In this document: positions 1 through 64,000 of the stretch, one piece after another
How the letters are laid out: each line of letters begins with the position of its first letter
How positions within the stretch are numbered: the stretch's first letter is position 1
Source: Parvularcula sp. IMCC14364
GTDB taxonomy: Bacteria; Pseudomonadota; Alphaproteobacteria; Caulobacterales; Parvularculaceae
Direction of reading: 5' to 3'
NCBI RefSeq assembly: GCF_030758415.1
Contig: NZ_CP132334.1
Coordinates: 2,864,001 to 2,928,000, forward strand
DNA length: 64,000 nt
Program-made: the position numbers and the translations under genes
Notes under the pieces: model-generated
What the model was told of the DNA's origin: nothing
Seen by the model: the letters and a program-made list of their open reading frames with translations, nothing else
The model's database searches: none

Positions 1-1103
1 GTGATCAGGTCAATGTTGAACTCACGCTCCAGTCGCTCCCGGATAATTTCCAGGTGCAACAGACCGAGAAACCCGCATCTGAATCCAAAACCGAGGGCAG
101 CAGACGTTTCCATTTCGAATTCGAAGGATGCATCATTCAGCCGCAGCTTGGCGATGGCTTCGCGCAAATCTTCAAATTCGGCACTGTCTACTGGAAACAA
201 GCCACAGAATACAACCGGTTGCGCGGGCTTGAAGCCTTCGAGCGGTGCATCTGTCGGGCGCCGTTCCTCCGTAACCGTATCACCCACGCGGGTATCCGCC
301 ACTTCCTTGATGGATGCTGTCAAAAAACCAATCTCACCGGGCACCAGCTGATCAAGATTGATACGTTTGGGTGTGAAAACGCCGACCTGGTCTATGGTGT
401 ATGTTGCACCGGCGCGCATCATCTTGACTTTCATGCCTTTTTTAAGGGTGCCATCAATGATGCGTACCAGAACAACCACTCCCAGATAGCTGTCATACCA
501 GCTGTCTACGAGCAGCGCTTTCAGCGGCGCTGCTTCATCTCCCTCGGGAGCTGGCAGCCGGGTCACAATCGCCTCCAACACATCGCCAATACCAAGGCCC
601 GTCTTCGCAGATATTTCCACTGCGTCGCTTGCATCAAGCCCGATCACATCTTCGATCTGCTCACGGACACGGTCCGGCTCTGCTGCAGGAAGGTCTACCT
701 TGTTCAGTACAGGCACAATTTCATGATCTACTTCAATCGCCTGATAGACATTTGCCAGCGTCTGCGCCTCAACGCCCTGACTGGCATCCACAACCAGCAG
801 GGACCCCTCACAAGCAGAAAGCGAGCGGTTAACCTCATAGGCGAAATCCACATGGCCCGGCGTGTCGATCAGGTTGAGGATGTAGGTCTCGCCATCGAGT
901 GCCTTGTATTCAAGACGAACAGTCTGCGCCTTGATCGTGATCCCGCGCTCACGCTCCAGCTCCATATTGTCGAGCACCTGCTCCTTCATCTCCCTGTCGG
1001 TCAAGCCGCCTGTCACCTGAATCAACCGGTCAGCCAGCGTTGACTTGCCATGGTCAATATGCGCGACGATGGAGAAATTTCGAATTCTGGATAATGTGCT
1101 CAT
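1..1103 (-). CDS. lepA: Elongation factor 4 (LepA), 3' end cut by window
   Basis: Translating ribosome-associated GTPase that back-translocates or remodels stalled ribosomes (family knowledge). The first 367 codons are present. They start at the ATG at 1103 and run off the left edge; the family is about 600 residues. Visible are the G1 loop AHIDHGKST near residue 14-22, the G2 region with [10 protein letters not shown], the G3 motif DTPGHVDF and the G4 motif NKVD, followed by the EF-Tu-like domain 2 and the start of the EF-G-like domain. The frame is open throughout. A long plus-strand frame over the same DNA is an antisense shadow. No other gene shares its strand immediately upstream except mscL, which ends beyond a terminator. 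Confidence 0.97.
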
Positions 1104-1180
1104 AAGTCTTGGCGATATAGAGGTGAGAGCTGGCTGCGGCAATTACATTATCGCCTCTTGGCCACAAAAAACCGGGCTAC

Positions 1181-1208
1181 AAAAAACCCGGCCATAAGGG
1201 CCGGGTTT
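1181..1208 (-). terminator. Rho-independent terminator of mscL
   Basis: Perfect 10-bp inverted repeat (arms 1184-1193 and 1199-1208, GC-rich, loop of 5) followed on the minus strand by six T (1181-1186). It lies just downstream of the mscL stop and before lepA, so the two genes are probably separate transcripts. Confidence 0.85.
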
Positions 1209-1230
1209 GTCGCGAAGATGTAAATCCTGT

Positions 1231-1629
1231 TTATTTTTTCAACGCATCGCGGATTTCTTCAAGCAGGACTTCCTGACGTGGCGGCTCAGCTGGCGCTGCT
1301 GGTGCTTCTTCTTCCTTCTTCTTCAGCTCATTGATGGCCTTGATCACAAAAAACAGTGCAATTGCAACGATCAGGAAAGCAATAAAGGCATTAAAAAACA
1401 GGCCAAAGTTCATAGTCACAGGATCAATCTCTGCCGCCGCGTCACCCGGCTTCAAAGTCAATTTGATGTCTGCAAAATCTACTCCGCCCATAAGCAATCC
1501 GATTGGCGGCATGAGGATGTCATCTACCAGTGACTTGACAATAGTACCAAAAGCACCACCTAAAATAATGCCGACAGCCATATCGACCATGTTACCCTTA
1601 ACGGCAAATTCCTTGAATTCATTCAACAT
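1231..1629 (-). CDS. mscL: Large-conductance mechanosensitive channel MscL
   Basis: 132-residue inner-membrane channel that opens under hypo-osmotic stress to release solutes; pentameric in the family. The N-terminus has the hallmark stretch [22 protein letters not shown] forming the amphipathic helix and pore helix TM1 (about residues 4-45). TM2 lies around 75-100, followed by the charged C-terminal helix LKKKEEE and a terminal coiled-coil segment. Length matches the family. The ATG at 1629 is preceded by an AAGGGAA ribosome site. It is monocistronic, with its own terminator. A second osmotic channel (MscS type) lies at 42.5 kb. Confidence 0.97.
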
Positions 1630-1738
1630 GTTTGTTCCCTTTCAATGTGCCCAGACAAACGGGAAAACGCGACATCGCTTGTCTATAATAGCAGTCCGCT
1701 ATCACAGATTCGGTGCAGGGAAAGGAGTTGTTAATATT

Positions 1739-2470
1739 TTAATTGATGTCAGCCGGAGGGCAGACACTTGCCCCCAAAATGGTGCCATCACGTTGATCCT
1801 GCAGTAGAACAGCGCAGGAAAGGTCCCGCAGGCTCTCTGGTACAGCCAGCATATCAGAGTTCATTTCCGCCAGCGAACGAACCACGTTCACATAAGATAA
1901 AGTCTTGCCGGCATTCTTTCCGGAGGTGACTTCCACCGTAATGGGTCCACGCTCAAAGAAAACAACCTGCAAAACAGTATTAGCCTGCTCAGTCAATCTG
2001 TCCTGCATAATGGTAAGTGTTGATCTGTCATCAGACAGGCGCGGCGTTGGCAGGGATTGCGATAACTGCCTTGTATTGGCGATTGCCACTTCAAGCGCCT
2101 CGGCATCTTCGGCAGACACACCCTGTTGTCCCTGTACCACAGCCTGCGGCGTATAGAGCCACTGGTCCTTCAGCCGCTCAATGTAGAATTTCTGGCGCTG
2201 CGTAAACTCTTCCAGAGCAAAGGTATCTGCCCAGCCAAGATAGTCCCAGTATGTCACAGGAAACGTAAGCGCGAGAACATCCGGCCGCTGCGCAATGGCC
2301 GAGAGGTTATGATCTCCGGCAGGAGACCGAGGACAAGCCTGACTGGTAAATAGCTCAACGACGGTCAACAAGGCAGACTGATCCTGCGCTCGCACCGGGT
2401 GCGCCAGAGCAGCGAAGGTCAAGGCAAGGGCTGGAACGACAGCAAGGATACGCAATACAGTTTTGTTCAT
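1739..2470 (-). CDS. DUF1223 secreted thioredoxin-fold protein with altered CxxC
   Basis: About 243 residues. The start is taken at the ATG at 2470 because it opens directly into a signal peptide (MNKTVLRILAVVPALALTFA...A); a further ATG lies seven codons upstream. The mature part begins with the DUF1223 hallmark VVELFTSQ. The usual redox motif after it (GCSSCPPAD in the family) here reads ACPRSPAGD, so only one Cys of the CxxC remains. YWDYLGW and the TPQAVV segment near residue 125 also fit DUF1223. A role in periplasmic thiol or copper-related chemistry is not established. Convergent or co-directional synteny with acnA is common in alphaproteobacteria. Confidence 0.85.
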   Translation of the reverse strand: MNKTVLRILAVVPALALTFAALAHPVRAQDQSALLTVVELFTSQACPRSPAGDHNLSAIAQRPDVLALTFPVTYWDYLGWADTFALEEFTQRQKFYIERLKDQWLYTPQAVVQGQQGVSAEDAEALEVAIANTRQLSQSLPTPRLSDDRSTLTIMQDRLTEQANTVLQVVFFERGPITVEVTSGKNAGKTLSYVNVVRSLAEMNSDMLAVPESLRDLSCAVLLQDQRDGTILGASVCPPADIN

Positions 2471-2547
2471 AGTGTTTATATTGCACAGCAACTGACTGAA
2501 AACATATCAAACGCGCGTGAGAAATATGCCTTATTCACGCCCCAACA

Positions 2548-2580
2548 TAAAAAAAGCCGGGATTGACAACAACCCCGGCC
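2548..2580 (-). terminator. Rho-independent terminator of acnA
   Basis: GC-rich inverted repeat (GCCGGG at 2556-2561, CCCGGC at 2574-2579, loop about 12) with an A-run at 2548-2555 that reads as T on the minus strand. It sits about 30 bp past the aconitase stop codon. Confidence 0.75.
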
Positions 2581-2612
2581 CTAAAAAGCGCTGAATAATC
2601 TGGTTGCCCGGT

Positions 2613-5291
2613 TCAGGCAGCCAGCTTGCGGATCACATAATGCAGGATGCCGCCATGGCGGAAATAATCCAGTTCATCGCCTGTATCGATGCGCGAGAGA
2701 AGGTCGATCTCTTTCACGGCACCGTCAGCAAAAGTGATCGTTGCCTTGAGTGTATCGCGCGGCCCCATATCCTCGAGGCCGTGGATTGTGACCTGCTCAG
2801 TCCCGGTCATACCAAGAGATTTCCAGCTGTCATCACCGGTAAACTGCAATGGCAGAACACCCATGCCAACAAGGTTTGAACGGTGAATACGTTCAAATGA
2901 CCCAGCCACAACAGCACGCACACCGAGCAATCTTGTGCCCTTGGCAGCCCAGTCGCGAGAAGACCCCGTGCCATATTGTTCGCCAGCGAAAACGACAAGC
3001 GGAACATCATCGGCTTTGTATCTCATAGCCGCGTCATAGATCGACATTTCTTCGCCGGTCGGGGCGTATTTGGTCACGCCACCTTCTGTACCAGGCACCA
3101 TTTCGTTCTTGATACGGATATTGGCGAAAGTGCCACGCATCATTACTTCGTGATTTCCCCGGCGCGAGCCATAGGAGTTGAAATCGGCAATCGCAACCTG
3201 ATGGTCCTGCAGATATTCACCCGCCGGACCATCCGCCTTGATTGCACCGGCCGGAGAGATGTGATCCGTTGTGATCGAGTCAGCAAACAGACCGAGGACG
3301 CGCGCGCTCTCAATAGGTTTTGTCTCTGACGGCTCCATCTCCATACCGTCAAAGTATGGTGGGTTGGCGATGTAGGTTGAATGCGGCCAGGAATAAGTCT
3401 CGTCATTACCGGTATTGATCGCCCGCCATTGCTCATCACCATCAAAGGCATTGGCGTAACGTGCTTCAAACATTGCTGGTGTCACACTACCACGCACAAT
3501 ATCAGCAATTTCCTGATTGGACGGCCAGATGTCCTTCAGGAAAACGTCATTGCCATCCTTATCCTGAGCAATCGGATCGGATGCAAGATTGACATTCATG
3601 GACCCGGCGATGGCATAAGCAACGACCAGCGGCGGGGAGGCCAGGAAATTCGCGCGCACATCCTGCGAAATACGGCCCTCGAAGTTGCGATTACCTGACA
3701 GAACAGAGGCCACGGCCAGATCGTGTTCATTGATTGCCTTGGAAATCGGAGGTGGCAGTGGACCGGAGTTACCGATACACGTTGTGCAGCCATATCCAAC
3801 AAGATTGAAGCCGAGGTTATCGAGTTCATCCTGCAGGCCTGCTTTTTCTAGATAATCGGTTACAACCTGCGAGCCGGGCGCGAGGGATGTTTTCACCCAT
3901 GGCTTGACCTTGAGGCCTAGAGCGTTGGCTTTTTGGGCCACAAGACCCGCTGCGATGAGAACGGAAGGGTTGGATGTGTTCGTACAGGACGTAATCGCAG
4001 CAACTGTCACGTCGCCATGCCCGATGTCGAAATCCTCCCCTTCAACAGCTACACGTTTGCCGGCTTCATCCGCTTTTCCATACTCCTTATCCAGAGCAAT
4101 AGCGAACCCTTCTGGACCATTTTCAAGCAGAATCCGGTCTTGTGGTCTTTTGGGGCCAGCGATAGATGGTTTAACTGATGACAGGTCAAGCTCAAGCGTG
4201 TCGGTAAAGACCGGATCGGGTGTACCTGTTTCCCGCCACATGCCCTGCTCCTTGGCATAGGCTTCAACCAGGGCAACGCGGTCTTCCGGCCGGCCGGTAG
4301 CTCTGAGATAACGCAGTGTTTCTTCATCAATCGGGAAGAACCCACAGGTCGCACCATATTCCGGCGCCATGTTTGCGATCGTTGCCTGGTCTTCCAGGGT
4401 CAGGTTGTCCAGGCCCGGGCCATAAAACTCCACAAACTTGCCAACAACGACTTTCTCGCGCAGCATTTGTACAACTGTCAGCACAAGGTCGGTCGCAGTC
4501 GCGCCCTCAGGCATTTTGCCTGTAAACCGGAAACCGATAACCTCCGGGATAAGCATGGAAACCGGCTGGCCAAGCATTGCAGCTTCGGCCTCAATGCCAC
4601 CAACACCCCAACCAAGAACAGACAGGCCATTGACCATGGTCGTGTGACTGTCCGTACCCACCAGCGTGTCAGGATAAGCGTATGTCTCGCCCCCGGCGTC
4701 AGCCGTCCAGATCGTTTGCGCCAGGTTTTCAAGATTAACCTGATGGCAGATACCCGTGCCAGGAGGAACAACGCGGAAGTTGTCAAAAGCACCCTGGCCC
4801 CATTTAAGGAAAGTGTAGCGCTCGTTATTACGCTCATATTCCACCGCCACATTCTTGGCGAAGGAATCATCCGCCCCGAAATAATCGACCATAACCGAGT
4901 GATCGATAACCAGATCTACAGGTGCCAGTGGATTGATCTTCTCGGCATCCTGCCCGAGATTTTTCATGGCGTCACGCATGGCGGCAAGGTCAACAACCGC
5001 CGGCACGCCTGTAAAATCCTGCATCAATACGCGCGCAGGGCGATAAGCGATCTCTTTTTTGTTGTCACCATTATTGGTCAACCAGTCAGAGAAACCCTTC
5101 ACGTCCTCTGTCGTGACAGAACGGCCATCTTCAAATCGGAGAAGATTTTCCAGAAGCACTTTCAAAGAGAAAGGCAGACGTGAAACATCCCCAATTTTTT
5201 CAGTCGCTTTTTTGAGGCTGTAATAGCTGTAGCTTTTGCCGTTGACGTTAAGCTTGGATTTTGTGCCAAGACTGTCCTGACCTGGGATCAT
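2613..5291 (-). CDS. acnA: Aconitate hydratase A
   Basis: 892 residues, full length for AcnA. It interconverts citrate and isocitrate in the TCA cycle. The three [4Fe-4S] ligands are visible as Cys436 (TSCTNTSNP) and Cys502/Cys505 ([12 protein letters not shown]). Substrate and active-site stretches include [22 protein letters not shown] near 211-232 and the swivelling domain 4 signature [16 protein letters not shown]. The ATG at 5291 has a GAGGAGA ribosome site. It is divergent from ccmA, an arrangement common in alphaproteobacteria. Its 5' spacer to ccmA (5292-5485) holds the two promoters, but I could not assign boxes with confidence. Confidence 0.98.
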
Positions 5292-5485
5292 GGGTCTCTC
5301 CTCTGAAAATGACTACTGGGACTAGCCGGAGGGGCGAGCCGAAAGGCCATACCGGCATAATTTTGGGCCGTTATGACCGAACCAGAGGCCGCAATCAATC
5401 GGGCTGTGCAGCAAAAATTCTTCATGACGCTTTTACCAACAATCTACACTGGCAGTGGTGGCAAAAATTGTTTTATGAAACCGGG

Positions 5486-6133
5486 ATGGGGACAGAGACA
5501 TTCCAGATTTCCTTGCAAATACATGACCTTGGCGTTGAACGCGCCGGGCGGCACATTCTTGCGGGGGTCAATTTCAGCGTTGTGCCCGGCGATGCGCTGG
5601 TTTTGCGCGGCACAAACGGCGCTGGCAAAACAAGTCTATTGCGGGCGCTTGCCGGGTTCGCCCGTGTGCAGGAAGGTGAAATCCGGTTTCTGGATGGCCC
5701 GGATATCATCCATCGGGAAGATATTGCCGCGACCCACATGCACTATCTGGGGCACGAAAATGGCGTTTCCCTCAAACTCACCGTTCTGGAGAATATCATC
5801 TCCTGGTCTCAGTTACTGGCACCACGCAACCGCCATCGTGCCGCCGATATCATTGCGCAGGTTGGTCTTTCTCTGATGGCAAGCGAGCGCGCCAGCCGCT
5901 TGTCCGCCGGGCAGAAAAGGCGGCTGGCTTTAGCCCGCCTGCTGATCGCGCCAAGGGCTGTCTGGCTGATGGACGAACCAGCCACAGCGCTGGATGCCGC
6001 AGGACAGGAACTGCTCAAAGACGTCTGCCAGCAGCACCGGGCAAAAGGTGGTATTATCGTCCTGACCGCTCACGAAGGCTTCACCCTGCCAAATGCCCAA
6101 GGGCTCCATCTGGCTGTTGGGATCCCCGCATGA
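5486..6133 (+). CDS. ccmA: Heme exporter ATP-binding subunit CcmA
   Basis: 215-residue ABC ATPase that, with CcmB, powers release of holo-CcmE in cytochrome c maturation system I. The ATG at 5486 gives a normal length; an upstream in-frame start would add an unrelated 75-residue tail. Walker A is GTNGAGKTSLL, the signature reads RLSAGQKRRLALARLL, and Walker B is VWLMDEPATALD followed by the H-loop TAHEG. The stop overlaps the ccmB start by 4 bp (ATGA), so the two are translationally coupled. Confidence 0.93.
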   Translation: MGTETFQISLQIHDLGVERAGRHILAGVNFSVVPGDALVLRGTNGAGKTSLLRALAGFARVQEGEIRFLDGPDIIHREDIAATHMHYLGHENGVSLKLTVLENIISWSQLLAPRNRHRAADIIAQVGLSLMASERASRLSAGQKRRLALARLLIAPRAVWLMDEPATALDAAGQELLKDVCQQHRAKGGIIVLTAHEGFTLPNAQGLHLAVGIPA

Positions 6134-6783
6134 CAAACGCTCTGACGCTTCTTCGACAGGAAATAATGCTGAGGACTCGCGGCAGTGCCGGGCCAGCAGC
6201 ATTAGGGTTGTTCATCCTTGCAGGTGCCCTTGCCCCCCTGTCACTGGGGACTGATGACATTTTGCTGAGCACCATTGCTCCTGGCCTATTATGGATATTT
6301 GCCTGCCTTGCCGCGTTGCTTGGCCTTGAAGGCCTGTTTCAGGATGATCTTTCGGAAGGGCGTTTCGCTGTCCTGAGACTAACGTCACAGCCGCTTTGGC
6401 TGGTCTTGCTGGTCATGATGGTCGCTTACTGGCTTGTCGTCTGCGCGCCGGTCCTGCTGGCTGCGGTACCGCTTGGCTTCCTGCTCGGCGCTGATATGTC
6501 GACCACCCTGCGGCTGTCTCTGTCACTTGCGTTAGGCACACCATCCCTGGCTTTTATCGGTGCCTGCCTGGCTGCCATATGCGCCGGCCTGCCAAGAGGA
6601 ACGGGCCTTGTCATTTTCCTTGCTCTGCCTTTCTTTGCCCCAGCCCTGATTTTCGGCGCCAGAGCCGCGACAGGCGGAGACGACATGCTCTCTGCGTTCA
6701 TGTTCCTCTCGGCCTTCAGCCTGATTGCCGTTGCCACCTGCCCTTTCATTGCGGCAGCCGCCATCAGACAAAATATGGAATAG
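6130..6783 (+). CDS. ccmB: Heme exporter membrane subunit CcmB
   Basis: 217 residues, with about six hydrophobic segments spread over the length, as expected for the membrane partner of CcmA. Positively charged LLRQEIMLRTRGS at the N-terminus and the EGLFQDDLSEGR segment near residue 65-77 are typical of CcmB. It overlaps ccmA by 4 bp. The usual next gene, ccmC, is not present: the following gene is an unrelated secreted protein, so the rest of the ccm set must lie elsewhere. Confidence 0.92.
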   Translation: MTNALTLLRQEIMLRTRGSAGPAALGLFILAGALAPLSLGTDDILLSTIAPGLLWIFACLAALLGLEGLFQDDLSEGRFAVLRLTSQPLWLVLLVMMVAYWLVVCAPVLLAAVPLGFLLGADMSTTLRLSLSLALGTPSLAFIGACLAAICAGLPRGTGLVIFLALPFFAPALIFGARAATGGDDMLSAFMFLSAFSLIAVATCPFIAAAAIRQNME

Positions 6784-6892
6784 CTTTAATTTCCAGCTGT
6801 CTTGTCGTATTTCTGACAAATGGTTATGCCTAGTTAACCTTCCAAGCGTAGCGTGATAGGCAAATGATTTGCCCGGACTTTCGGAAGTGACA

Positions 6893-7396
6893 ATGAACAA
6901 AGTAATTTCGACCAGTATTCTTGCCTTTATCCTGTCAGCTGCCCTGCCCGCTGCTGCACAACAGCCCACAGTCATTGCGACCTATAAAGACTGGATTGTC
7001 TACAAGCTGGATCTGGGCGGCGATACTGTGTGTTATGCCGTTACAGAGCCGACTGACAAATCGCCCCGCTCAGTCAATCATGGCGATGTTTTCTTTATGG
7101 TCTCAACCTGGTCATCAGGCGTTGCGGAGGGGCAACCAAGTTTTATCGCCGGATATGAACTGCGTGATGCACCTGAACCTGTGGTGCGTATCGGCTCTGA
7201 CAAGTGGGAAATGTACACTTCAGAGCAGGAAGGCTTTGTTGAACGGGACACCGATGAACGCCGTCTCGTATCGGCAATGAAACGGGGCAGCGACATGCAT
7301 GTCTCAGCCATTTCAGAACGCGGAACAGCGACAAATTATACGTTCTCATTACTGGGTATTACCGACTCCCTGAATCGCATTGAGAAAGACTGCTAA
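6893..7396 (+). CDS. IalB-like secreted protein
   Basis: 167 residues from the ATG at 6893 (GGAAG ribosome site 6 bp upstream). It has a signal peptide (MNKVISTSILAFILSAALPAAAQ) and then the invasion-associated locus B pattern: a YKDWIVYKLD-like opening, a single Cys in GDTVCYAVTEP, a central immunoglobulin-like beta region, and a Cys as the very last residue. The two Cys could form one disulfide across the mature domain. IalB-type proteins are widespread in non-pathogenic alphaproteobacteria and their general role is unknown. It lies between ccmB and the barrel cassette on the same strand. Confidence 0.82.
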   Translation: MNKVISTSILAFILSAALPAAAQQPTVIATYKDWIVYKLDLGGDTVCYAVTEPTDKSPRSVNHGDVFFMVSTWSSGVAEGQPSFIAGYELRDAPEPVVRIGSDKWEMYTSEQEGFVERDTDERRLVSAMKRGSDMHVSAISERGTATNYTFSLLGITDSLNRIEKDC

Positions 7397-7444
7397 AAGC
7401 TTCAACTTCGCCAGCTTATGTTGAAATAATACTACTTGAAGACT

Positions 7445-7470
7445 AACCTGCCTGCATGATGGGGCGGGTT
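7445..7470 (+). promoter_or_regulatory. Hairpin overlapping the ribosome site of the barrel gene
   Basis: AACCTGCC (7445-7452) pairs with GGCGGGTT (7463-7470) apart from one T-G wobble. The right arm contains the purine-rich GGGGCGGG just before the ATG at 7473. It could be the end hairpin of the ialB transcript or a structure that hides the ribosome site of the barrel gene. There is no real T-run behind it. Confidence 0.4.
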
Positions 7471-7472
7471 TC

Positions 7473-8258
7473 ATGGGGTATATAAAATCAGCGCAATGCT
7501 GCGGCACTTTTTTTCTGGTATGTTTTGTGGCCATCGCAAACCCGATGGCCGCGAAAGCATCCCCTTGGCCAATGCCAGAGGGGGAAGGCCAGACGATAAC
7601 CAGAACTGAAAGCTTCACCTCACCCACATTCAGACAACTCACCACTAGCATGTACACGGAATATGGCTTAACCCCCACAGCAACCCTTACGGGCAAACTG
7701 GCATATGCAACACAAGAATATGGTGGGCAGTTCCCGGCTGCGACGCAAGGACTGACCGCCGCGGAAATCTCACTGCAGCAGCAATTCAAACGCACTGACA
7801 GATCAGTTTTTTCAGGCCAGATATCTTACGCTGCCAAAACAAACATGGATCGTATTCAACAGTCCGACAATGTGAGGTTCGCTCCTATTACCTACGGTAA
7901 TGCTGTTGAGATTTCCATCCTGACAGGCAGGAGCTTCAATAATGAAGGCACTGTGTTTTTCACCACCCAGACCGGTGTCAGACACGCACTTGGCGATGAT
8001 GCCGACCTGGTGAACTTTGAATTTACCGCAGGTATAAAGCCACTGGCGCGATGGATGATTCTTGCCAAATCACTCAATTCTATCAGTCTGCAAAATGATT
8101 CAGGTGGCGTTGATTATGATATAGCCAGGCTGGAGCCAACTATTGTCTATCACCGCAATGATCGCGCCTCATATGCTATTGGCGGTAGTTACGATATTTA
8201 CGGGCGCAACCTCCAAACTGGGAATAGTATTTTTTTCAGTATATGGAACAGGTTCTAA
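7473..8258 (+). CDS. Predicted outer-membrane beta-barrel protein (XagA-like position)
   Basis: 261 residues. A signal peptide (about residues 1-30, ending AAKASPWP) is followed by alternating polar/hydrophobic strands rich in Gly, Thr and Tyr. The C-terminus is FSIWNRF, i.e. a terminal Phe as used by the BAM machine. No conserved catalytic motif is visible. It is the first gene of a coupled cassette with a small membrane protein, a GT2 synthase and a polytopic membrane protein, so a role as outer-membrane exit pore or partner for a glycan is plausible. Gene order resembles XagABC-type biofilm loci, but I cannot verify homology. Confidence 0.72.
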   Translation: MGYIKSAQCCGTFFLVCFVAIANPMAAKASPWPMPEGEGQTITRTESFTSPTFRQLTTSMYTEYGLTPTATLTGKLAYATQEYGGQFPAATQGLTAAEISLQQQFKRTDRSVFSGQISYAAKTNMDRIQQSDNVRFAPITYGNAVEISILTGRSFNNEGTVFFTTQTGVRHALGDDADLVNFEFTAGIKPLARWMILAKSLNSISLQNDSGGVDYDIARLEPTIVYHRNDRASYAIGGSYDIYGRNLQTGNSIFFSIWNRF

Positions 8259-8266
8259 CGGTCTGA

Positions 8267-8425
8267 ATGTTTTTATTTAACCAGGAAAATATCAGTGCGC
8301 CATTACCTGATCCGTCGTTGCTGGAGAAAATAACCTACACGGAGCCGGGTGCCCTCTGGCTCCTGCTTTTTGTCCTGTTTCCCTTTTTCTATATAAAGTT
8401 TTTGCGTCACCGGAGGCGAAAGTGA
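8267..8425 (+). CDS. Small single-pass membrane protein, 52 aa
   Basis: An ATG at 8267, 8 bp after the barrel gene stop, opens a 52-codon frame that ends at TGA 8423-8425. The stop overlaps the GTG start of the glycosyltransferase (8422-8424), which is the classic coupled arrangement. The protein has a polar N-terminal 25 residues, one hydrophobic segment at about 29-45 (rich in Leu, Phe, Trp) and a strongly basic end (KFLRHRRRK), predicting N-out/C-in topology. Nothing in the sequence names a family. The tight packing and clear membrane signature make it a real gene candidate that length-based gene callers would drop. Confidence 0.7.
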   Translation: MFLFNQENISAPLPDPSLLEKITYTEPGALWLLLFVLFPFFYIKFLRHRRRK

Positions 8426-9960
8426 CTGCCACACCAGACCTGTCTGCGGAAATTTCACCCCTCATTCTTGAACTCAATGAAGACGGCATTGAGCCACGCG
8501 AACGCCAGTCCAGACTTCAAGAAATTACCGCGAAATATGAAATGCACCTCCTGGAAAAAGCTGTGTCATATTTTCAGGCGACATATCCAATCCAAAGCGC
8601 TTCAAACATTCTGACGAGGCCCCAAACATACAGCTTTATTGCAATCGCGGTATGGTTGGCTGTGATGGCATATCTTTCACCCGAGATATTGCCTCCAATG
8701 ATCAGTACTGCTTATATAACTTACTGTCTGGTGCTTGCACTTCTGCGCTGCTGGCTTTTGCTGGAATCCGTCAGAGTGCCGGAAGCCCGGGCGGCGCCCC
8801 CTGAGCATAAAGCAGACTATGAGCTGCCCGTCATCACCATACTGGTTCCACTATATCAAGAAGCTGCAAGCGTTCCCTATATACATGAAGCCCTGTCCGC
8901 GCTGGATTATCCGCAGGACAAGCTGGATATAAAAATTCTTCTCGAAGAAAATGATCTAGGCACAGAAAAAGCTGCAAGACAATATTTTCTCGATACGCAG
9001 TATCATCTGATAGTTGTGCCCGATAGCGCGCCACAGACTAAACCTAAAGCCTGTAACTATGGTCTGTGGCTTGCACGTGGTGACCTTGTTGTCGTTTACG
9101 ACGCGGAAGACAGACCGGACCCTGACCAACTCCGCATAGCAGCAAAATTATTTGCCACTGCACCAGAGCAGGTTGCCTGCGCACAGGCACGTCTGAATTA
9201 TTATAACCCGGAACGTAACGGCCTCACACGACTGTTTACTCTGGAATACACTTTCCTGTTTGATACGCTGCTGCCTGTTTTCTGCCGCCACAACATGCCG
9301 ATACCGTTGGGGGGAACATCAAATTTCTTCCGCACACACGTGCTTCAGGAAATAGGTGGCTGGGATCCTTATAATGTGACCGAAGATGCTGATATTGGTC
9401 TGAGACTGAGCGATTCCAGCTATCGGACTACAATGCTGAATTCTACGACATGGGAAGAAGCGACCCCAGACATGAGAGGCTGGCTGCGCCAGCGGTCACG
9501 CTGGATCAAGGGCTATATACAGAAATGGCTGGTACATTTGCGCCAGCCAGGCGGATCCCTGATGAGTGGTCAATTCTGGCGCAAACAGGTCACCCTCCAC
9601 TTCGTCGTCGCATCCGTTATTGTTGCTGCTTTGATTAACCCGATATTCTGGCTGCTGTTCGTGCTGTGGCTTGCAGGCTTCCAGGGAATTGAGTCCAGCT
9701 TCTTTCCTGAACCTCTCGGCGGTCTGGCCGTCACAAGCTTTCTGCTCGGGAATTTCCTGCTGGTATATCTCTACATGATTGCTCCCCTGAACAGACGGTG
9801 GCTTCAGCATACGCCTTATGCCCTGCTGTTGCCGCTTTACTGGCTGTTGCAAAGCATCGCCGGATATATGGCACTGTGGCAGCTATGCCGAAATCCCTTC
9901 TATTGGGAAAAAACGCATCACAACCCGACAACAGAAATCCCGACTGATGCGCCCTATTGA
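8422..9960 (+). CDS. Cellulose-synthase-like GT2 glycosyltransferase (XagB type)
   Basis: 512 residues, GTG start overlapping the small gene upstream. Layout: a cytosolic helical N-terminus (1-65), two membrane helices (about 70-115), a GT2 domain (about 135-370), then four or so membrane helices to residue 490. Processive-synthase residues are all visible: the DxD-like DAED at 227-230, TED at 320-322 and QRSRW at 357-361. The C-terminal NPFYWEKT motif is typical of the XagB-like subgroup. It probably polymerises a sugar chain on the cytosolic side and threads it through the membrane. Sugar donor is unknown. Confidence 0.88.
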   Translation: MTATPDLSAEISPLILELNEDGIEPRERQSRLQEITAKYEMHLLEKAVSYFQATYPIQSASNILTRPQTYSFIAIAVWLAVMAYLSPEILPPMISTAYITYCLVLALLRCWLLLESVRVPEARAAPPEHKADYELPVITILVPLYQEAASVPYIHEALSALDYPQDKLDIKILLEENDLGTEKAARQYFLDTQYHLIVVPDSAPQTKPKACNYGLWLARGDLVVVYDAEDRPDPDQLRIAAKLFATAPEQVACAQARLNYYNPERNGLTRLFTLEYTFLFDTLLPVFCRHNMPIPLGGTSNFFRTHVLQEIGGWDPYNVTEDADIGLRLSDSSYRTTMLNSTTWEEATPDMRGWLRQRSRWIKGYIQKWLVHLRQPGGSLMSGQFWRKQVTLHFVVASVIVAALINPIFWLLFVLWLAGFQGIESSFFPEPLGGLAVTSFLLGNFLLVYLYMIAPLNRRWLQHTPYALLLPLYWLLQSIAGYMALWQLCRNPFYWEKTHHNPTTEIPTDAPY

Positions 9961-10945
9961 AAGTAAATTTCCGTCAGCCCTCGTTATGGGTTCAGCAAGC
10001 TTGCTCGTTGCAATGGCCATACTGCTATTCGGGTTCTCGCCATTATCCCAAGAGCAGCCTTCTGGGTATGGTTGGGCCATCAGTTTGCTGACATACCTGC
10101 AATCAACCATACCGATCGCTGTGTCGACCATTCTGCTGCTCACTTTTTTCAGTATAAGCACGGCTGTTACCATTACTTACACAAGGCAACCTTTAGTGCG
10201 ACTGTCCTTATCGAACATGGTCATGTTAGCCTTATGTCTGACGAACCCGTTGTTATTATGGTGCTTCACAAGTTCTGAAACTTATCTGATACCCTGCCTG
10301 TCGATGATCCTGTGGTCATTATGCGCGTCACTTCAGCAACGCACATTCTCACGCAACGCCGTCATTGTCGGCCTCTCACTGTTGGTATTGTTTTCTGCTG
10401 CAATGCCTTTTTTCTGGCTTGTACTGCCAGTACTTGCCAGTCTTACAGTCCTGATCTCACCGCGCCTTCTGATAAAACATCAACTGACACCCTTCCTGAT
10501 TATCATGATGCCGTTGATTTTCGCTGGTGCTGGCTTTTATTACTGGTTCTGGAGTACAGGCGAGGCATCTGATCTGTGGCGCTTCTTCACCAACGTCCGC
10601 GATACCAGCACAATCTGGGAGATACGCCATGAAGGCCGCTTCGCCTCAGCCATGGCAGAGATGGCGTGCTGGGCGTTGCTGATATGCCCCCTTGTTGTGC
10701 TTGGCCTGTTTCAGGCACCATCGGCCTTGAAGAAAAGGCTTTGTGGCTGCCTTGTTCTCATACCTGTATTGGGCGCCGCAATCGGAAGTGATTTTCATGC
10801 ACTCCCAACGCCCCTTCCTCATCTGGCGATGCTGGCCACAGCACATATCTGGATGTCCGGCGTGCTGAAGCCTTACCACGCTCTTGCCGGACACTATGTT
10901 TCATGGCTAGGGAGCTATCTTGCTATCTGGTATTATACCCCATGA
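9947..10945 (+). CDS. Polytopic membrane protein of the glycan cassette
   Basis: 332 residues from the ATG at 9947, which lies inside the 3' end of the glycosyltransferase (14-bp overlap). About eight to ten hydrophobic helices cover nearly the whole chain; no catalytic motif stands out. The pattern of paired helices resembles glycosyltransferase-associated or Dpm-like membrane proteins, but this is weak. The stop overlaps the dapF start (ATGA at 10942-10945), so it is coupled on both sides. Likely a partner of the synthase. Confidence 0.7.
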   Translation: MRPIESKFPSALVMGSASLLVAMAILLFGFSPLSQEQPSGYGWAISLLTYLQSTIPIAVSTILLLTFFSISTAVTITYTRQPLVRLSLSNMVMLALCLTNPLLLWCFTSSETYLIPCLSMILWSLCASLQQRTFSRNAVIVGLSLLVLFSAAMPFFWLVLPVLASLTVLISPRLLIKHQLTPFLIIMMPLIFAGAGFYYWFWSTGEASDLWRFFTNVRDTSTIWEIRHEGRFASAMAEMACWALLICPLVVLGLFQAPSALKKRLCGCLVLIPVLGAAIGSDFHALPTPLPHLAMLATAHIWMSGVLKPYHALAGHYVSWLGSYLAIWYYTP

Positions 10946-11796
10946 CCGACGCGTTATTTGATCTCACTGGCCTCCCATTCTGGAAAATGAATGGTCTTGG
11001 TAATGATTTCGTCATTGTAGACCTGCGCCGTACCAGCCACAGGATGACCGAGGAAGCGGCGATCACCCTTGGCGCGCGTGACGGCGCCTATGGATGCGAT
11101 CAGATCATTACGCTGGAGAGTCGCGCCGGTGAGCCTTACATGGGTATCTGGAATGCTGATGGTTCGGAGGCAGGTGCCTGCGGCAATGCTGCACGCTGCA
11201 TTGGCTGGCTGTTGATGAAAGAGAGTGGCGCCCAGGGTGTAGCCTTCCTGACCCCGGCAGGTGAGGTTGAAGCGCAATGGATTGGCAACGAACGTATCAG
11301 CGTTGATATGGGCGAGCCACGCCTGAAGTGGCAGGATATTCCCCTGGCAGAACAAATGGATGATACACGTTTCATTGATATCAAGCTGGGGCCTATCGAT
11401 AACCCGGTTCTCTGGGGGCCGTCTGCGGTCAACATGGGTAATCCGCACTGCATCTTCTTTGTAGATGATGTGAGCGCCCATCAACTCGATAAATTCGGGC
11501 CCATGATTGAGCATCATCCGCTTTTCCCGGAGCGGGCCAATATTTCAATCGCACAGGTGCGCGGACAATATGATATCCGTCTGCGTGTTTGGGAGCGTGG
11601 CGCTGGCATCACCAGAGCATGCGGCACGGCAGCATGTGCCGCTCTTGTTGCTGCAAACAGGCGACGCCTTACAGCGCGCAAGGCTAGCGTGGAACTTGAT
11701 GGCGGCACACTGGCGATTGAATGGCGGGAGAGCGACGATCATGTCATCATGGCCGGGCCGGTAGAGTTGGAGCATCAGGGGACTCTCAGTCGTTAA
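10942..11796 (+). CDS. dapF: Diaminopimelate epimerase
   Basis: 284 residues from the ATG at 10942. It converts LL- to meso-diaminopimelate for lysine and peptidoglycan. Opens with FWKMNGLGNDFVIVD. The two catalytic cysteines are visible in GACGNAARC (about residue 76) and RACGTAACAAL (about residue 226), with the substrate-binding VNMGNPHCI between them. Start chosen because it overlaps the preceding stop by 4 bp and gives the family length. dapD lies at 41.7 kb, so the succinylase branch of the pathway is used. Confidence 0.96.
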   Translation: MTDALFDLTGLPFWKMNGLGNDFVIVDLRRTSHRMTEEAAITLGARDGAYGCDQIITLESRAGEPYMGIWNADGSEAGACGNAARCIGWLLMKESGAQGVAFLTPAGEVEAQWIGNERISVDMGEPRLKWQDIPLAEQMDDTRFIDIKLGPIDNPVLWGPSAVNMGNPHCIFFVDDVSAHQLDKFGPMIEHHPLFPERANISIAQVRGQYDIRLRVWERGAGITRACGTAACAALVAANRRRLTARKASVELDGGTLAIEWRESDDHVIMAGPVELEHQGTLSR

Positions 11797-11850
11797 ACTG
11801 TCCACCCGCCAAGACTTGCACACTGCAATCTGATACCGCATGTATCCCCG

Positions 11851-13182
11851 ATGAGTGATCGACCAACCAGCAATCACGGAGCAGCAACCGAAGTCGTCAG
11901 CATGGGCTGTCGGCTGAATGGTTATGAGTCCGAGAAAATGGCCGCTCACGCAAAAAATGCCGGGTTACAGGATGCTGTCATTATCAACAGCTGCGCTGTC
12001 ACCAATGAAGCGGTGCGTCAGACCCGGCAGAAAATCAGGCAAGCCAAAAGAAACACCCCTGATAAAAAAATTATCGTCACAGGGTGTGCTGCGCAGATTG
12101 ATCCTGGCAGTTTTGAACTGATGCCGGAAGTAAGTGCTGTAATCGGAAATGCCCAAAAAATGCAGGCCGATATATGGAAAACACTCGGCCACAAGCCTGC
12201 TGAAACTTCTCTGGTTTCTGACATTATGGCAGAAACCACACTAACCACCGCACAACCTGACCCTTCAGCATCGAAACGCACCCGTGCATATGTCCAGATT
12301 CAAAATGGCTGCGATCACCGCTGCACTTTCTGCATTATTCCATATGGGCGCGGCAACAGCCGTTCTGTACCGATTGAAGAGGTGATTTCAGAGGTGCGCC
12401 AGCTCACTCAGGCTGGCACTCGAGAAGTGGTACTCACAGGCGTGGATATAACCTCTTATGGGCCAGACCTGCCGGGAGAACCAGATCTCGGCACGCTTGT
12501 TGCACGCCTGCTGGCAGCCGTTCCGGATCTGCCGCGCTTGCGGCTCTCCTCCATTGATGAGGCAGAAATAGACGAGCGACTTTTTGAGCTGCTCGTGACT
12601 GAAGAACGCATCACACCATATCTTCACCTGTCGCTGCAATCCGGCGATAATATGATCCTTAAACGCATGAAACGACGGCATACGCGTGAGCAGGCGATCG
12701 AGTTCTGTCGCAAAATCAGCGCGTGCCGCCCGGAAATGGCGTTTGGTGCAGATATTATTGCCGGTTTCCCGACGGAAACTGAAGAAATGTTTGAAAACTC
12801 TGTTTCACTCGTGAGCGCGTGCGACCTGTCGTATTTGCATGTTTTCCCGTACTCCCCCCGGCAGGGGACACCAGCTGCCCGTATGCCACAGCTGGATCGC
12901 GAAACAATTAAAGACCGGTCGCGGCGCTTGAGGGCAGCAGGAGATGCCGCTTTGTCAAAACATCTCGACAGCCTCGCAGGACGTTCGTTTGAAGTGCTGA
13001 CTGAGAAAGCGACAGACACAGCAAAACTGGCACGCGGTCGATTGGCAAATTTTGCGGAAGTGACATTTGATCCGAAAGGCGACATGAGCCTTCTGGACCC
13101 CGGGCATCTCGTCAAAGTGATGCTGACCGGTCATGACGGGCGTATTTTGACAGGATCGCCAGTGGAGAAAACAGTACAGTGA
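11851..13182 (+). CDS. mtaB: tRNA t6A37 methylthiotransferase MtaB
   Basis: 443 residues. A radical-SAM methylthiotransferase that makes ms2t6A at position 37 of tRNAs reading ANN codons. The N-terminal UPF0004 domain carries the three auxiliary cluster Cys (MGCRLNGYE, NSCAVT, TGCAAQ). The radical SAM motif is CDHRCTFC near residue 153-160, followed by IPYGRGNSRS. A TRAM-like region lies at the C-terminus. The ribosome site before ATG 11851 is poor, but the MGCRLN motif sits only 18 residues in, so a later start is unlikely. It overlaps ftsY by 4 bp. Confidence 0.94.
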   Translation: MSDRPTSNHGAATEVVSMGCRLNGYESEKMAAHAKNAGLQDAVIINSCAVTNEAVRQTRQKIRQAKRNTPDKKIIVTGCAAQIDPGSFELMPEVSAVIGNAQKMQADIWKTLGHKPAETSLVSDIMAETTLTTAQPDPSASKRTRAYVQIQNGCDHRCTFCIIPYGRGNSRSVPIEEVISEVRQLTQAGTREVVLTGVDITSYGPDLPGEPDLGTLVARLLAAVPDLPRLRLSSIDEAEIDERLFELLVTEERITPYLHLSLQSGDNMILKRMKRRHTREQAIEFCRKISACRPEMAFGADIIAGFPTETEEMFENSVSLVSACDLSYLHVFPYSPRQGTPAARMPQLDRETIKDRSRRLRAAGDAALSKHLDSLAGRSFEVLTEKATDTAKLARGRLANFAEVTFDPKGDMSLLDPGHLVKVMLTGHDGRILTGSPVEKTVQ

Positions 13183-14660
13183 GCGAAAAAAAAGGGTTTC
13201 TCGGACGCCTCTTTGGCCGGGACAAGAAACCAGACACCGAAGAACAGGGCCATACGCCTGAAAACGATGCGGACACGCAGGGTGTAGAACAGCTGCCAGC
13301 GGACGATACGACTCATACTTCGAGCGAGGCAGATCCCGCTCCCGAACCTGCAACTCAAACAACATCTTCGCTCGACGAAGAGCCTGCAAAGGAAAAACCC
13401 GGATTTTTCAGCGGTCTTTTTGGCGACGGGGGCAACACAGAAGAAACTAAAAGCGACGCGCCATCTATTGATGAGGCTGCGATTATCTCAGAACGTCGCG
13501 AGGTGGCAGAGAAACTGACCACGCAGGTACGTCATGAACTGCAAACGGCTTTCGCCGGAAACGCAGAAAAGTTCACAGCTAGATTGCAAGAAGAAACAAT
13601 CCCGCCGCTCATCCAGGAGGAGAGAACAGAAACTGCTGATGAGTTTGAAATAGAAATTGAGGCCGAAGAAACAGCGCCGGATCTGCCCGATATGCCGGAG
13701 CTGGAAGAACCAGAGCCGGAGAAGAAACGCGGGTTCTTTGGACGCCTGACTCAAGGCCTGTCTAAATCATCTGCAAAATTATCGGGTGGTGTCAGCGCTA
13801 TTTTCACCAAGCGCAAACTTGATGACGACACGCTGGAAGAACTGGAAGATCTGCTGATTACGGCAGATCTTGGCGTGCCAGCCGCAACACGCATCACCAC
13901 GGCGCTGGCGAAGGACAAGTTCGACAAGGAAATCAGCGATACTGAAGTACGAAAGGTCCTGGCCGAAGAAATCGCCGGTAGCCTTCTGCCCCTTGAAAAA
14001 GACATCATCATCAATCCAGCCAACCGGCCTCATGTGATCTTGATGACAGGCGTGAATGGTGCAGGCAAGACAACGACTATTGGCAAACTGGCCCGGAAGT
14101 TTTCTGGTGAAGGAAAGTCTGTCATGCTGGCAGCCGGTGACACATTCCGGGCAGCAGCGATCGAACAACTGGCTGTATGGGGAGCGCGCGTCGGTGCACC
14201 AGTTATTTCCCGTGCCGTTGGCGCGGATGCCGCTGGCCTTGCCTATGACGCATTGCAGGAAGCACGGGCACAGAATATCGATGTGCTCATGATTGACACC
14301 GCAGGGCGTTTGCAGAATCGCACCGAACTGATGGATGAACTGGCCAAAATTGTCCGTGTGATCCGCAAACTCGATGAGACGGCACCACACGACACCATTC
14401 TCGTGCTCGACGCCACGGTTGGCCAGAATGCCATTAGCCAGGCTGAGGTATTCACCCAGATCGCAGGCGTATCCGGCCTGATCATGACTAAACTGGACGG
14501 CACCGCGCGCGGCGGCGTTCTTGTGGCTCTGGCTGACAAATTCAGCCTGCCCGTACATTATGTTGGCGTCGGCGAAAGTGTCGAAGACCTGCAACCATTC
14601 AGCGCTGAAAACTTTACAAGAGCGCTCACAGGCATCGAGGAACTGACGGTAAAGTCATGA
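13179..14660 (+). CDS. ftsY: Signal recognition particle receptor FtsY
   Basis: 493 residues, GTG start overlapping the mtaB stop. It is the SRP receptor GTPase for co-translational membrane targeting. A long acidic N-terminus (about 1-195) contains three copies of a short amphipathic motif: KGFLGRLFG (5-13), PGFFSGLFG (74-82) and RGFFGRL (184-190). The NG domain follows, with G1 GVNGAGKTTT (291-300), DTAGRLQNR near 375 and TKLDGTARGG near 440. The last motif copy sits at the usual membrane-binding helix before the N domain; the other two are extra. It is coupled to yciB by ATGA. Confidence 0.97.
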   Translation: MSEKKGFLGRLFGRDKKPDTEEQGHTPENDADTQGVEQLPADDTTHTSSEADPAPEPATQTTSSLDEEPAKEKPGFFSGLFGDGGNTEETKSDAPSIDEAAIISERREVAEKLTTQVRHELQTAFAGNAEKFTARLQEETIPPLIQEERTETADEFEIEIEAEETAPDLPDMPELEEPEPEKKRGFFGRLTQGLSKSSAKLSGGVSAIFTKRKLDDDTLEELEDLLITADLGVPAATRITTALAKDKFDKEISDTEVRKVLAEEIAGSLLPLEKDIIINPANRPHVILMTGVNGAGKTTTIGKLARKFSGEGKSVMLAAGDTFRAAAIEQLAVWGARVGAPVISRAVGADAAGLAYDALQEARAQNIDVLMIDTAGRLQNRTELMDELAKIVRVIRKLDETAPHDTILVLDATVGQNAISQAEVFTQIAGVSGLIMTKLDGTARGGVLVALADKFSLPVHYVGVGESVEDLQPFSAENFTRALTGIEELTVKS

Positions 14661-15451
14661 CAGAATCAAAACCCAAAAGAGAGAAGCTGACCGGCACACC
14701 TAAAATGCTGGTAGAGCTTGGTCCGCTGGCAGCATTTTTTATTGGATATTTCATGGGCGGCCGCATTGGCCCGGTGCTTGATCGGACCTTCGGCACGCAG
14801 ATGTTCAGTGAAGGGGGCGATGGTGTATTCGTCGCTACCGCACTTTTCATCCCTGTGTGGATGGTCGCAAGTGTCTATTCGGTCTGGAAGGAACGCAGTA
14901 TTTCCCCGATGCTGGTCCTAACCGGCATACTGGTAATAGGCTTTGGGTCACTGACACTGATCTTTCAAAGCAAGATTTTCTATTATGTGAGATCCACACT
15001 TGTGTATCTGCTGTTTGCTGGCCTACTGGGCGGCGGCCTCATGATCAAACGGATATTCCTGAAAATGATCATGGGAGAGGCCCTGAATTTACCGGATACG
15101 GCATGGCGCACCCTAACATGGCGGTTTGTTTGGCTTTACCTCGCATTGGCAGTTGGTAATGAGATCTTGTGGAGAACCATGACGCCAGGTTGCTTGCCTG
15201 ACGTGCCATGTGACGGGGAAGCCTGGTATGTACGGATTGAAACCTTCGGTTTCATGGTACTTATTTTCCTGTTCATCATTGCTCAAACACCCTTCATTTC
15301 GAAACACCTGATTGAAGAAGACGCCCCAGAAGGTGCCCCCTCAGCACCCGGTGATAACCTGCAGTTGAAAGATATGGGCGAGACAGGACAAGGAACCTCA
15401 CGCGAACAACAGGGCATACCTAATGCTAAAGACCGCCCGGAGGGTTCGTGA
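14657..15451 (+). CDS. yciB: Inner membrane septation protein A family (YciB/IspZ)
   Basis: 264 residues. The core (about 15-215) has five or so membrane helices with the family stretches ELGPLAAFFIGYFMGG and FQSKIFYYVRSTLVYLLFAG, then MGEALNLPDTAWRTLTWRFVW-type cytosolic loop. Members affect envelope integrity and septum width; the exact activity is unknown. A 45-residue hydrophilic tail extends past the family core. It overlaps ftsY by 4 bp, and its 3' end overlaps the convergent NUDIX gene by 26 bp. Confidence 0.93.
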   Translation: MTESKPKREKLTGTPKMLVELGPLAAFFIGYFMGGRIGPVLDRTFGTQMFSEGGDGVFVATALFIPVWMVASVYSVWKERSISPMLVLTGILVIGFGSLTLIFQSKIFYYVRSTLVYLLFAGLLGGGLMIKRIFLKMIMGEALNLPDTAWRTLTWRFVWLYLALAVGNEILWRTMTPGCLPDVPCDGEAWYVRIETFGFMVLIFLFIIAQTPFISKHLIEEDAPEGAPSAPGDNLQLKDMGETGQGTSREQQGIPNAKDRPEGS

Positions 15452-15959
15452 ACGGCGCAAAATCATCGTTGTCTTTTGACTGATCATACTGCTTCAGTGC
15501 CCAGTAGACGCTGGGAAAAGCAAGGTCCGTCCACGGGATTTCCGACCAATTGAAAAGGCCCACCGCTTCACTTTCCGGCCCGGCTGCAATGGTTTCAGGG
15601 TTGATAAGCCTTGCACGAAACATAATCTGCACCTGAGAGATATGTGGCACGCTGTATGTTGCCAACACACGGTCAATAGCAAGTTCAGCACAGGCCTCTT
15701 CCTGCGCCTCACGCATGGCAGCTTCTTCAAGGGTTTCCTTCAACTCCATAAATCCGGCCGGTAGTGTCCAGAAACTTTTTCGTGGCTCAATTGCACGTTT
15801 GCAGAGCAAAATCTGCTCACCTGCAACCGCGACAGAACCAACAACGATTTTAGGGTTCTGGTAATCAATAAAGCCACAGCGCGTACAGACGGACCGTTCC
15901 ATGTTATCATCTTCGGGCACTCTTCGCGCAAACTCTGGTTCAAGATTATCGGTAGTCAC
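15426..15959 (-). CDS. NUDIX hydrolase with zinc-ribbon half
   Basis: 177 residues from a GTG at 15959 with a GGAG ribosome site; the longer upstream frame is not protein-like. The N-terminus has CTRCGFIDYQNPKIVVG, the zinc-ribbon lead-in of NudC/ADP-ribose-type NUDIX proteins. The NUDIX box is complete (GFMELKETLEEAAMREAQEEAC). Likely hydrolyses a nucleoside-diphosphate-X compound such as NADH or ADP-ribose; substrate not determinable. Its last codons overlap the yciB 3' end on the opposite strand. It is divergent from the MarR gene. Confidence 0.88.
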   Translation of the reverse strand: MTTDNLEPEFARRVPEDDNMERSVCTRCGFIDYQNPKIVVGSVAVAGEQILLCKRAIEPRKSFWTLPAGFMELKETLEEAAMREAQEEACAELAIDRVLATYSVPHISQVQIMFRARLINPETIAAGPESEAVGLFNWSEIPWTDLAFPSVYWALKQYDQSKDNDDFAPFTNPPGGL

Positions 15960-16055
15960 CGTGCTTTTTCTCCTTGCCCGAAAATCGAAATTTGGGTAAT
16001 TCTGGTCACAGATAGTTTGTTTTACCCATTTTTTTTCAAAAATTGTGGAAAAATG

Positions 16056-16088
16056 TTGCAAAACCTGCCGACACTGGACAGGTTGCAA
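16056..16088. promoter_or_regulatory. Interrupted inverted repeat, candidate MarR operator
   Basis: TTGCAAAACCTG (16056-16067) and CAGGTTGCAA (16079-16088) form an inverted repeat with a two-base bulge. It lies in the 254-bp divergent spacer between the NUDIX and MarR genes. TTGC/GCAA half-sites are common in MarR-family operators. The spacer is otherwise AT-rich with no ORF. Confidence 0.4.
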
Positions 16089-16213
16089 ATGTTTGTTAAC
16101 AGATAAAAGGCAAACAGTGCACCCAGGAGCTATTGAAGAAATCCTTCTCATCTTGCTCCGCATACACAAGCAACGTCGTAAGGCGCTGCCCTACAACAGA
16201 CAAGAGGAAAACA

Positions 16214-16840
16214 ATGGCTAAATTCTCGCTGCAAAAATCACCGGGCCACCTTATTCGCCGTGCCCAACAATATTCATACGACCTGTATGCCAAAGAAGTT
16301 GGCAAAACAGGCCCAACCCCACGTCAGTTTGCTGTTCTGCACACTGTCTCCGAAGATGAAGGCTTGAGCCAGACTGATCTCGTCCGCAAGACTGGCATTG
16401 ATCGCTCTACACTCGCAGACATGATCTCTCGCCTGATCAAAAAAGGCTACCTCGCTCGCCAACGTACAAAAACAGACGCACGTGCCAATTCAGTCAAGCT
16501 GACTGCGGCCGGTAAAAAAGTGCTGACATCAGCAACAGCTAAAGTTGTGAATGCAGAAACAGCGGCGCTGAATGTACTGCCTAAAACACAGCAGGCTGCT
16601 TTCATGAAAGCACTGGCAACTTACGCAGAGGCTCTCGACAAGATCGAAGCTGAGCAAATGGCACCAAAGAAACGTGCACCACGCAAGAAAGTTGCGAAAA
16701 AAGCGCCAGCCAAAAAAGCTGCGAAAAAAGCACCAGCAAAACGCGTTGTGAAAAAGAAAGCGCCAGCCAAAAAAGCTGCCGCGAAGAAAGCACCAGCAAA
16801 ACGCGCGGTGAAAAAGAAAGCGACACGCAAGAAAAGATAA
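16214..16840 (+). CDS. MarR-family regulator with histone-H1-like lysine tail
   Basis: 208 residues from the ATG at 16214 (AAGAGGAAA site). Residues 1-145 are a MarR winged helix: LIRRAQQYSYDLY helix, TPRQFAVLHTV, recognition helix GIDRSTLADMISRLIKKGYL and a wing with RTKTDARAN. Residues 150-208 are almost only Lys, Ala, Pro and Arg in repeated AKKAPAKK/KAPAKR blocks, like histone H1 or AlgP tails. The tail should bind DNA without sequence preference. It probably controls its own promoter and possibly the divergent NUDIX gene. The tail DNA is internally repetitive and may vary in length among strains. Confidence 0.9.
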   Translation: MAKFSLQKSPGHLIRRAQQYSYDLYAKEVGKTGPTPRQFAVLHTVSEDEGLSQTDLVRKTGIDRSTLADMISRLIKKGYLARQRTKTDARANSVKLTAAGKKVLTSATAKVVNAETAALNVLPKTQQAAFMKALATYAEALDKIEAEQMAPKKRAPRKKVAKKAPAKKAAKKAPAKRVVKKKAPAKKAAAKKAPAKRAVKKKATRKKR

Positions 16841-16879
16841 GAGTTTGGCTGCTCGCAGCCTGATCTTTACGAGATAAAC

Positions 16880-16910
16880 AATGCCGCCGGTTTTTATCGG
16901 CGGCATTTTT
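16880..16910 (+). terminator. Terminator between marR and xth
   Basis: Perfect 10-bp stem (16880-16889 with 16898-16907, GCCGCCG core, loop of 8) with five T on the plus strand ending at 16910. It ends the MarR transcript and, since the convergent xth stop is at 16919, may act in both directions. Confidence 0.85.
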
Positions 16911-16918
16911 CATGCGTT

Positions 16919-17719
16919 TCAGATATCCAGTATCAGGGTAACTGGCGCATGGTCGGAGGCTTTTTCCCAACCACGCGCCTCATCGTGAATGGTATAGGCC
17001 TCGCGACCACCATCCAGTGCGGCCTTGCGAAGCGCGGGCGTGACCCAGATATGATCCAGCCGCCGCCCTTTGTTGGAGGCACGCCAGTCTTTGGCACGAT
17101 AGGACCACCACGAATAAAGTTTTTCTGGCTCCGGGATCAACTCGCGGGCCACATCTATCCAGCCGACGCTATCCATTACTGCCTGCATATGTTCCACTTC
17201 AACCGGCGTATGTGAGACAACTTTGAGCAGTTGCTTGTGCGACCAGATATCATTCTCTGTCGGCGCTACATTCAGATCACCAACAAGAATAGACTTTCGG
17301 GCAATGTTCTCACTGAACCATCCTGCCATTTCCTGCATGAATGCCAGTTTGTGTGCGAATTTCTCATTCACTTCCGGGTCCGGTACATCCCCACCTGCAG
17401 GCACATAGAAATTATGTATCTCAAGACCGCCCTTCAGGCGCACACTGATATGGCGTGTATCGTCTTTCCCGCAGAACTGGTGCGCCTGCTCAGCTGTAAA
17501 TGGATGCCGTGAGATTATCGCCACCCCATGGTAACCAGGCTGCCCATGAACAGCGATGTGCTCATACCCCAGTTTCCGCAGGGCTTTTGAGGGAAACTGG
17601 TCATTGACGCATTTGATTTCCTGAAGACAGAGGACATCAGGCGCGTGTTCCTTCAGAAACTTCTCAACCTGACCAATGCGCAGGCGAACAGAATTAATGT
17701 TCCATGTCGTGATTTTCAT
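16919..17719 (-). CDS. xth: Exodeoxyribonuclease III
   Basis: 266 residues, normal length. AP endonuclease and 3'-5' exonuclease of base excision repair. It starts MKITTWNINSVRLR, has the metal ligand Glu in CLQEIK, the catalytic Tyr in NFYVPAGGD, GDLNVAP near 150, WRASNKGRRLDHIWVT and the terminal SDHAPV with the catalytic His. The ATG at 17719 has a GGAAAGG site. lolA lies close by, as in many alphaproteobacteria where lolA and xth are neighbours, but here two genes separate them. Confidence 0.97.
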   Translation of the reverse strand: MKITTWNINSVRLRIGQVEKFLKEHAPDVLCLQEIKCVNDQFPSKALRKLGYEHIAVHGQPGYHGVAIISRHPFTAEQAHQFCGKDDTRHISVRLKGGLEIHNFYVPAGGDVPDPEVNEKFAHKLAFMQEMAGWFSENIARKSILVGDLNVAPTENDIWSHKQLLKVVSHTPVEVEHMQAVMDSVGWIDVARELIPEPEKLYSWWSYRAKDWRASNKGRRLDHIWVTPALRKAALDGGREAYTIHDEARGWEKASDHAPVTLILDI

Positions 17720-17780
17720 ATCGGCCTTTCCTGCGCGTCTCTCTTGGCAACCATGCGTTTACACCATAGACCATGGCGCA

Positions 17781-18554
17781 ATGGAACAGATGAGTTTTCT
17801 TCCCCCTGAGATGCCACACCTGTGGCAGGCAGCGCTTATCATCTTCACCAGTTTTTTTGGGTCCGCCCTCACAGCAGCTTTCAGTATTGGCGGCGGCCTG
17901 CTGCTGATCGCAGTTATGAGTTCTGTCATGCCTGCCATCGCTGTGGTCCCCGTGCACGGCGCTGTGATGGTCGGATCTAACGCAGGCCGTGCAAGCATTC
18001 TGTTCCGGCATATCGACTGGCCGATTCTTGGCTGGTTCGCGATTGGTGCCGTCATCGGGGCGAGCATCGGATCTCAGGTTGTGACCAACCTGCCTGCCTG
18101 GGCCTTTCGTTTCGCCATCGCGGCATTCATTATCTTCACACAATGGGGGCCGAAATTTCGCAATCTTGGATTTGGTCCCAGATCATATATTGTGGCAGGC
18201 GGCATCTCATCATTTTTGACGCTTTTTGTCGGCGCAACCGGTCCTTTTATTTCGACAATCCTGTCAAAAGTTCCCGGCATGGTACGGCAGGGCCTCATTG
18301 CCTCCTCGGGTGCCTGCATGACCCTGCAACATGGTCTGAAAGTGATCGTTTTTTTTCTGGCCGGGTTCATATACGCGCCATGGATACCCCTGATCGCGGC
18401 GGCGCTGGTAAGCGGTTTTTGCGGGACTTTGCTGGGCACGAAACTTCTGGGCAATCTTTCCGAAGCAGTATTCCGTAAACTGTTGAAATGGTTGCTGACG
18501 GCCATGGCTGTCTATCTACTGACACTTGCCGCAATAGAGGTCCTCTCACTCTGA
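17781..18554 (+). CDS. TauE/SafE-type permease
   Basis: 257 residues with about eight membrane helices. Two repeated halves carry the family pattern GSALTAAFSIGGGLLLIAVM near the N-terminus and GATGPFISTILS in the middle. Members export or import small organic or sulfur anions (sulfite, taurine, sulfoacetate), but substrate cannot be read from sequence. The start is uncertain: ATG 17781 is chosen, and ATG 17790 has the better-placed GGAA. The gene is divergent from xth with only about 60 bp between them. Confidence 0.85.
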   Translation: MEQMSFLPPEMPHLWQAALIIFTSFFGSALTAAFSIGGGLLLIAVMSSVMPAIAVVPVHGAVMVGSNAGRASILFRHIDWPILGWFAIGAVIGASIGSQVVTNLPAWAFRFAIAAFIIFTQWGPKFRNLGFGPRSYIVAGGISSFLTLFVGATGPFISTILSKVPGMVRQGLIASSGACMTLQHGLKVIVFFLAGFIYAPWIPLIAAALVSGFCGTLLGTKLLGNLSEAVFRKLLKWLLTAMAVYLLTLAAIEVLSL

Positions 18555-18583
18555 CAGTGCCTGAGCGACGGGCAGTCTTTTTT
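18553..18583 (+). terminator. Possible terminator of the TauE gene
   Basis: TGCC (18558-18561) pairs with GGCA, extended by GAC/GTC across a two-base bulge, and is followed by six T at 18578-18583. It overlaps the stop codons of both convergent genes. Confidence 0.4.
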
Positions 18584-19185
18584 CAAAACAGATTGAAGCT
18601 GCTGCCCACGACCCCAACCGGCCAGCGTCCTTGTTCGAACAACTGAAACTTCAACGCAAAGACATGACCGCCTGCATCAAAATCAGGATCATTTGCTGCT
18701 GCCAACAGCAACAGGCCCGCGCCATAAGCGGCCTGTACTGCTCCCCCCACAGAAAGATTGTGTACGTTCTCGTCAACCATATCCCAGAGTGCGGCTGTAT
18801 CCAGCAACGCGCTCTTGGACGCATGACCCGCACGGTCTGCCACAACAGAAAGCCCAAGTTGAAGCGCTTCTTCCGAGAGGAATTCCAACGCCCGGCCCGT
18901 CAGGTCTGACCGCACAAGCTCCTCTGCCTCCCAGGCAGGGTTTGACCAATCGAACGTCTCTGCAGAAGCTGCTGCGTCATCCCAGTCAGCCAGGATCGCG
19001 ATATCCGTATCCGGAAATCCCAGTTGATCGAGATAGTGATCAGCCACCAGACGTGTTTTCGGGTGCAACGCTTCACCCAGATGCGAAAACCAGGGCACTT
19101 CTTCCAACCCGTCAGCAAAACGTCTCAAGCAGGATAATACGGGCAACTCTCGCTCGAGTTGCTCCAGTTCTTCATCATTGTTCAT
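18583..19185 (-). CDS. Hypothetical cytosolic protein, 200 aa
   Basis: Not recognised. The chain is acidic, without signal peptide or membrane segment except a short Ala/Leu-rich stretch near 165-180 (AAYGAGLLLLAAA). Three Trp fall in DWDD, DWSN and WEAEE contexts around residues 68-88. The C-terminal third reads GGHVFALKFQLFEQGRWPVGVVG. The composition and regular codon use support a real gene, though the ribosome site before ATG 19185 is weak. It is convergent with the TauE gene. Confidence 0.65.
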   Translation of the reverse strand: MNNDEELEQLERELPVLSCLRRFADGLEEVPWFSHLGEALHPKTRLVADHYLDQLGFPDTDIAILADWDDAAASAETFDWSNPAWEAEELVRSDLTGRALEFLSEEALQLGLSVVADRAGHASKSALLDTAALWDMVDENVHNLSVGGAVQAAYGAGLLLLAAANDPDFDAGGHVFALKFQLFEQGRWPVGVVGSSFNLF

Positions 19186-19231
19186 GGGTCAACAGGTCAT
19201 GCCTGTGGGGCAGATAGTCAAGCACGCATAC

Positions 19232-19260
19232 AAAAAAAAGCGCCCGGCTGAGCCGGGCGC
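19232..19260 (-). terminator. Strong Rho-independent terminator
   Basis: 8-bp all-GC stem (19240-19247 with 19253-19260, loop CTGAG) followed on the minus strand by eight T (19232-19239). It lies about 190 bp past the lolA stop, and 47 bp upstream of the next gene's start. Confidence 0.85.
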
Positions 19261-19346
19261 AATCTTGCGCTGTAGCGCCTGCGCCGGGAGGGGAAGTCCG
19301 GCGACGCGAGATGCGGATCTGCAAGCGGGGGGCGACGCTGATCGCT
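19232..19346 (-). ncRNA. Candidate small RNA or long lolA 3' UTR
   Basis: The stretch between the lolA stop and the strong terminator has no convincing ORF but is rich in local structure: the palindrome GCGCAATCTTGCGC at 19257-19270, a GCGC/GCGC hairpin beside it, and a CCCCTCCC block that could pair with ribosome sites. A GATAAT on the minus strand at 19353-19358 could serve as a -10 box, but no good -35 is present. The 5' end given here is inferred from that box. Confidence 0.25.
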
Positions 19347-19452
19347 GCATCAATTATCGCGTAATGTGACAATAACGCATCACACCCCATCTTTTCAAGT
19401 TACATTTGCGAAAAAATCTTGCGTGTTGCAAATTCCTCGACTTGATCGGCCC

Positions 19453-20268
19453 CTAGCGGTCGCGGACAAAGCTTCCACCCGCCTCGGGGATCCGAAAGGC
19501 GTTGTTGGGTATGCGAACGCCATTGCGCACATTATCGAGATCAACAACTGTGTAATTGCCTGCCTCATCGACGACGGCCCATCGCCGTAACTGCATGTCA
19601 GGGGCGTCAAAGGTCAGGACCATTTCGCCCTGCGTTTCCACATCTGTTGATTCAAGGATCAGATTGACAGCCGCCTCAGAGCGCAGAACCTCTTTCAGGC
19701 GCGCATCTTCGGTCTGCACATTACGGTTAAGCAGGAATTTCAGAGGGGTGCGATTTACCGGATAGCTGTCAGTTGTCTCAAGGTCAGCGTCATGAACATA
19801 GACAAGACCCTGGGTTGCAACAATCAATGTCGGGTTGGGGTCATCATACTCGAAACGCAAACGACCCGGACGCGACAGTTGCAACTGACCAGTAGTGATA
19901 TTGCCACTGGGAGCCGTCTGGATAAAGTCTGCCGACATTGTTTCGATGCCGCGCAGAGACGTTACTGCCATGGCAAAGACTTCTTCATCCGTGCGATCTT
20001 CATAAGCAAGTGGCCCAGTCTGATAGCTGAAATCACTTTCGACAGTAGGTACAGTCAGAGGCTGAACTTCCGCTGAATAAGGTGCTTGCATACCCTGCGG
20101 CTGAGGCTCTGGCTCGCTGATCTGAGCAGCATTGAGATCATCTGCGGTAACCTGAGCCACAATGACGGGCGCGGCAACAGCCGCCGGCTCCAGCGATACG
20201 GGTGCCGCTTCAACTGCAGCGACAGCAAACACGCTCATGCAAGGGGCGAAAATGTCTGAGATAATCAT
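19453..20268 (-). CDS. lolA: Outer-membrane lipoprotein carrier LolA
   Basis: About 271 residues from the ATG at 20268 (GGAA six bases upstream); another ATG is four codons earlier. The C-terminal 190 residues are a LolA domain: FAMAVTSLRGIETMSADFIQ, GQLQLSRPGRLRFEYD, then TPLKFLLNRNV and LDNVRNGVRIPNNAFR near the end. LolA ferries lipoproteins from LolCDE to the outer membrane. The N-terminus is odd: a weak signal peptide without the usual Lys/Arg start, then about 70 residues rich in Ala, Pro, Val and Gln. Likely periplasmic all the same. Confidence 0.86.
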   Translation of the reverse strand: MIISDIFAPCMSVFAVAAVEAAPVSLEPAAVAAPVIVAQVTADDLNAAQISEPEPQPQGMQAPYSAEVQPLTVPTVESDFSYQTGPLAYEDRTDEEVFAMAVTSLRGIETMSADFIQTAPSGNITTGQLQLSRPGRLRFEYDDPNPTLIVATQGLVYVHDADLETTDSYPVNRTPLKFLLNRNVQTEDARLKEVLRSEAAVNLILESTDVETQGEMVLTFDAPDMQLRRWAVVDEAGNYTVVDLDNVRNGVRIPNNAFRIPEAGGSFVRDR

Positions 20269-20455
20269 GTTCCATTCCATTCATAAAACTGATGCTGCTG
20301 TACTTAAGACGGCTACGCAGCAAAAGGAAGGTTACCTTTTGGCAGGAATAAGGCCGCACTTCACGTTACTGTCAGCGGCACACCAGCCAAAATAAACATG
20401 GCTCACCGGCATGAGATCAGGCACTAAGAAAGCCCATTCTTTTTGAGACTTGTTC

Positions 20456-21820
20456 GTGAAAACCTCTGTCCCCATCAAACGCCCGGCGAAATTCCTCGAG
20501 GGAAATCTGATGCGCCATGTGGCCATCATGGCCTTCAGCGCGAGTGCGGGGCTTTTGTCCATGTTCGCAGTGGATTTCATAGATTTATACTTCATCTCCC
20601 TTTTGGGGGATGTGGCGATTACCGCCGGTGTGGGATTCGCGGGCACGCTCATCTTTTTTAATATGAGCGTCTCAATCGGCCTGATGATTGCCGTGAGTGC
20701 CCTGACGGCCAGACGGCTGGGCCGGGATGATGAGGAAGGGGCGCGGCGTATCGCCACCAGTGCTGTTGCGCTGGGTCTTATGGTCAGCATTGTTATCGCT
20801 GTCCTGTTCTGGATATTTGCACCACAACTGCTGGACATGATCGGGGCGACTGGCGATGCCAAAGCCCACGCAACCCGATATCTGAGAATTGTCGTGCCGT
20901 CCTTGCCGGTGGCTGTCTTTGCCATGTCCAGCTCTGGCATCCTGCGTGCGCACGGCGATGCGCGTCGCGCCATGAACGCAACGCTTGCTGGCGGCATCGT
21001 CAATGCCATCCTCGACCCAATCCTGATTTTCGGCCTGTCTTTCGGTCTTGAAGGGGCCGCCATGGCATCGGTTGCAGCGCGGTTCGCGATGGCATGGTTT
21101 GCCATCGCGCCAATCCTCAAACATTATGGCGGCTTCGCCCCATTTGAGCGAGACAAATTCCGGGAACACTTACAGCCGATCCTCAAGATTGCGGTACCGG
21201 CTGTGTTGACCAACATTGCAACACCGATCGGCAATCTCATCGTCACACGCTTCATTGCCCCTTATGGGGACTCGGCTATCGCTGCCTATGCTGTGATCGG
21301 CCGTCTGACACCGCTGGCATTTTGCGTCGTTTACGCACTCTCTGGTGCTGTTGGGCCAATCATTGGGCAGAATTTCGGCGCCGAAAACTATGCCCGTGTG
21401 CGCGAAACGGTCATCAAGGCCCTGATTTTTACAGCAGCATACAGCCTGTTTATCTGGGGCGTTTTGCTTGTTTCCGCTGGCTTCATTGGCGAACAGTTCG
21501 GCCTCGACCAGACCGGACAGAACCTGGTCTCGGTTTTTGCCATTGTCATAACACCGTTGTTTTTTTTCAACGGGGTTCTGTTCATTGGCAATGCCAGCTT
21601 CAACAACCTGGGCCGACCGACCTGGTCCACATGGTTGAACTGGGGGAAAAACACCATTGGGGTAGCGCCATTTGTGATGATCGGTTCTGCGGTCGGCGAT
21701 GCATCAGGTGTTCTGGTGGGGCAGGCGATTGGCGGCATTATTTTTGCCGGGATCGGTATCCTGCTCGTTTTTCGCCTGATCGAGCGCTATCGCACAGGCA
21801 AGATTGTCCATGCTGACTAG
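20456..21820 (+). CDS. MATE-family efflux transporter
   Basis: 454 residues from a GTG at 20456; a TTG two codons earlier is possible but too close to the GAGA ribosome site. Twelve membrane helices in two similar halves, with MATE features: LDPILIFG after GGIVNAILDP in the first half, and GNASFNNLGRPTWSTWLNWGKN in the second. It exports cationic drugs or metabolites with Na+ or H+ drive (family knowledge); substrate unknown. Divergent from lolA across a gap of about 190 bp with no other gene. Confidence 0.9.
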   Translation: MKTSVPIKRPAKFLEGNLMRHVAIMAFSASAGLLSMFAVDFIDLYFISLLGDVAITAGVGFAGTLIFFNMSVSIGLMIAVSALTARRLGRDDEEGARRIATSAVALGLMVSIVIAVLFWIFAPQLLDMIGATGDAKAHATRYLRIVVPSLPVAVFAMSSSGILRAHGDARRAMNATLAGGIVNAILDPILIFGLSFGLEGAAMASVAARFAMAWFAIAPILKHYGGFAPFERDKFREHLQPILKIAVPAVLTNIATPIGNLIVTRFIAPYGDSAIAAYAVIGRLTPLAFCVVYALSGAVGPIIGQNFGAENYARVRETVIKALIFTAAYSLFIWGVLLVSAGFIGEQFGLDQTGQNLVSVFAIVITPLFFFNGVLFIGNASFNNLGRPTWSTWLNWGKNTIGVAPFVMIGSAVGDASGVLVGQAIGGIIFAGIGILLVFRLIERYRTGKIVHAD

Positions 21821-21850
21821 GAGGCATGTCCACGGCATGAGCCGGTCCGT

Positions 21851-21879
21851 TTGTAACATTGGGCCGCCCTTCCTATATG
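21851..21879 (+). promoter_or_regulatory. Candidate sigma-70 promoter of the PHA gene
   Basis: TTGTAA (21851-21856), 17-bp spacer, TATATG (21874-21879), ending about 25 bp before the AGGAGA ribosome site and ATG 21905. Confidence 0.5.
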
Positions 21880-21904
21880 AGATCTGAACAAGGAGACTAT
21901 TTCC

Positions 21905-22219
21905 ATGGCGCGTCCAGTCACGATCACCCTGTCCCACGACCTCGGCAAAGAAGAAGCTCGTCGCCGGGTTGAGGAAAATTTCGACAAGATCAAATCTGCC
22001 ATGTCAGGCGGCATAAAGTTTCGTTTTACCGAGGAATGGTCGGGTGACAGACTGTCATTCACGGCGAAGGGCCTTGGGCAGAATATCAAGGGTGATATTG
22101 ACATATTCGAAGCGCATGTGCGGATCGTGGCTGTGCTGCCGTCGCTCCTTGCAGGCATTGCTGAATCCATCTCCGGCAGTGTTGAGAAACAGGGCCAGAT
22201 ATTACTGGAAAAGAAGTAA
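21905..22219 (+). CDS. Polyhydroxyalkanoic acid system family protein
   Basis: 104 residues with a strong AGGAGA site. It matches the PHA granule-region family: VTITLSHDLGKEEARRRVEENFDKI at the N-terminus, a central beta segment (FRFTEEWSGDRLSFTAKG), and a C-terminal amphipathic helix with LPSLLAGIAESIS. Fold resembles small START/SRPBCC-like steroid-binding proteins. Function is not defined; the name comes from genome context in PHA producers. No PHA synthase is in the window. Confidence 0.82.
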   Translation: MARPVTITLSHDLGKEEARRRVEENFDKIKSAMSGGIKFRFTEEWSGDRLSFTAKGLGQNIKGDIDIFEAHVRIVAVLPSLLAGIAESISGSVEKQGQILLEKK

Positions 22220-22257
22220 GCTGAGCATCCCGGCAAAGCGAGAGCCCGGTGACAAGT

Positions 22258-22968
22258 TCAGCTTGTGGCCTCGGCGATGACTTCTTCCAGCATTGATATT
22301 TTATGCAGAACGATGATGCCGTTATCGTTTGAGAGGATCCCGCCTTCTTCCCAGATCTTGAGCTGCCGGTTGACGTTTTCACGCATCAGTCCTGCATGTG
22401 CACCCAGATTGCCCTGGGACAGTTTCAAATGAATACGCGTACTGCCATCAGGGTCTTCCTTGCCATGAACATCTGCCAGGCGCAACAGCGCCCGCGCCAG
22501 TCGCGGGGCCGCCTGCATGGTCACAACCTCTTCAATAAACATGTCTGTACGACGCAGGCGCTGACACAATACACTGATTATCTGCAAGGCGATGCGCGGA
22601 TGCTTCTCAATAAATGGCAGGAAGTCCTTGCGATAGAGCTGTAACGCACGTGTTTCTTCCAACACATGGGCTGCGGCCGTGCGCGGCCCTTCGTCCAGCA
22701 AGGCGATCTCACCAAGGATATCTCCCGGCCCGAAAAAGCTGAGCACCGTTTCTTTGCCCGCCGAAGAATATGTACTGATCTTTACACGGCCAGACAGCAA
22801 TATATACATGCTGTCTCCCTGATCGCCTTGGCCAAAAATTTCTTTCCGGCTTTTGAACGTGACAGTCTTGGCCAACGAAAACAGGTCTTCGAGTTCCTGC
22901 TCGCTATACGCGCTGAAAAAAACATTTTTTTTCAGCTCATATTTCAGGCTGTCATTTAACTCACTCAT
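22258..22968 (-). CDS. Crp/Fnr-family transcriptional regulator
   Basis: 236 residues from ATG 22968; a longer frame starts seven codons upstream. The N-terminal cyclic-nucleotide-binding fold shows GQGDQGDSMYILLSGRVKI and FGPGDILGEIALLDEGPRTA, the second being close to the phosphate-binding cassette including the Arg, so cAMP or another nucleotide could bind. There are no Fnr-type Cys clusters. The C-terminal winged helix contains LSQGNLGAHAGLMRENVNRQLKIWEEGG. Target genes unknown. It stands alone, with the amidohydrolase pair upstream. Confidence 0.9.
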   Translation of the reverse strand: MSELNDSLKYELKKNVFFSAYSEQELEDLFSLAKTVTFKSRKEIFGQGDQGDSMYILLSGRVKISTYSSAGKETVLSFFGPGDILGEIALLDEGPRTAAAHVLEETRALQLYRKDFLPFIEKHPRIALQIISVLCQRLRRTDMFIEEVVTMQAAPRLARALLRLADVHGKEDPDGSTRIHLKLSQGNLGAHAGLMRENVNRQLKIWEEGGILSNDNGIIVLHKISMLEEVIAEATS

Positions 22969-23040
22969 GCAGCCGCCCTGTGTTCCCAAGCTGTCTTGCG
23001 AGGCATTGTCAGTGCCATGGCAACTGCAAGAGCCCGGTTT

Positions 23041-24339
23041 TTATTCACCACGATAGGCATGTGGTTTGTCACCTCTGGAAAGGTCCATATAGCGTTTTGC
23101 CAGAATGGACTGACGATTTTCCAGCGACGTCTCTTTGCCATTGATAATGACAGCGACAGGTCGGGACGTCACCTCAAGGGGGTCACCATCCCAGACAACA
23201 ACATCGGCAATCTTGCCTGCCTGCAACGTACCAAGCTGATCTTCAAGGCCCATCATCTTTGCACTGTTGAGTGTGATCGCGGCAAGGGCACCAGAATGAG
23301 ACATGCCATTTGCAACGGCATTTCCTGCAAGCTGTGGCAGCAACCGGACATTGTGCACATCGTCATCATAGAAACTGACGGTCACGCCAGCGGCTTCAAG
23401 ACGGGCAGCATTTTCCAGCGTTGACGCCATGGACTCGAACTGACGTGGCAGGTTGGCCATTGGATTGAGAATGACAGGAATATCTGCATCAGCCAGTTCA
23501 GGCCCGACACGCCAGGCCTCTGCTGCTCCGAGCAGAATGATGTCGAGATCATAATCTTCCTTCACCTGAATCAGTCGGCGAATATCAGGCGCGCTATGCA
23601 CCTGAACCAGAAATGGCTTCTGACCACGCACATACGGGATCAGCGCTTTCAGGTCCGCGTGGGTGAGGTCACTTGCCGCAGCCATATATCGGTATTCAGA
23701 CGGATCATCTGCATAAAGAAGCACTTCATCCAGATAGACTTTCAACAGGGACATCAGTCCCGTTTTTGTGCCACCGGCACGATTGGTGCCTGAGAACCCG
23801 AGTGTCAGACTCTGGGCATAACAGCTTTTTGTTACCGGATCCGGGCTGCCGGTGAAATCAATCACTGCCCCGCAGCCACCAAAGAGCTTTCCGCCTGGCA
23901 AAGGCGACACATAGGCTCTTGTGATGCCTGCCGCACGACTGATGGCTATAATGCTGCTGTCTGTATTGAGCGCATCTTCAGCGTCAAGGGCGGCAGAGAT
24001 GGGAAAGTCTCCGCTCGCAGATCTTTCTGTGCCCTCACTGTTGAGGGAAATTTCTTCCAGACCAATACCTGAAATTGCCGCAAAGATTCCGGGTGTAACC
24101 GGCTGGCCTTTGGCATCGATCACGGTTGCATTGGCTGGCGTCCCGACATTGGTCCCCACAGAGACAATACGGCCATTGTCGATAACAATGCTACCATTCT
24201 CAATAGTGCGCGGATTATCGGCTGAACCAGCCACATGCAGCTCTGCATTGATGATCGCAATCGGCTCTGCAACAGCAGAGGCAAGCACACTGGCAGCACA
24301 CACAGCCATCGCGGCGGAGAGTTTCAGAAAATTTTTCAT
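23041..24339 (-). CDS. Secreted amidohydrolase-like protein lacking the HxH metal site
   Basis: 432 residues with a signal peptide (MKNFLKLSAAMAVCAASVLASA). The amidohydrolase fold is evident at both ends: an N-terminal beta domain (IENGSIVIDNGRIVSVG) and C-terminal AAITLNSAKMMGLEDQLGTLQAGKIADVVVWDGDPLE. At the first metal site, where the family has PGxIDxHxH, this protein has PGIFAAISGIG (83-93), so both His are missing. GGAGG ribosome site; the start overlaps the stop of the partner gene by 4 bp (ATGA). It may be an inactive or structural partner of that enzyme. Confidence 0.88.
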   Translation of the reverse strand: MKNFLKLSAAMAVCAASVLASAVAEPIAIINAELHVAGSADNPRTIENGSIVIDNGRIVSVGTNVGTPANATVIDAKGQPVTPGIFAAISGIGLEEISLNSEGTERSASGDFPISAALDAEDALNTDSSIIAISRAAGITRAYVSPLPGGKLFGGCGAVIDFTGSPDPVTKSCYAQSLTLGFSGTNRAGGTKTGLMSLLKVYLDEVLLYADDPSEYRYMAAASDLTHADLKALIPYVRGQKPFLVQVHSAPDIRRLIQVKEDYDLDIILLGAAEAWRVGPELADADIPVILNPMANLPRQFESMASTLENAARLEAAGVTVSFYDDDVHNVRLLPQLAGNAVANGMSHSGALAAITLNSAKMMGLEDQLGTLQAGKIADVVVWDGDPLEVTSRPVAVIINGKETSLENRQSILAKRYMDLSRGDKPHAYRGE

Positions 24340-25787
24340 TGGCCTGCTCCTCCAGTTGTACCGTTGGCCTGTTGCCCGATTTCAAAGTCCATGCGAGGGC
24401 TCAGGGCCGGATCGTTTGCATCAAACATCAAGGCACCATCAATGAAGACTTTCTCGGCCTTGGTATAGACAGAGAACGGATCACCATCCCAAAGGACGAG
24501 GTCCGCCATTTTGCCCGTTTCGATTGTGCCGGTCTGGTCGAGTACACCAATGGCTTTTGCCGGATTGGCGGTGATCCATTTGATCGCCTCTTCCGGTGGA
24601 ATGTCGATGCCAATACGTGCGCCATCTGCGACCGCTTTGGCGACCTCCTGATTGAGACGCTGAATACCGATCCCTGAATCCGAGTGCATGATGACACATG
24701 AATCGGGCTGGTTATGGATCAGTGCTGCATTTTCGCGCACACCATCATAGGCTTCGAGCTTGAACCCCCACCAATCCGCCCAGACAGACGCACAGATGCC
24801 ATTTTCAGCCAGATAATCAGCGGCTTTATAGCCCTCGACCACATGATGGAAGGCGGTAACCTTGTAGCCAAATTCTTCGGCCATATCGATCACCTGTACC
24901 ATTTCATCAACGCGGTAGCAGTGCATATTGACGAGAATGTCGCCATTGAGGGCGGCTGCAAGGGTCTCGTTTTTCAGATCGCGACCGGGTGCTTCGGCTT
25001 CTTCACCGTTTTCCGCCTTCTCGAGGTAATCATCCCATTTCTTCTTGTACTCGGCCGCGTCAATCCAGGCAGAACGATAGCCGGCAAAATTTGCCATCCG
25101 TGTTGCCGGGCCGCCCCGGTCTCCGTAGACCCGCTTCGGATTTTCACCACAGGCCATTTTCAACCCGTGCGGCGCATCAGGAAATTTCATCCCCTGAACA
25201 GTGCGTGACGGCACGTTTTTCAGCACTACAGTGCGACCGCCAAATAGATTTGCCGAGCCCGGCAAAACCATGAGTGAGGTAACGCCGCCGGCAAGTGCGC
25301 GCGTAAATCCGGGATCCTGTGGCCAGACCGAATGTTCCGCCCAGACATTGGCCGTGTTTGGCGAAACCGCTTCATTACCATCAGATGTCGAGGAAAAACC
25401 GGGCGATGGATAAACACCCAGATGGGAGTGATTATCAATGATGCCAGGTGTCAGGAATTTGCCTGTCCCGTCAATTCTGAGGATGTCGCCGCGCGGTGCT
25501 TCTATGTCGCCGGCAGCGCCAAAGGATTCGATCTTGCCGTCACGGAAGAAGATATCACCATCTTCGATTTTATCTCCAGTGCCAGTGAGGATTGTCACAC
25601 CCGTGATAAGCGTAGGTGCCGAGAGGTATGGCTCATAGGTTGACGGGAAAGGGTTCGTCAGCATGGACTGAACTTCAGCGGCCTCTCCGTCAGGTTTTTT
25701 TTCACCACCACCACCGCACGCGGTCAGAGCAAGTGCAGCACCTGCACAAAGCAGGTATTTTGCCAGAGAGTATCTTGTCGCAGCCAT
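24336..25787 (-). CDS. Lipoprotein amidohydrolase (imidazolonepropionase-like)
   Basis: 483 residues from ATG 25787 (AGGAAG site). The N-terminus is a lipoprotein signal (LALTAC, lipidated Cys24) followed by GGGG and a linker. The catalytic fold keeps the HxH pair in TPGIIDNHSHLG, later His in NMHCYRVDE and TAFHHVVEG, and the Asp in MHSDSG. Likely metal-dependent hydrolysis of an N-acyl or cyclic amide, in the periplasm. The coupled second gene is a paralogue without the HxH. A short spacer to truB (25788-25922) shows no feature. Confidence 0.9.
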   Translation of the reverse strand: MAATRYSLAKYLLCAGAALALTACGGGGEKKPDGEAAEVQSMLTNPFPSTYEPYLSAPTLITGVTILTGTGDKIEDGDIFFRDGKIESFGAAGDIEAPRGDILRIDGTGKFLTPGIIDNHSHLGVYPSPGFSSTSDGNEAVSPNTANVWAEHSVWPQDPGFTRALAGGVTSLMVLPGSANLFGGRTVVLKNVPSRTVQGMKFPDAPHGLKMACGENPKRVYGDRGGPATRMANFAGYRSAWIDAAEYKKKWDDYLEKAENGEEAEAPGRDLKNETLAAALNGDILVNMHCYRVDEMVQVIDMAEEFGYKVTAFHHVVEGYKAADYLAENGICASVWADWWGFKLEAYDGVRENAALIHNQPDSCVIMHSDSGIGIQRLNQEVAKAVADGARIGIDIPPEEAIKWITANPAKAIGVLDQTGTIETGKMADLVLWDGDPFSVYTKAEKVFIDGALMFDANDPALSPRMDFEIGQQANGTTGGAGQ

Positions 25788-25922
25788 AAATCTTCCTGTC
25801 CGAGTATCAATTCTTCGTGCCGACCATAACGCCGACGAGAAGACTTGCAACATATCACAACCACAAGGGGAGGCACGCAAGTTTTTCAGCTGGCCGGATT
25901 TCGCGGTTTTTTGGGTCCAGCT

Positions 25923-26888
25923 TCAGGCAAAATTGAAGACTTTTGTCGGCTTCAACTTCAGGCCATCAAGTGCACAGATCGCAACCGGATCATCATGGCA
26001 ACTGGCAAAGACAACCGGGATGAAGCCTGACTGCTCGCCTCTGATGCCTTTGGCAACAGGCGGGGCGACGACAACGGCCTGTCCTCGTCGCAAGCGATCT
26101 GCATCACCGCCGCTGACAGCTGTTGCGGGTAACGCCGTCATGGCAGAACCGAGACCAACCAGCTCGGCATCAAGGCTGTCACGGTCCAGGGTTTCCCGAT
26201 CAAGCTCGCGCGATACGGGCTGCCCGAGCAATTCCTCGAAGGTAATACTCATATCCTCGGTAAACGGGCCGACAGCCGTGCGCCGCAACGTGGCAACATG
26301 CCCCTGCGTACCGAGGGCATGGGCAATATCCCGCACCAGCGCCCGAATATAGGCGCCTTTGCCGGTTATTGCCTCAAGCACGGTGTGATCCTGGTCCGGA
26401 CACTCGACCAGTCGCAGCGAATTGATCGTGATGGTGCGCGCCTGCAACTCCGGCATCTCCCCATCTCTGGCAAGGTCGTAGGCACGCTCGCCGTCTACCT
26501 TGATGGCCGAAAAAACGGGCGGCACCTGCTCGATGTCACCGGTAAAATCCGGCAGGATGTGTTCTATTTCTGCGGCACGCGGACGCTTGGGGCTGGTCGC
26601 GATTACTTCGCCTTCCCGGTCATCTGTTGACGTTGATTCGCCCCATCGCGCTGTAAAACGATAGGTTTTCAATCCATCTTGCACAAAAGGCACTGTCTTT
26701 GTCGCCTCCCCAAAGGCGATGGGCAGGATACCCGTCGCCAGCGGGTCCAGCGTGCCCGCATGTCCGGCTTTTCTGGCATTATAGAGCCAGCGGAGCTTGG
26801 AAACGGCTTCCGTTGAGCCAAAATCGTATGGTTTATCAAGAATGAGCCAGCCGTGTACATCACGGCCGGACTTGCGGCGTCTGCCCAT
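25923..26888 (-). CDS. truB: tRNA pseudouridine-55 synthase TruB
   Basis: 321 residues. Opens GWLILDKPYDFGSTEAV and has the catalytic Asp in AGHAGTLDPLATGILP, then KTYRFTARWG, QVPPVFSAIKVDGERAYDLAR and KGAYIRALVRDIA. The C-terminal PUA-like region follows. Modifies U55 in the T loop of tRNAs. GAGG ribosome site before ATG 26888. In most bacteria it directly follows rbfA; here a 200-codon gene sits between them. Confidence 0.97.
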   Translation of the reverse strand: MGRRRKSGRDVHGWLILDKPYDFGSTEAVSKLRWLYNARKAGHAGTLDPLATGILPIAFGEATKTVPFVQDGLKTYRFTARWGESTSTDDREGEVIATSPKRPRAAEIEHILPDFTGDIEQVPPVFSAIKVDGERAYDLARDGEMPELQARTITINSLRLVECPDQDHTVLEAITGKGAYIRALVRDIAHALGTQGHVATLRRTAVGPFTEDMSITFEELLGQPVSRELDRETLDRDSLDAELVGLGSAMTALPATAVSGGDADRLRRGQAVVVAPPVAKGIRGEQSGFIPVVFASCHDDPVAICALDGLKLKPTKVFNFA

Positions 26889-26905
26889 ATATCACCTCAG
26901 AACGT

Positions 26906-26938
26906 AAAAGGGCACCACCGGTTCGGACGATGGTGCCC
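26906..26938 (-). terminator. Probable terminator of the 200-aa gene
   Basis: 8-bp stem GGGCACCA (26910-26917) with TGGTGCCC (26931-26938), loop 13, and a T4 tract on the minus strand. A second perfect 8-bp repeat (ACCATCAC/GTGATGGT, 26958-26978, loop 5) stands next to it. Confidence 0.55.
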
Positions 26939-27002
26939 ATTTGAATTTCGAGGTTCAACCATCACAGAGCGTGATGGTCAAGAGTCGCCTTAAAGCCGGT
27001 GT

Positions 27003-27605
27003 TCAGCTTTGTGATTTGCGTGCAGACGCCAGCTGGTCGGCGTCGTAGCCGTAATCAAGCAGCAGGCGATCAAGATCATGGTCACGCTCGTGAATACGGG
27101 CCAGCAAAACCTTGTTGAACATTGGCGGGATCGGGAACCAGTCGCTTTCAGCGTTTTCTGACTTCCAGCGCATCAGAAGCATGGGGGCTTTTTCGCTCAG
27201 GCCATAGGACTGTGAATTATAGACTGCGTAGCCAACCTCAAAACCCTGGTCTTCAAAGCCAGGGAACAGGCGCATATTGTCGATCTGTGCAGCTGAAGCT
27301 GTGGTTGTGGCGGCAGAAGGCCGCTCGGCCTCGTCACCTTTGGCCTCAGTCTTCACATCAGCCGCTGGTGCTTTCTCAACAGCCGCAGACGCTTCTGCCG
27401 GTGCTTCCGCAGCAGCTTTTTTTACTGGCTCAGCTTTTTTGATCACTTTCGTGGTCTCGGAAATTTCGTCAGACGTTTTCGCCCGTGACCGCAATGTCGG
27501 CACGATTGCCGCATCCAGTTCCTGTTTCAAGGCTGACGTCGGATCCGCCGGTGTTGCCCGGAAATCGCGAGTCGTGATTTTTTTCTTTGACTGAAAGAAC
27601 TTCAT
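27003..27605 (-). CDS. Hypothetical protein with Ala/Lys/Glu linker and conserved C-terminus
   Basis: 200 residues, not recognised. Residues 1-50 are basic and start MKFFQSKKKITTRDFR. Residues 55-105 are a low-complexity linker of Ala, Glu, Lys and Thr. Residues 110-195 look like a folded domain (MRLFPGFEDQGFEVGYAVYN, LMRWKSENAESDWFPIPPMFNK, then an HERDHDLDRLLLDYGYD helix). No signal or membrane segment. Its place between rbfA and truB suggests a link to ribosome or tRNA maturation, but that is only context. Confidence 0.7.
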   Translation of the reverse strand: MKFFQSKKKITTRDFRATPADPTSALKQELDAAIVPTLRSRAKTSDEISETTKVIKKAEPVKKAAAEAPAEASAAVEKAPAADVKTEAKGDEAERPSAATTTASAAQIDNMRLFPGFEDQGFEVGYAVYNSQSYGLSEKAPMLLMRWKSENAESDWFPIPPMFNKVLLARIHERDHDLDRLLLDYGYDADQLASARKSQS

Positions 27606-27772
27606 AGCACCCCATCCACTCTATAAATTCTGAATTTCTCCAAGGAATCCAATTACGGAATCAAGACTAGCACAGGCGAATGAAATTTCCAGCCCATTTG
27701 TGCGACAAGGCTGTAATGTCTGGCTGTGGTTACCCAGTGGCAACAGACGCCTTTCAGGTCACATGCCTGGCC

Positions 27773-28165
27773 CTAATTATCCAGATCCCGGCGCACATCA
27801 TCTCTGGACAACAAAGCGTCAATTTTCTCTGCAGTTTCAAAGCTGTTATCGACTTTGAAGATGAGTTCAGGGGTGAATTTCATTTCGATCTGGCGCCCCA
27901 GAATGCCGCGAAACTTCGGCGCAAGCCGGTTCAATGCGGCAACGCCCGGGGAGATATTGCCGCCACCGAGCAACGTGCAAAATACGGTGGCCTGCCGCAA
28001 ATCCGGAGAGCAGCGCACTTCCGTGATCGTTACCGATTCGCCCTTTAACTCGGGCGCTTCCAGCTCTTCGCGCTGAAGAATGTCGACCAGTGTATGACGC
28101 ACCAGTTCACCAGCGCGCAACTGGCGCTGTGACGGACCTTTTGAAGATGAAAATCTTTTTGCCAT
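27773..28165 (-). CDS. rbfA: Ribosome-binding factor A
   Basis: 130 residues from ATG 28165 (a GTG three codons upstream is possible). KH-domain protein that helps 30S maturation and cold adaptation. Family stretches RQLRAGELVRHTLVDILQRE, VTITEVRCSPDLRQATVFCTLLGG and PKFRGILGRQIEMKFTPELIFKVDNSFE are complete, as is the terminal helix. infB and nusA are not on this side; cysH lies upstream. Confidence 0.95.
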   Translation of the reverse strand: MAKRFSSSKGPSQRQLRAGELVRHTLVDILQREELEAPELKGESVTITEVRCSPDLRQATVFCTLLGGGNISPGVAALNRLAPKFRGILGRQIEMKFTPELIFKVDNSFETAEKIDALLSRDDVRRDLDN

Positions 28166-28213
28166 GTCGCTCACTTAAGACCGCACTGAACAGAGTGCAA
28201 CTCACGCGCCGCC

Positions 28214-28948
28214 TTATAGATGAATGCCACATTCTGTTTTGGCCTGCCCGCGCCAGCGTCCGGCCCGGGCGTCCTCATCATCCGCCACGGGATACGTGCA
28301 CGGCCAGCAGCCAATGGAGGGAAAGCCATGCGCGACCAGCGGATGCTGCGGCAGATCATGCTCAGTCATATAAGCCGCAACATCTTCCGGCGACCAGCGC
28401 GCCAGCGGATTGACCTTGATATGGGTGGCCGCCTCTTCAAAAAACGGCAGGCGCAGTCTCGCGCCGCCCTGAAACTGCTTTCGCCCGGTTATCCAGGCGT
28501 CGTACCCTGCGAGCTCGTGTCGCAGGGGGTGCACCTTGCGCATGTTACAACAGGCATTTGTATCACGCCGCCAGAGGCCGCCGTCAGGGTCAGCCTGTTC
28601 GAGGGCAGATTGTGTCGGCTTGACCTCTATATTGTTTGTGAGGCCAAGTCGATTTATCAGCTTCCTCCGATAACTGATTGTCTGGGCAAAATGCTTTCCT
28701 GTTTCCAGAAAGATCACCGGCACATCATCTCTGATTTGCGCTGCCAGATGTAACAATACGACAGACTCTGCACCAAAAGAGGAGACAAGCGCAATGTCAC
28801 CGACAACATTGTCAATCAGAACTGCCCGCAGAACATCTTCGGCCGATGCATCACGGTACGCAGCCGTAAGTTCAGGCACAGAAGATGCAAGACCATCATG
28901 CCGGTCAAGATTGTCATATGGTTTCAACTGAAGGACAGTCGCTGACAT
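28214..28948 (-). CDS. cysH: Adenylyl-sulfate (APS/PAPS) reductase, Fe-S type
   Basis: 244 residues, last gene of the sulfur operon. Reduces activated sulfate to sulfite. The [4Fe-4S] ligand pattern is complete: CC in TNACCNMRKVHPL and CxxC in GFPSIGCWPCTYPV. The catalytic Cys is in KTECGIHL at the C-terminus. These Cys pairs mark APS-type reductases rather than the enteric PAPS enzyme. SSFGAESVVLLHL is the P-loop-like nucleotide site. Ribosome site GGAG. Confidence 0.94.
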   Translation of the reverse strand: MSATVLQLKPYDNLDRHDGLASSVPELTAAYRDASAEDVLRAVLIDNVVGDIALVSSFGAESVVLLHLAAQIRDDVPVIFLETGKHFAQTISYRRKLINRLGLTNNIEVKPTQSALEQADPDGGLWRRDTNACCNMRKVHPLRHELAGYDAWITGRKQFQGGARLRLPFFEEAATHIKVNPLARWSPEDVAAYMTEHDLPQHPLVAHGFPSIGCWPCTYPVADDEDARAGRWRGQAKTECGIHL

Positions 28949-28966
28949 GGTCCGTCTCCGTGGTTA

Positions 28967-29392
28967 TCAGGCAAAACGGCGCACAGGTTCAACTTGCACA
29001 GCATGACGACGCATCCAGATTGGTTGGGCGGCATCCGCTGCCGACTGATAAAAGTCAGAAAACTCAGACAGCGCCGCATTCAGGCCATCCACATCAGTTT
29101 CTGTTGGTACGTCGAAAGACGTGAAACCACAGCGCAGCATATAAAGTATCTGATCACGGACAATATCGCCTGTCGCGCGCAAGTCGCCCGTAAAACCGAT
29201 TTGTTCCCGCAACTGGCGTCCTTGCGTATAGGCGCGGCCATCCTTGAAGGTTGGAAACCTGAGCTCAATAATATCGGCCATCAAGAGCGTTTCAGCATCC
29301 AGAAGCTGATCATTCGGCACCGCCATCGTCACCAGACTGGCATCATCACCAGCAACAATCTCAAGCCTGTTATCTTTCAGTTTAAGCAACAT
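28967..29392 (-). CDS. DUF934 protein of assimilatory sulfur operons
   Basis: 141 residues from ATG 29392 with an ideal AAGGAGG site that lies in the end of the sulfite reductase gene (11-bp overlap). DUF934 members are nearly always found beside sulfite reductase and cysH; they are thought to be accessory or electron-transfer related, but function is unproven. Visible: DIIELRFPTFKDGRAYTQGRQL, LRATGDIVRDQILYMLRCGF. Its order between sir and cysH matches other alphaproteobacteria. Confidence 0.88.
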   Translation of the reverse strand: MLLKLKDNRLEIVAGDDASLVTMAVPNDQLLDAETLLMADIIELRFPTFKDGRAYTQGRQLREQIGFTGDLRATGDIVRDQILYMLRCGFTSFDVPTETDVDGLNAALSEFSDFYQSAADAAQPIWMRRHAVQVEPVRRFA

Positions 29393-31031
29393 AAAGTGCC
29401 TCCTTGAACGGCTCACTGCCGAGCCGTTTATATGTATCCACAAATCTTTCTTCTGACTGTCTGGCTTTGAGGTAATAACCGACCAGTCGATCGATAGAAT
29501 CGACGACTTCATCAGTAGACAGCCCACGACCCACAATCTCACCTATAGATGCATCCTCAGCAGCAGAACCGCCGAGCGTAATCTGGTAGAATTCTTCACC
29601 TTTTTTATCGACACCCAGAATACCGATATGCCCCACATGGTGATGACCGCAGGCATTGATGCAGCCTGAAATCTTTATCTTCAGCTCACCAATTTCTTCT
29701 TGCTTTTCAGGTGCAAAAAACCTTTCCTGAATGCGCTTCGCAATGGGAATGGAGCGCGTGTTGGCCAGGTTACAGTAGTCAAGCCCCGGGCAGGCAATAA
29801 TGTCGGACACGAGCCCTGCATTTGCCGTCCCGAGCCCTTTCTTTGCAAGTTGTTGCCAGACCGTGTAGAGATCTTTCTGACGGACATGTGGCAAAACAAG
29901 ATTCTGTTCATGCGTGGTGCGTATCTCGTCAAAGGCATAGGCCTTTGCCAGATCTGCCACGAGAAGCATCTGCCCGGAGGTGATATCACCAGGCGCCATT
30001 TCCGGTGCTTTTAGAGATATTGTAGCAATGGCATAACCAGGCTGTTTGTGTGCTGAGACATTCTGCCTGACCCAGCGTGCAAAATCAGGATCATCTTGCT
30101 GCGCTTTTGCGAAAGACATATCATCTGCCAGTTGCTCGAATGGCGGCGCCGCAAAATATGAATTGATGCGATCAACTTCTTCCTGCGGCACATCTACGCT
30201 TGTCTTGCGTGTATTCTGCCATTCCGCTTCAACAAGATCGCGAAACTGCTCAATACCCAAAGCGTTGACCAGAATCTTGATACGCGCCTTGTACATATTA
30301 TCGCGCCGCCCTTGCAGATTATAGACGCGCAATATCGCCTCAAGATAAGAGAGCAGATGATCTTTTGGCAGAAAGGGGCGAATGACATCACCAACATAGG
30401 GCGTACGTCCGAGGCCACCGCCAACAAAAACCTCAAAGCCTGTCTCACCTGCGAGGTTTTTGACCAGATGCAAGCCAATGTCATGCACGCGAATTGCTGC
30501 GCGATCCTGCGCTGAGGCCGTGACGGCTATCTTGAACTTGCGCGGCAGGAAAGTGAACTCCGGATGCAGTGTTGACCACTGGCGGATAACTTCACACCAG
30601 ACACGCGGGTCTTCAACTTCTTCCGCCGTCGCGCCCGCAAAATGATCCGTAGTAACATTACGGATACAATTACCTGATGTTTGGATCGCATGCATTTCGA
30701 CATCTGCGAGGTGGTCGAGAATTTCAGGAATATCTACCAGCGCCGGCCAGTTAAACTGAATGTTCTGGCGTGTGGTAATATGGCCGAAGCCCTTGTCATA
30801 TTTGTCCGCAATAAAAGCGAGTTTGCGTAACTGGTCTGAGGACAGTGTTCCATAGGGAATAGCGACACGGAGCATATACGCATGCAACTGAAGATATACA
30901 CCGTTCATCAGACGCAGGGGTTTGAACTGATCTTCCGTCAGGTCACCTGACAGGCGCCGTTGCACCTGTCCGCGAAACTGACTGACGCGATCATGCACAA
31001 TGCGTGTATCAAATTCATCATAGCGATACAT
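29382..31031 (-). CDS. Sulfite (nitrite) reductase hemoprotein
   Basis: 549 residues. Siroheme enzyme that reduces sulfite to sulfide. Two ferredoxin-like and two NIR_SIR domains are visible: GFGHITTRQNIQFNWP, then SGNCIRNVTTDHFAG. The C-terminal half carries the siroheme/[4Fe-4S] ligands in ACPGLDYCNLANTRS and SGCINACGHHHVGHIG. Siroheme comes from cysG in the same operon. The start overlaps the upstream gene's stop by one base (TGATG). cysI-like role by context; nitrite reduction is less likely because no nitrate genes are near. Confidence 0.95.
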   Translation of the reverse strand: MYRYDEFDTRIVHDRVSQFRGQVQRRLSGDLTEDQFKPLRLMNGVYLQLHAYMLRVAIPYGTLSSDQLRKLAFIADKYDKGFGHITTRQNIQFNWPALVDIPEILDHLADVEMHAIQTSGNCIRNVTTDHFAGATAEEVEDPRVWCEVIRQWSTLHPEFTFLPRKFKIAVTASAQDRAAIRVHDIGLHLVKNLAGETGFEVFVGGGLGRTPYVGDVIRPFLPKDHLLSYLEAILRVYNLQGRRDNMYKARIKILVNALGIEQFRDLVEAEWQNTRKTSVDVPQEEVDRINSYFAAPPFEQLADDMSFAKAQQDDPDFARWVRQNVSAHKQPGYAIATISLKAPEMAPGDITSGQMLLVADLAKAYAFDEIRTTHEQNLVLPHVRQKDLYTVWQQLAKKGLGTANAGLVSDIIACPGLDYCNLANTRSIPIAKRIQERFFAPEKQEEIGELKIKISGCINACGHHHVGHIGILGVDKKGEEFYQITLGGSAAEDASIGEIVGRGLSTDEVVDSIDRLVGYYLKARQSEERFVDTYKRLGSEPFKEALYVA

Positions 31032-31648
31032 CAGGCCTGCTCCTCGGTATAGGAAGGGATACCAAGGGCTGCCTCAACACGCGCAATCCAGGCCTGCACA
31101 GCTGGATAATCTGCAAGGGCATAGCCCCCTTCACCCGCCATACGCGTGTAGGCGACAAGGGCTATATCCGGCAGGCCGAGCCTCGTGCCACCGAAATAAT
31201 CCTGCGCCGCCAGATGATTTTCCATCAGGGAAAGGCTGGCATTGCCGCGAGTCAGCAAAGTCGGGTCGATATCGTCATCACTCAATCGCGCAAAACGCTT
31301 GCGAAAACGCCGTACCGCAATGCTGGATTCATGAAAATTCTGTTCCCAGAACAACCAGCTTATCATGGTCGCTTTTTCAAACGGGTCAGAAGGGACCAAA
31401 TTGCTGCCTGACTGCTCTGCAAGATAGAGCATAATGGCACAGGACTGCTCAAGAACACGCCCGTCTTCCAGCACAACAATCGGGATTTGTCCGGCAGGGC
31501 TGAGCGCCAGAAAAGTTTCCGTTCTAGTTTCGCCCTTCAGGATGTCTGTCTCGATCCAGTCATAGGTAATGCCCAGCAGGTCAGCGGTCCACTTGACCTT
31601 CAGGCAGTTGCCACTAATAGCTGAGCCATATATCTTTATACGTTCCAT
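31031..31648 (-). CDS. Glutathione S-transferase family protein in sulfur operon
   Basis: 205 residues with a thioredoxin-fold N-terminal domain (IKIYGSAISGNCLKVKWTADLLG, then LSPAGQIPIVVLEDGRVLEQSCAIMLYL with the cis-Pro and the Glu/Ser glutathione contacts) and an all-helical C-terminal domain with GLPDIALVAYTRMA. The catalytic residue is probably Ser in the SGNC turn. Embedded between DUF2849 and sulfite reductase genes with a 1-bp overlap, so it is co-expressed with sulfate assimilation. Role there unknown. Confidence 0.88.
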   Translation of the reverse strand: MERIKIYGSAISGNCLKVKWTADLLGITYDWIETDILKGETRTETFLALSPAGQIPIVVLEDGRVLEQSCAIMLYLAEQSGSNLVPSDPFEKATMISWLFWEQNFHESSIAVRRFRKRFARLSDDDIDPTLLTRGNASLSLMENHLAAQDYFGGTRLGLPDIALVAYTRMAGEGGYALADYPAVQAWIARVEAALGIPSYTEEQA

Positions 31649-31656
31649 CAGTTTTA

Positions 31657-31998
31657 TTACTCCACTGGTACTGAGTAATCAGAAGGAACGGTTGGCCCCG
31701 CATTACGGATCGCTTCGCGCAAGATCGTGCGTCCGGCAGGCTGGACACTGCCTGCCGCCCGGTCAATTTCCATCAGATACGGACCAACAACCATTGCCTC
31801 CTGCGCGGCAGCATATTCCAGCGCGGAAAGAGCGCGCGCACCTTCATATATTGCGGCATCCGCGAGGCTTTCTGCCCATCGGCCATCAGCAGCCAACCAG
31901 ACGGGCACGCCATCTGTGATGCGATTTGCAGTGATGGCTTTCAGCCCTTCATTGCGGCCCTTCTTGACGCCGCCAATACTTATTTTTGCATCTGTCAT
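31657..31998 (-). CDS. DUF2849 protein of sulfur operon
   Basis: 113 residues. The ITANRITDGVPVWLAADGRWAE stretch and the AIYEGARALSALEYAAAQEAMVVGPYLMEID middle are typical of DUF2849, which co-occurs with cysG and sulfite reductase in alphaproteobacteria. No cofactor motif is visible. Starts 2 bp after the cysG stop. Function unknown. Confidence 0.85.
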   Translation of the reverse strand: MTDAKISIGGVKKGRNEGLKAITANRITDGVPVWLAADGRWAESLADAAIYEGARALSALEYAAAQEAMVVGPYLMEIDRAAGSVQPAGRTILREAIRNAGPTVPSDYSVPVE

Positions 31999-32000
31999 TT

Positions 32001-33428
32001 TCAGGCGCTCATCCTTTCCGGCATTTCATGTGTTCGCGTGAGGTCAATCAGCCCACGCCCTGTTGCCTTAGCAGCGACCTCACCAATAACGAGAATTGCA
32101 GGCCCTTTTATAACTGCCTGCCTGATATCACGTGGCAGATGTGTAATATCTGTGCGGACGATCTTTTGTTCCGGCGTTGTGCCTTTTTCGATGATGGCCA
32201 CCGGCATGGTCACTTTCATGCCCGCCCGTAACAGCTGCGCCGATGTGCGAGCAGCTGTGCCAACCCCCATATAGATGACGAGTGTGTGGCCGAGTCTGGT
32301 CAACGCCGCCCAGTCCAGATCAGGCGCAGCCTCACCCTTTGCGTGACCAGTCACAAAAGTGACCGCCTGCGCATGATCCCTGTGCGTCAGGGACACGCCG
32401 GCAACAGCCCCGCAACCGGTTGCAGCAGTTATACCCGGCACGACTTCCGCCGCCACGCCAGCTGCATTCAGCGCATCCAGTTCCTCGCCACCACGCCCGA
32501 AGATAAACGGATCACCGCCTTTAAGGCGTACAACTCTTTTTCCTTCATGAGCGAACCGGATCATAAGATCGGCAATTTCTGTCTGGGGCAGAGCATGGTC
32601 AGATTTTTTCTTGCCCACATAGATGCGCTCAGCATCACGGCGCACCAGTTCCATGATTCCGTCTGTGACAAGATTATCATGCAGGACAATGTCCGCTTCC
32701 TGCAAAACGCGGAGGGCTTTCAGGGTCAATAATTCAGGATCGCCCGGACCGGCACCAACAATATGAACAAAGCCCTGACGAGTTGCATCAGGCTGATTGA
32801 GCAGCCGCAGCGCTTGCTCACGCGCCTGCGTTTCATGGCCCGCCAGAACCATATCAGCGACAGGTCCGGAGAAAATGCTCTCCCAGAAACTGCGCCGTTT
32901 CTCCTTTGGCAATGCATCCGTTACCGCTTGACGGAAATCACTGGCGAAGGCGGTCAGGGCTGACAAGCGCTGTGGCAGCAATGCCTCAATCTTCGCCCGC
33001 AACGAGCGACCGAGCACCGGTGCCTGTCCGCCCGTGGAAATGCCGATAACAAGATCTCCGCGCTCCACCAGGGAGGGCACGACAAAATCGCATAACTCAG
33101 GGCGATCAACCACGTTAACGGGAATGCCCCTGGCACGCGCCTTAAGTGCGATGCGTTCGTCTTCTGCCGCATCGCCTGTTGCAACAATGACAACCGCAGG
33201 CCTGCTGGCTGCATCACCCTTGAGATCACTTGCCTTGAAGTGCCGTTGTGTCAGGTGTGCAGTCGAAGCGAACTCATCAATGATGGCTGGCGCAATATCT
33301 GGCGCAACAAAAGTGATAGATGGATTAGCTTTGCTAATCAATCTGGCCTTGCGCAAAGCCTCCTCGCCACCCCCGGCAATCAGAACAGGCCTGTTCTTCA
33401 CATCGAAAAAGGCCGGAAAGTATCGCAT
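32001..33428 (-). CDS. cysG: Siroheme synthase CysG (trifunctional)
   Basis: 475 residues. N-terminal part (1-about 210) is the NAD-dependent precorrin-2 dehydrogenase/ferrochelatase with GGGEEALRKARL and NVVDRPELCDFVVPSL. The C-terminal part (about 215-470) is uroporphyrinogen-III methyltransferase with VGAGPGDPELLTLKALR, RLKGGDPFIFGRGGEE and PGITAATGCGA. Makes siroheme for the reductase downstream. AAAGGA site before ATG 33428. First gene of a six-gene minus-strand operon. Confidence 0.97.
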   Translation of the reverse strand: MRYFPAFFDVKNRPVLIAGGGEEALRKARLISKANPSITFVAPDIAPAIIDEFASTAHLTQRHFKASDLKGDAASRPAVVIVATGDAAEDERIALKARARGIPVNVVDRPELCDFVVPSLVERGDLVIGISTGGQAPVLGRSLRAKIEALLPQRLSALTAFASDFRQAVTDALPKEKRRSFWESIFSGPVADMVLAGHETQAREQALRLLNQPDATRQGFVHIVGAGPGDPELLTLKALRVLQEADIVLHDNLVTDGIMELVRRDAERIYVGKKKSDHALPQTEIADLMIRFAHEGKRVVRLKGGDPFIFGRGGEELDALNAAGVAAEVVPGITAATGCGAVAGVSLTHRDHAQAVTFVTGHAKGEAAPDLDWAALTRLGHTLVIYMGVGTAARTSAQLLRAGMKVTMPVAIIEKGTTPEQKIVRTDITHLPRDIRQAVIKGPAILVIGEVAAKATGRGLIDLTRTHEMPERMSA

Positions 33429-33502
33429 GTCGCGTTATCCTTTAGATATTCTGCGCAGTTTTGTGCGCTTAAAGCAGTCAAATTGATCGCCTGACCTACT
33501 TA

Positions 33503-33524
33503 TGCAGCCAAAGATCAGGCTGCA
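33503..33524 (-). promoter_or_regulatory. Hairpin in the cysG leader
   Basis: Perfect 7-bp stem TGCAGCC/GGCTGCA (33503-33509 and 33518-33524, loop 8) in the region expected to be the cysG 5' leader. No T-run; no match to a known riboswitch that I can recognise. Confidence 0.35.
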
Positions 33525-33545
33525 ATCGAATAAAACGGACAGTTA

Positions 33546-33562
33546 GATTAGATAATCTATCC
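33546..33562. promoter_or_regulatory. Operator-like palindrome, cysG side
   Basis: GATTAGATAATCTATCC holds the perfect odd palindrome TAGATAATCTA (33549-33559). It is repeated in inverted orientation at 33626-33643. Both lie in the divergent region between cysG and the LysR gene. Confidence 0.6.
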
Positions 33563-33625
33563 ATTATGGCCATTCGGGCTTGCCTCTGTGTTTCGGATGC
33601 GGCAGAGAATGAGAAAAGGCCAAAT

Positions 33626-33643
33626 GGATAAGATAATCTAATC
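33626..33643. promoter_or_regulatory. Operator-like palindrome, LysR side
   Basis: GGATAAGATAATCTAATC abuts the LysR ATG at 33644 directly and is an inverted near-copy of 33546-33562. It contains GATAAT (33632-33637), which could be a -10 box with transcription starting at the ATG, i.e. a leaderless message; no ribosome site is present. Confidence 0.55.
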
Positions 33644-34576
33644 ATGCGAAGACTTCCTCCCCTTAACTCCCTGCGCGCCTATGAGGCAGCAGCCCGGCAT
33701 TTGAGTTTCACCAAGGCAGCAGATGAGCTGAATGTGACTCCCGGCGCGATATCGCAACAGATCAGAACACTGGAAGAATTCATTGGCGTACCGGTCTTCA
33801 AGCGCCAAAAACGCGGGCTTCTGTTAACCGACGAAGCACAGGCGAGCCTGCCAATCCTGCGGGATGGCTTTGACAAGCTGGCAGCGGCAGCGAGCCTCCT
33901 TGCTTCTTCCGGCACCAATAGTGGCCAACTGACGGTTTCTGTTGCGCCGTCTTTTGCATCCAAGTGGCTGGTGCCGCGCCTTGACGGATTTCAGACCGAG
34001 AACCCGGAAGTGGATGTGTATGTCCATGCTGACATGGCCGTTGTTGATTTTGCGGCTGACAATGTGGATGTGGCGATCCGTTATGGTGCCGGTAATTACG
34101 AGGGTATGACAACCATAAAGTTGATGGAAGAACGCATCATCCCCGTTTGCGCGCCGGGCCTTGTCACCGGGGAGCCGCCGTTGAAAGACCTGCCCGATCT
34201 TGCCCGGCATACGTTGTTGCATGATGGCAGCTCTGATCAGGTGCAGGATGCGCCAACCTGGGCCATGTGGCTGCGCGCGGCAGGTGCGGTTGACGCGAAT
34301 GGTCAACCGCTGGATGGCACACGCGGGCCACGCTTCAACCAGTCAAGCCTCGCGATCGAAGCCGCCGTTGCTGGAAAGGGCGTCACACTGACAAAATATG
34401 CGCTGGCCCTGGCCGACCTTGAGGCCGCGCGCCTGGTGATCCCTTTTGATGTCTCGACCCCGACAGACTTTGCCTATTATCTTGTCTATCCGCCTGCCAA
34501 AGCCTCCCTGCCCCATGTGAAGTCTTTCATCGACTGGTTGCAGGCAGCCGCTGGCGTTGGCAATGTTCAGGCATAA
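33644..34576 (+). CDS. LysR-family regulator (GcvA-like)
   Basis: 310 residues. N-terminal winged helix RRLPPLNSLRAYEAAARHLSFTKAADELNVTPGAISQQIRTLEEFIGVPVFKR is a textbook LysR helix-turn-helix of the GcvA subgroup. The effector domain follows from about residue 90. It is divergent from cysG with two matched operator-like palindromes between, so self-control and control of the sulfur operon are likely. There is no ribosome site before the ATG. Its 3' end overlaps the convergent FemAB-like gene by 10 bp. Confidence 0.93.
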   Translation: MRRLPPLNSLRAYEAAARHLSFTKAADELNVTPGAISQQIRTLEEFIGVPVFKRQKRGLLLTDEAQASLPILRDGFDKLAAAASLLASSGTNSGQLTVSVAPSFASKWLVPRLDGFQTENPEVDVYVHADMAVVDFAADNVDVAIRYGAGNYEGMTTIKLMEERIIPVCAPGLVTGEPPLKDLPDLARHTLLHDGSSDQVQDAPTWAMWLRAAGAVDANGQPLDGTRGPRFNQSSLAIEAAVAGKGVTLTKYALALADLEAARLVIPFDVSTPTDFAYYLVYPPAKASLPHVKSFIDWLQAAAGVGNVQA

Positions 34577-35496
34577 ACGCCAGAGAGCTGAAACTCCTCC
34601 CCGCCCAGACCGCGCTTGAATTTTGTCACACCTTCAGCCTGATCTGGGTGAATGCCCCCGAGGTCCAGCCAGTTTATCCCGCGTTCCTTCAGGAGACAGA
34701 CTGCTTCCCACAACAGGCGTTGATGGGCGCGTGCCTCTCTGCCCTTCTGGCCCGTCCAGCCAACCTGATAGGTGGCGCTGGTGCCATGGAGAAACAACAG
34801 AACCGCCGCAACCTGCGCTCCGTCCTGCTCTGCCACCAGCAGCATGACATCATCGCGGGGACGGCAAAATCCGTAGAGGGATTTCAGGACTTTATCGGAT
34901 GGGCCCTGGTAAAGTTTACGCTGACGGTCCTTGTTATATGCTTCCATCAACCAGCGGAAGCTCAGCGGACCATTGCGTTCGCGCAGATCAAGATTTTTTT
35001 TCTCTGACTGGTTCAGGGCGTTGCGCCATTTCTGTTTGAGGTTTTTGCGTAACGCATCCGTATCCTGCGACAGATCCAGCCAGACAGACTGATAGCCGAC
35101 ACCCTTATAGGCGAAACCGGCCGTCGTGAAATCTGCATTCAAGTGAACAGAAAGTTCAGGCATAAAGCGGCGGCGGCGACCAAATCGCTTTGGAAACTCA
35201 GCCGTGAACAGATCAACGAATGCCTGCCAGTGTTCTTCTGTGACATTGTCGTCCAACCAGAGAGGCCCACGGTCAAGCGTGACAACATGATAGAGTGGTG
35301 TCAGGCGCACTTCGTGAATCTGGAAAATAGCCCGCGTTTCCGTGCCTTCAACCAGTCGGCCGAAACGGGTGGACATCTGTTTGACCGATCGCATCATCTG
35401 CGCGTAGGGCCATGACTGCAAAAGATTGGAGCGTGGCACACGCGCAAAAGTCGCGTCCCACTCCTCCAGCGTCAGGTCATTCCAGCAGATCTTCAT
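34567..35496 (-). CDS. FemAB/GNAT-like acyltransferase
   Basis: 309 residues from ATG 35496 (AGGA nine bases upstream); another ATG is six codons earlier. Pattern fits FemAB-like double-GNAT proteins: SNLLQSWPYAQMMR at the N-terminus, YQSVWLDLSQDTDALRKNLKQKWRNALNQSEKKNL in the middle, and YQVGWTGQKGREARAHQRLLWEAVCLLKERGINWLDLGGI at the end. Such proteins transfer amino-acyl groups to peptidoglycan precursors or other acceptors. Real acceptor unknown. Confidence 0.82.
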   Translation of the reverse strand: MKICWNDLTLEEWDATFARVPRSNLLQSWPYAQMMRSVKQMSTRFGRLVEGTETRAIFQIHEVRLTPLYHVVTLDRGPLWLDDNVTEEHWQAFVDLFTAEFPKRFGRRRRFMPELSVHLNADFTTAGFAYKGVGYQSVWLDLSQDTDALRKNLKQKWRNALNQSEKKNLDLRERNGPLSFRWLMEAYNKDRQRKLYQGPSDKVLKSLYGFCRPRDDVMLLVAEQDGAQVAAVLLFLHGTSATYQVGWTGQKGREARAHQRLLWEAVCLLKERGINWLDLGGIHPDQAEGVTKFKRGLGGEEFQLSGVYA

Positions 35497-35581
35497 GGGT
35501 GACAGTCCTGCCATGTTATTTCAACCGCGCCCCCCATAGTGGACCGGCACGGCGCCCTTGAGGATAAAAACGTCGTACGGA

Positions 35582-37282
35582 TCAACGGCAGCCGAGGCGG
35601 CCCATGACTTCCGTTTCCAGCGTTGGAACCCACTCCGCGATACTTTCACCAATCAGACATTTCTGTTCGTCATTGACACGCGTATCAGCCCGCAGATCAT
35701 TCACGACCTGGTCAATACTGTCCGGCTCACGCAATAGTTCGATACCGCCATCACTGACAGCATCAAGGCGCAGAACACTTGTTCCCTCCGCTGAATAAAC
35801 AGGCCAGGCCGGCGCGCCATTTGCAGAAGGTACGCCATTGCGGGCAAAAGACGCCCAGTAGCTGCCCATAGTGCGGCTCAGCTTTTGACGATCTTCTTCG
35901 GTTTTTTTCTGAAACATGATGCTGTCAGCCTGACCCAGCAGGCTGAAGACGTTAAACACGAATGGAATTTCCATGGCATGTGCAGCACCCAGCATTTTTT
36001 TCAGGTCCATGAACAGGAAACGTCCGCCATCATCCCAGTCGAACCGGTATGCATAAACATCCCTGTGGCCGGCCTGCGCCATGAGACTGGCAGGCTGGTC
36101 CACTGCGCGCACACGCCAGACACGACTGGCATAATCCGACGCTGCGTCATAAAGATCCTGATCTCTGGCAACAAAGAAAACACCAAATATGGTTTTGGTC
36201 AGGTCTTCATTTCCGAGATAGAACAGCTTCATTTCATCCCGGTTGGTGCCGGTCATGATCGGAACATTATTGAAATTCTCTGTACTGCCAAAAGCGGCGC
36301 GCATGGCCGCTGCCGGTAGCACCACACCGTCTTCAATGATACGCGGCGCGTCCAGAAAGCCGCCCGACTCACTCCAGTAGGGTGCGAGGAATTCTTCCAC
36401 CGGCAACGCGCGTAGCTGATCCACTGTTGTTACGCCCAACCCGCCAAGTATATCGCGCGATGGGTTTGGCAGATCACCTTCAAGCCCTTCTGCTTCAGCC
36501 ACAGAAACACTGTCAAAACTGCCAGACTGAATGATTGCCTTATGGAACAGCCCTTCTGCCAACGGAGACGCCAGCAGCGATACAACATTATGGCCACCGG
36601 CACTCTCTCCGAATATCGTGACACTGTCGGGGTTACCGCCAAAGGCGCTGATATTCTCCTGCACCCATTCAAGAGACGCAATCAGGTCAAGGATCGCGAA
36701 ATTCGCCCCCCGGTCAGCTTCAGTCGCTGCTGCCTCACGCAATGGATCCCAGGCCAGCCAGCCAAGCGGGCCCAGCCGATACTGAACCGTCACGACAATG
36801 ACGTTTTCATTATCTGCGAGCCGGGATCCATCATAGGTCTCTGCGCTACCCCATACATTGCCGCCGCCATGTATCCAGAGCATTACCGGCAAAGATTTTC
36901 CCTGCGCATCCGCTGGCGCAAAAATGTTCAGTGCCAGGCAATTTTCAGAGCCAACGATCTGCCCAGCCTCAAGGCCTTGCGGCTCATCATAACGGTTGGT
37001 GAATTGCAGGCAGCGTGGTGAAAAGGTCAACGCTTCCTTGCTGCCCTGCCAGCCGGGCGCGGGCTGCGGTGCCCGCCAGCGATTATTGTCTGCAGTGGAG
37101 GCAGCAAAAGGAATGCCCCGCCAGACATGCGCACCATTTTCAGCCGTGAAGCCAACCAGTTGACCCTGTGAAATGCTGCGCTGCGTTTCTGGCGCGATAA
37201 CAGGCGCAGTCGGCCCTTCCTCTTTTTTGGCACAAGCAACTGCCAGCACAGATAGCACAATAGCGGCGGTGATTTTTTTCAT
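35582..37282 (-). CDS. Lipoprotein type-B carboxylesterase
   Basis: 566 residues from ATG 37282 (GAGGG site; another ATG is one codon upstream). A lipoprotein signal ends in LAVACAKKEEG. The alpha/beta hydrolase domain has the oxyanion HGGGN, the nucleophile elbow FGESAGGHNV, and the catalytic His in GAAHAMEIPFVFN. Family members split esters; natural substrate unknown. The 288-bp spacer to priA (37283-37570) shows no ORF or clear signal. Confidence 0.92.
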   Translation of the reverse strand: MKKITAAIVLSVLAVACAKKEEGPTAPVIAPETQRSISQGQLVGFTAENGAHVWRGIPFAASTADNNRWRAPQPAPGWQGSKEALTFSPRCLQFTNRYDEPQGLEAGQIVGSENCLALNIFAPADAQGKSLPVMLWIHGGGNVWGSAETYDGSRLADNENVIVVTVQYRLGPLGWLAWDPLREAAATEADRGANFAILDLIASLEWVQENISAFGGNPDSVTIFGESAGGHNVVSLLASPLAEGLFHKAIIQSGSFDSVSVAEAEGLEGDLPNPSRDILGGLGVTTVDQLRALPVEEFLAPYWSESGGFLDAPRIIEDGVVLPAAAMRAAFGSTENFNNVPIMTGTNRDEMKLFYLGNEDLTKTIFGVFFVARDQDLYDAASDYASRVWRVRAVDQPASLMAQAGHRDVYAYRFDWDDGGRFLFMDLKKMLGAAHAMEIPFVFNVFSLLGQADSIMFQKKTEEDRQKLSRTMGSYWASFARNGVPSANGAPAWPVYSAEGTSVLRLDAVSDGGIELLREPDSIDQVVNDLRADTRVNDEQKCLIGESIAEWVPTLETEVMGRLGCR

Positions 37283-37570
37283 CATGTCCCTCAACGATGT
37301 CTCCCGGGGTGTTTCCTGATCCCTCATTGACAGCCTAGCGCATCTGACCTGTTTGCCAAATCCGGAATGCAGTGCTGCACCTCTCTTCCGAGGCAACATC
37401 CCGGGCAGGCCCGACACAAAAGAGGCACAACGACCCGGGCGGGAAGGGCTATGGTCAGCATTTGCCATTCTGGTTTCTGTCACAATCATGCTGACCACTA
37501 TAGGCCCGCCCAAGAGGGGGCACATAAGTTTTTATCCTGCTGATTTTATTCGGGTTTATAGAGAGGCAGG

Positions 37571-39787
37571 CTAGAGAAAATAATAGGGATCAATGTCAAT
37601 GGTTTGCCGGACAGCAGACGGGATTTTGACGCCCCCTGTCCAGGCCCTGATGAAATTCTGTATTGAAACATCCCGGCTGGCCTTGACCAGAAAGCGGATC
37701 CGGTAGGTGCCCCGCAACCGATAAAGGGGCGCTGGGGCTGGCCCCCAGACCTCTACACCATGTGCCTGCGGCACAGCGTTTACGAGATCACGGGCAACCT
37801 CATTCAGTCGCGTCTCATTTTCCCCCGTGAGCAGAAGCGCCGCCAGCCGGCCAAAAGGCGGAAAGCCCAGCATTTCCCGCCCTTCTTGTTCGGCAGCCAT
37901 GAACGCATCCCGGTCCCCCGTGACCATACCTGCAATCACGGGATGCTCCGGCTGGTAGGTCTGCAAAAGAGCGCGTCCCGGTTTTTCTGCCCGGCCTGCC
38001 CGGCCGGCAACCTGACTGAGCACCTGCCAGGTACGCTCCCCGGCCCGCAAGTCACCACCGGCAAGGCCGAGATCAGCATCAACCACTCCCACAAGCGTCA
38101 GATGCGGGAAATGATGTCCTTTGGCCGCGATCTGGGTTGCCACGAGAATATCAACCTCCCGCGCGGCCATCTTCGCCAGCAGCTCCTGCGCGGCACTGTT
38201 GGACTGCACAGTATCCGAAGAAAAGACGGCGATACGCGCATCCGGCCATTTCGCGACAGCCTCTTCCGCAATGCGCTCAACGCCCGGCCCACAGGCGGCC
38301 AGCGAATCCTTGCTACTGCAATAGGGACAGCGTTCCGGCTTTGGCATGGAAAAGCCCGTATGATGACAGACAAGCATGTTGGTAAAACGGTGCTCAACCA
38401 GCCATGTGTCAGAGCCGGGCGCCGTCAGCCGTTCCCCGCATTTGCGACAGATAGTCAACGGGGCGTAACCACGCCGGTTCAAAAACAGCAGGGACTGGTC
38501 CCCGCGCGCCGTGTTTTCTGTCACAGCCTGAATGAGAGCTGGTGAAAGCCATTCACCGCGTTCAGGCGGCGCCTCGCGCATGTCGATGAGGCTGATATCC
38601 GGCATCGACGCACCGCCAAAGCGGCTTTCCAGCTTGACCGACCTGTAACGACCGAGGCTGACATTGACCGCAGTTTCGAGAGAGGGTGTGGCCGAGGCCA
38701 GCACCACCGGGAAATTGCCTTGTGCCGCCCGGGCCACAGCCATGTCCCGCGCCTGATACAACACCCCTTCGTTCTGCTTGTAGGCCCCCTCATGTTCTTC
38801 ATCGACAATGATGAGTTTGAGATTGCGGAACGGCAGGAACAATGCCGATCTGGCACCAACAACAAGCCGGGCAGACCCGTCTGCCACACGCCGCCAGACC
38901 CGGCGCCGACCAGCATCCCCGATATCCGAATGCCAGTGAGCGGGGCTTGCCCCGAAACGCTGCGCCAGCCGCTTCAGGAACGGCATGGTCAAAGCGATTT
39001 CCGGTAACAGAACAAGCACTTGCGCGGTTCTGTCCTGCTGAAGGGCGGCAGCCACGGCCTCCAGATAGACTTCTGTCTTGCCTGCACCGGTCACGCCATC
39101 CAGCAACACCCCGGCATAGGATTGTGCTTTGATATGTGTTCTGATTTCGGCTGCGGCCGCCTCCTGTGAGGCAGACAGATCATATCCCTTGCGACGAAAA
39201 TCAGGCTCCTCAAATGGCTGGTCAGGATCCGTTTCCAGCCTGCGCAAAGCGCCTGTTCTGGCAAGAGTGCGCACAACCGCATCACTGACGCCCGAGCGGC
39301 TGGCCAATTCACTTGCAGAAACAGGGAAATTCAGACCGCGCGCAGCCGCCAGCACTTTCTCTCGCTGCGGTGTCACTTTCAGGTCATCGGTCACCTCCCC
39401 CAGCATGAAGCCGGTTTGTGGACGCGGCGCAGAAAGATAACTGCCGGAGCGCATGACCATGCGCAGCACCGCCCCGGGGGCAAAAAGAGTGTACGCAGCA
39501 ACCCAGTCCACAAACTGCATCACATCATGCGACAATGGCGGCACGTCAAAGACAGCCAGCATGGCTTTCAGCTTCTTGCGGTCTATGATTTGCGGCGGAT
39601 CGCCAGGCCAGACGACACCGCGCATTTCCCTTGGCCCCAATGGCACCGTCACGAAAGAGCCAGGAACAACTTTGACCTCTGTTGGAACGGCGTAGGTGTA
39701 AGTGCTGGCCAGCGGCAGCGGCAGCAATACCTGCACGGTTGCTTGATTGTCCGTGATCAGTCCGGGCAGGCTGGGCGCATTATTCAT
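37571..39787 (-). CDS. priA: Primosomal helicase PriA with altered zinc site
   Basis: 738 residues from ATG 39787. 3'-5' helicase that reloads DnaB at collapsed forks. The N-terminal 3'-binding domain starts VQVLLPLPLASTYTYAVP. Walker A is GVTGAGKTEVYL and the DEEH box is IVDEEHEGAYKQ. The zinc insert (encoded around 38310-38455) keeps CRKCG and CPYC but has APGSD where other PriA proteins have CPxCx, and CHHTG instead of CHHCG. So three of four ligands of the second zinc are missing. Helicase motifs V-VI are intact (QIAAKGHHFP, QVAGRAGR). Confidence 0.95.
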   Translation of the reverse strand: MNNAPSLPGLITDNQATVQVLLPLPLASTYTYAVPTEVKVVPGSFVTVPLGPREMRGVVWPGDPPQIIDRKKLKAMLAVFDVPPLSHDVMQFVDWVAAYTLFAPGAVLRMVMRSGSYLSAPRPQTGFMLGEVTDDLKVTPQREKVLAAARGLNFPVSASELASRSGVSDAVVRTLARTGALRRLETDPDQPFEEPDFRRKGYDLSASQEAAAAEIRTHIKAQSYAGVLLDGVTGAGKTEVYLEAVAAALQQDRTAQVLVLLPEIALTMPFLKRLAQRFGASPAHWHSDIGDAGRRRVWRRVADGSARLVVGARSALFLPFRNLKLIIVDEEHEGAYKQNEGVLYQARDMAVARAAQGNFPVVLASATPSLETAVNVSLGRYRSVKLESRFGGASMPDISLIDMREAPPERGEWLSPALIQAVTENTARGDQSLLFLNRRGYAPLTICRKCGERLTAPGSDTWLVEHRFTNMLVCHHTGFSMPKPERCPYCSSKDSLAACGPGVERIAEEAVAKWPDARIAVFSSDTVQSNSAAQELLAKMAAREVDILVATQIAAKGHHFPHLTLVGVVDADLGLAGGDLRAGERTWQVLSQVAGRAGRAEKPGRALLQTYQPEHPVIAGMVTGDRDAFMAAEQEGREMLGFPPFGRLAALLLTGENETRLNEVARDLVNAVPQAHGVEVWGPAPAPLYRLRGTYRIRFLVKASRDVSIQNFIRAWTGGVKIPSAVRQTIDIDPYYFL

Positions 39788-39884
39788 GGCCTGCCCTTTT
39801 GCCATCGCATGTCGATTTTGTCAGCCAGTGCTTTTCCCCTTGAAAAAGCAGTCGGTCATGTGACAATGCACCCTTAGAGTGTCC

Positions 39885-40988
39885 ATGGATGAGCGCCGCG
39901 TGTTTCACAGAATAATCCTTTCACTTATCGCCATGTGGCTTACCTCCGTCGGGATCGCCAAGGCTGAATATTCCTTCTGCAATAAAACCAGCTATGCGCT
40001 TTCCGCATCGATCGGGTATGTGGAAGAGGGCCGATTGATTACCCGGGGCTGGTGGCGCCTGCGACCTGGCCAGTGCAAGGTCGTGATGACCGAGGAGATC
40101 AATCCCGGGCGGTATTTCGTCTATGCCGAAGCAATTCCGGGCCATCGCGGCCCTTTGCGGACCTGGTCTGGCGACACGCCGCTTTGCGTTGAGAACGAAA
40201 GCCTGTTCACCCTGCGCGATCAGGACGTTTGTGCCTCTGACCCACGCCGCCAGCGGGAGTTTTTCCCGGTAGACGTCAGCGAAGATAATGATGGCAGTTG
40301 GCGAACCGAGTTCGCCGAAGAAGTTAATTATAACGTCTACAAGGCAGAAGTGGCTGGCGTACAGCGCCTGTTGCGGGATGTTGGATATGACGTCTCCCGC
40401 ATTGACGGATCTCTGGGGCGGCAGACACAGACCACGCTGCGCCAGTTCCGGCAGGACCGGGGGCTCGGCGACAGCGGCGTTTACGATGATGCCCTGATTG
40501 ACCAGCTCATTCTGGAAGCAAATGAGCGAGATGCGAAACTGGGCTTTTTCTTCTGTAATGCAACGCAACTGCCGATCTGGGCCGCTATCGCACAAACTGA
40601 CGAGGAAGACGGCTATCGCTCCTCCGGTTGGTGGCGGATGGAGGGGTCAGAATGTGCCAAGGTTTTGCGCGGTGAGCTGACCAATAACCACTATTATGTG
40701 TACGGCATAATGGATCTTGGAGATCGCGATATTGGCCTAGCCGGTGGTGACAAGGATTTCTGTGTCAGCGATGTTCAGTTCGACGCTGCCGGTGATATTG
40801 AATGCAGTGAGTCCGGCTATCAGAACGCAAGATTTCGTAAAGTGGAAATTGGCGGCGAGCGAGCCTGGACGTACCAGTTTTCTCCGGACCAGTTCAATCC
40901 TGAGATTTCTGCAAGCACAGCACCTCAACCCTCTGTTTCCCGCGATCCGGTAGAGGAAGACTCTTCTGCAGAAGCAACAGAGCAGTGA
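39885..40988 (+). CDS. Secreted DUF1036 - peptidoglycan-binding - DUF1036 protein
   Basis: 367 residues from ATG 39885. A signal peptide ends near AKAEYSFC. Two DUF1036 copies, each with FCN(K/A)T at its start and (S/T)xGWWRxxxxxC, span about 30-130 and 225-330. Between them (about 155-210) lies a PG_binding_1-like helical module: AGVQRLLRDVGYDVSRIDGSLGRQTQTTLRQFRQDRGLG. The Cys-rich DUF1036 parts probably form disulfides in the periplasm. Likely a cell-wall-associated envelope protein. It starts the plus-strand run toward dapD. Confidence 0.83.
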   Translation: MDERRVFHRIILSLIAMWLTSVGIAKAEYSFCNKTSYALSASIGYVEEGRLITRGWWRLRPGQCKVVMTEEINPGRYFVYAEAIPGHRGPLRTWSGDTPLCVENESLFTLRDQDVCASDPRRQREFFPVDVSEDNDGSWRTEFAEEVNYNVYKAEVAGVQRLLRDVGYDVSRIDGSLGRQTQTTLRQFRQDRGLGDSGVYDDALIDQLILEANERDAKLGFFFCNATQLPIWAAIAQTDEEDGYRSSGWWRMEGSECAKVLRGELTNNHYYVYGIMDLGDRDIGLAGGDKDFCVSDVQFDAAGDIECSESGYQNARFRKVEIGGERAWTYQFSPDQFNPEISASTAPQPSVSRDPVEEDSSAEATEQ

Positions 40989-40998
40989 TCCGGCAATA

Positions 40999-41694
40999 AT
41001 GGCAGATTTCAGCCACGTTGAGACCTATGTCTTTGATCTTGATAATACGCTGTATCCAGCGGATTGTCATTTATTCAAACAGATAGATGCGCGCATGACG
41101 CGCTTCATCGAAGAGACGCTGCAACTACCCCATGAGAAAGCCCGCATACTGCAGAAGCAGTATTATGCTGCATACGGGACAACATTAAGCGGCCTGATGA
41201 TTGAACACCAGGTCAAGCCGCATGATTTCATGGATTATGTCCACGACATTGATCTCAGCCCGGTTGCAGAAAACACAAAGCTTCGCTCAGCCATCCTCAA
41301 CTTGCCGGGCAAGCGCTATGTTTTTACGAATGGCTCTGTGCGTCATGCGGAAAATGTAGCGGGCAAGATTGGTATTCTGGATCTGTTTGACGGCATTTTT
41401 GATATTGAACAGGCCGAATTCAAGCCCAAACCCCATCGCGAAACGTATCAACGGTTTACGGAGTATTTCGGAATCAATCCATCTCTCTCAGCCATGTTCG
41501 AGGACATACCGGAGAATCTGAAAACGGCACACGATATGGGCAAGACAACAGTGCTGGTCCAATCTGACGCAGAATGGTTTGCCGATGAACCAGCGGACCG
41601 GCGGCCAGCAAGACCCGGTGAATATTTTGACCATGTCCACCATGTGACACAGGACTTGACCTCATTCCTGAGCGGTCTCAAAACCGCTGCCTGA
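40999..41694 (+). CDS. HAD-superfamily pyrimidine 5'-nucleotidase
   Basis: 231 residues. The HAD motif I is [12 protein letters not shown] with both catalytic Asp, motif II FTNGS, motif III in [10 protein letters not shown] and motif [11 protein letters not shown]. Fits the Sdt1/pyrimidine 5'-nucleotidase group, which is often next to dapD in alphaproteobacteria. Cytosolic; hydrolyses nucleotide monophosphates, probably pyrimidine. Begins 10 bp after the DUF1036 gene. Confidence 0.92.
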
Positions 41695-41713
41695 ACGCAA
41701 GGGCAGGAAAAAG

Positions 41714-42547
41714 ATGCAGCTTGAAACCGCCAGAAATGTCATTGAAGAATACTGGGAGCAGCGCGACTCCCTCTCCACCGCAGCCACCGGCGACATTCGC
41801 GAGGCTGTCGAGACAGCTCTTGGCGCCATGGACAACGGCACGGCACGCGTTGCCGAGAAAGCGGGCAACCATGACTGGCATGTGAACCAGTGGCTCAAGA
41901 AAGCTGTACTACTTTCTTTTCGTCTCAATGCGAACGAACTCATCGATGGCGGTGTTGGTACTGACGGTCGATGGTGGGACAAGGTGCCATCAAAGTTCAG
42001 CGGCTGGCAGGCCGAAGATTTTGAGCAGGCTGGCATTCGTGTTGTACCGCCAGCCACCGTCAGGTTTGGCGCCTATATCGCACCATCAGCCGTACTCATG
42101 CCATCATATGTAAATTTCGGTGCCTATGTCGGCAGCGGCACCATGGTTGATACATGGGCGACAATCGGCTCATGCGCACAAATCGGGGCGAACTGTCATA
42201 TTTCCGGCGGCGCCGGTATTGGCGGTGTGTTGGAACCATTACAGGCCAACCCTGTGATCATCGAAGACAACTGCTTCATTGGCGCACGCTCGGAAGTGGC
42301 AGAGGGCGTTATTGTCCGCGAAGGTGCTGTTCTTTCCATGGGTGTTTACCTCGGCGCCTCAACCAAGATTGTGGATCGTACCACAGGTGACATTCTGTAT
42401 AGAGAGGTTCCACCCTATGCTGTTGTTGTGCCCGGTAGCCTGCCATCCGACAAAGGCGGCCCTTCACTATATTGTGCTGTAATCGTGAAGCAGGTCGATG
42501 AGCAAACCAGGTCGAAAACATCCGTCAATGATCTGCTGAGGGATTAA
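41714..42547 (+). CDS. dapD: Tetrahydrodipicolinate N-succinyltransferase
   Basis: 277 residues. Left-handed beta-helix enzyme of the succinylase branch of lysine/diaminopimelate synthesis. Shows the helical N-domain ([17 protein letters not shown]), then hexapeptide coils with [30 protein letters not shown] and [17 protein letters not shown], and [25 protein letters not shown] ribosome site. Works with dapF at 10.9 kb. Confidence 0.97.
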
Positions 42548-42550
42548 AAA

Positions 42551-43882
42551 ATGGTTTTTCAACAGGACCAAGCGACCAGCACCTCGCAAGTCACACCCTT
42601 CATGGAAAAGGCGCAGGCGTTTGCGCTGGGGATTGTAGACCAAGTTACACAATGGGCGACCAGTCCGGCGTTTTATTTTCAGATTGCAGCCATAGCGATC
42701 GCTTTCACCTTGGCCTGGCTGGCCAACAGGCTGCTTCTGAAACGGGTGCCCTTCTTCAGCGCCGCCCCCACAGAAGGCAAAATGCTGAAAACCCGGCAGC
42801 TTGTTTATGAAGCGCGCGGCATTCTGTTCCGCATATTATCAGTCGTTTTCCTTGGCGTGGCCGCGAATGTAGCCCTGACAAGCGGCGGGCAAGACTGGAT
42901 GGTGCGCATCGCACAGGGCTTCACCGCCATCTGGCTGATCTATGCCATCCTCAACCGCTTTGTCAGCAACAAGGTCATCCAGAATTTTGTTCGCTGGATC
43001 GGCATCCCCATTGCCGTGCTCAGCGTTCTGGGCCTGCTGGATGATGTCTCTGCCTATCTTGGCGGCATTTCCCTACCGCTCGGCATTTCTGCCCTTCAAC
43101 TTGTGCAACTCGGCCTCTTTGGTGTTGTTTTTTTCTGGGTTGGTCGCCGCTCCAATGATGAAGGCAAGAAACTGATCCAGCGTCAGGATGGCCTTGATCC
43201 GGGCACGAAGGAAGTTTTCACCAAACTTTTCGAGATTGTGCTGTTCGGGGTCATCTTTGTTGTGGTCTTGCAAAGTGCCAGTATCGACCTGACGGCGCTG
43301 GCTGTCTTTGGCGGAGCGCTTGGTGTTGGCCTCGGTTTTGGCCTGCAACAGATTGCAGCCAATTTCATTTCCGGCATCATCATCCTGCTGGATCGCTCCA
43401 TCACAATCGGTGACTATATCGAACTGGAAGATGAACGCAGCGGATTCCTGACGAAACTGACCATGCGCTCTGCTACTCTGGAAACACCGGATGGCAAGGA
43501 CATCATGGTCCCGAACGAACAGTTCATTACTACTGCCTTCACCAACTGGACCCACAAGGATCCGCGACAGCGTTATGAAGTCAAATTCACCGTCGCCTAT
43601 GATACAGACCTTGATAGCCTGATCGAGGTGTTAATGCCGGTGATTATCACGTATCCCAAAGTTCTGACAGAACCGGAAGAGCCAGATATCGAAATTGAAC
43701 AGTTTGGCGAATATGGCATTCACATGCTGATCGAGTTCTGGGCATCCGGCATTGATGAGGGAGAGAACAAGTTCACGGCCGACCTGATGATGCTGGTTTG
43801 GCGCACCCTGCGTGACCATCACATCGCAATGCCGGTTATCTACAGAGCAGTTGCAGCAAACGTTGCGGAGCCCAGTAAATAG
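42551..43882 (+). CDS. MscS-family mechanosensitive channel
   Basis: 443 residues. An N-terminal extension with about four extra membrane helices is followed by the MscS core: the pore helix with GGALGVGLGFGLQQIAANFISGIIILLDRSITIGDYIE, the beta domain (GFLTKLTMRSATLETPDGKDIMVPNEQFIT) and the C-terminal alpha/beta domain. Opens under membrane tension to save cells from lysis. Its ribosome site lies in the last codons of dapD, 3 bp away. No terminator before the convergent glycosyltransferase. Confidence 0.93.
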   Translation: MVFQQDQATSTSQVTPFMEKAQAFALGIVDQVTQWATSPAFYFQIAAIAIAFTLAWLANRLLLKRVPFFSAAPTEGKMLKTRQLVYEARGILFRILSVVFLGVAANVALTSGGQDWMVRIAQGFTAIWLIYAILNRFVSNKVIQNFVRWIGIPIAVLSVLGLLDDVSAYLGGISLPLGISALQLVQLGLFGVVFFWVGRRSNDEGKKLIQRQDGLDPGTKEVFTKLFEIVLFGVIFVVVLQSASIDLTALAVFGGALGVGLGFGLQQIAANFISGIIILLDRSITIGDYIELEDERSGFLTKLTMRSATLETPDGKDIMVPNEQFITTAFTNWTHKDPRQRYEVKFTVAYDTDLDSLIEVLMPVIITYPKVLTEPEEPDIEIEQFGEYGIHMLIEFWASGIDEGENKFTADLMMLVWRTLRDHHIAMPVIYRAVAANVAEPSK

Positions 43883-43909
43883 GGTCAGCCTGTGGCTGTT
43901 CTGCCTTGA

Positions 43910-44806
43910 TCAGTACAGCATCTCTTCGCGTGCGCCGAAGACTGACGAAATGACGCCCACATGAAAGATGCCGCGCAATACCCAATAATTGCGCTCTGAC
44001 GCGGACCAGCAAAAAAGAATACTTGCCAGGATGCAAAACAGAACTTTTGCAATGGCCAGTGCTGCTGTTTTCAGTTTCTGCTCCGCCTGCCCCTCATGGG
44101 CATGATAGCCATAAGTCTGGCCGTATCTGAACTTACGCTTTGCCAGCCATTTGAATGACAGCCGGTCAGGTGACACAGGCTCGTATACTTTCGCTGCTGG
44201 CTCAATGCTGAATTTTGCCCCGTTGCGCCGCAGCCTGAAAAAATACTCGCTATCCTCGCCGCCACTGCGCCCTTTGGATTCCAGAAAACGCTCGCCCTTC
44301 ACGGCCGGATCGGCGCGACGCACGAGCGCATTACAGGTGTGGCCGGTTTCAACAACACCGTTACGGATTTCCGGCTTGTTGGTGTGATAATCCTTGAGGC
44401 GTATCCATTCCGGGGCGGCATCATTATACCGCGCATGGGCTGGTCCGAAGACGGCGGTGACACTCTCTTGTTCGGCTGCCAGCAACAGGCTTGATAGCCA
44501 GTCCGGCGCGGCCACTTCATCATCATCAATGAAAGCAAGCCAGTCTCCTGTTGCCGCCTCAAGGCAGGCATTGCGCGCAATAGATATATTCCGCATGGGT
44601 GCATGAATATATTGAACCGCGAGGCCCGTTTCAGCCGCAACAGCCGCCACCCGTTCAGCGGCTGATGGCTGTGCATCATTATCCGCCACAATGACCTGTA
44701 CGATTACATGATCCGGCAGCACCTGTTCTGCGAGCGAACGGATGGTGTCCGTCAGGCTTTCCCGCCGAAAAGTAGCTATACAGACATCTATTGCAACCGA
44801 AGGCAT
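43910..44806 (-). CDS. GT2 glycosyltransferase of polysaccharide locus
   Basis: 298 residues. GT-A fold: VCIATFRRESLTDTIRSLAEQ, VIVADNDAQPSA and the DxD-like FIDDDEVAAPDW. An EDSEYFFRL motif marks the acceptor side. One or two membrane helices close the C-terminus. Transfers one sugar to a lipid-linked repeat unit; sugar not determinable. Start overlaps the stop of the upstream glycosyltransferase by 1 bp (TAATG). Confidence 0.88.
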   Translation of the reverse strand: MPSVAIDVCIATFRRESLTDTIRSLAEQVLPDHVIVQVIVADNDAQPSAAERVAAVAAETGLAVQYIHAPMRNISIARNACLEAATGDWLAFIDDDEVAAPDWLSSLLLAAEQESVTAVFGPAHARYNDAAPEWIRLKDYHTNKPEIRNGVVETGHTCNALVRRADPAVKGERFLESKGRSGGEDSEYFFRLRRNGAKFSIEPAAKVYEPVSPDRLSFKWLAKRKFRYGQTYGYHAHEGQAEQKLKTAALAIAKVLFCILASILFCWSASERNYWVLRGIFHVGVISSVFGAREEMLY

Positions 44807-45948
44807 TACGCAGCCACCCTGTTCGCACCCTGAAGTGCAAGATCGATGAGTTTTTGCATCTCATCCGGTGGCTGAACGAAGATATCATCTGCCAACGCCT
44901 TAAGTTGCGCTGAACGCGCCGTCACAAGATCGGGCTTTTCGAGTAATGTGACGGTGAGCGCAGATAATGAAGCATCAAGCGGTTCCGCCACAGTAAATCC
45001 TGCGCCATGTCGCTCGACCCAATGGCCCGTTTCACTATCCTTCGGGGCAATCGCAGGGACAGAAAAATAGCCCCCCTCGTAAAGTCGGTTTGGCAGCAGC
45101 CACTTTGAATTGAACCCGGCCTGATAAAAATCACCCGCCCAGACAACATCAACCTGCTGATAGATTTCCGCAAGGTCCTGCGGTGCCTGATACTTGCCGC
45201 CATAGAACATGTTAGGCGTTTGTGCGATCCGCGCGGTGAAGTCAGGCACTTGTGTTTCTGCCGGGATACCCCGCGTGATAATTTCCACTTGCGTCGGAAA
45301 GGCACGTGCCAGCCCTTGAAGCAGGTCCAGTGACCGGGAACAGCGCAGAATACCAAACCAGCCAATGCGCAGGACAGTCCCGCTAACCTTCTTCACCTGG
45401 CCACGTTGTGGCAGGTCAGCAGAGGGCATCAACCTATTTTCAAGAAGGTAAGGGGTGTAAAGATTTTCGTGATTCTTGCGAAAAAACTCTCTTTCGAACG
45501 CTGGCGAAGAATAAACAAGCCCATTGGTGCCTTTGAGCAGACTCCGCTCCAGCTTGCGCATCGCCATGCCCACCACATCCTCTCGCGTCAGCAAATGGTG
45601 AACATCCAGACACTCATAAACAACAGGTGTCTGCAATTTCAGCCTACGCCGTACTGCCATGGCACAGATCAACATATCAAGATTGCGCGCGAAGATGAGA
45701 TCAGCCTGGCGAAGCAGCTCTTCATGCTGCATGGCGACAGACACTCCCTGACGGATCGCCTGAAGGCGTTGCCAATATGCCGCGTCAAAGGTCTGCCCCA
45801 GATCTATATTACGCCACTCACGCTGTTCATTTTCAGCACGACGCATCATGAAGCCCGTGACGTCAGCTTCGACAGCCTTAAAGCCGGCAACGCGCCGCCG
45901 CACCGCAGCATCGCCAGCATCATGTGCGAAAAAAGCTATCCGGGTCAT
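44806..45948 (-). CDS. GT-B type glycosyltransferase
   Basis: 380 residues from ATG 45948, which overlaps the stop of the preceding gene by 4 bp. The chain is a GT4-like Rossmann pair: ITRIAFFAHDAG-type N-terminus, LQTPVVYECLDVHH, then the nucleotide domain LRIGWFGILRCSRSLDLL, and NRLYEGGYFSVPAIAPKDSETGHWV near the C-terminus, which is the donor-binding Glu region. Cytosolic; part of a three-glycosyltransferase set. Confidence 0.85.
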   Translation of the reverse strand: MTRIAFFAHDAGDAAVRRRVAGFKAVEADVTGFMMRRAENEQREWRNIDLGQTFDAAYWQRLQAIRQGVSVAMQHEELLRQADLIFARNLDMLICAMAVRRRLKLQTPVVYECLDVHHLLTREDVVGMAMRKLERSLLKGTNGLVYSSPAFEREFFRKNHENLYTPYLLENRLMPSADLPQRGQVKKVSGTVLRIGWFGILRCSRSLDLLQGLARAFPTQVEIITRGIPAETQVPDFTARIAQTPNMFYGGKYQAPQDLAEIYQQVDVVWAGDFYQAGFNSKWLLPNRLYEGGYFSVPAIAPKDSETGHWVERHGAGFTVAEPLDASLSALTVTLLEKPDLVTARSAQLKALADDIFVQPPDEMQKLIDLALQGANRVAA

Positions 45949-46985
45949 CGCGAACGTGATCTCATAGTTGCAAATACACCCGCGATGAAGCCAAGTCCCC
46001 AAGAGATGTGCATGGTCGCCAAAGCCGGTCCGGCCCATAAGCCGCATATTGATTTTTTACTCAGGAAAAACCACAGGCTGACCAGCAACAGGACTGCTGT
46101 GTAGAAGAGGGGCCAAATCGCTGCGACAGGCAAAAATATGAAAATCAGCGCTGAGACAAATAGCAACAGCAGGTTGATCACCGGTATCAACTGGCGCAGG
46201 CGCGGACGTTGTTCATTCTTGAGCAGATTACGGGCGCGCCCCCGTCCATAACCAAAATATTGCCGCCATAATCCTGACAGGTTTGTGCGCGGATAATAGC
46301 CGACCCGGATATCAGCATCGAGATAGATTTTCCCGCCTGCTTTCGCCAGCCGTGCATCATATTCAGCATCTTCATTATGGCTGAAACTTTCATCATAACC
46401 ATGCAGACGCAGAAAATGCTCCAGACGGAAAGCGGCATGATGACCATGGTCCACATAACCTGACATACTGCCACCGCGATGCGCAGACCCGCCGGAACCA
46501 AGCGGCGTATCCACGACCCAGGCATTCGCTTTCTGAAAACAGGTCGTGCCCTGCGCATCCATGGGCACAACAACGCTCGCTGCGCCTGTTTCTTCCAGCT
46601 TCATCGCCACTTTCAGAATATAGTCTGCCGGGTAATCCGCGTGTGCATCGCAGCGCACCAGAATGTCGCGACCATATTCCGCGATCTGTGCACCGGCATT
46701 GACGCCAGCTGACTGCAACCGGCCTGGATTGTCGATCAGTGCAATATTGGCAAACTCTTCGCGCAGCTTTGAAACGATCTCCTGTGTGCCATCTGTGCTG
46801 CCCCCATCAGAAACCACTACCTGCACACAAGCCAGATATTGTGACCCGCACAGGAGGCTGCGCAGGCAATCCTCAATATGAGCTGCTTCATTGAGCGTTG
46901 GTATGACAGCCACAATGCGACGCGCCAGAAGTTCCAGCGCGTGATCCGAGGCTGCCGCGTCGCGTTCATCAAACATGGAAGTCAT
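45945..46985 (-). CDS. GT2 glycosyltransferase, ExoA-like
   Basis: 346 residues. VAVIPTLNEAAHIEDCLRSLL, VVSDGGSTDGT and RCDAHADYP (DxD equivalent) form the GT2 core, with HNEDAEYDARL as the catalytic Asp region. Three to four membrane helices fill residues 265-340. Layout resembles ExoA of rhizobial succinoglycan (beta-1,3-glucosyl transfer); linkage here unknown. First gene of the minus-strand trio; its 5' spacer to the sulfotransferase (46986-47123) contains the divergent promoters, unassigned. Confidence 0.88.
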   Translation of the reverse strand: MTSMFDERDAAASDHALELLARRIVAVIPTLNEAAHIEDCLRSLLCGSQYLACVQVVVSDGGSTDGTQEIVSKLREEFANIALIDNPGRLQSAGVNAGAQIAEYGRDILVRCDAHADYPADYILKVAMKLEETGAASVVVPMDAQGTTCFQKANAWVVDTPLGSGGSAHRGGSMSGYVDHGHHAAFRLEHFLRLHGYDESFSHNEDAEYDARLAKAGGKIYLDADIRVGYYPRTNLSGLWRQYFGYGRGRARNLLKNEQRPRLRQLIPVINLLLLFVSALIFIFLPVAAIWPLFYTAVLLLVSLWFFLSKKSICGLWAGPALATMHISWGLGFIAGVFATMRSRSR

Positions 46986-47123
46986 TTATCAGCTTTGTCT
47001 TGCTGGCATGTTAACCAGTCTCTCAGACCCTCCAGTGTACATATACAAGGGCAATAACGCAGCTTTTGCGGTAAACAAGAGACATTATTGTCCGGAAGCA
47101 GCAAGAGCGGCCGAGAAGTGACC

Positions 47124-47996
47124 ATGGTTAACAACGTCTTGATGAATCAGCCGGAGACAGCCGCGTCGCGCGCCTTGCCTGATTTCATGGTGATCGGCGC
47201 CATGCGCGCAGGCACCACCCTGCTTCATGAGTTGCTGGCAGCACAGAGTGCGGTTTCCCTGCCGTGCATGAAGGAAACAGACTTTTTCGTTCGTGAGAAG
47301 CACTCCGCCCAACAGGACTATGCCCGTTATTTTGACCTGAGCTCAGACAAATGCGGCGAAGTGACACCTAACTACAGCAAGCGGGATGTCTTTCCCGGTG
47401 TGCCCGCGCAGGTGTTTGCCAACAACCCGGCAGCACGGCTGATCTATATCGTCAGAGACCCTGTGGCGCGGGCGATCTCGCAATACACTCATTCCTTTCT
47501 TTCCGGCCAGGACTTGCCGGCACCAGAGAAGCTTCTGGAAAGCCAGCCCGGTCAGCATATAGTCAATACAAGCCGGTATGCTTGGCAGCTTGAAGCCTGG
47601 CTGGGCTATTTTACGCCAGAGCAGATTATGGTGCTTGATTTCGCAGAACTTACCACAGACCCGGCCGCGAGTTTGCGCAGAGTATGCGCACATATTGGTG
47701 TGCAGAGTACACAGACCAATATGCCAGCTGCACAGACCAATTCAGCAGGACAGGTAGCGAGTGTTCCGGACTGGTGGCTGAAATTTCGCGATACAGCCGC
47801 TGGTCAGAGACTGCGCGCCCTTGCCCCGCGTGGCATCGCCGCTCAGGCCAAGGCTTTACTCGGCAAAGGGCAACCCAAAAAGGATATTCCTGTCATGCCG
47901 GCAACAGTGCGCAATCAGATTGCCGATGTCTTGCGCGAGGATGTCATGAAGTTCCGCCAGATCAGCAATATGCCATTTACGGACTGGAGTGTGTGA
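47124..47996 (+). CDS. PAPS-dependent sulfotransferase 1
   Basis: 290 residues from ATG 47124 (GAAG site). The 5'-phosphosulfate loop is FMVIGAMRAGTTLLHELL and the 3'-phosphate site is YIVRDPVARAISQYTHS, both diagnostic of Golgi/heparan-type sulfotransferases. KETDFFV near residue 50 is also family-typical. Likely sulfates sugar hydroxyls or amines of the polysaccharide repeat. The start of the polymerase gene follows after 1 bp. Confidence 0.92.
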   Translation: MVNNVLMNQPETAASRALPDFMVIGAMRAGTTLLHELLAAQSAVSLPCMKETDFFVREKHSAQQDYARYFDLSSDKCGEVTPNYSKRDVFPGVPAQVFANNPAARLIYIVRDPVARAISQYTHSFLSGQDLPAPEKLLESQPGQHIVNTSRYAWQLEAWLGYFTPEQIMVLDFAELTTDPAASLRRVCAHIGVQSTQTNMPAAQTNSAGQVASVPDWWLKFRDTAAGQRLRALAPRGIAAQAKALLGKGQPKKDIPVMPATVRNQIADVLREDVMKFRQISNMPFTDWSV

Positions 47997-47997
47997 C

Positions 47998-49296
47998 ATG
48001 ACCTATGTGCCGCACAGCCCCATGAACAGCCATGCCCTGCCCAGCAGACACCTGAACCTCACATTGCAGCAGGGTCGCGGCACTATTCTGGACCAGTTGC
48101 TTGTTGTTCTCTGGCTCATCGTCATTCCGCTTGAATTCCCGATAGCATCCGCCCTGCGCTATCCGGCAACAGCACTCGTCCTGTTCGCCACACTGGTCTA
48201 CTGGCGTGAAGTCCTGCCACTTCTGAAGCGGGGCGCATTCTTCTTTTTGCTGCCTGCTTTATGCCTGCTTTCCACCCTGTGGTCTGACGCGGCGATGTTA
48301 TCAATCCGGTTCGGCGCGTTCATGGCCGTCACACTGGTGATTTGTGCCTATACGGCAGCACGGCTGGATTACCGTCAATTCGTTGTTGCTGTTTTCGTCG
48401 CAAGCAGCCTGTTGATGGTCGGGAGCCTCCTGTTTGGCCAGACAACTTTTGTCGGCGGTCTGGATGGCGGCTTTGCCATGATCGGGATATTTCCGCACAA
48501 GAACGTTCTCGGTCTCAGGATGCTGATTCTGATCATTGCCGCGATCGCTATCCTGCTGGATTCACGATATGCGCCCTTCTGGCGATTGATCGCCCCCGTC
48601 ATGATTTTACCGGCATTGTACCTGCTGTTTGGCAGTAACTCAGCGACCGCACTGGTATTGCTGTTTGCTGGCGGCCTGCTGACCGCCGTTGTTGGTGGCA
48701 TCTGGCCGCTGGCTGCCAGAATACCGGGCCTGCGCCCGCTTCTTGTGTCCGGCAGCATCATTTTCGTCGGCTTTACCGGTCTGGCGGTTGCAAATATTTA
48801 TCAGGTTAATCCCTATACCGCTCTTCTTGAACGGCTCGACAAGGATACAACCCTGACTGGCCGGACACAGATCTGGGAAGTTGGGGACCAGCTTATTGAA
48901 GAAAAACCTGTTCTCGGCCTTGGGGCCGGTGCTTTCTGGCGTCCGGGCGTGAGCCAGGCGACACGTATTTCGACAATGTTCGGCGCAGAGAACAACCAGT
49001 TCTATTTTCACAACGCCTATTATGAAGTGATGGTACATCTCGGCGTTGTTGGTCTGATCGTTTTCCTTCTGACGATGCTGAAAGCTTACTGGCTGCTGAT
49101 CCGGCAATGGCTTATTGCGCCGCATCTACACGATGGCTTCATCCTGACCATAGCAGCCATTCTGCTCGTGCGCAGCTTCACAGAATCGGAACTGTTCTCG
49201 GTATTTATCATGAACCCGATGATCTTCTGGACCGGCGTGTTCATGGTGTTGCTGAATGATAGCAAAGGCAACCTGAAAGCTTATACAACAGCTTGA
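47998..49296 (+). CDS. O-antigen ligase/polymerase (Wzy-like)
   Basis: 432 residues, ten or more membrane helices. Contains the Wzy_C pattern: TGRTQIWEVGDQLIEEKPVLGLGAGAFW in the large periplasmic loop and ENNQFYFHNAYYEVMVHLGVVGLIVFL after it. Polymerises lipid-linked repeats at the periplasmic face. ATG 47998 follows the sulfotransferase stop immediately. Convergent with the flippase gene, 10 bp apart. Confidence 0.9.
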   Translation: MTYVPHSPMNSHALPSRHLNLTLQQGRGTILDQLLVVLWLIVIPLEFPIASALRYPATALVLFATLVYWREVLPLLKRGAFFFLLPALCLLSTLWSDAAMLSIRFGAFMAVTLVICAYTAARLDYRQFVVAVFVASSLLMVGSLLFGQTTFVGGLDGGFAMIGIFPHKNVLGLRMLILIIAAIAILLDSRYAPFWRLIAPVMILPALYLLFGSNSATALVLLFAGGLLTAVVGGIWPLAARIPGLRPLLVSGSIIFVGFTGLAVANIYQVNPYTALLERLDKDTTLTGRTQIWEVGDQLIEEKPVLGLGAGAFWRPGVSQATRISTMFGAENNQFYFHNAYYEVMVHLGVVGLIVFLLTMLKAYWLLIRQWLIAPHLHDGFILTIAAILLVRSFTESELFSVFIMNPMIFWTGVFMVLLNDSKGNLKAYTTA

Positions 49297-49306
49297 AGTT
49301 GCGGCA

Positions 49307-50689
49307 CTAGGGCTGGGGCTGCGTATCCAGCTTGCGGGGCAGCAGCATTTTCATCGCTCCCATGATTGAAGCATCAATGCCCGTATCACGCCGTGTTCTG
49401 TCAAACAGCGCCCATTCCCAGATGAAGACCGCCAGAACAGCAGCTGCGGCTGCACCATTCAGACCGAAAGAGATACCGGCCACAGGTACTGACACAATCA
49501 GCAAACTCAGGCTAACTGCTGACAGTTTGAAAATCTGCTGTTGGCGGCCTGTAACATTCAGCACCATGATTGATGGGCCAAAAAACGCCGCCGCCAACGG
49601 CAGCAGCGCGAAAAGACGCAGCGCCCAGGCTGATGCCTCATATTCTTCACCGAACAAACCAACCAGAACCGGCGCGAGCCACCAGACCAGCGCAGTGACG
49701 ATGACTGTCGGCCAGAACTTCAGATGAGTGGATTGCGATAACAGATGCTGGGCATCAGCGACTCTGTCAGCACTTATCGCCTTGGATACACGCGGACTGA
49801 CCGCCATATTCACCGCCATGAGGCCCATGCGAAGAAAGCCTATGAACCGCAAGGCTACAGCGAGCCGCGCCACATCACCATCAGACAGACCGAGCGCTGA
49901 AGCCACGATCACGACATTCTGGAAATAATCTATCAGAAGGATGGTTACGGACAGATACAATCCGGTGGACATCCAGTCACGCGCGCGGCTTGTGTCAGGT
50001 TCAGCTTCTTTTGTGAACGCAAAAGCACTGCGCAGCAGGAAGTGCTGGATCACGAGTGCCACGAGGCAGGCCACTGCATTGGCAAGCAGCACAATATCAA
50101 CACGCAGGCCACCAAACACCAAGGCGGCGGCACCTACAACAAGACAGAGTATCAGGGGCCGGAACAAGGCCCAGGACAACATGCTACGTTTGATTTTTGA
50201 CAAAGCGTGCGCCCAACGTGTGCCAAGGCGCAGCGTCGCCAGCATAGGCACCGAGATTGCCAGGAAGAACACTGCCCAGAACTCTTCCGTGGTCAGCTCG
50301 TTTTTAAGGCTCTGACTAATCAGCATAAACGCGGCAAGGGCGACAATGACAATCGGTGTCGCGATGCGCAATATGCGCCAGCCAAATGACATGAAGCCAG
50401 CCGCTTCTGCGACGTTTCCTTTTTCCAGGGGCTGGAGCAGATGGCGCACTGCGCCATTTTCTATATTCAGGGTGGTAAATAATGACGCGAGCGCACCAAG
50501 TGACAGTGCTGTCATGACAAACCCGACCTGGGAAGGCGCAAGATACTGGGCCAGCAACAAGGTGAAGATGAAATTTGCGACGGCCCCACCAAAACGCGTC
50601 AACACGAGCACAGATGCATTACCGACGGTTTCCATCAGGCTTTTCTGCTGAAGCAGTCTCTTGAAAATAGTCGGTAAGGGCACTGGCAT
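49307..50689 (-). CDS. Polysaccharide flippase (Wzx-like)
   Basis: 460 residues from ATG 50689 (a GTG lies nine codons upstream). Twelve to fourteen membrane helices of the MVF/polysaccharide-transport family: LTRFGGAVANFIFTLLLAQYLAP at the N-terminus, and ASALGLSDGDVARLAVALRFIGFLRMG in the middle. Moves undecaprenyl-linked repeats across the membrane. Single gene, convergent with the polymerase. Confidence 0.9.
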   Translation of the reverse strand: MPVPLPTIFKRLLQQKSLMETVGNASVLVLTRFGGAVANFIFTLLLAQYLAPSQVGFVMTALSLGALASLFTTLNIENGAVRHLLQPLEKGNVAEAAGFMSFGWRILRIATPIVIVALAAFMLISQSLKNELTTEEFWAVFFLAISVPMLATLRLGTRWAHALSKIKRSMLSWALFRPLILCLVVGAAALVFGGLRVDIVLLANAVACLVALVIQHFLLRSAFAFTKEAEPDTSRARDWMSTGLYLSVTILLIDYFQNVVIVASALGLSDGDVARLAVALRFIGFLRMGLMAVNMAVSPRVSKAISADRVADAQHLLSQSTHLKFWPTVIVTALVWWLAPVLVGLFGEEYEASAWALRLFALLPLAAAFFGPSIMVLNVTGRQQQIFKLSAVSLSLLIVSVPVAGISFGLNGAAAAAVLAVFIWEWALFDRTRRDTGIDASIMGAMKMLLPRKLDTQPQP

Positions 50690-50804
50690 AGGTAAAATCC
50701 AACGTGGCGATGCCACGGGGAGATAATAGGGCAGAAATCATGCAGAAAAAATTAACCTAAACGCAGAAAGCTGCCACTACGCCTACCGCAAGGAATTCTG
50801 GTGC

Positions 50805-51608
50805 ATGGGACTGGCTCGCAATACTCTGGTCGATCTGAAGAACGGCCTACCGCCACGGCAGCTGGCCGACCGCCTGCATCCACGCGGCGTCGTCTTTATA
50901 CACGTGCCCAAATGTGCCGGAACATCCATTGAAAATGCCCTGCGGGCGCAGTTTCGCCTTTCCCGGTTCATGATTGACCCAGAGACAAGCTTCAGTGCCA
51001 CCCGGTTGTACGGCAAAAGCGGCCAACATGAGAAGCTGATGCAGGCCAGTGAATTAAGACGCCACATGCTTCATTATGCGCTGGCGAGCGGATACAAATG
51101 TATTACCGGCCACGCCCCCCTTGGCATCTCGACCATCCCTGAAGCGACGGCGAGTCACGATTTCATTACCGTTCTGCGCGACCCTGTGGAACGGTTTTAC
51201 TCCCATCTCCGGTTCAACCAGACCGATAAAAGCGGTCATGGACGCATCACCCTGCCTGTTACAGAATTCCTCACCTCTCCCCGTGCGCACGTAATGGGCA
51301 ATCTTTATGGAAAGTATTTTTCCGGATTGCCCATGCAGGCAGATCTTGGCGGCCGTGAAGCAGTTGATCGCAGCAAACAGCAACTGACCCTGTTCTCAGC
51401 TGTCGGCTTTCTCGACCGACTGGATCAATTCAATATGAAAGTTAGCGCCCTGACGGGGAAGAAGTTACAACCCGGCCATGACAACAGAACCATCCCTACC
51501 CCACATGAAGGTTCTGATGACCTTTCCGGTTTTCATGATCAGATAGAAGACCTGTGCCAGACTGATATTGAAATATATAACTGGGCCAGGCAGGAATTTT
51601 CCACCTGA
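50805..51608 (+). CDS. PAPS-dependent sulfotransferase 2
   Basis: 267 residues. VVFIHVPKCAGTSIENALR is the 5' PAPS loop of the Sulfotransfer_2 (carbohydrate 2-O/3-O) group, and ITVLRDPVERFYSHLRF is the 3' phosphate site. Different subfamily from the enzyme at 47.1 kb, so two positions of the glycan may be sulfated. Stands between two minus-strand genes. Confidence 0.9.
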   Translation: MGLARNTLVDLKNGLPPRQLADRLHPRGVVFIHVPKCAGTSIENALRAQFRLSRFMIDPETSFSATRLYGKSGQHEKLMQASELRRHMLHYALASGYKCITGHAPLGISTIPEATASHDFITVLRDPVERFYSHLRFNQTDKSGHGRITLPVTEFLTSPRAHVMGNLYGKYFSGLPMQADLGGREAVDRSKQQLTLFSAVGFLDRLDQFNMKVSALTGKKLQPGHDNRTIPTPHEGSDDLSGFHDQIEDLCQTDIEIYNWARQEFST

Positions 51609-51620
51609 CCCCGTGTCAGA

Positions 51621-53912
51621 TCAATCGTGATAATACTTCTTGTACGAACTGTAATAGGCTGCACTGCCTTCATAGCCATATTGCGTCTGCGATTTGGCAT
51701 CAACCTGTGTCAGCACGGCACCATGAACAGGTGTTGGCAGCTTGGACAGGATAGTCGCAGCAGATCGCGCAATCTTGGAAGAGGTAGATCGCCATCTCAC
51801 AATCAGCAATGTGCTGTCTGCCGAATTGATGATTGTGCGCGTATCTGCCACAGCCGTGACAGGGGCAGTATCAAGAATAATCAGATCATACTTGGTTTTC
51901 AGCTTACTGATGAGCGAGTCGAAAGCGTTGGAGCCAAACACGTCGACAACATCCTGCTGGGCACCCGCAATAGGCAGCACATGCAAGTTCGTTTTACTAT
52001 CTTTGCGCACCGCATCTTTTAACTGGGCGGTGCCCGTCAACACTTCCATCAGGCCAATCTTGGCTTCCGGCATGGCGTCAGAAAGCGTGCGGCGCCTTGC
52101 ATCACAGTCAATGACAATCACTTTGTCACCAGACATGGCACAGATACGGCCAAGACATCTGGCTGATGTTGTTTTTCCTTCCGAAGAAAGAGCCGAAGTC
52201 AGTGCCAAGACTTTTGGTTTGGAACGGGCGCCAGCCTCCAGCAATATGGAGCTGCGCACAGTACGATAGGCTTCTGCAAAACTGGACAGCGGTTTGTCCA
52301 CAAGATAATCCTGCGGCACGACAGGCGTTGTTGTGCCTGAGAGCAATCCTGGTGACAGTGTTGGGATAGCGGTCACGAGTGGCAGAGACAACATGCGCTC
52401 GATATCTTCCGCCGTACGCAACCCATTATCGAATATCTCAGCCAGGGTCACCAGCATTGCCCCAACGCCAGCACCCAGTACAAGCCCAAGCAGAATGTTC
52501 AGGATTTTATTTGGAAAAGCCGGGCTGGTTGGAATGACAGCAGCAGACACAATCTCGGCATCACTTTCTGTCAGGGCTTCCTGTTCATTACTTTCCTTGA
52601 AGGCATCGAGGAAGCTCTCATAAATTGTCCGGCTTGCCTCAGCCTGACGTTCAAGTTCGCGCAGGCGCACCAGCGCGCGGTTATTATCTGCAAGTTCCGT
52701 CCTCTTGCCTGCAAGGCTGGATTCCAGCGAGATCACCCTGTCACGCGCAATGTTTACTTCGCTTTCAAGGCTTGAGACGATACGGGCAATTTCCGTGTCA
52801 ATTTGGGCAAGCAGGTCTTCTTCTTCGCGATTGACTTTGAGGATTTCCGGATGCCGTTCGCCATATTTTATGGCCAGTTCGGACTTGCGCCGCGCCATTT
52901 CTGACTGTTGTGCGCGCAGCGCCCCAATGACCGGTGAGTTCAGCACTTCTGAAATGGAGTCTGCTCCGGAACCATTGTCCAGCTGTCCTTTGACCGAAGA
53001 CAGTCGCGCGCGGCGCTCAGCCAAGGCAGCGCGTTGCGTGATCAACTGACTGTTAATGTCTGATATCTGCTGCTCGGTAAGGGATGAACCCTGAGATTCA
53101 AAGAGACCATTTTCTTCACGATACTGTTCAACAGCGGCTTCCGCTATGCGCACATCCTCCTGCAATTCATCCGTACGGTCACTCAAGTGACTGCGACTGC
53201 GGCGAATGTAATCAAATTTGGCATCAAGCTGGCGCACCAGATACTGCTCCGCAAACGCATTGACAACGGCAGCAGCCTTTTGCTGGTCCTCGCTCTCAAA
53301 TCGGATCGCGATGAGATATGTCAGGCCAGCCCGCTCAACGGAGAGGTTTGACATCACATTATTGACGGTCTTCTCGCGGGCAATACGCTGCTCTGCGGCA
53401 GCATCCAGCGATTCCGTTACCTGTGATGGAAACAGGCCTTTGATGAATCCGCGCAAGCCGGTCGGCTCTCGCAAGGTCGGGTTGAATTCGGGATCATCGT
53501 ATAGTGACATTTTCTCTGTCACCCGCTCGGCAATGACACGGCTGCTGATGAGTTCGACTTCCGTATCAACCGTAGCAGAGTCTGCCGTCACGCCGGAATA
53601 GATGGCACTGATATCCACTGACTGTTTTTTGCGCGTATCAATCAGGACAGTCGCTTCAGCCACATATTTGGGCGTGAGCTGAAATGTTATCAGCGTCACA
53701 AGGGCCAGTATCGTTAACAGGCCACCGGCAAAAAGACCGATGCGCCGACGGAAGATAGCCAGCAAAAGAGGCAGGTCAATCAGCAGGTTATTGGCTGCGT
53801 CAGACATGACGGACGTCATGCTCAACGGTCGCCCGTATGCCTGTGAATTCGTGTTGTCCGCGTAGGGTGCCATTGTATGCGTCAAATCTTCCGCGCTGCG
53901 CTGCGTATCCAT
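51621..53912 (-). CDS. Polysaccharide co-polymerase/BY-kinase (Wzc-like)
   Basis: 763 residues. Wzz domain with membrane helices at about 58-80 and near 480, a long coiled-coil periplasmic part (about 240-430), then a cytosolic Walker ATPase with ALTSALSSEGKTTSARC, VIVIDCDARRRT and ILDTAPVTAVADTR. The last 19 residues hold seven Tyr, the autophosphorylation cluster. Controls chain length and export together with the Wza-like lipoprotein. AGAGG site before ATG 53912. Confidence 0.94.
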   Translation of the reverse strand: MDTQRSAEDLTHTMAPYADNTNSQAYGRPLSMTSVMSDAANNLLIDLPLLLAIFRRRIGLFAGGLLTILALVTLITFQLTPKYVAEATVLIDTRKKQSVDISAIYSGVTADSATVDTEVELISSRVIAERVTEKMSLYDDPEFNPTLREPTGLRGFIKGLFPSQVTESLDAAAEQRIAREKTVNNVMSNLSVERAGLTYLIAIRFESEDQQKAAAVVNAFAEQYLVRQLDAKFDYIRRSRSHLSDRTDELQEDVRIAEAAVEQYREENGLFESQGSSLTEQQISDINSQLITQRAALAERRARLSSVKGQLDNGSGADSISEVLNSPVIGALRAQQSEMARRKSELAIKYGERHPEILKVNREEEDLLAQIDTEIARIVSSLESEVNIARDRVISLESSLAGKRTELADNNRALVRLRELERQAEASRTIYESFLDAFKESNEQEALTESDAEIVSAAVIPTSPAFPNKILNILLGLVLGAGVGAMLVTLAEIFDNGLRTAEDIERMLSLPLVTAIPTLSPGLLSGTTTPVVPQDYLVDKPLSSFAEAYRTVRSSILLEAGARSKPKVLALTSALSSEGKTTSARCLGRICAMSGDKVIVIDCDARRRTLSDAMPEAKIGLMEVLTGTAQLKDAVRKDSKTNLHVLPIAGAQQDVVDVFGSNAFDSLISKLKTKYDLIILDTAPVTAVADTRTIINSADSTLLIVRWRSTSSKIARSAATILSKLPTPVHGAVLTQVDAKSQTQYGYEGSAAYYSSYKKYYHD

Positions 53913-53982
53913 GATACCTCTTTAGTCTAACTGGCTATCAGCTTCTTGGCCATATTACGGCATAGAGGTTTCCAAATACGCA

Positions 53983-54009
53983 AAATGCGCGCCAGTCTGG
54001 CGCGCATTT
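53983..54009 (-). terminator. Terminator of the outer-membrane barrel gene
   Basis: Perfect 12-bp inverted repeat AAATGCGCGCCA/TGGCGCGCATTT (53983-53994, 53998-54009) just past the barrel stop at 54047. The minus-strand T stretch is short (four). Confidence 0.65.
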
Positions 54010-54046
54010 CAGTAGTTTTTTCGCCATTTACGCGAATTTCTGATGT

Positions 54047-55342
54047 CTAGCGCTCAGCTGTGAGCGTCAGCAGAAGTTCGTTCGTAGAATAATCCTTGGC
54101 AAACAGACCAGGTGTCGTGCCATCAGACTCCTGCTCTTCATAAGTGTATTCCAGTTTGGCAGACAGGAGCTGGTTAATCAGATATGTGCCCGCCAGTTGC
54201 AGGGCATAGCGCTCATCTTCACGATCCAGATTCTCATAGTCATCAAGAGCATATCCGGCTGACGCAGAAACAATAATATTACGCGCCAGTTCATGATCCA
54301 CACCGAGTACAATTTCGTTCGTCAGGAACGCGGCATCAGCCAGCAATGGTGACGCGCGCACTTCTCGTGAGGCCGAGAGGCCAACCGTCGTCAGCTCTGT
54401 CGGGAACCATTCCAGACCGGCATCAATGCTCAGGCCATCAATGGTCTGCAGGGCAGGATCATCAAACTCTTCTTCGAGATATCCAAGAGCAATGGAGCCG
54501 CGCACCAGACGTGTAACGTCAAAGTCGACGCCGGCTGAAACTGTATATCCTTCAGAGTCCCGATTAAGACCACCAGGTGTCAATGTCGGATAGTTGCGCT
54601 GGCGGAAAGTGCTGCGGATAAATACAGACGCATCGCGCGTTACCGCATAGCCAGCCTGAAGAAGGACGGATGTTTCTTCGAGATCACGGAAGTCCTGATC
54701 GACATTGGTATTGCTGACGAGAGAGAACGCGTCATCATAATCATAATCCGCATAGGACAGGCGACCGCGGTAACGTATGCGGCCGAATTCCTGACGCAGA
54801 CCGGCATAGACCTCACCACGTTTGTAATCGATCGGGTCATCAAAAATGTCAGCTGTCGAAACCTTCCGGCTTTCAACCAGTTTGTCGTATGCGCCGCCCA
54901 GTTCGATCGCCGTTGTGCGTGACACATCAATTACTGCATCCGCAAAGATACCGGCATTGAGCGCGTTGGCTTCATCAATATCCACATGCTCATAAGCCTC
55001 GACGTAAGCACCGGTGACCAGTGAATGACGGTTCCAGTTGCTTTCAGCCTGCACACTCGGGCGCATGACGAAGTAAAAATCTTCCTGCTCGCCGAACTGG
55101 GCATTGATGTCCGGGTCAATCGCGAATGTATTGTCTGTGTAGCCGAGGCTCAGATCAACGCGAGGCCTTACAATGAAGCTGCCTGCACGCACGCCTTGTG
55201 GCGCGTATTCCGGCCGCTCCCGTTGCAGGACGCTGGTGTTACGATCCCTTGCAAAAAGTGAGTCCTGCGCTGCGGCGATATCGCAAACGCCCAGTGCTCC
55301 CAGTGACAGCGTTACTGTCAGTACTTTTTTCAATTCAAACAT
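54047..55342 (-). CDS. Outer-membrane beta-barrel protein of the polysaccharide locus
   Basis: 431 residues. Signal peptide ends at DIAAAQ, and the rest is a large barrel with alternating strands such as DLSLGYTDNTFAID and IELGGAYDKLVESRKV, fitting the BBP2-type family found with alphaproteobacterial exopolysaccharide genes. Ends in LLLTLTAER rather than Phe. Ribosome site GGGGA. May be the outer-membrane partner of the Wza-like protein. Spacer to the export gene (55343-55539) has no ORF. Confidence 0.82.
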   Translation of the reverse strand: MFELKKVLTVTLSLGALGVCDIAAAQDSLFARDRNTSVLQRERPEYAPQGVRAGSFIVRPRVDLSLGYTDNTFAIDPDINAQFGEQEDFYFVMRPSVQAESNWNRHSLVTGAYVEAYEHVDIDEANALNAGIFADAVIDVSRTTAIELGGAYDKLVESRKVSTADIFDDPIDYKRGEVYAGLRQEFGRIRYRGRLSYADYDYDDAFSLVSNTNVDQDFRDLEETSVLLQAGYAVTRDASVFIRSTFRQRNYPTLTPGGLNRDSEGYTVSAGVDFDVTRLVRGSIALGYLEEEFDDPALQTIDGLSIDAGLEWFPTELTTVGLSASREVRASPLLADAAFLTNEIVLGVDHELARNIIVSASAGYALDDYENLDREDERYALQLAGTYLINQLLSAKLEYTYEEQESDGTTPGLFAKDYSTNELLLTLTAER

Positions 55343-55539
55343 GCGCAGTCCCCGTTTGTCTGCAAACTATCCTGTTGCCCAGGCCGCAGAAAACCCAAAA
55401 AGGGTGTCCTTGGCGATGAGCGTATTGCAGGATATGCTTAACAGCCAGAAGATAAGCATTGGTTAACTCTGGTTTTTTCAAGCGAATCAACCCCTTAGCG
55501 AATTCTGACGGTTGAGTTCAGCCAGGGCGGGTATTTTTC

Positions 55540-56118
55540 CTAGAAAATGCGCTCTGCGATACGGATCGTGTCTCCCGGACGCACTGAAGTCGTGGAGCTG
55601 AGCGGATATTGTTGCTCGGTTGTTTCTCCATCGCGGCGGATAAATACCACGCGCTGATTGGCGCGGTAGGTGAAGCCTTCCGCCACGGCAACAGCATTCA
55701 GAACAGTGAGGCTGTCGCTATAAGGATAGGTGCCGGGGCTGTTCACCTCACCCAGAATATAGAAGGGCCTGAAGTTCAGCACTTCTGCACTCACCCGTGG
55801 GTCATTTAGATAGCCATCACGAAGGGAAGTCTCGACGGAGCGCTGAAATTCCCGCACAGTCTTACCTTCGACGGAAATTTCCCCAACCAGCGGCAGTGAA
55901 ACAATCCCGCTGCCATCTACGAGAAATTCACCGGACAGGTCATCCTCGCCAAAAACGATCAGCCTGAGTTTGTCTCCTGCCCCGAGCGTGTATTCTTTTA
56001 CATCATCTGTGACCACCTGAAGGTCAGGTTGTGAGGGCGTGGCGACCGGGCCTGGCTGTGTTATCGACCCGCAGGCAGATACTATCAGCAGGCTTGCTAG
56101 CAAGGAGAACAATCTCAT
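55540..56118 (-). CDS. Polysaccharide export lipoprotein (Wza-like)
   Basis: 192 residues from ATG 56118 (AAAGGA site). Lipoprotein signal MRLFSLLASLLIVSACGS. The Poly_export domain shows EYTLGAGDKLRLIVFGEDDLSGEF, then the SLBB domain FYILGEVNSPGTYPYSDSLTVLNAVAVAEGFTYRAN. Shorter than full Wza: it has a single SLBB and no C-terminal outer-membrane helix, so the barrel at 54.0 kb may supply the pore. Divergent from uppP. Confidence 0.92.
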   Translation of the reverse strand: MRLFSLLASLLIVSACGSITQPGPVATPSQPDLQVVTDDVKEYTLGAGDKLRLIVFGEDDLSGEFLVDGSGIVSLPLVGEISVEGKTVREFQRSVETSLRDGYLNDPRVSAEVLNFRPFYILGEVNSPGTYPYSDSLTVLNAVAVAEGFTYRANQRVVFIRRDGETTEQQYPLSSTTSVRPGDTIRIAERIF

Positions 56119-56292
56119 GGGGCATATCCTTTCGGCGGACATCTTGACAGTTGCATTAAGTATAGAGGCCTTCCTGCCCCAACGGCAAACTTTCTGTAAA
56201 CATCCTGCCGTATAAATACCGAAAAAAGGTATCAGCGGCTCATTAATGTCTGAATTTTATCAGATCGGTGCGTTGCTCAACAGGATTTATCA

Positions 56293-57096
56293 ATGCCGCT
56301 TCTTCAACTCATTATTCTTGCGATCGTGCAGGGCATCACAGAATTCATTCCGGTATCATCTTCAGCCCACCTAATACTTGTGCCAGAAGCCGTCCCCTCG
56401 TGGAAAGATCAGGGCCCGTTGATAGATGTGGCTGTTCATGTGGGATCGCTCGGCGCGGTGATGCTCTATTTTCGCAAGGAAACCGGCCAGCTCTTTCTGG
56501 GCGGCATAGATACCCTGCGCTGGCACGAAAGCCCCAACAGGCGTCTTTTTCTGACAATCGCCGCTGCGACGGTGCCAATCATGCTGATCGCGCCCATCAT
56601 CTATTTTACCGGCCTGATTGATCACCTGCGCAGCATGGTGGTGATCGGCATCGCCAGTATCGTCTTTGGCGTCGTACTGTGGATTTCAGACAGAAAACCA
56701 GTCACCGAACCAGAGAATGCCGAGTTCACCTGGAAAGCCGTCCTGAGCATTGGATGCGCGCAGGCTATTGCTCTGATACCGGGCAGCAGTCGCTCTGGCA
56801 TGACCATAACCGCCGCCCGCTTCCTCGGATATTCCCGCACAGAGGCCGCGCGCTTTTCCATGCTTCTGTCCATCCCGACTATTCTGGCATTCGGGTTACT
56901 GGCAGGGCTGCAACTTGCCGCAGACGGGGCGCAGGCCAATATACGAGATGCTTCTATCGCAATAGGCCTTTCATTTGTGGCCGCCTTTGCAACCATTCAC
57001 TTATTCATGAAAATGACCCGCCACATCAGCTTCACACCCTTTGTTGTCTACAGGCTCATCCTCGGTCTCGCGCTGATAGGTATCGCGCTCCTGTGA
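56293..57096 (+). CDS. uppP: Undecaprenyl-diphosphatase
   Basis: 267 residues, about eight membrane helices. The two active-site regions are GITEFIPVSSSAHLIL (with the catalytic Glu and Ser) near residue 15-30 and PGSSRSGMTITAARF near 160-175. Recycles undecaprenyl-PP for peptidoglycan and polysaccharide synthesis, so its place at the edge of the exopolysaccharide genes fits. Confers bacitracin tolerance in other species. Confidence 0.95.
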   Translation: MPLLQLIILAIVQGITEFIPVSSSAHLILVPEAVPSWKDQGPLIDVAVHVGSLGAVMLYFRKETGQLFLGGIDTLRWHESPNRRLFLTIAAATVPIMLIAPIIYFTGLIDHLRSMVVIGIASIVFGVVLWISDRKPVTEPENAEFTWKAVLSIGCAQAIALIPGSSRSGMTITAARFLGYSRTEAARFSMLLSIPTILAFGLLAGLQLAADGAQANIRDASIAIGLSFVAAFATIHLFMKMTRHISFTPFVVYRLILGLALIGIALL

Positions 57097-57130
57097 ACAA
57101 CTCACGCTTGAAATGTGATAAAGTTACTCT

Positions 57131-57152
57131 ATGATATGTTATAGTATATCAT
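57131..57152. promoter_or_regulatory. AT-rich palindrome upstream of the DUF1150 gene
   Basis: ATGATAT (57131-57137) and ATATCAT (57146-57152) in a 226-bp gene-free spacer after uppP. Could be an operator or promoter element. The rest of the spacer has no clear signal. Confidence 0.35.
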
Positions 57153-57322
57153 ACCCAAAGAAAGCAGCGAGCCGTCAGATATAATAGCTTGGGCTTTACG
57201 CTTTAATAGACTTTCGCCGGTATACTGATGGCGGAACATATTTGAAGATGACTGGTTAAGCACTACGTCTCTTCATTATCGACGAACAGAATTTTCGATG
57301 CAGACAGGAACTCTTGAGATCC

Positions 57323-57604
57323 ATGATAAATTCAAAAGACAGCACGACCAGCAACACTGCACCTGACGGCAAGGAATTTGCCCGCCTTGGCGGCAAAAAC
57401 CTTGTCTATGTGAGGCCTGTCATTGCTGCTGATGTGATGGATGATCTCACTGACGGCGAGGAATTCGACGTAGAAATTCCTGCTGAGACCGTGCTCTATG
57501 CTCTGCACGCTGCCGACGGCGCGCGCATTGCGCTCATGGGCAACCGCGATCTGGCTTTCGCCGCAGCAAGACAGAACGAAATGACGCCGGTCAGCGTCCA
57601 CTAA
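57323..57604 (+). CDS. DUF1150 family protein
   Basis: 93 residues from ATG 57323 (a TTG three codons upstream is also possible). The C-terminus ALHAADGARIALMGNRDLAFAAARQNEMTPVSVH matches the DUF1150 hallmark (HAADG, R(D/E)xAFAAARQ, terminal PVSVH). Family is confined to alphaproteobacteria, often beside small heat-shock genes; none is seen here. Function unknown. Convergent with ptsN. Confidence 0.88.
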   Translation: MINSKDSTTSNTAPDGKEFARLGGKNLVYVRPVIAADVMDDLTDGEEFDVEIPAETVLYALHAADGARIALMGNRDLAFAAARQNEMTPVSVH

Positions 57605-57619
57605 TTCAATCAGGAAAAT

Positions 57620-58087
57620 TCAGGCCGCGCGCGATCTCTCGCGCTCCATGGCAATCGCATAGAGGGCGTCTGATGAGCTGGCGCCCCGCATGGCGGCACG
57701 AACTTCATCATTACGCATGAGACGCGCCACGCGAGAGAGAGTCTTCAAATGCATGGCGTTAGCTTCTTCAGGGGCAAGCAACAGGAACAGAAGATCGACT
57801 GGCTCGTCGTCAACCGCATCGAAATCAACCGGTTTCTTCAACAGGGCCAACACGCCAAGCATGTCGTTGATCCCCTTGACCTTGCCATGCGGGATGGCGA
57901 TGCCACCACCGACGCCCGTTGAGCCCAGTTTCTCACGTTCCTGCAGAACACTTAGGATTTTTTCGCTGGCAATACCGGCAAGTTCGCCGCTCTTTTCAGC
58001 CAATAGGGACAGAGCTTCACGCTTGCAGTTTGCCTGCGCATTTACAACGACCCCTTTAGGGGTCAGCAGATTACCGAGATCACTCAT
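57620..58087 (-). CDS. ptsN: Nitrogen-regulatory PTS protein IIA-Ntr
   Basis: 155 residues from ATG 58087 with a GAGG site; the longer frame upstream is non-coding. The phosphorylated His is in GGGIAIPHGKVKGI, and LGVLALLKKPVDFDAVDDEPVDLLFLLLAPEE follows. Belongs to the phosphotransfer chain that tunes potassium, nitrogen and sigma-54 related functions. Last gene of the lpt-rpoN-hpf-ptsN cluster. Confidence 0.96.
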   Translation of the reverse strand: MSDLGNLLTPKGVVVNAQANCKREALSLLAEKSGELAGIASEKILSVLQEREKLGSTGVGGGIAIPHGKVKGINDMLGVLALLKKPVDFDAVDDEPVDLLFLLLAPEEANAMHLKTLSRVARLMRNDEVRAAMRGASSSDALYAIAMERERSRAA

Positions 58088-58224
58088 ACAATTCCTCAGT
58101 TCAAAAAGCCTGCCAGTGCCAAGGGGCGACATATATGACCAGTGCCCGTTGATATAAAGGGGGGGTACGATCACTTTTCCGATGTCAGAAAAGACCTGTT
58201 TGTCAGCGGCTGGCGTTATTCAAA

Positions 58225-58803
58225 TTACTTTCCGCTGTCAATCCAGCCGACATTGCCGTCAGAGCGGCGATATACCACGCTGATATTGCCATGTGCCGCA
58301 TTTCGGAAAACCAGAACCGGTTCCTCCGCCAGATCAAGCTGCAACACAGCTGCGCCAACGGTCATTTCCCGCAACTTTGTCGTACTCTCAGCCACAACCA
58401 CTGGACTTGGGTCGTCTTCAATCGGGCTGTCCCCGTCCTCATCGGCCTCAAGTGGCTTGAGAATATAGCTTGGGGCATTTTCTGCCGGTAACGGGTCTTT
58501 GCCATTGGCATGATGGTTCTTGAGCCGGCGTTTATAACGTCGCACGCGCTTTTCCAACTTCTCAAGCGCTTCATCAAAAGCACCGTAAGCATCATGCGCA
58601 TCGCCCTGAGCAACCAGAAAAACGCCAGATGCCAGGTGTGTCGTCGCCTCGCAGCGGATGCTGGATCCATCGCGCGCGAATGTCACCTGTGCTTCGGCAG
58701 AGCGCTCAAAATATTTATGTACACTCGCCGAGATGCGGTCTTCCACATGCGTCTGCAACGCAGCGCCTAGATCAATACCTTTGCCGGTAATCTGAACTTC
58801 CAT
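58225..58803 (-). CDS. hpf: Long-form ribosome hibernation promoting factor
   Basis: 192 residues. N-terminal S30AE domain (1-105: MEVQITGKGIDLGAALQTHVEDRI, then ALEKLEKRVRRYKRRLKNHH) and C-terminal dimerising domain (about 135-192: REMTVGAAVLQLDLAEEPVLVFRNA...VVYRRSDGNVGWI). The two-domain form makes 100S ribosome dimers. AGAGGAA site. Between rpoN and ptsN, as in most proteobacteria. Confidence 0.96.
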   Translation of the reverse strand: MEVQITGKGIDLGAALQTHVEDRISASVHKYFERSAEAQVTFARDGSSIRCEATTHLASGVFLVAQGDAHDAYGAFDEALEKLEKRVRRYKRRLKNHHANGKDPLPAENAPSYILKPLEADEDGDSPIEDDPSPVVVAESTTKLREMTVGAAVLQLDLAEEPVLVFRNAAHGNISVVYRRSDGNVGWIDSGK

Positions 58804-58880
58804 AAGGAATTCCTCTGTTAATAGCAGCCCGATACAAAAGTTACTTGCCTGTATCAGAGCGTTTGTGTCCGTCGGGCTGG

Positions 58881-60407
58881 CTATATAGCTCTCTGCTTGA
58901 GGCGCCGCCGCTGGACAGACGAGGGGATATGCATGGCCTCACGATATTTGGCAACCGTGCGCCGCGCAATATCAATATTTTCAACTTTCAAAAGTTCCAC
59001 AATTCTGTCGTCAGAGAGGATTGCCTGGGCCTTTTCAGCTTCAATCAATTCCCTGATGCGATGGCGGACGGACTCAGCAGAGTGAGTGACGTCGCCAGTC
59101 GTTGCCGCAATGGCCGAAGTGAAGAAATATTTCAGCTCGAAGCTACCACGCGACGTGGCCATATATTTGCCTGAGGTTACCCGGGAAACGGTCGATTCGT
59201 GCATGCCGATTGCATCTGCGACAACCTTGAGATTGAGTGGTTTCAGATATTTGACGCCATGGATGAAGAATGCGTCCTGCTGGCGAACAATTTCCGATGA
59301 TACTTTCAGGATCGTTCTCGCCCGCTGATCGAGACTTTTGACCAGCCAGCTGGCATTGGACATCTGTTCAGTAATGTAACTTTTCTCATCATCCTGCGCA
59401 CACGTAGAGGTAAGCTTGGCAAAATATTTCTGATTGGCGATGACCCGGGGCAGGGTTTCGGAGTTAAGCTCGATTTTCCAGCCACCATCTTCAGCCTGAC
59501 CTACGAAAACATCCGGGACCACGACCTGAACAGTTTCCGAGCCATAGGCCAAACCAGGCTTGGGTGTCAGTGAACGGACCTCAGCGATCATCTCCTGCAG
59601 TTCTTCTTCATTAAAGCCGGTAGCCTTTTTTAGCCCCGGCAAATCAGATGCGCCGAGAAGATGGAGATATTCCAGAAACACATCCATGCGCTCATCCAGC
59701 CGGTTCAATTCTTTCAGCTGAAGTCTGAGACATTCTGACAGGTTGCGCGCGCCAACACCTGCCGGCTCAAACCCGTGAATAACATCAAGAACTGCAACAA
59801 CTTCGGCATCGGAAGTGCCAAGGCGTTCTGCAACTTCTTCAGTTGTATCCCGCAAATATCCACCCTCATCAATCAGGTCGATGAGGTAGCTGCCGATCAT
59901 CAGTTGCATCTCATTCCTGAGCGCCAGATGAAGCTGCTCTGTGAGATGCTCCTGCAGTGATTTGACCCGCGTCAGGTTCGCATCCATGTCGAGATCGGAC
60001 AGATCATAAGCCCGTGACGGCTTCACGGAAGACCAGTCGGAGCTGCTGTTATCAGCTTTCATGGACTCGTATTTTTCTGCGCGGGACGCGCCAGGGTCTA
60101 GGTTTTCATAATCCGTATCGAGAGAGCCTGCTGCATCCTTGGGCGAAGACTGCTCTGTCAGAGAAAGAGGCTGTTCGCCTTCATGTTTGTCACCCTCGGC
60201 TCCTTTGGGCGCGGAAGACCCATCGCCACGCTCCGGTTGGCTGGCACGCTCGTCGCGTTCGAGAAAAGGATTCTCCAGAAGCTGGCTTTCGACATATTCC
60301 TGCAATTCCAGATTGGTCAGTTGCAACAGCTTGATCGCCTGCTGCAATTGCGGCGTCATGACCAGCTGCTGGCCCTGCTTCATTTCCAGTTTATGCGATA
60401 TACTCAC
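58881..60407 (-). CDS. rpoN: RNA polymerase sigma-54 factor
   Basis: 508 residues, GTG start with GGGAG site. Region I is MKQGQQLVMTPQLQQAIKLLQLTNLEL, an acidic region II follows (50-140), then the core-binding domain. The helix-turn-helix shows HESTVSRVTSGKYMATSRG, and the RpoN box is ARRTVAKYREAMHIPSS near the C-terminus. Used for nitrogen, motility and envelope programmes with AAA+ activators, none of which is in this window. Confidence 0.97.
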   Translation of the reverse strand: MSISHKLEMKQGQQLVMTPQLQQAIKLLQLTNLELQEYVESQLLENPFLERDERASQPERGDGSSAPKGAEGDKHEGEQPLSLTEQSSPKDAAGSLDTDYENLDPGASRAEKYESMKADNSSSDWSSVKPSRAYDLSDLDMDANLTRVKSLQEHLTEQLHLALRNEMQLMIGSYLIDLIDEGGYLRDTTEEVAERLGTSDAEVVAVLDVIHGFEPAGVGARNLSECLRLQLKELNRLDERMDVFLEYLHLLGASDLPGLKKATGFNEEELQEMIAEVRSLTPKPGLAYGSETVQVVVPDVFVGQAEDGGWKIELNSETLPRVIANQKYFAKLTSTCAQDDEKSYITEQMSNASWLVKSLDQRARTILKVSSEIVRQQDAFFIHGVKYLKPLNLKVVADAIGMHESTVSRVTSGKYMATSRGSFELKYFFTSAIAATTGDVTHSAESVRHRIRELIEAEKAQAILSDDRIVELLKVENIDIARRTVAKYREAMHIPSSVQRRRLKQRAI

Positions 60408-60457
60408 ACCGTAACTCCCACATTTACCCCAAAGAGTTTTTATTTGTGGGTCACAGT

Positions 60458-61264
60458 CTACAGCGCGAAGGTTTCTCCAAGATAAACGCGGCGCACATCA
60501 GGGTTACCAATAATTTCCTCGGAGGTGCCTTCTGCCAGCACTTCGCCCTGGTGGATGATATAAGCCCGGTCAATGATCTCGAGGGTTTCACGCACATTAT
60601 GATCCGTAATCAGCACCCCGATGCCGCGGTTCTTCAGATCAGCGACGAGCTCGCGGATGTCGCTGATTGCCAATGGGTCAATACCGGCAAAGGGTTCATC
60701 CAGCAGCATGAATTCCGGGCCCGTTGCGAGTGCACGGGCGATTTCAAGCCGCCGCCGCTCCCCACCTGACAGGGACACGGCAGATGCCGTGCGCAGATGC
60801 TCGATTTTGAACTCAGACAGAAGGCGATCTACAACAGCCTGCCGCTCCTGTTTTTTTTGATATACCAGCTCAACAACAGCGAGAAGGTTCTGCTCTACCG
60901 TCAAGCCACGGAAAATCGATGCTTCCTGCGGCAAGTAGCCGATGCCAAGTTTTGCCCGTTGATACATCGGCAACCGGGTGACATTGAACCCGTCAATCCA
61001 GATTTCACCGGCATCAACAGGTATCAGCCCTGTCACCATATAAAAGCATGTTGTCTTGCCAGCACCATTTGGCCCCAGCAATCCGACGACCTCGCCACGC
61101 TGAACGGAAACGCTGGCACCATGGACCACAGGGCGACGCCGATAGGTCTTTTCGAGTCCTTCTGCGACCAGACCTGCGCGTTTGTTATTCTGCGCCCGTT
61201 CCTTGACGGGCACATTTCGCACAATGTCAGCAGCTCGATCCTGAATGTCCGGGTTTTTCAACAA
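60458..61264 (-). CDS. lptB: LPS export ABC ATPase LptB
   Basis: 268 residues. Walker A GPNGAGKTTCFYMVTGL, Q-loop YLPQEASIFRGL, signature LSGGERRRLEIARAL, Walker B FMLLDEPFAGIDP and H-loop ITDHNVRE are complete and LptB-specific. The start is uncertain: TTG 61264 is used, while family length (about 240) suggests a start some 20-30 codons later. Powers LPS transport with LptFGC. Confidence 0.95.
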   Translation of the reverse strand: MLKNPDIQDRAADIVRNVPVKERAQNNKRAGLVAEGLEKTYRRRPVVHGASVSVQRGEVVGLLGPNGAGKTTCFYMVTGLIPVDAGEIWIDGFNVTRLPMYQRAKLGIGYLPQEASIFRGLTVEQNLLAVVELVYQKKQERQAVVDRLLSEFKIEHLRTASAVSLSGGERRRLEIARALATGPEFMLLDEPFAGIDPLAISDIRELVADLKNRGIGVLITDHNVRETLEIIDRAYIIHQGEVLAEGTSEEIIGNPDVRRVYLGETFAL

Positions 61265-61288
61265 TGTCGGTTCTTCACTCGCAAGGCA

Positions 61289-61777
61289 TCAGTCTTCGGT
61301 AATGAAAATGCCGCGTACCCTGTCAGCACCGGCAGACGTGAAGTTTAACTGCCCGGTCTGAGTGTAATAAACAAGCCTGCCACCGGTTAAAACCTGCTCA
61401 CCCTGGACAACCACCACATCGCCAGTGAAAATCACGGTTTCATCATCGGCTGAATAAACTGCATCCCGACTGGAGATTGCTTCGGCACCGTTTGTGTATC
61501 GGATGCCGCCTTCGGCATTAATGCGTTGCAGATTACCACTCTCAACGCCAAAAATTGTCAGTCGCGGCGCCGTCAGAATTGCTTCCCCCTGCACCACCTG
61601 CACATCGCCAGTCCAAACCACATAGTCCTTGTCGCGGAAAGCTTCGAACTGATCGCCAGTGATATCAATTGGTGCATCCGACCCGGCATTCAACTGTCCG
61701 TTTGCCGTGTTGATGCCCATGGCAATCATCATGGCCATGATGGCGGGGAGTATTTTTTTCATTCCTGGTTTCTGCAT
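61289..61777 (-). CDS. lptA: LPS transport periplasmic protein LptA
   Basis: About 162 residues from ATG 61777; ATG 61762 is also possible. Signal peptide ends near NTANGQ. The OstA fold: PIDITGDQFEAFRDKDYVVWTGDVQVVQGEAILTAPRLTI, and a second repeat DDETVIFTGDVVVVQGEQVLTGGRLVYY. Forms the bridge between LptC and LptD. Followed by lptB after 24 bp. Confidence 0.9.
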   Translation of the reverse strand: MQKPGMKKILPAIMAMMIAMGINTANGQLNAGSDAPIDITGDQFEAFRDKDYVVWTGDVQVVQGEAILTAPRLTIFGVESGNLQRINAEGGIRYTNGAEAISSRDAVYSADDETVIFTGDVVVVQGEQVLTGGRLVYYTQTGQLNFTSAGADRVRGIFITED

Positions 61778-61821
61778 CTTAGGAAAATCCGGCAAAATGA
61801 TACTTGTTCAAATAGGCAATA

Positions 61822-62532
61822 TCACGTGTCAGGCGTTACGTCTTCCCCCGTTTCCGCCGTCTCTTCTGGTTCACCACTGCGCAGTTTTTTTGTTTCACCC
61901 TTCGGAGCGATCACCATGCGCGCATTATAAAAGACAGTTCGTCCTTCCTCTTCAAAGGCGGTCATGCCTTCTGCACTGATACTGCCATTCTGGTTTTCAC
62001 CATAGACATTCACATCAGAATGGACGGTCCGGTCTTCCAGCCGCACTTCAGCAGCATCCATATTCAGAACGATCTCCTGATCACCGAGACCTTGCTTGAA
62101 TTCAACTTCCGAATCCAGCTTGATGGTCTTGTTGCCCAGACTGTAAAGTCCTGTTCTTGCGGTGACGAGCGACTGATCTATTTCCCCGAGCGCCTTGAGA
62201 GCCTCAGGGTTTTCCAAAGAGATAAAGTCCGGAATAGCCGGGTTTTGCACTGCTGCACCCGCCTTGACCTCATAAGGTCGCCCCTGTTTGTCTTCATTAA
62301 TAAAACGAGGCTGCTCCATACGCAGGTCATCCGTGGCTGCGTCCAGATTTTGGAACTGGTCAACAAATGTATGATCTACTGTATGGGGGGTCGCTGTGAC
62401 AACATACGCTGCCACAATACCGGCAATAACAACAGGGAGGGACAGTCGGGTAGCCCGCACAAAACGGCTGTGCTGCCGCACACGCTTTTTGCGCTTTGCA
62501 TCTGTCAGACTTGTCTGTGTTGCCATGACCAT
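61822..62532 (-). CDS. lptC: LPS export protein LptC
   Basis: About 236 residues from ATG 62532 or 62526. One membrane helix near residues 30-50 (LSLPVVIAGIVAAYVV) after a very basic N-terminus, then a beta-jellyroll with PRFINEDKQGRPYEVKAG, DAAEVRLEDRTVHSDVNVYG and FYNARMVI. The acidic tail is unusual but short. Inner-membrane link between LptBFG and LptA. Confidence 0.88.
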   Translation of the reverse strand: MVMATQTSLTDAKRKKRVRQHSRFVRATRLSLPVVIAGIVAAYVVTATPHTVDHTFVDQFQNLDAATDDLRMEQPRFINEDKQGRPYEVKAGAAVQNPAIPDFISLENPEALKALGEIDQSLVTARTGLYSLGNKTIKLDSEVEFKQGLGDQEIVLNMDAAEVRLEDRTVHSDVNVYGENQNGSISAEGMTAFEEEGRTVFYNARMVIAPKGETKKLRSGEPEETAETGEDVTPDT

Positions 62533-62668
62533 CGCCGGATCTTGAGCCTTTTTACTGGAGTCGGTGCGGGGCTGGCACCTCTTCACGGGTTATTGCATTT
62601 TGTTACAAGCCGAAAAAGCTAATAATCGTTTATTATCCATAAATTATGACAGCCCAGCGGCATTCAAG

Positions 62669-63283
62669 TCACGAATGCGCGAATATGTCCTGCTCCGGCC
62701 AGCCATCAAGATCAAGCTGCGCACGGTAAGGAAGAAAAGAAAAACAGGCTGATGCCAGATCAAGCCGCCCCTCTCGCGCCAACATGGCGTCCAGCTTTTC
62801 CTTGATAAGGTGCAGATACAATACATCAGCTGCCGCATAGTTTTTCTGGGCATCGGTCAGGTTTTCAGCCCCCCAGTCGGATGATTGCTGCTGTTTGGAG
62901 AGGTCAATGCCGCCAAGCTCGCGGCAGACATCCTTCAGCCCATGTTTATCCGTATAGGTCCGGCACAGTTTCGACGCAATTTTGGTGCAGTACACCGGGG
63001 TTGTATTGACCCCGAGATAGGCAGAAAAAACGGCCACATCGAAGCGGGCAAAATGGAAGATCTTCAGAATCTGCTCATCCTGCAACAATCGTTTCAGGTT
63101 CGGCGCATCATAATTTTTTCTGTCCAACTGGACCAGATGTGCGTCACCATCCCCGGCGGAAAGCTGCACGACACATAAATTGTCGCGATGCGGGTTGAGT
63201 CCCATCGTCTCACTGTCGACCGCGACAGAGCCTTCAAATTTAACATCGTCCGGCAGATCGCCCTTGTGCAGATAAATGGTCAT
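62669..63283 (-). CDS. Ribonuclease D-like 3'-5' exonuclease
   Basis: 204 residues from ATG 63283 (GGGA site). DEDD exonuclease domain only, without the HRDC domains of E. coli RNase D: first motif VAVDSETMGL, second FHFARFDVAVF, third in NYAAADVLYL. Short RNase D of this type commonly precedes lptC in alphaproteobacteria. Acts on tRNA or other small RNA 3' ends. Spacer to lptC (62533-62668) is AT-rich without ORF. Confidence 0.92.
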   Translation of the reverse strand: MTIYLHKGDLPDDVKFEGSVAVDSETMGLNPHRDNLCVVQLSAGDGDAHLVQLDRKNYDAPNLKRLLQDEQILKIFHFARFDVAVFSAYLGVNTTPVYCTKIASKLCRTYTDKHGLKDVCRELGGIDLSKQQQSSDWGAENLTDAQKNYAAADVLYLHLIKEKLDAMLAREGRLDLASACFSFLPYRAQLDLDGWPEQDIFAHS

Positions 63284-63379
63284 ATTATTCCCGACATAAT
63301 TGGTTGGAGACCCGGCGTGATGCGGCCTCACTCCATAGATTGTCAATGATCACTTTCAAAACCGTTACCCTTAATATTA

Positions 63380-63452
63380 TTAAGCCAGCCTGAAGGATAA
63401 GGCCGACCTTCAGGACAAGGCATACCAAAAAAGCCCGCGCAATGCTGGCTTT
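63380..63452. other. Nested inverted repeats downstream of trxA
   Basis: Outer arms AAGCCAGC (63382-63389) and GCTGGCTT (63444-63451) enclose an inner 8-bp repeat CCTGAAGG/CCTTCAGG (63389-63396, 63407-63414). No T-run fits a simple terminator. In the 194-bp gene-free stretch between trxA and rnd. Could be trxA 3' end structure or a small RNA. Confidence 0.35.
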
Positions 63453-63477
63453 AATAAGAAAATTTGACTTTTCAAAT

Positions 63478-63810
63478 TCAGGCAGCCGCTGAAATCGTCT
63501 GATTGACCCAGGCCAAAAGATCACTCTTCGGCTTGGCGCCGACAGATGTGGCAACCGCTTCGCCGCCCTTGAAGATCATCAGCGTTGGCACACCGCGCAC
63601 ACCGAACTGTCCAGGAGTGTTGGGATTGTCATCAATATCAATCTTGGCGATTGTCAGTTTGCCATCAAGTTCACCAGCGATTTCCTCAAGCGCGGGTGCA
63701 ATTTGCCGGCACGGGCCACACCAGGTCGCCCAGAAGTCGACAAGAACCGGCTCTGAGGATTTCAACACGTCTGCGTCAAAACTGTCATCTGTTACATTTA
63801 TGATCGCCAT
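63478..63810 (-). CDS. trxA: Thioredoxin
   Basis: 110 residues from ATG 63810 with an AAAGGAG site; an upstream ATG lacks one. WCGPCRQIAPALEEIA is the active site and VRGVPTLMIFKGGE carries the cis-Pro. General cytosolic disulfide reductant; also the electron donor for APS reductase (cysH, 28.2 kb). Preceded by the end of an addA-like gene, the usual alphaproteobacterial order. Confidence 0.97.
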   Translation of the reverse strand: MAIINVTDDSFDADVLKSSEPVLVDFWATWCGPCRQIAPALEEIAGELDGKLTIAKIDIDDNPNTPGQFGVRGVPTLMIFKGGEAVATSVGAKPKSDLLAWVNQTISAAA

Positions 63811-63878
63811 GGTTGGCTCCTTTACGATTTTCCCTGAAACCAACATAAGCAACCGCCCGACTCAATCAAGACATTGCC

Positions 63879-64000
63879 TCAGGCAGCCTGCCCTGTGATC
63901 TGCACAAATGCGTGATCAAGCATGTCATTTGGTACGGGCATGAGTCTGGCCTGCCAGGTCCAGAGGAGCGCGCAATCAACCCGGTGCGCCGGATAGGCTT
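63879..64000 (-). CDS. addA: Likely AddA double-strand break helicase-nuclease, C-terminal end
   Basis: Only the last 39 codons are in the window, from the right edge to TGA at 63879-63881. They read AYPAHRVDCALLWTWQARLMPVP near the edge and end VQITGQAA. The Y-P-x-H-R-V-x-C-A-L-L-W-T pattern is how alphaproteobacterial AddA ends, and addA-trxA order is common. Too little is present for certainty. Confidence 0.6.
   Translation of the reverse strand, partial: AYPAHRVDCALLWTWQARLMPVPNDMLDHAFVQITGQAA

Follow-up and report, generated by a model that had tools for sequence, protein, structure and literature searches.

Xag-type systems and the Parvularcula locus

The closest described counterpart of the locus analysed here is the XagABC(D) system of Xanthomonas, in which a homologous barrel, a GT2 synthase and the polytopic XagC are encoded in the order A-B-C (locus L088). 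According to passages of PMC3609779, a xagD gene also belongs to this operon, and deletion of xagA or xagB lowers the biofilm of an rpfG mutant of Xanthomonas oryzae. The polymer is termed uncharacterised in a passage of PMC3528676, and the operon is expected to encode a c-di-GMP receptor (PMC4624772). Xag-type clusters have been linked to biofilm in Xanthomonas and to the stalks that iron-oxidising bacteria form. The xag-like sfz/sfb stalk clusters of iron-oxidising Zeta- and Betaproteobacteria, likened here by description from passages of PMC4643136 and PMC8250860, combine an XagB-like GT2 with an XagC-like protein; unlike our locus they include a BcsB-like protein, a glycosyl hydrolase and a T2SS-E-like N-terminal domain in Sfz2. 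A passage of PMC4643136 reports that xagA was not found in two Ferriphaselus genomes. The NfrBA-YbcH system of Escherichia coli, which makes the N4 glycan receptor, is similar by description in pairing a GT2 synthase with an outer-membrane partner in a small operon, and according to passages of PMC8669469 an MshEN domain gates NfrB. NfrA, unlike the barrel found here, is a barrel with TPRs, and the MshEN domain of NfrB is C-terminal, whereas our locus has none. With the cellulose synthase BcsABC the common element is the GT2 catalytic domain (sequence matches to 4hg6 and 4p00).

The window is the whole analysed stretch of 64,000 nt from Parvularcula sp. IMCC14364 (NZ_CP132334.1, 2,864,001–2,928,000, forward strand), and all coordinates are window positions:

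6893–7396, + strand: IalB-family protein, upstream neighbour outside the cassette (PF06776, 2.9e-06)
7473–8258, + strand: gene 1, xagA homologue, 261-aa outer-membrane beta-barrel (ORF, AlphaFold2 model, iterated HMM)
8267–8425, + strand: gene 2, small membrane protein, 52 aa (ORF)
8422–9960, + strand: gene 3, xagB homologue, GT2 synthase of 512 aa lacking MshEN, GTG start (PF13632, 6.8e-27)
9097–9111, + strand: YDAED motif of XagB, catalytic/substrate aspartates (sequence)
9379–9387, + strand: TED motif of XagB (sequence)
9490–9504, + strand: QRSRW motif of XagB, the QxxRW of processive GT2 enzymes (sequence)
9947–10945, + strand: gene 4, shortened xagC homologue, 332 aa, polytopic (hhalign to the XagC profile)
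10942–11796, + strand: dapF, outside the glycan machine, its ATG at 10942 inside the end of xagC with a 4 bp overlap (TIGR00652, 2.3e-70)

The initial annotation described four genes that overlap or nearly touch and run into dapF, and the ORF list and sequence give exactly this packing (+8, –4, –14 and –4 bp). Gene 4 has 332 aa when counted from the ATG at 9947; the longest listed open frame begins at 9818. All four frames are intact. A promoter/terminator scan was uninformative (6 sites against 7.4 expected, and 9 against 7.9). The resemblance to XagABC, at first a matter of layout, is borne out by homology: the XagA profile matches in Xanthomonas, XagB is 43% identical to its Xanthomonas counterpart, and XagC agrees in profile comparison. 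The window thus holds an XagA-family outer-membrane barrel adjoining xagB, an XagB-family GT2 with DxD-like, TED and QxxRW motifs, and after xagB a polytopic, though shortened, XagC protein. It differs from the Xanthomonas system in the extra 52-aa gene, the shortened XagC, dapF directly after the cassette and an XagB without the N-terminal MshEN domain that Xanthomonas XagB carries. No XagD-like gene was found in the cassette, where dapF directly follows xagC. In another locus (L107), the gene after xagC encodes a REC-GGDEF protein. We consider it likely that the four genes encode a synthase-dependent surface polysaccharide system, a reduced form of the XagABC type; on the best reading it is a Xag system, and what is new is the variant without MshEN, with an extra small gene and a shortened XagC, placed before dapF.

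The barrel and the synthase

The first protein, annotated from its sequence as an outer-membrane barrel, is predicted by AlphaFold2 to form a barrel of 12 strands (mean pLDDT 85.3), preceded by a low-confidence, signal-like segment of about residues 1–28. The fold matches listed include the COG4313 channel 4rl8 (Z 22.8) and FapF 5o65 (Z 22.5), then NanC (Z 20.3) and KdgM (Z 20.2), with NalP also among them. In Xanthomonas, the iterated XagA HMM picks up the barrel encoded next to xagB. The polysaccharide exporters of other synthase systems are barrels of 16 to 18 strands, wider than one of 12; none of these is among the 50 fold matches listed, which excludes nothing. Because a 12-strand barrel is narrower than such exporters, a direct pore role for XagA is unproven. 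Its fold, linkage and co-occurrence with XagB suggest that XagA lets the polymer through the outer membrane or anchors it there. Alternatively, the product of the cassette could be no free exopolysaccharide but a short oligosaccharide, or a glycan attached to an envelope component such as a lipid or an outer-membrane protein, with XagA as oligosaccharide porin or anchor. The likeness to the 12-strand oligosaccharide porins NanC and KdgM, the small size of the operon and the absence of a BcsB gene from the family would suit this, but we regard it as improbable: XagB has the TED and QxxRW motifs of processive synthases, protein translocators and other channels (4rl8, FapF, NalP) match the barrel as well or better, and the Xanthomonas homologue supports biofilm, as passages of PMC3609779 report.

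The residues of a processive GT2, claimed for the synthase at the outset, are all present, with YDAED, TED, Q357, R358, R360 and W361 invariant in an 18-member alignment. Relatives of XagB range from Xanthomonas to Gram-positives, and in our tree the XagBs of Parvularculaceae form one clade (0.97), separate from the GT2s of the other families of the order. The protein is far below the NCBIfam CelA cut-off (59.6 bits against the BcsA equivalog TIGR03030, cut-off 699.1) and likewise below that for PgaC/IcaA, the PNAG synthase (62.3 bits against TIGR03937, cut-off 422.3). Unlike BcsABC, the system has no BcsB (PF03170) match in any of the 37 Parvularculaceae genomes. On the basis of its motifs and the mechanism of cellulose synthase, XagB would polymerise a nucleotide sugar at the inner membrane, and the chain would leave through its own membrane channel.

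MshEN occurs in none of the 24 Parvularculaceae XagBs scanned, compared to 27 of 29 relatives, and nowhere in the Parvularcula sp. IMCC14364 genome; it is a typical XagB feature found in this analysis, not a defining feature of Xag in the cited literature. The domain in Xanthomonas XagB is a candidate for the c-di-GMP receptor expected of the xag operon (PMC4624772). Since the c-di-GMP receptor domain MshEN and a BcsB gene are missing and neither an XagD nor a GH113 gene is adjacent, transcription with the dapF operon, rather than direct c-di-GMP binding, probably controls the output. The surface polysaccharide would then probably no longer be gated by c-di-GMP, making the Parvularculaceae variant a natural experiment in which this gate is removed. 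It is possible, though we think it the less probable case, that the system still responds to c-di-GMP via a different site or a partner protein. BgsA is a precedent, since according to PMC5567048 it binds c-di-GMP without a predictable domain, and the Parvularcula sp. IMCC14364 genome has six GGDEF matches. The lack of MshEN from the 24 family XagBs scanned and from this genome argues against such a response, as does the missing XagD-like gene in the cassette.

In locus L103 a GH113 gene adjoins XagA. Mannanase is linked to the dispersal of Xanthomonas biofilm in a passage of PMC3528676, and the Parvularcula sp. IMCC14364 genome has no GH113; a mannan-like polymer is only a lead.

XagC and the small membrane protein

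The fourth protein scores 87% against the XagC profile in hhalign on its own and 95% together with two relatives; the XagC of a direct relative (L031) alone scores only 8%. Of 45 other polytopic frames intended as controls, 36 score below 26 and nine at least 46. All nine are XagC-like by phmmer, eight with at least 15 hits and L064 with one at 1.2e-09, so that only the other 36 count as controls. Modelled full-length XagC (L107) has a GT-C fold, its matches being ArnT (Z 17.7), Pmt4 (Z 17.2) and AftA (Z 16.7). The window protein differs from these GT-C glycosyltransferases in that the soluble domain at the C-terminus of full-length XagC is missing (alignment A3). In the alignment it also shows no acidic residue for the first outer loop, where one column holds D/E in 28 of 36 rows and the window row is gapped. 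On the L107 model the XagC family has the GT-C glycosyltransferase fold, and an exporter role for the fourth protein is unlikely; as the window copy is also truncated, secretion is not its most likely contribution. Of the original reading, the barrel and the processive-type GT2 are borne out, and the secretion role of the polytopic protein is qualified. Shortened XagC, related to proteins with the GT-C fold and now without its soluble domain, is probably an accessory or a relic rather than an active enzyme.

A broader and rather speculative possibility is that a c-di-GMP-gated, GT-C-decorated exopolysaccharide machine was pared down in Parvularculaceae to a constitutive XagA–XagB core and put under the dapF (cell-wall) operon, so that what had been a biofilm switch became an envelope glycan coupled to growth. 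More widely, on this view, XagC and Sfz3 would be GT-C enzymes that transfer a lipid-linked sugar in the periplasm onto the chain made by the GT2. The modelled GT-C fold of XagC and the MshEN domain of Xanthomonas XagB are two directly testable points.

The 52-aa protein has a C-terminal hydrophobic segment and a basic tail, RHRRRK, and probably serves the synthase as a small accessory subunit. Its gene is free of stops, with pS 0.91 and pN 0.42 against L031. Counterparts occur in 10 of 25 family loci, in genera g1 and g3 only; a 26th locus, L065, was left out because an insertion occupies the gap. Small genes 3′ of the GT2 in families f4 and f5 (71–74 aa) are unlike it and were not pooled.

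Linkage to dapF, conservation and loss

In 29 of 32 genomes XagB is followed by dapF despite changing upstream neighbours, and a possible dapF start overlaps the preceding xag stop or lies within 66 bases of it in 17 of 19 xag loci measured (four more gave no motif). The cassette had been called hard-wired to a peptidoglycan-precursor gene. This holds for position, but dapF persists at sites without the cassette, so the linkage does not establish a functional tie. A tie of the genes to cell-wall growth via dapF, through a shared substrate pool or coordinated regulation, would account for a linkage kept while upstream neighbours change and for the close spacing of the starts; a shared promoter alone can also account for it, and none of the 22 genomes with an XagB-like gene in the other four families has the GT2 next to dapF. 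We consider such a tie doubtful.

Both XagA and XagB are found in 31 of the 37 Parvularculaceae genomes, two of them with an interrupted xagB. Presence and absence coincide in 36 of 37 (31 both, 5 neither, 1 with an XagB remnant only), counts that are not independent of ancestry and in which two of the five genomes with neither are incomplete and G022 (f1) scored positive on a weak XagA fragment. xagA adjoins xagB in 29 of the 31, above chance. Of the four genes expected to stay together, not all are conserved to the same degree: the small gene has the counterparts given above, and a rule-based search (automatic; 5 or more hydrophobic segments, more than 180 aa) recovers an XagC-like polytopic ORF in 15 of 27 family loci.

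Losses are also seen, and the cassette is dispensable. In G003, G014 and G033 the sites are intact but for the missing cassette, IS1595-type insertions interrupt xagB in G034 and G036, remnants persist in G024, G028 has a frameshift, and XagC, where its gene is present at all, varies in length between 354 and about 220 aa. These cases could mean that the cassette is by now a decaying relic that does little in the Parvularcula lineage. We find this very unlikely, as the window frames are intact with every XagB motif retained, most family genomes keep the xagA–xagB pair, and the barrel, XagB, XagC and the small gene all show much lower nonsynonymous than synonymous divergence from G004, with synonymous sites near saturation. 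An apparent natural XagB–XagC fusion in G028 (L063, a 700-aa frame) was rejected, since the conserved XagB C-terminus lies in a shifted frame.

Beyond Parvularculaceae, family f2 (six genomes) encodes XagB-like proteins and gives no strong match to XagA. In families f3–f5 the XagA homologues are unlinked to GT2, which leaves room for other roles of XagA-like barrels. Co-occurrence of XagA and GT2 in f3–f5 (15 both, 1 GT2 only, 2 neither) was at first accepted as support and then dropped: the f2–f5 GT2s form their own clade (0.99) apart from the window XagBs, and these counts say little on this pair. A nearby XagA is lacking at all 18 Bacteroidota XagB loci, at 5 of the 14 from Proteobacteria and at 8 of 12 others, some on short contigs; XagA is thus not universal with XagB in diderms. 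It lies near XagB in 9 of 14 proteobacterial loci compared to 0 of 31 classed as monoderm-type, as expected for an outer-membrane part.

Gene layout and predicted products

The cassette and its neighbours are arranged as follows.

Features of the cassette and its flanks in the window
6130-6783, ccmB, upstream of the cassette
6893-7396, + strand, IalB-family gene, upstream of the cassette
7473-8258, + strand, predicted xagA homologue, 261 aa, outer-membrane barrel
8267-8425, + strand, small gene (protein 2), 52 aa
8422-9960, + strand, predicted xagB homologue, 512 aa, PF13632
9947-10945, + strand, putative shortened xagC homologue, 332 aa, polytopic
start at 10942, + strand, dapF, downstream neighbour

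An ABC-type ORF ahead of ccmB is presumably ccmA. The coordinates and overlaps of the initial annotation are exact: ORFs and sequence give spacings of +8, -4, -14 and -4 bp across the four genes and dapF.

Protein 1 matched no family in Pfam and NCBIfam searches. Its AlphaFold2 model (input alignment of 16 sequences; mean pLDDT 85.3) supports the barrel that had been proposed, with a low-confidence, signal-like N-terminal segment (residues 1-28) followed by twelve strands, 111-120 and 125-130 being taken as one. Among the PDB matches listed, the COG4313 channel ranks first (Z 22.8 over 229 aligned residues, rmsd 2.7), and other top entries are FapF (Z 22.5 over 226, rmsd 2.8), NalP (Z 22.0), NanC (Z 20.3) and KdgM (Z 20.2). 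Protein 1 is predicted to be XagA because an iterated profile built from it (final set 43 frames) reaches the barrel frame immediately upstream of XagB in Xanthomonas cucurbitae (L088).

Protein 3 matches PF13632 (6.8e-27) and scores far under the curated PgaC/IcaA and CelA thresholds. The synthase residues noted earlier are present as YDAED, TED and QRSRW, nearly all of them invariant in an alignment of 18 sequences, and the protein is predicted to be an XagB-type synthase. It has at least 586 relatives in the named genome collection; the best 80, which were retained, span Xanthomonas (43%), Paenibacillus, Nocardioides, Chloroflexi and Mucilaginibacter, and the nearest named record among them is an Aquisalinus MAG (L082, JALEGJ010000076.1; XagB 63%). 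In a tree of 76 sequences, the 28 XagBs from the family, Parvularculaceae, form a single clade (0.97) and 21 GT2s from the order's four other families a separate one (0.99). The suggested likeness to XagABC is upheld by the barrel directly upstream of XagB, the XagB identity and the XagC profile match described below. In available text on that system, deletion of xagA and xagB reduced biofilm in a Xanthomonas oryzae rpfG mutant (PMC3609779) and the polymer is described as uncharacterised (PMC3528676).

In 10 of the 25 family loci, all in two genera (g1 and g3), the xagA-xagB gap holds a frame of 47 to 92 aa that has a hydrophobic segment and, in most cases, a basic tail. Compared with G004, a genome assigned to the window's genus, the small gene has pS 0.91, pN 0.42 and zero stops, which makes it very likely coding. 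PgaD and IcaD are accessory subunits of their synthases, and the position of the small-gene product suggests that it may be one as well. A protein of 71-74 aa that has two hydrophobic segments comes immediately after the XagB-like GT2 of families f4 and f5 (L052:9387-9602, L069:9387-9602, L078:9356-9574, L057:9186-9410).

The polytopic protein

Protein 4 reads as a shortened XagC. Against a profile built from 12 XagC sequences it reaches a probability of 87% (score 50) alone and 95% (score 66) when grouped with two relatives; the same group scores 13 and 20 against profiles of ccmB and ispZ. Among 45 other polytopic frames intended as controls, 36 score below 26 and the remaining nine are themselves similar to XagC proteins. 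Against this reading, the proteins of L031 (a close relative of the window) and L041 reach 8% and 7% alone, and those of L038, L050, L060 and L061 less than 3%. These low-scoring family proteins are assigned to XagC because of their position and, for L031, 42% identity to the window; L082 has the same protein as L031.

Pfam found no family for the XagC of L107, a locus with the full-length protein, or of L088. The confident structure model of the 484-aa L107 XagC (pLDDT 90.8, pTM 0.91) gave 50 listed matches, all GT-C enzymes, complexes holding them or a few GPI-transamidase subunits; the best among those listed is ArnT (Z 17.7, rmsd 5.7, 409 aligned), with Pmt4 at Z 17.2 and AftA at Z 16.7. 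By Foldseek only, the matches are weaker (best E 1.9e-04, TM about 0.5). An acidic residue occupies one first-outer-loop column in 28 of 36 rows; it lies one column earlier in L107 and L116 and one later in L109, and is missing from L099 and L106. The sequences of the window, L082 and Xanthomonas have a gap at that column. In the alignment the window protein stops at the start of the soluble C-terminal domain of full-length XagC. The XagC proteins found in the family range from about 220 to 354 aa, and 8 loci have none between XagB and dapF. In G028 (L063:7875-9977) a frameshift, either a sequencing error or decay, fuses the xagB and xagC frames.

The c-di-GMP receptor domain and the outer membrane

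MshEN is a c-di-GMP receptor domain according to the accessible text of PMC5013675, and xagABC is expected to encode a c-di-GMP binder in that of PMC4624772. A scan of XagBs detected MshEN in 27 of 29 from other families, Xanthomonas included, and in none of 24 from Parvularculaceae. The literature searched, in the portions available, mentions neither a GT-C fold for XagC nor MshEN in XagB. The accessible text of PMC4643136 and PMC8250860 describes xag-like stalk clusters (Sfz) in iron oxidisers, with a T2SS-E N-terminal domain in Sfz2 and an Sfz3 of unknown function. The Sfz2 domain is of the same kind as MshEN, so MshEN in XagB is only partly new; gene order and length suggest that Sfz3 is an XagC-like member.

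BcsB was found in none of the 37 family genomes. L107 has the order BcsB-like, XagB, XagC, REC-GGDEF protein, XagA, and in L103 (12510-13577) a GH113 glycoside hydrolase gene adjoins XagA on the opposite strand, a hint at polymer chemistry. None of the BcsB-like, REC-GGDEF and GH113 genes adjoins the window's cassette; across the species' own genome GH113 and MshEN have no match and GGDEF has six.

A nearby XagA accompanies XagB in 9 of 14 proteobacterial loci, 4 of 12 others, 0 of 18 from Bacteroidota and 0 of 31 of monoderm type (75 of 80 named loci, classed by record titles, some on short contigs). The monoderm absence fits an outer-membrane role, and the Bacteroidota loci suggest that XagA is dispensable in some diderms. 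Five loci of f3-f5 (L163, L166, L168, L170 and L174; e.g. L168:6864-7646) hold XagA-like barrels with no GT2 nearby; their neighbours, assigned by reading the sequences, are mostly NAD-kinase-like, DUF2336-like and cytochrome c-like genes.

Linkage to dapF and loss of the cassette

Thirty-one of the 37 family genomes carry both XagA and XagB, a count that takes in G022 on a weak XagA fragment; five lack both, incomplete G021 and G035 among them, and G024 holds XagB remnants only. The two genes adjoin on one contig in 29 of the 31, the exceptions being G022 (separate contigs) and G013, where the GT2 and the polytopic gene beside XagA are not those of the cassette. Conservation is uneven across the four genes: xagA and xagB mostly stay together, and the small gene and XagC are found in only part of the loci. 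In G013 (L179:6185-9878) the adjoining GT2 is 28% identical to the window's, and the 450-aa polytopic protein reads like a GT-C enzyme.

dapF lies within about 1.3 kb downstream of XagB or its C-terminal part in 29 of 32 genomes (exceptions G013, G032 and, at a contig end, G017), but in the other families of the order, where 22 genomes have an XagB-like gene, none has dapF linked to it. The upstream side is variable, with ccm-ialB in some genera and acnA in others. The distance to dapF is about 200 bases from ialB in G003 and 47-49 bases from acnA in G014 and G033, and no xag sequence was found in between. In dapF and acnA trees, where several nodes are weak, these three genomes fall inside cassette-bearing groups. 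The proposed tie to dapF stands as a matter of position, but dapF persists at these three sites without the cassette. In G034 and G036, xagB is broken by elements encoding IS1595-type transposases. Given these clean absences and insertions, the cassette is a removable block at a mostly constant site. The two elements, which carry passenger genes (L064, about 8.5-12.1 kb; L065, about 7.1-10.7 kb), interrupt xagB at separate positions, and their host genomes belong to different genera; one passenger of the L064 element encodes a DUF6471 protein.
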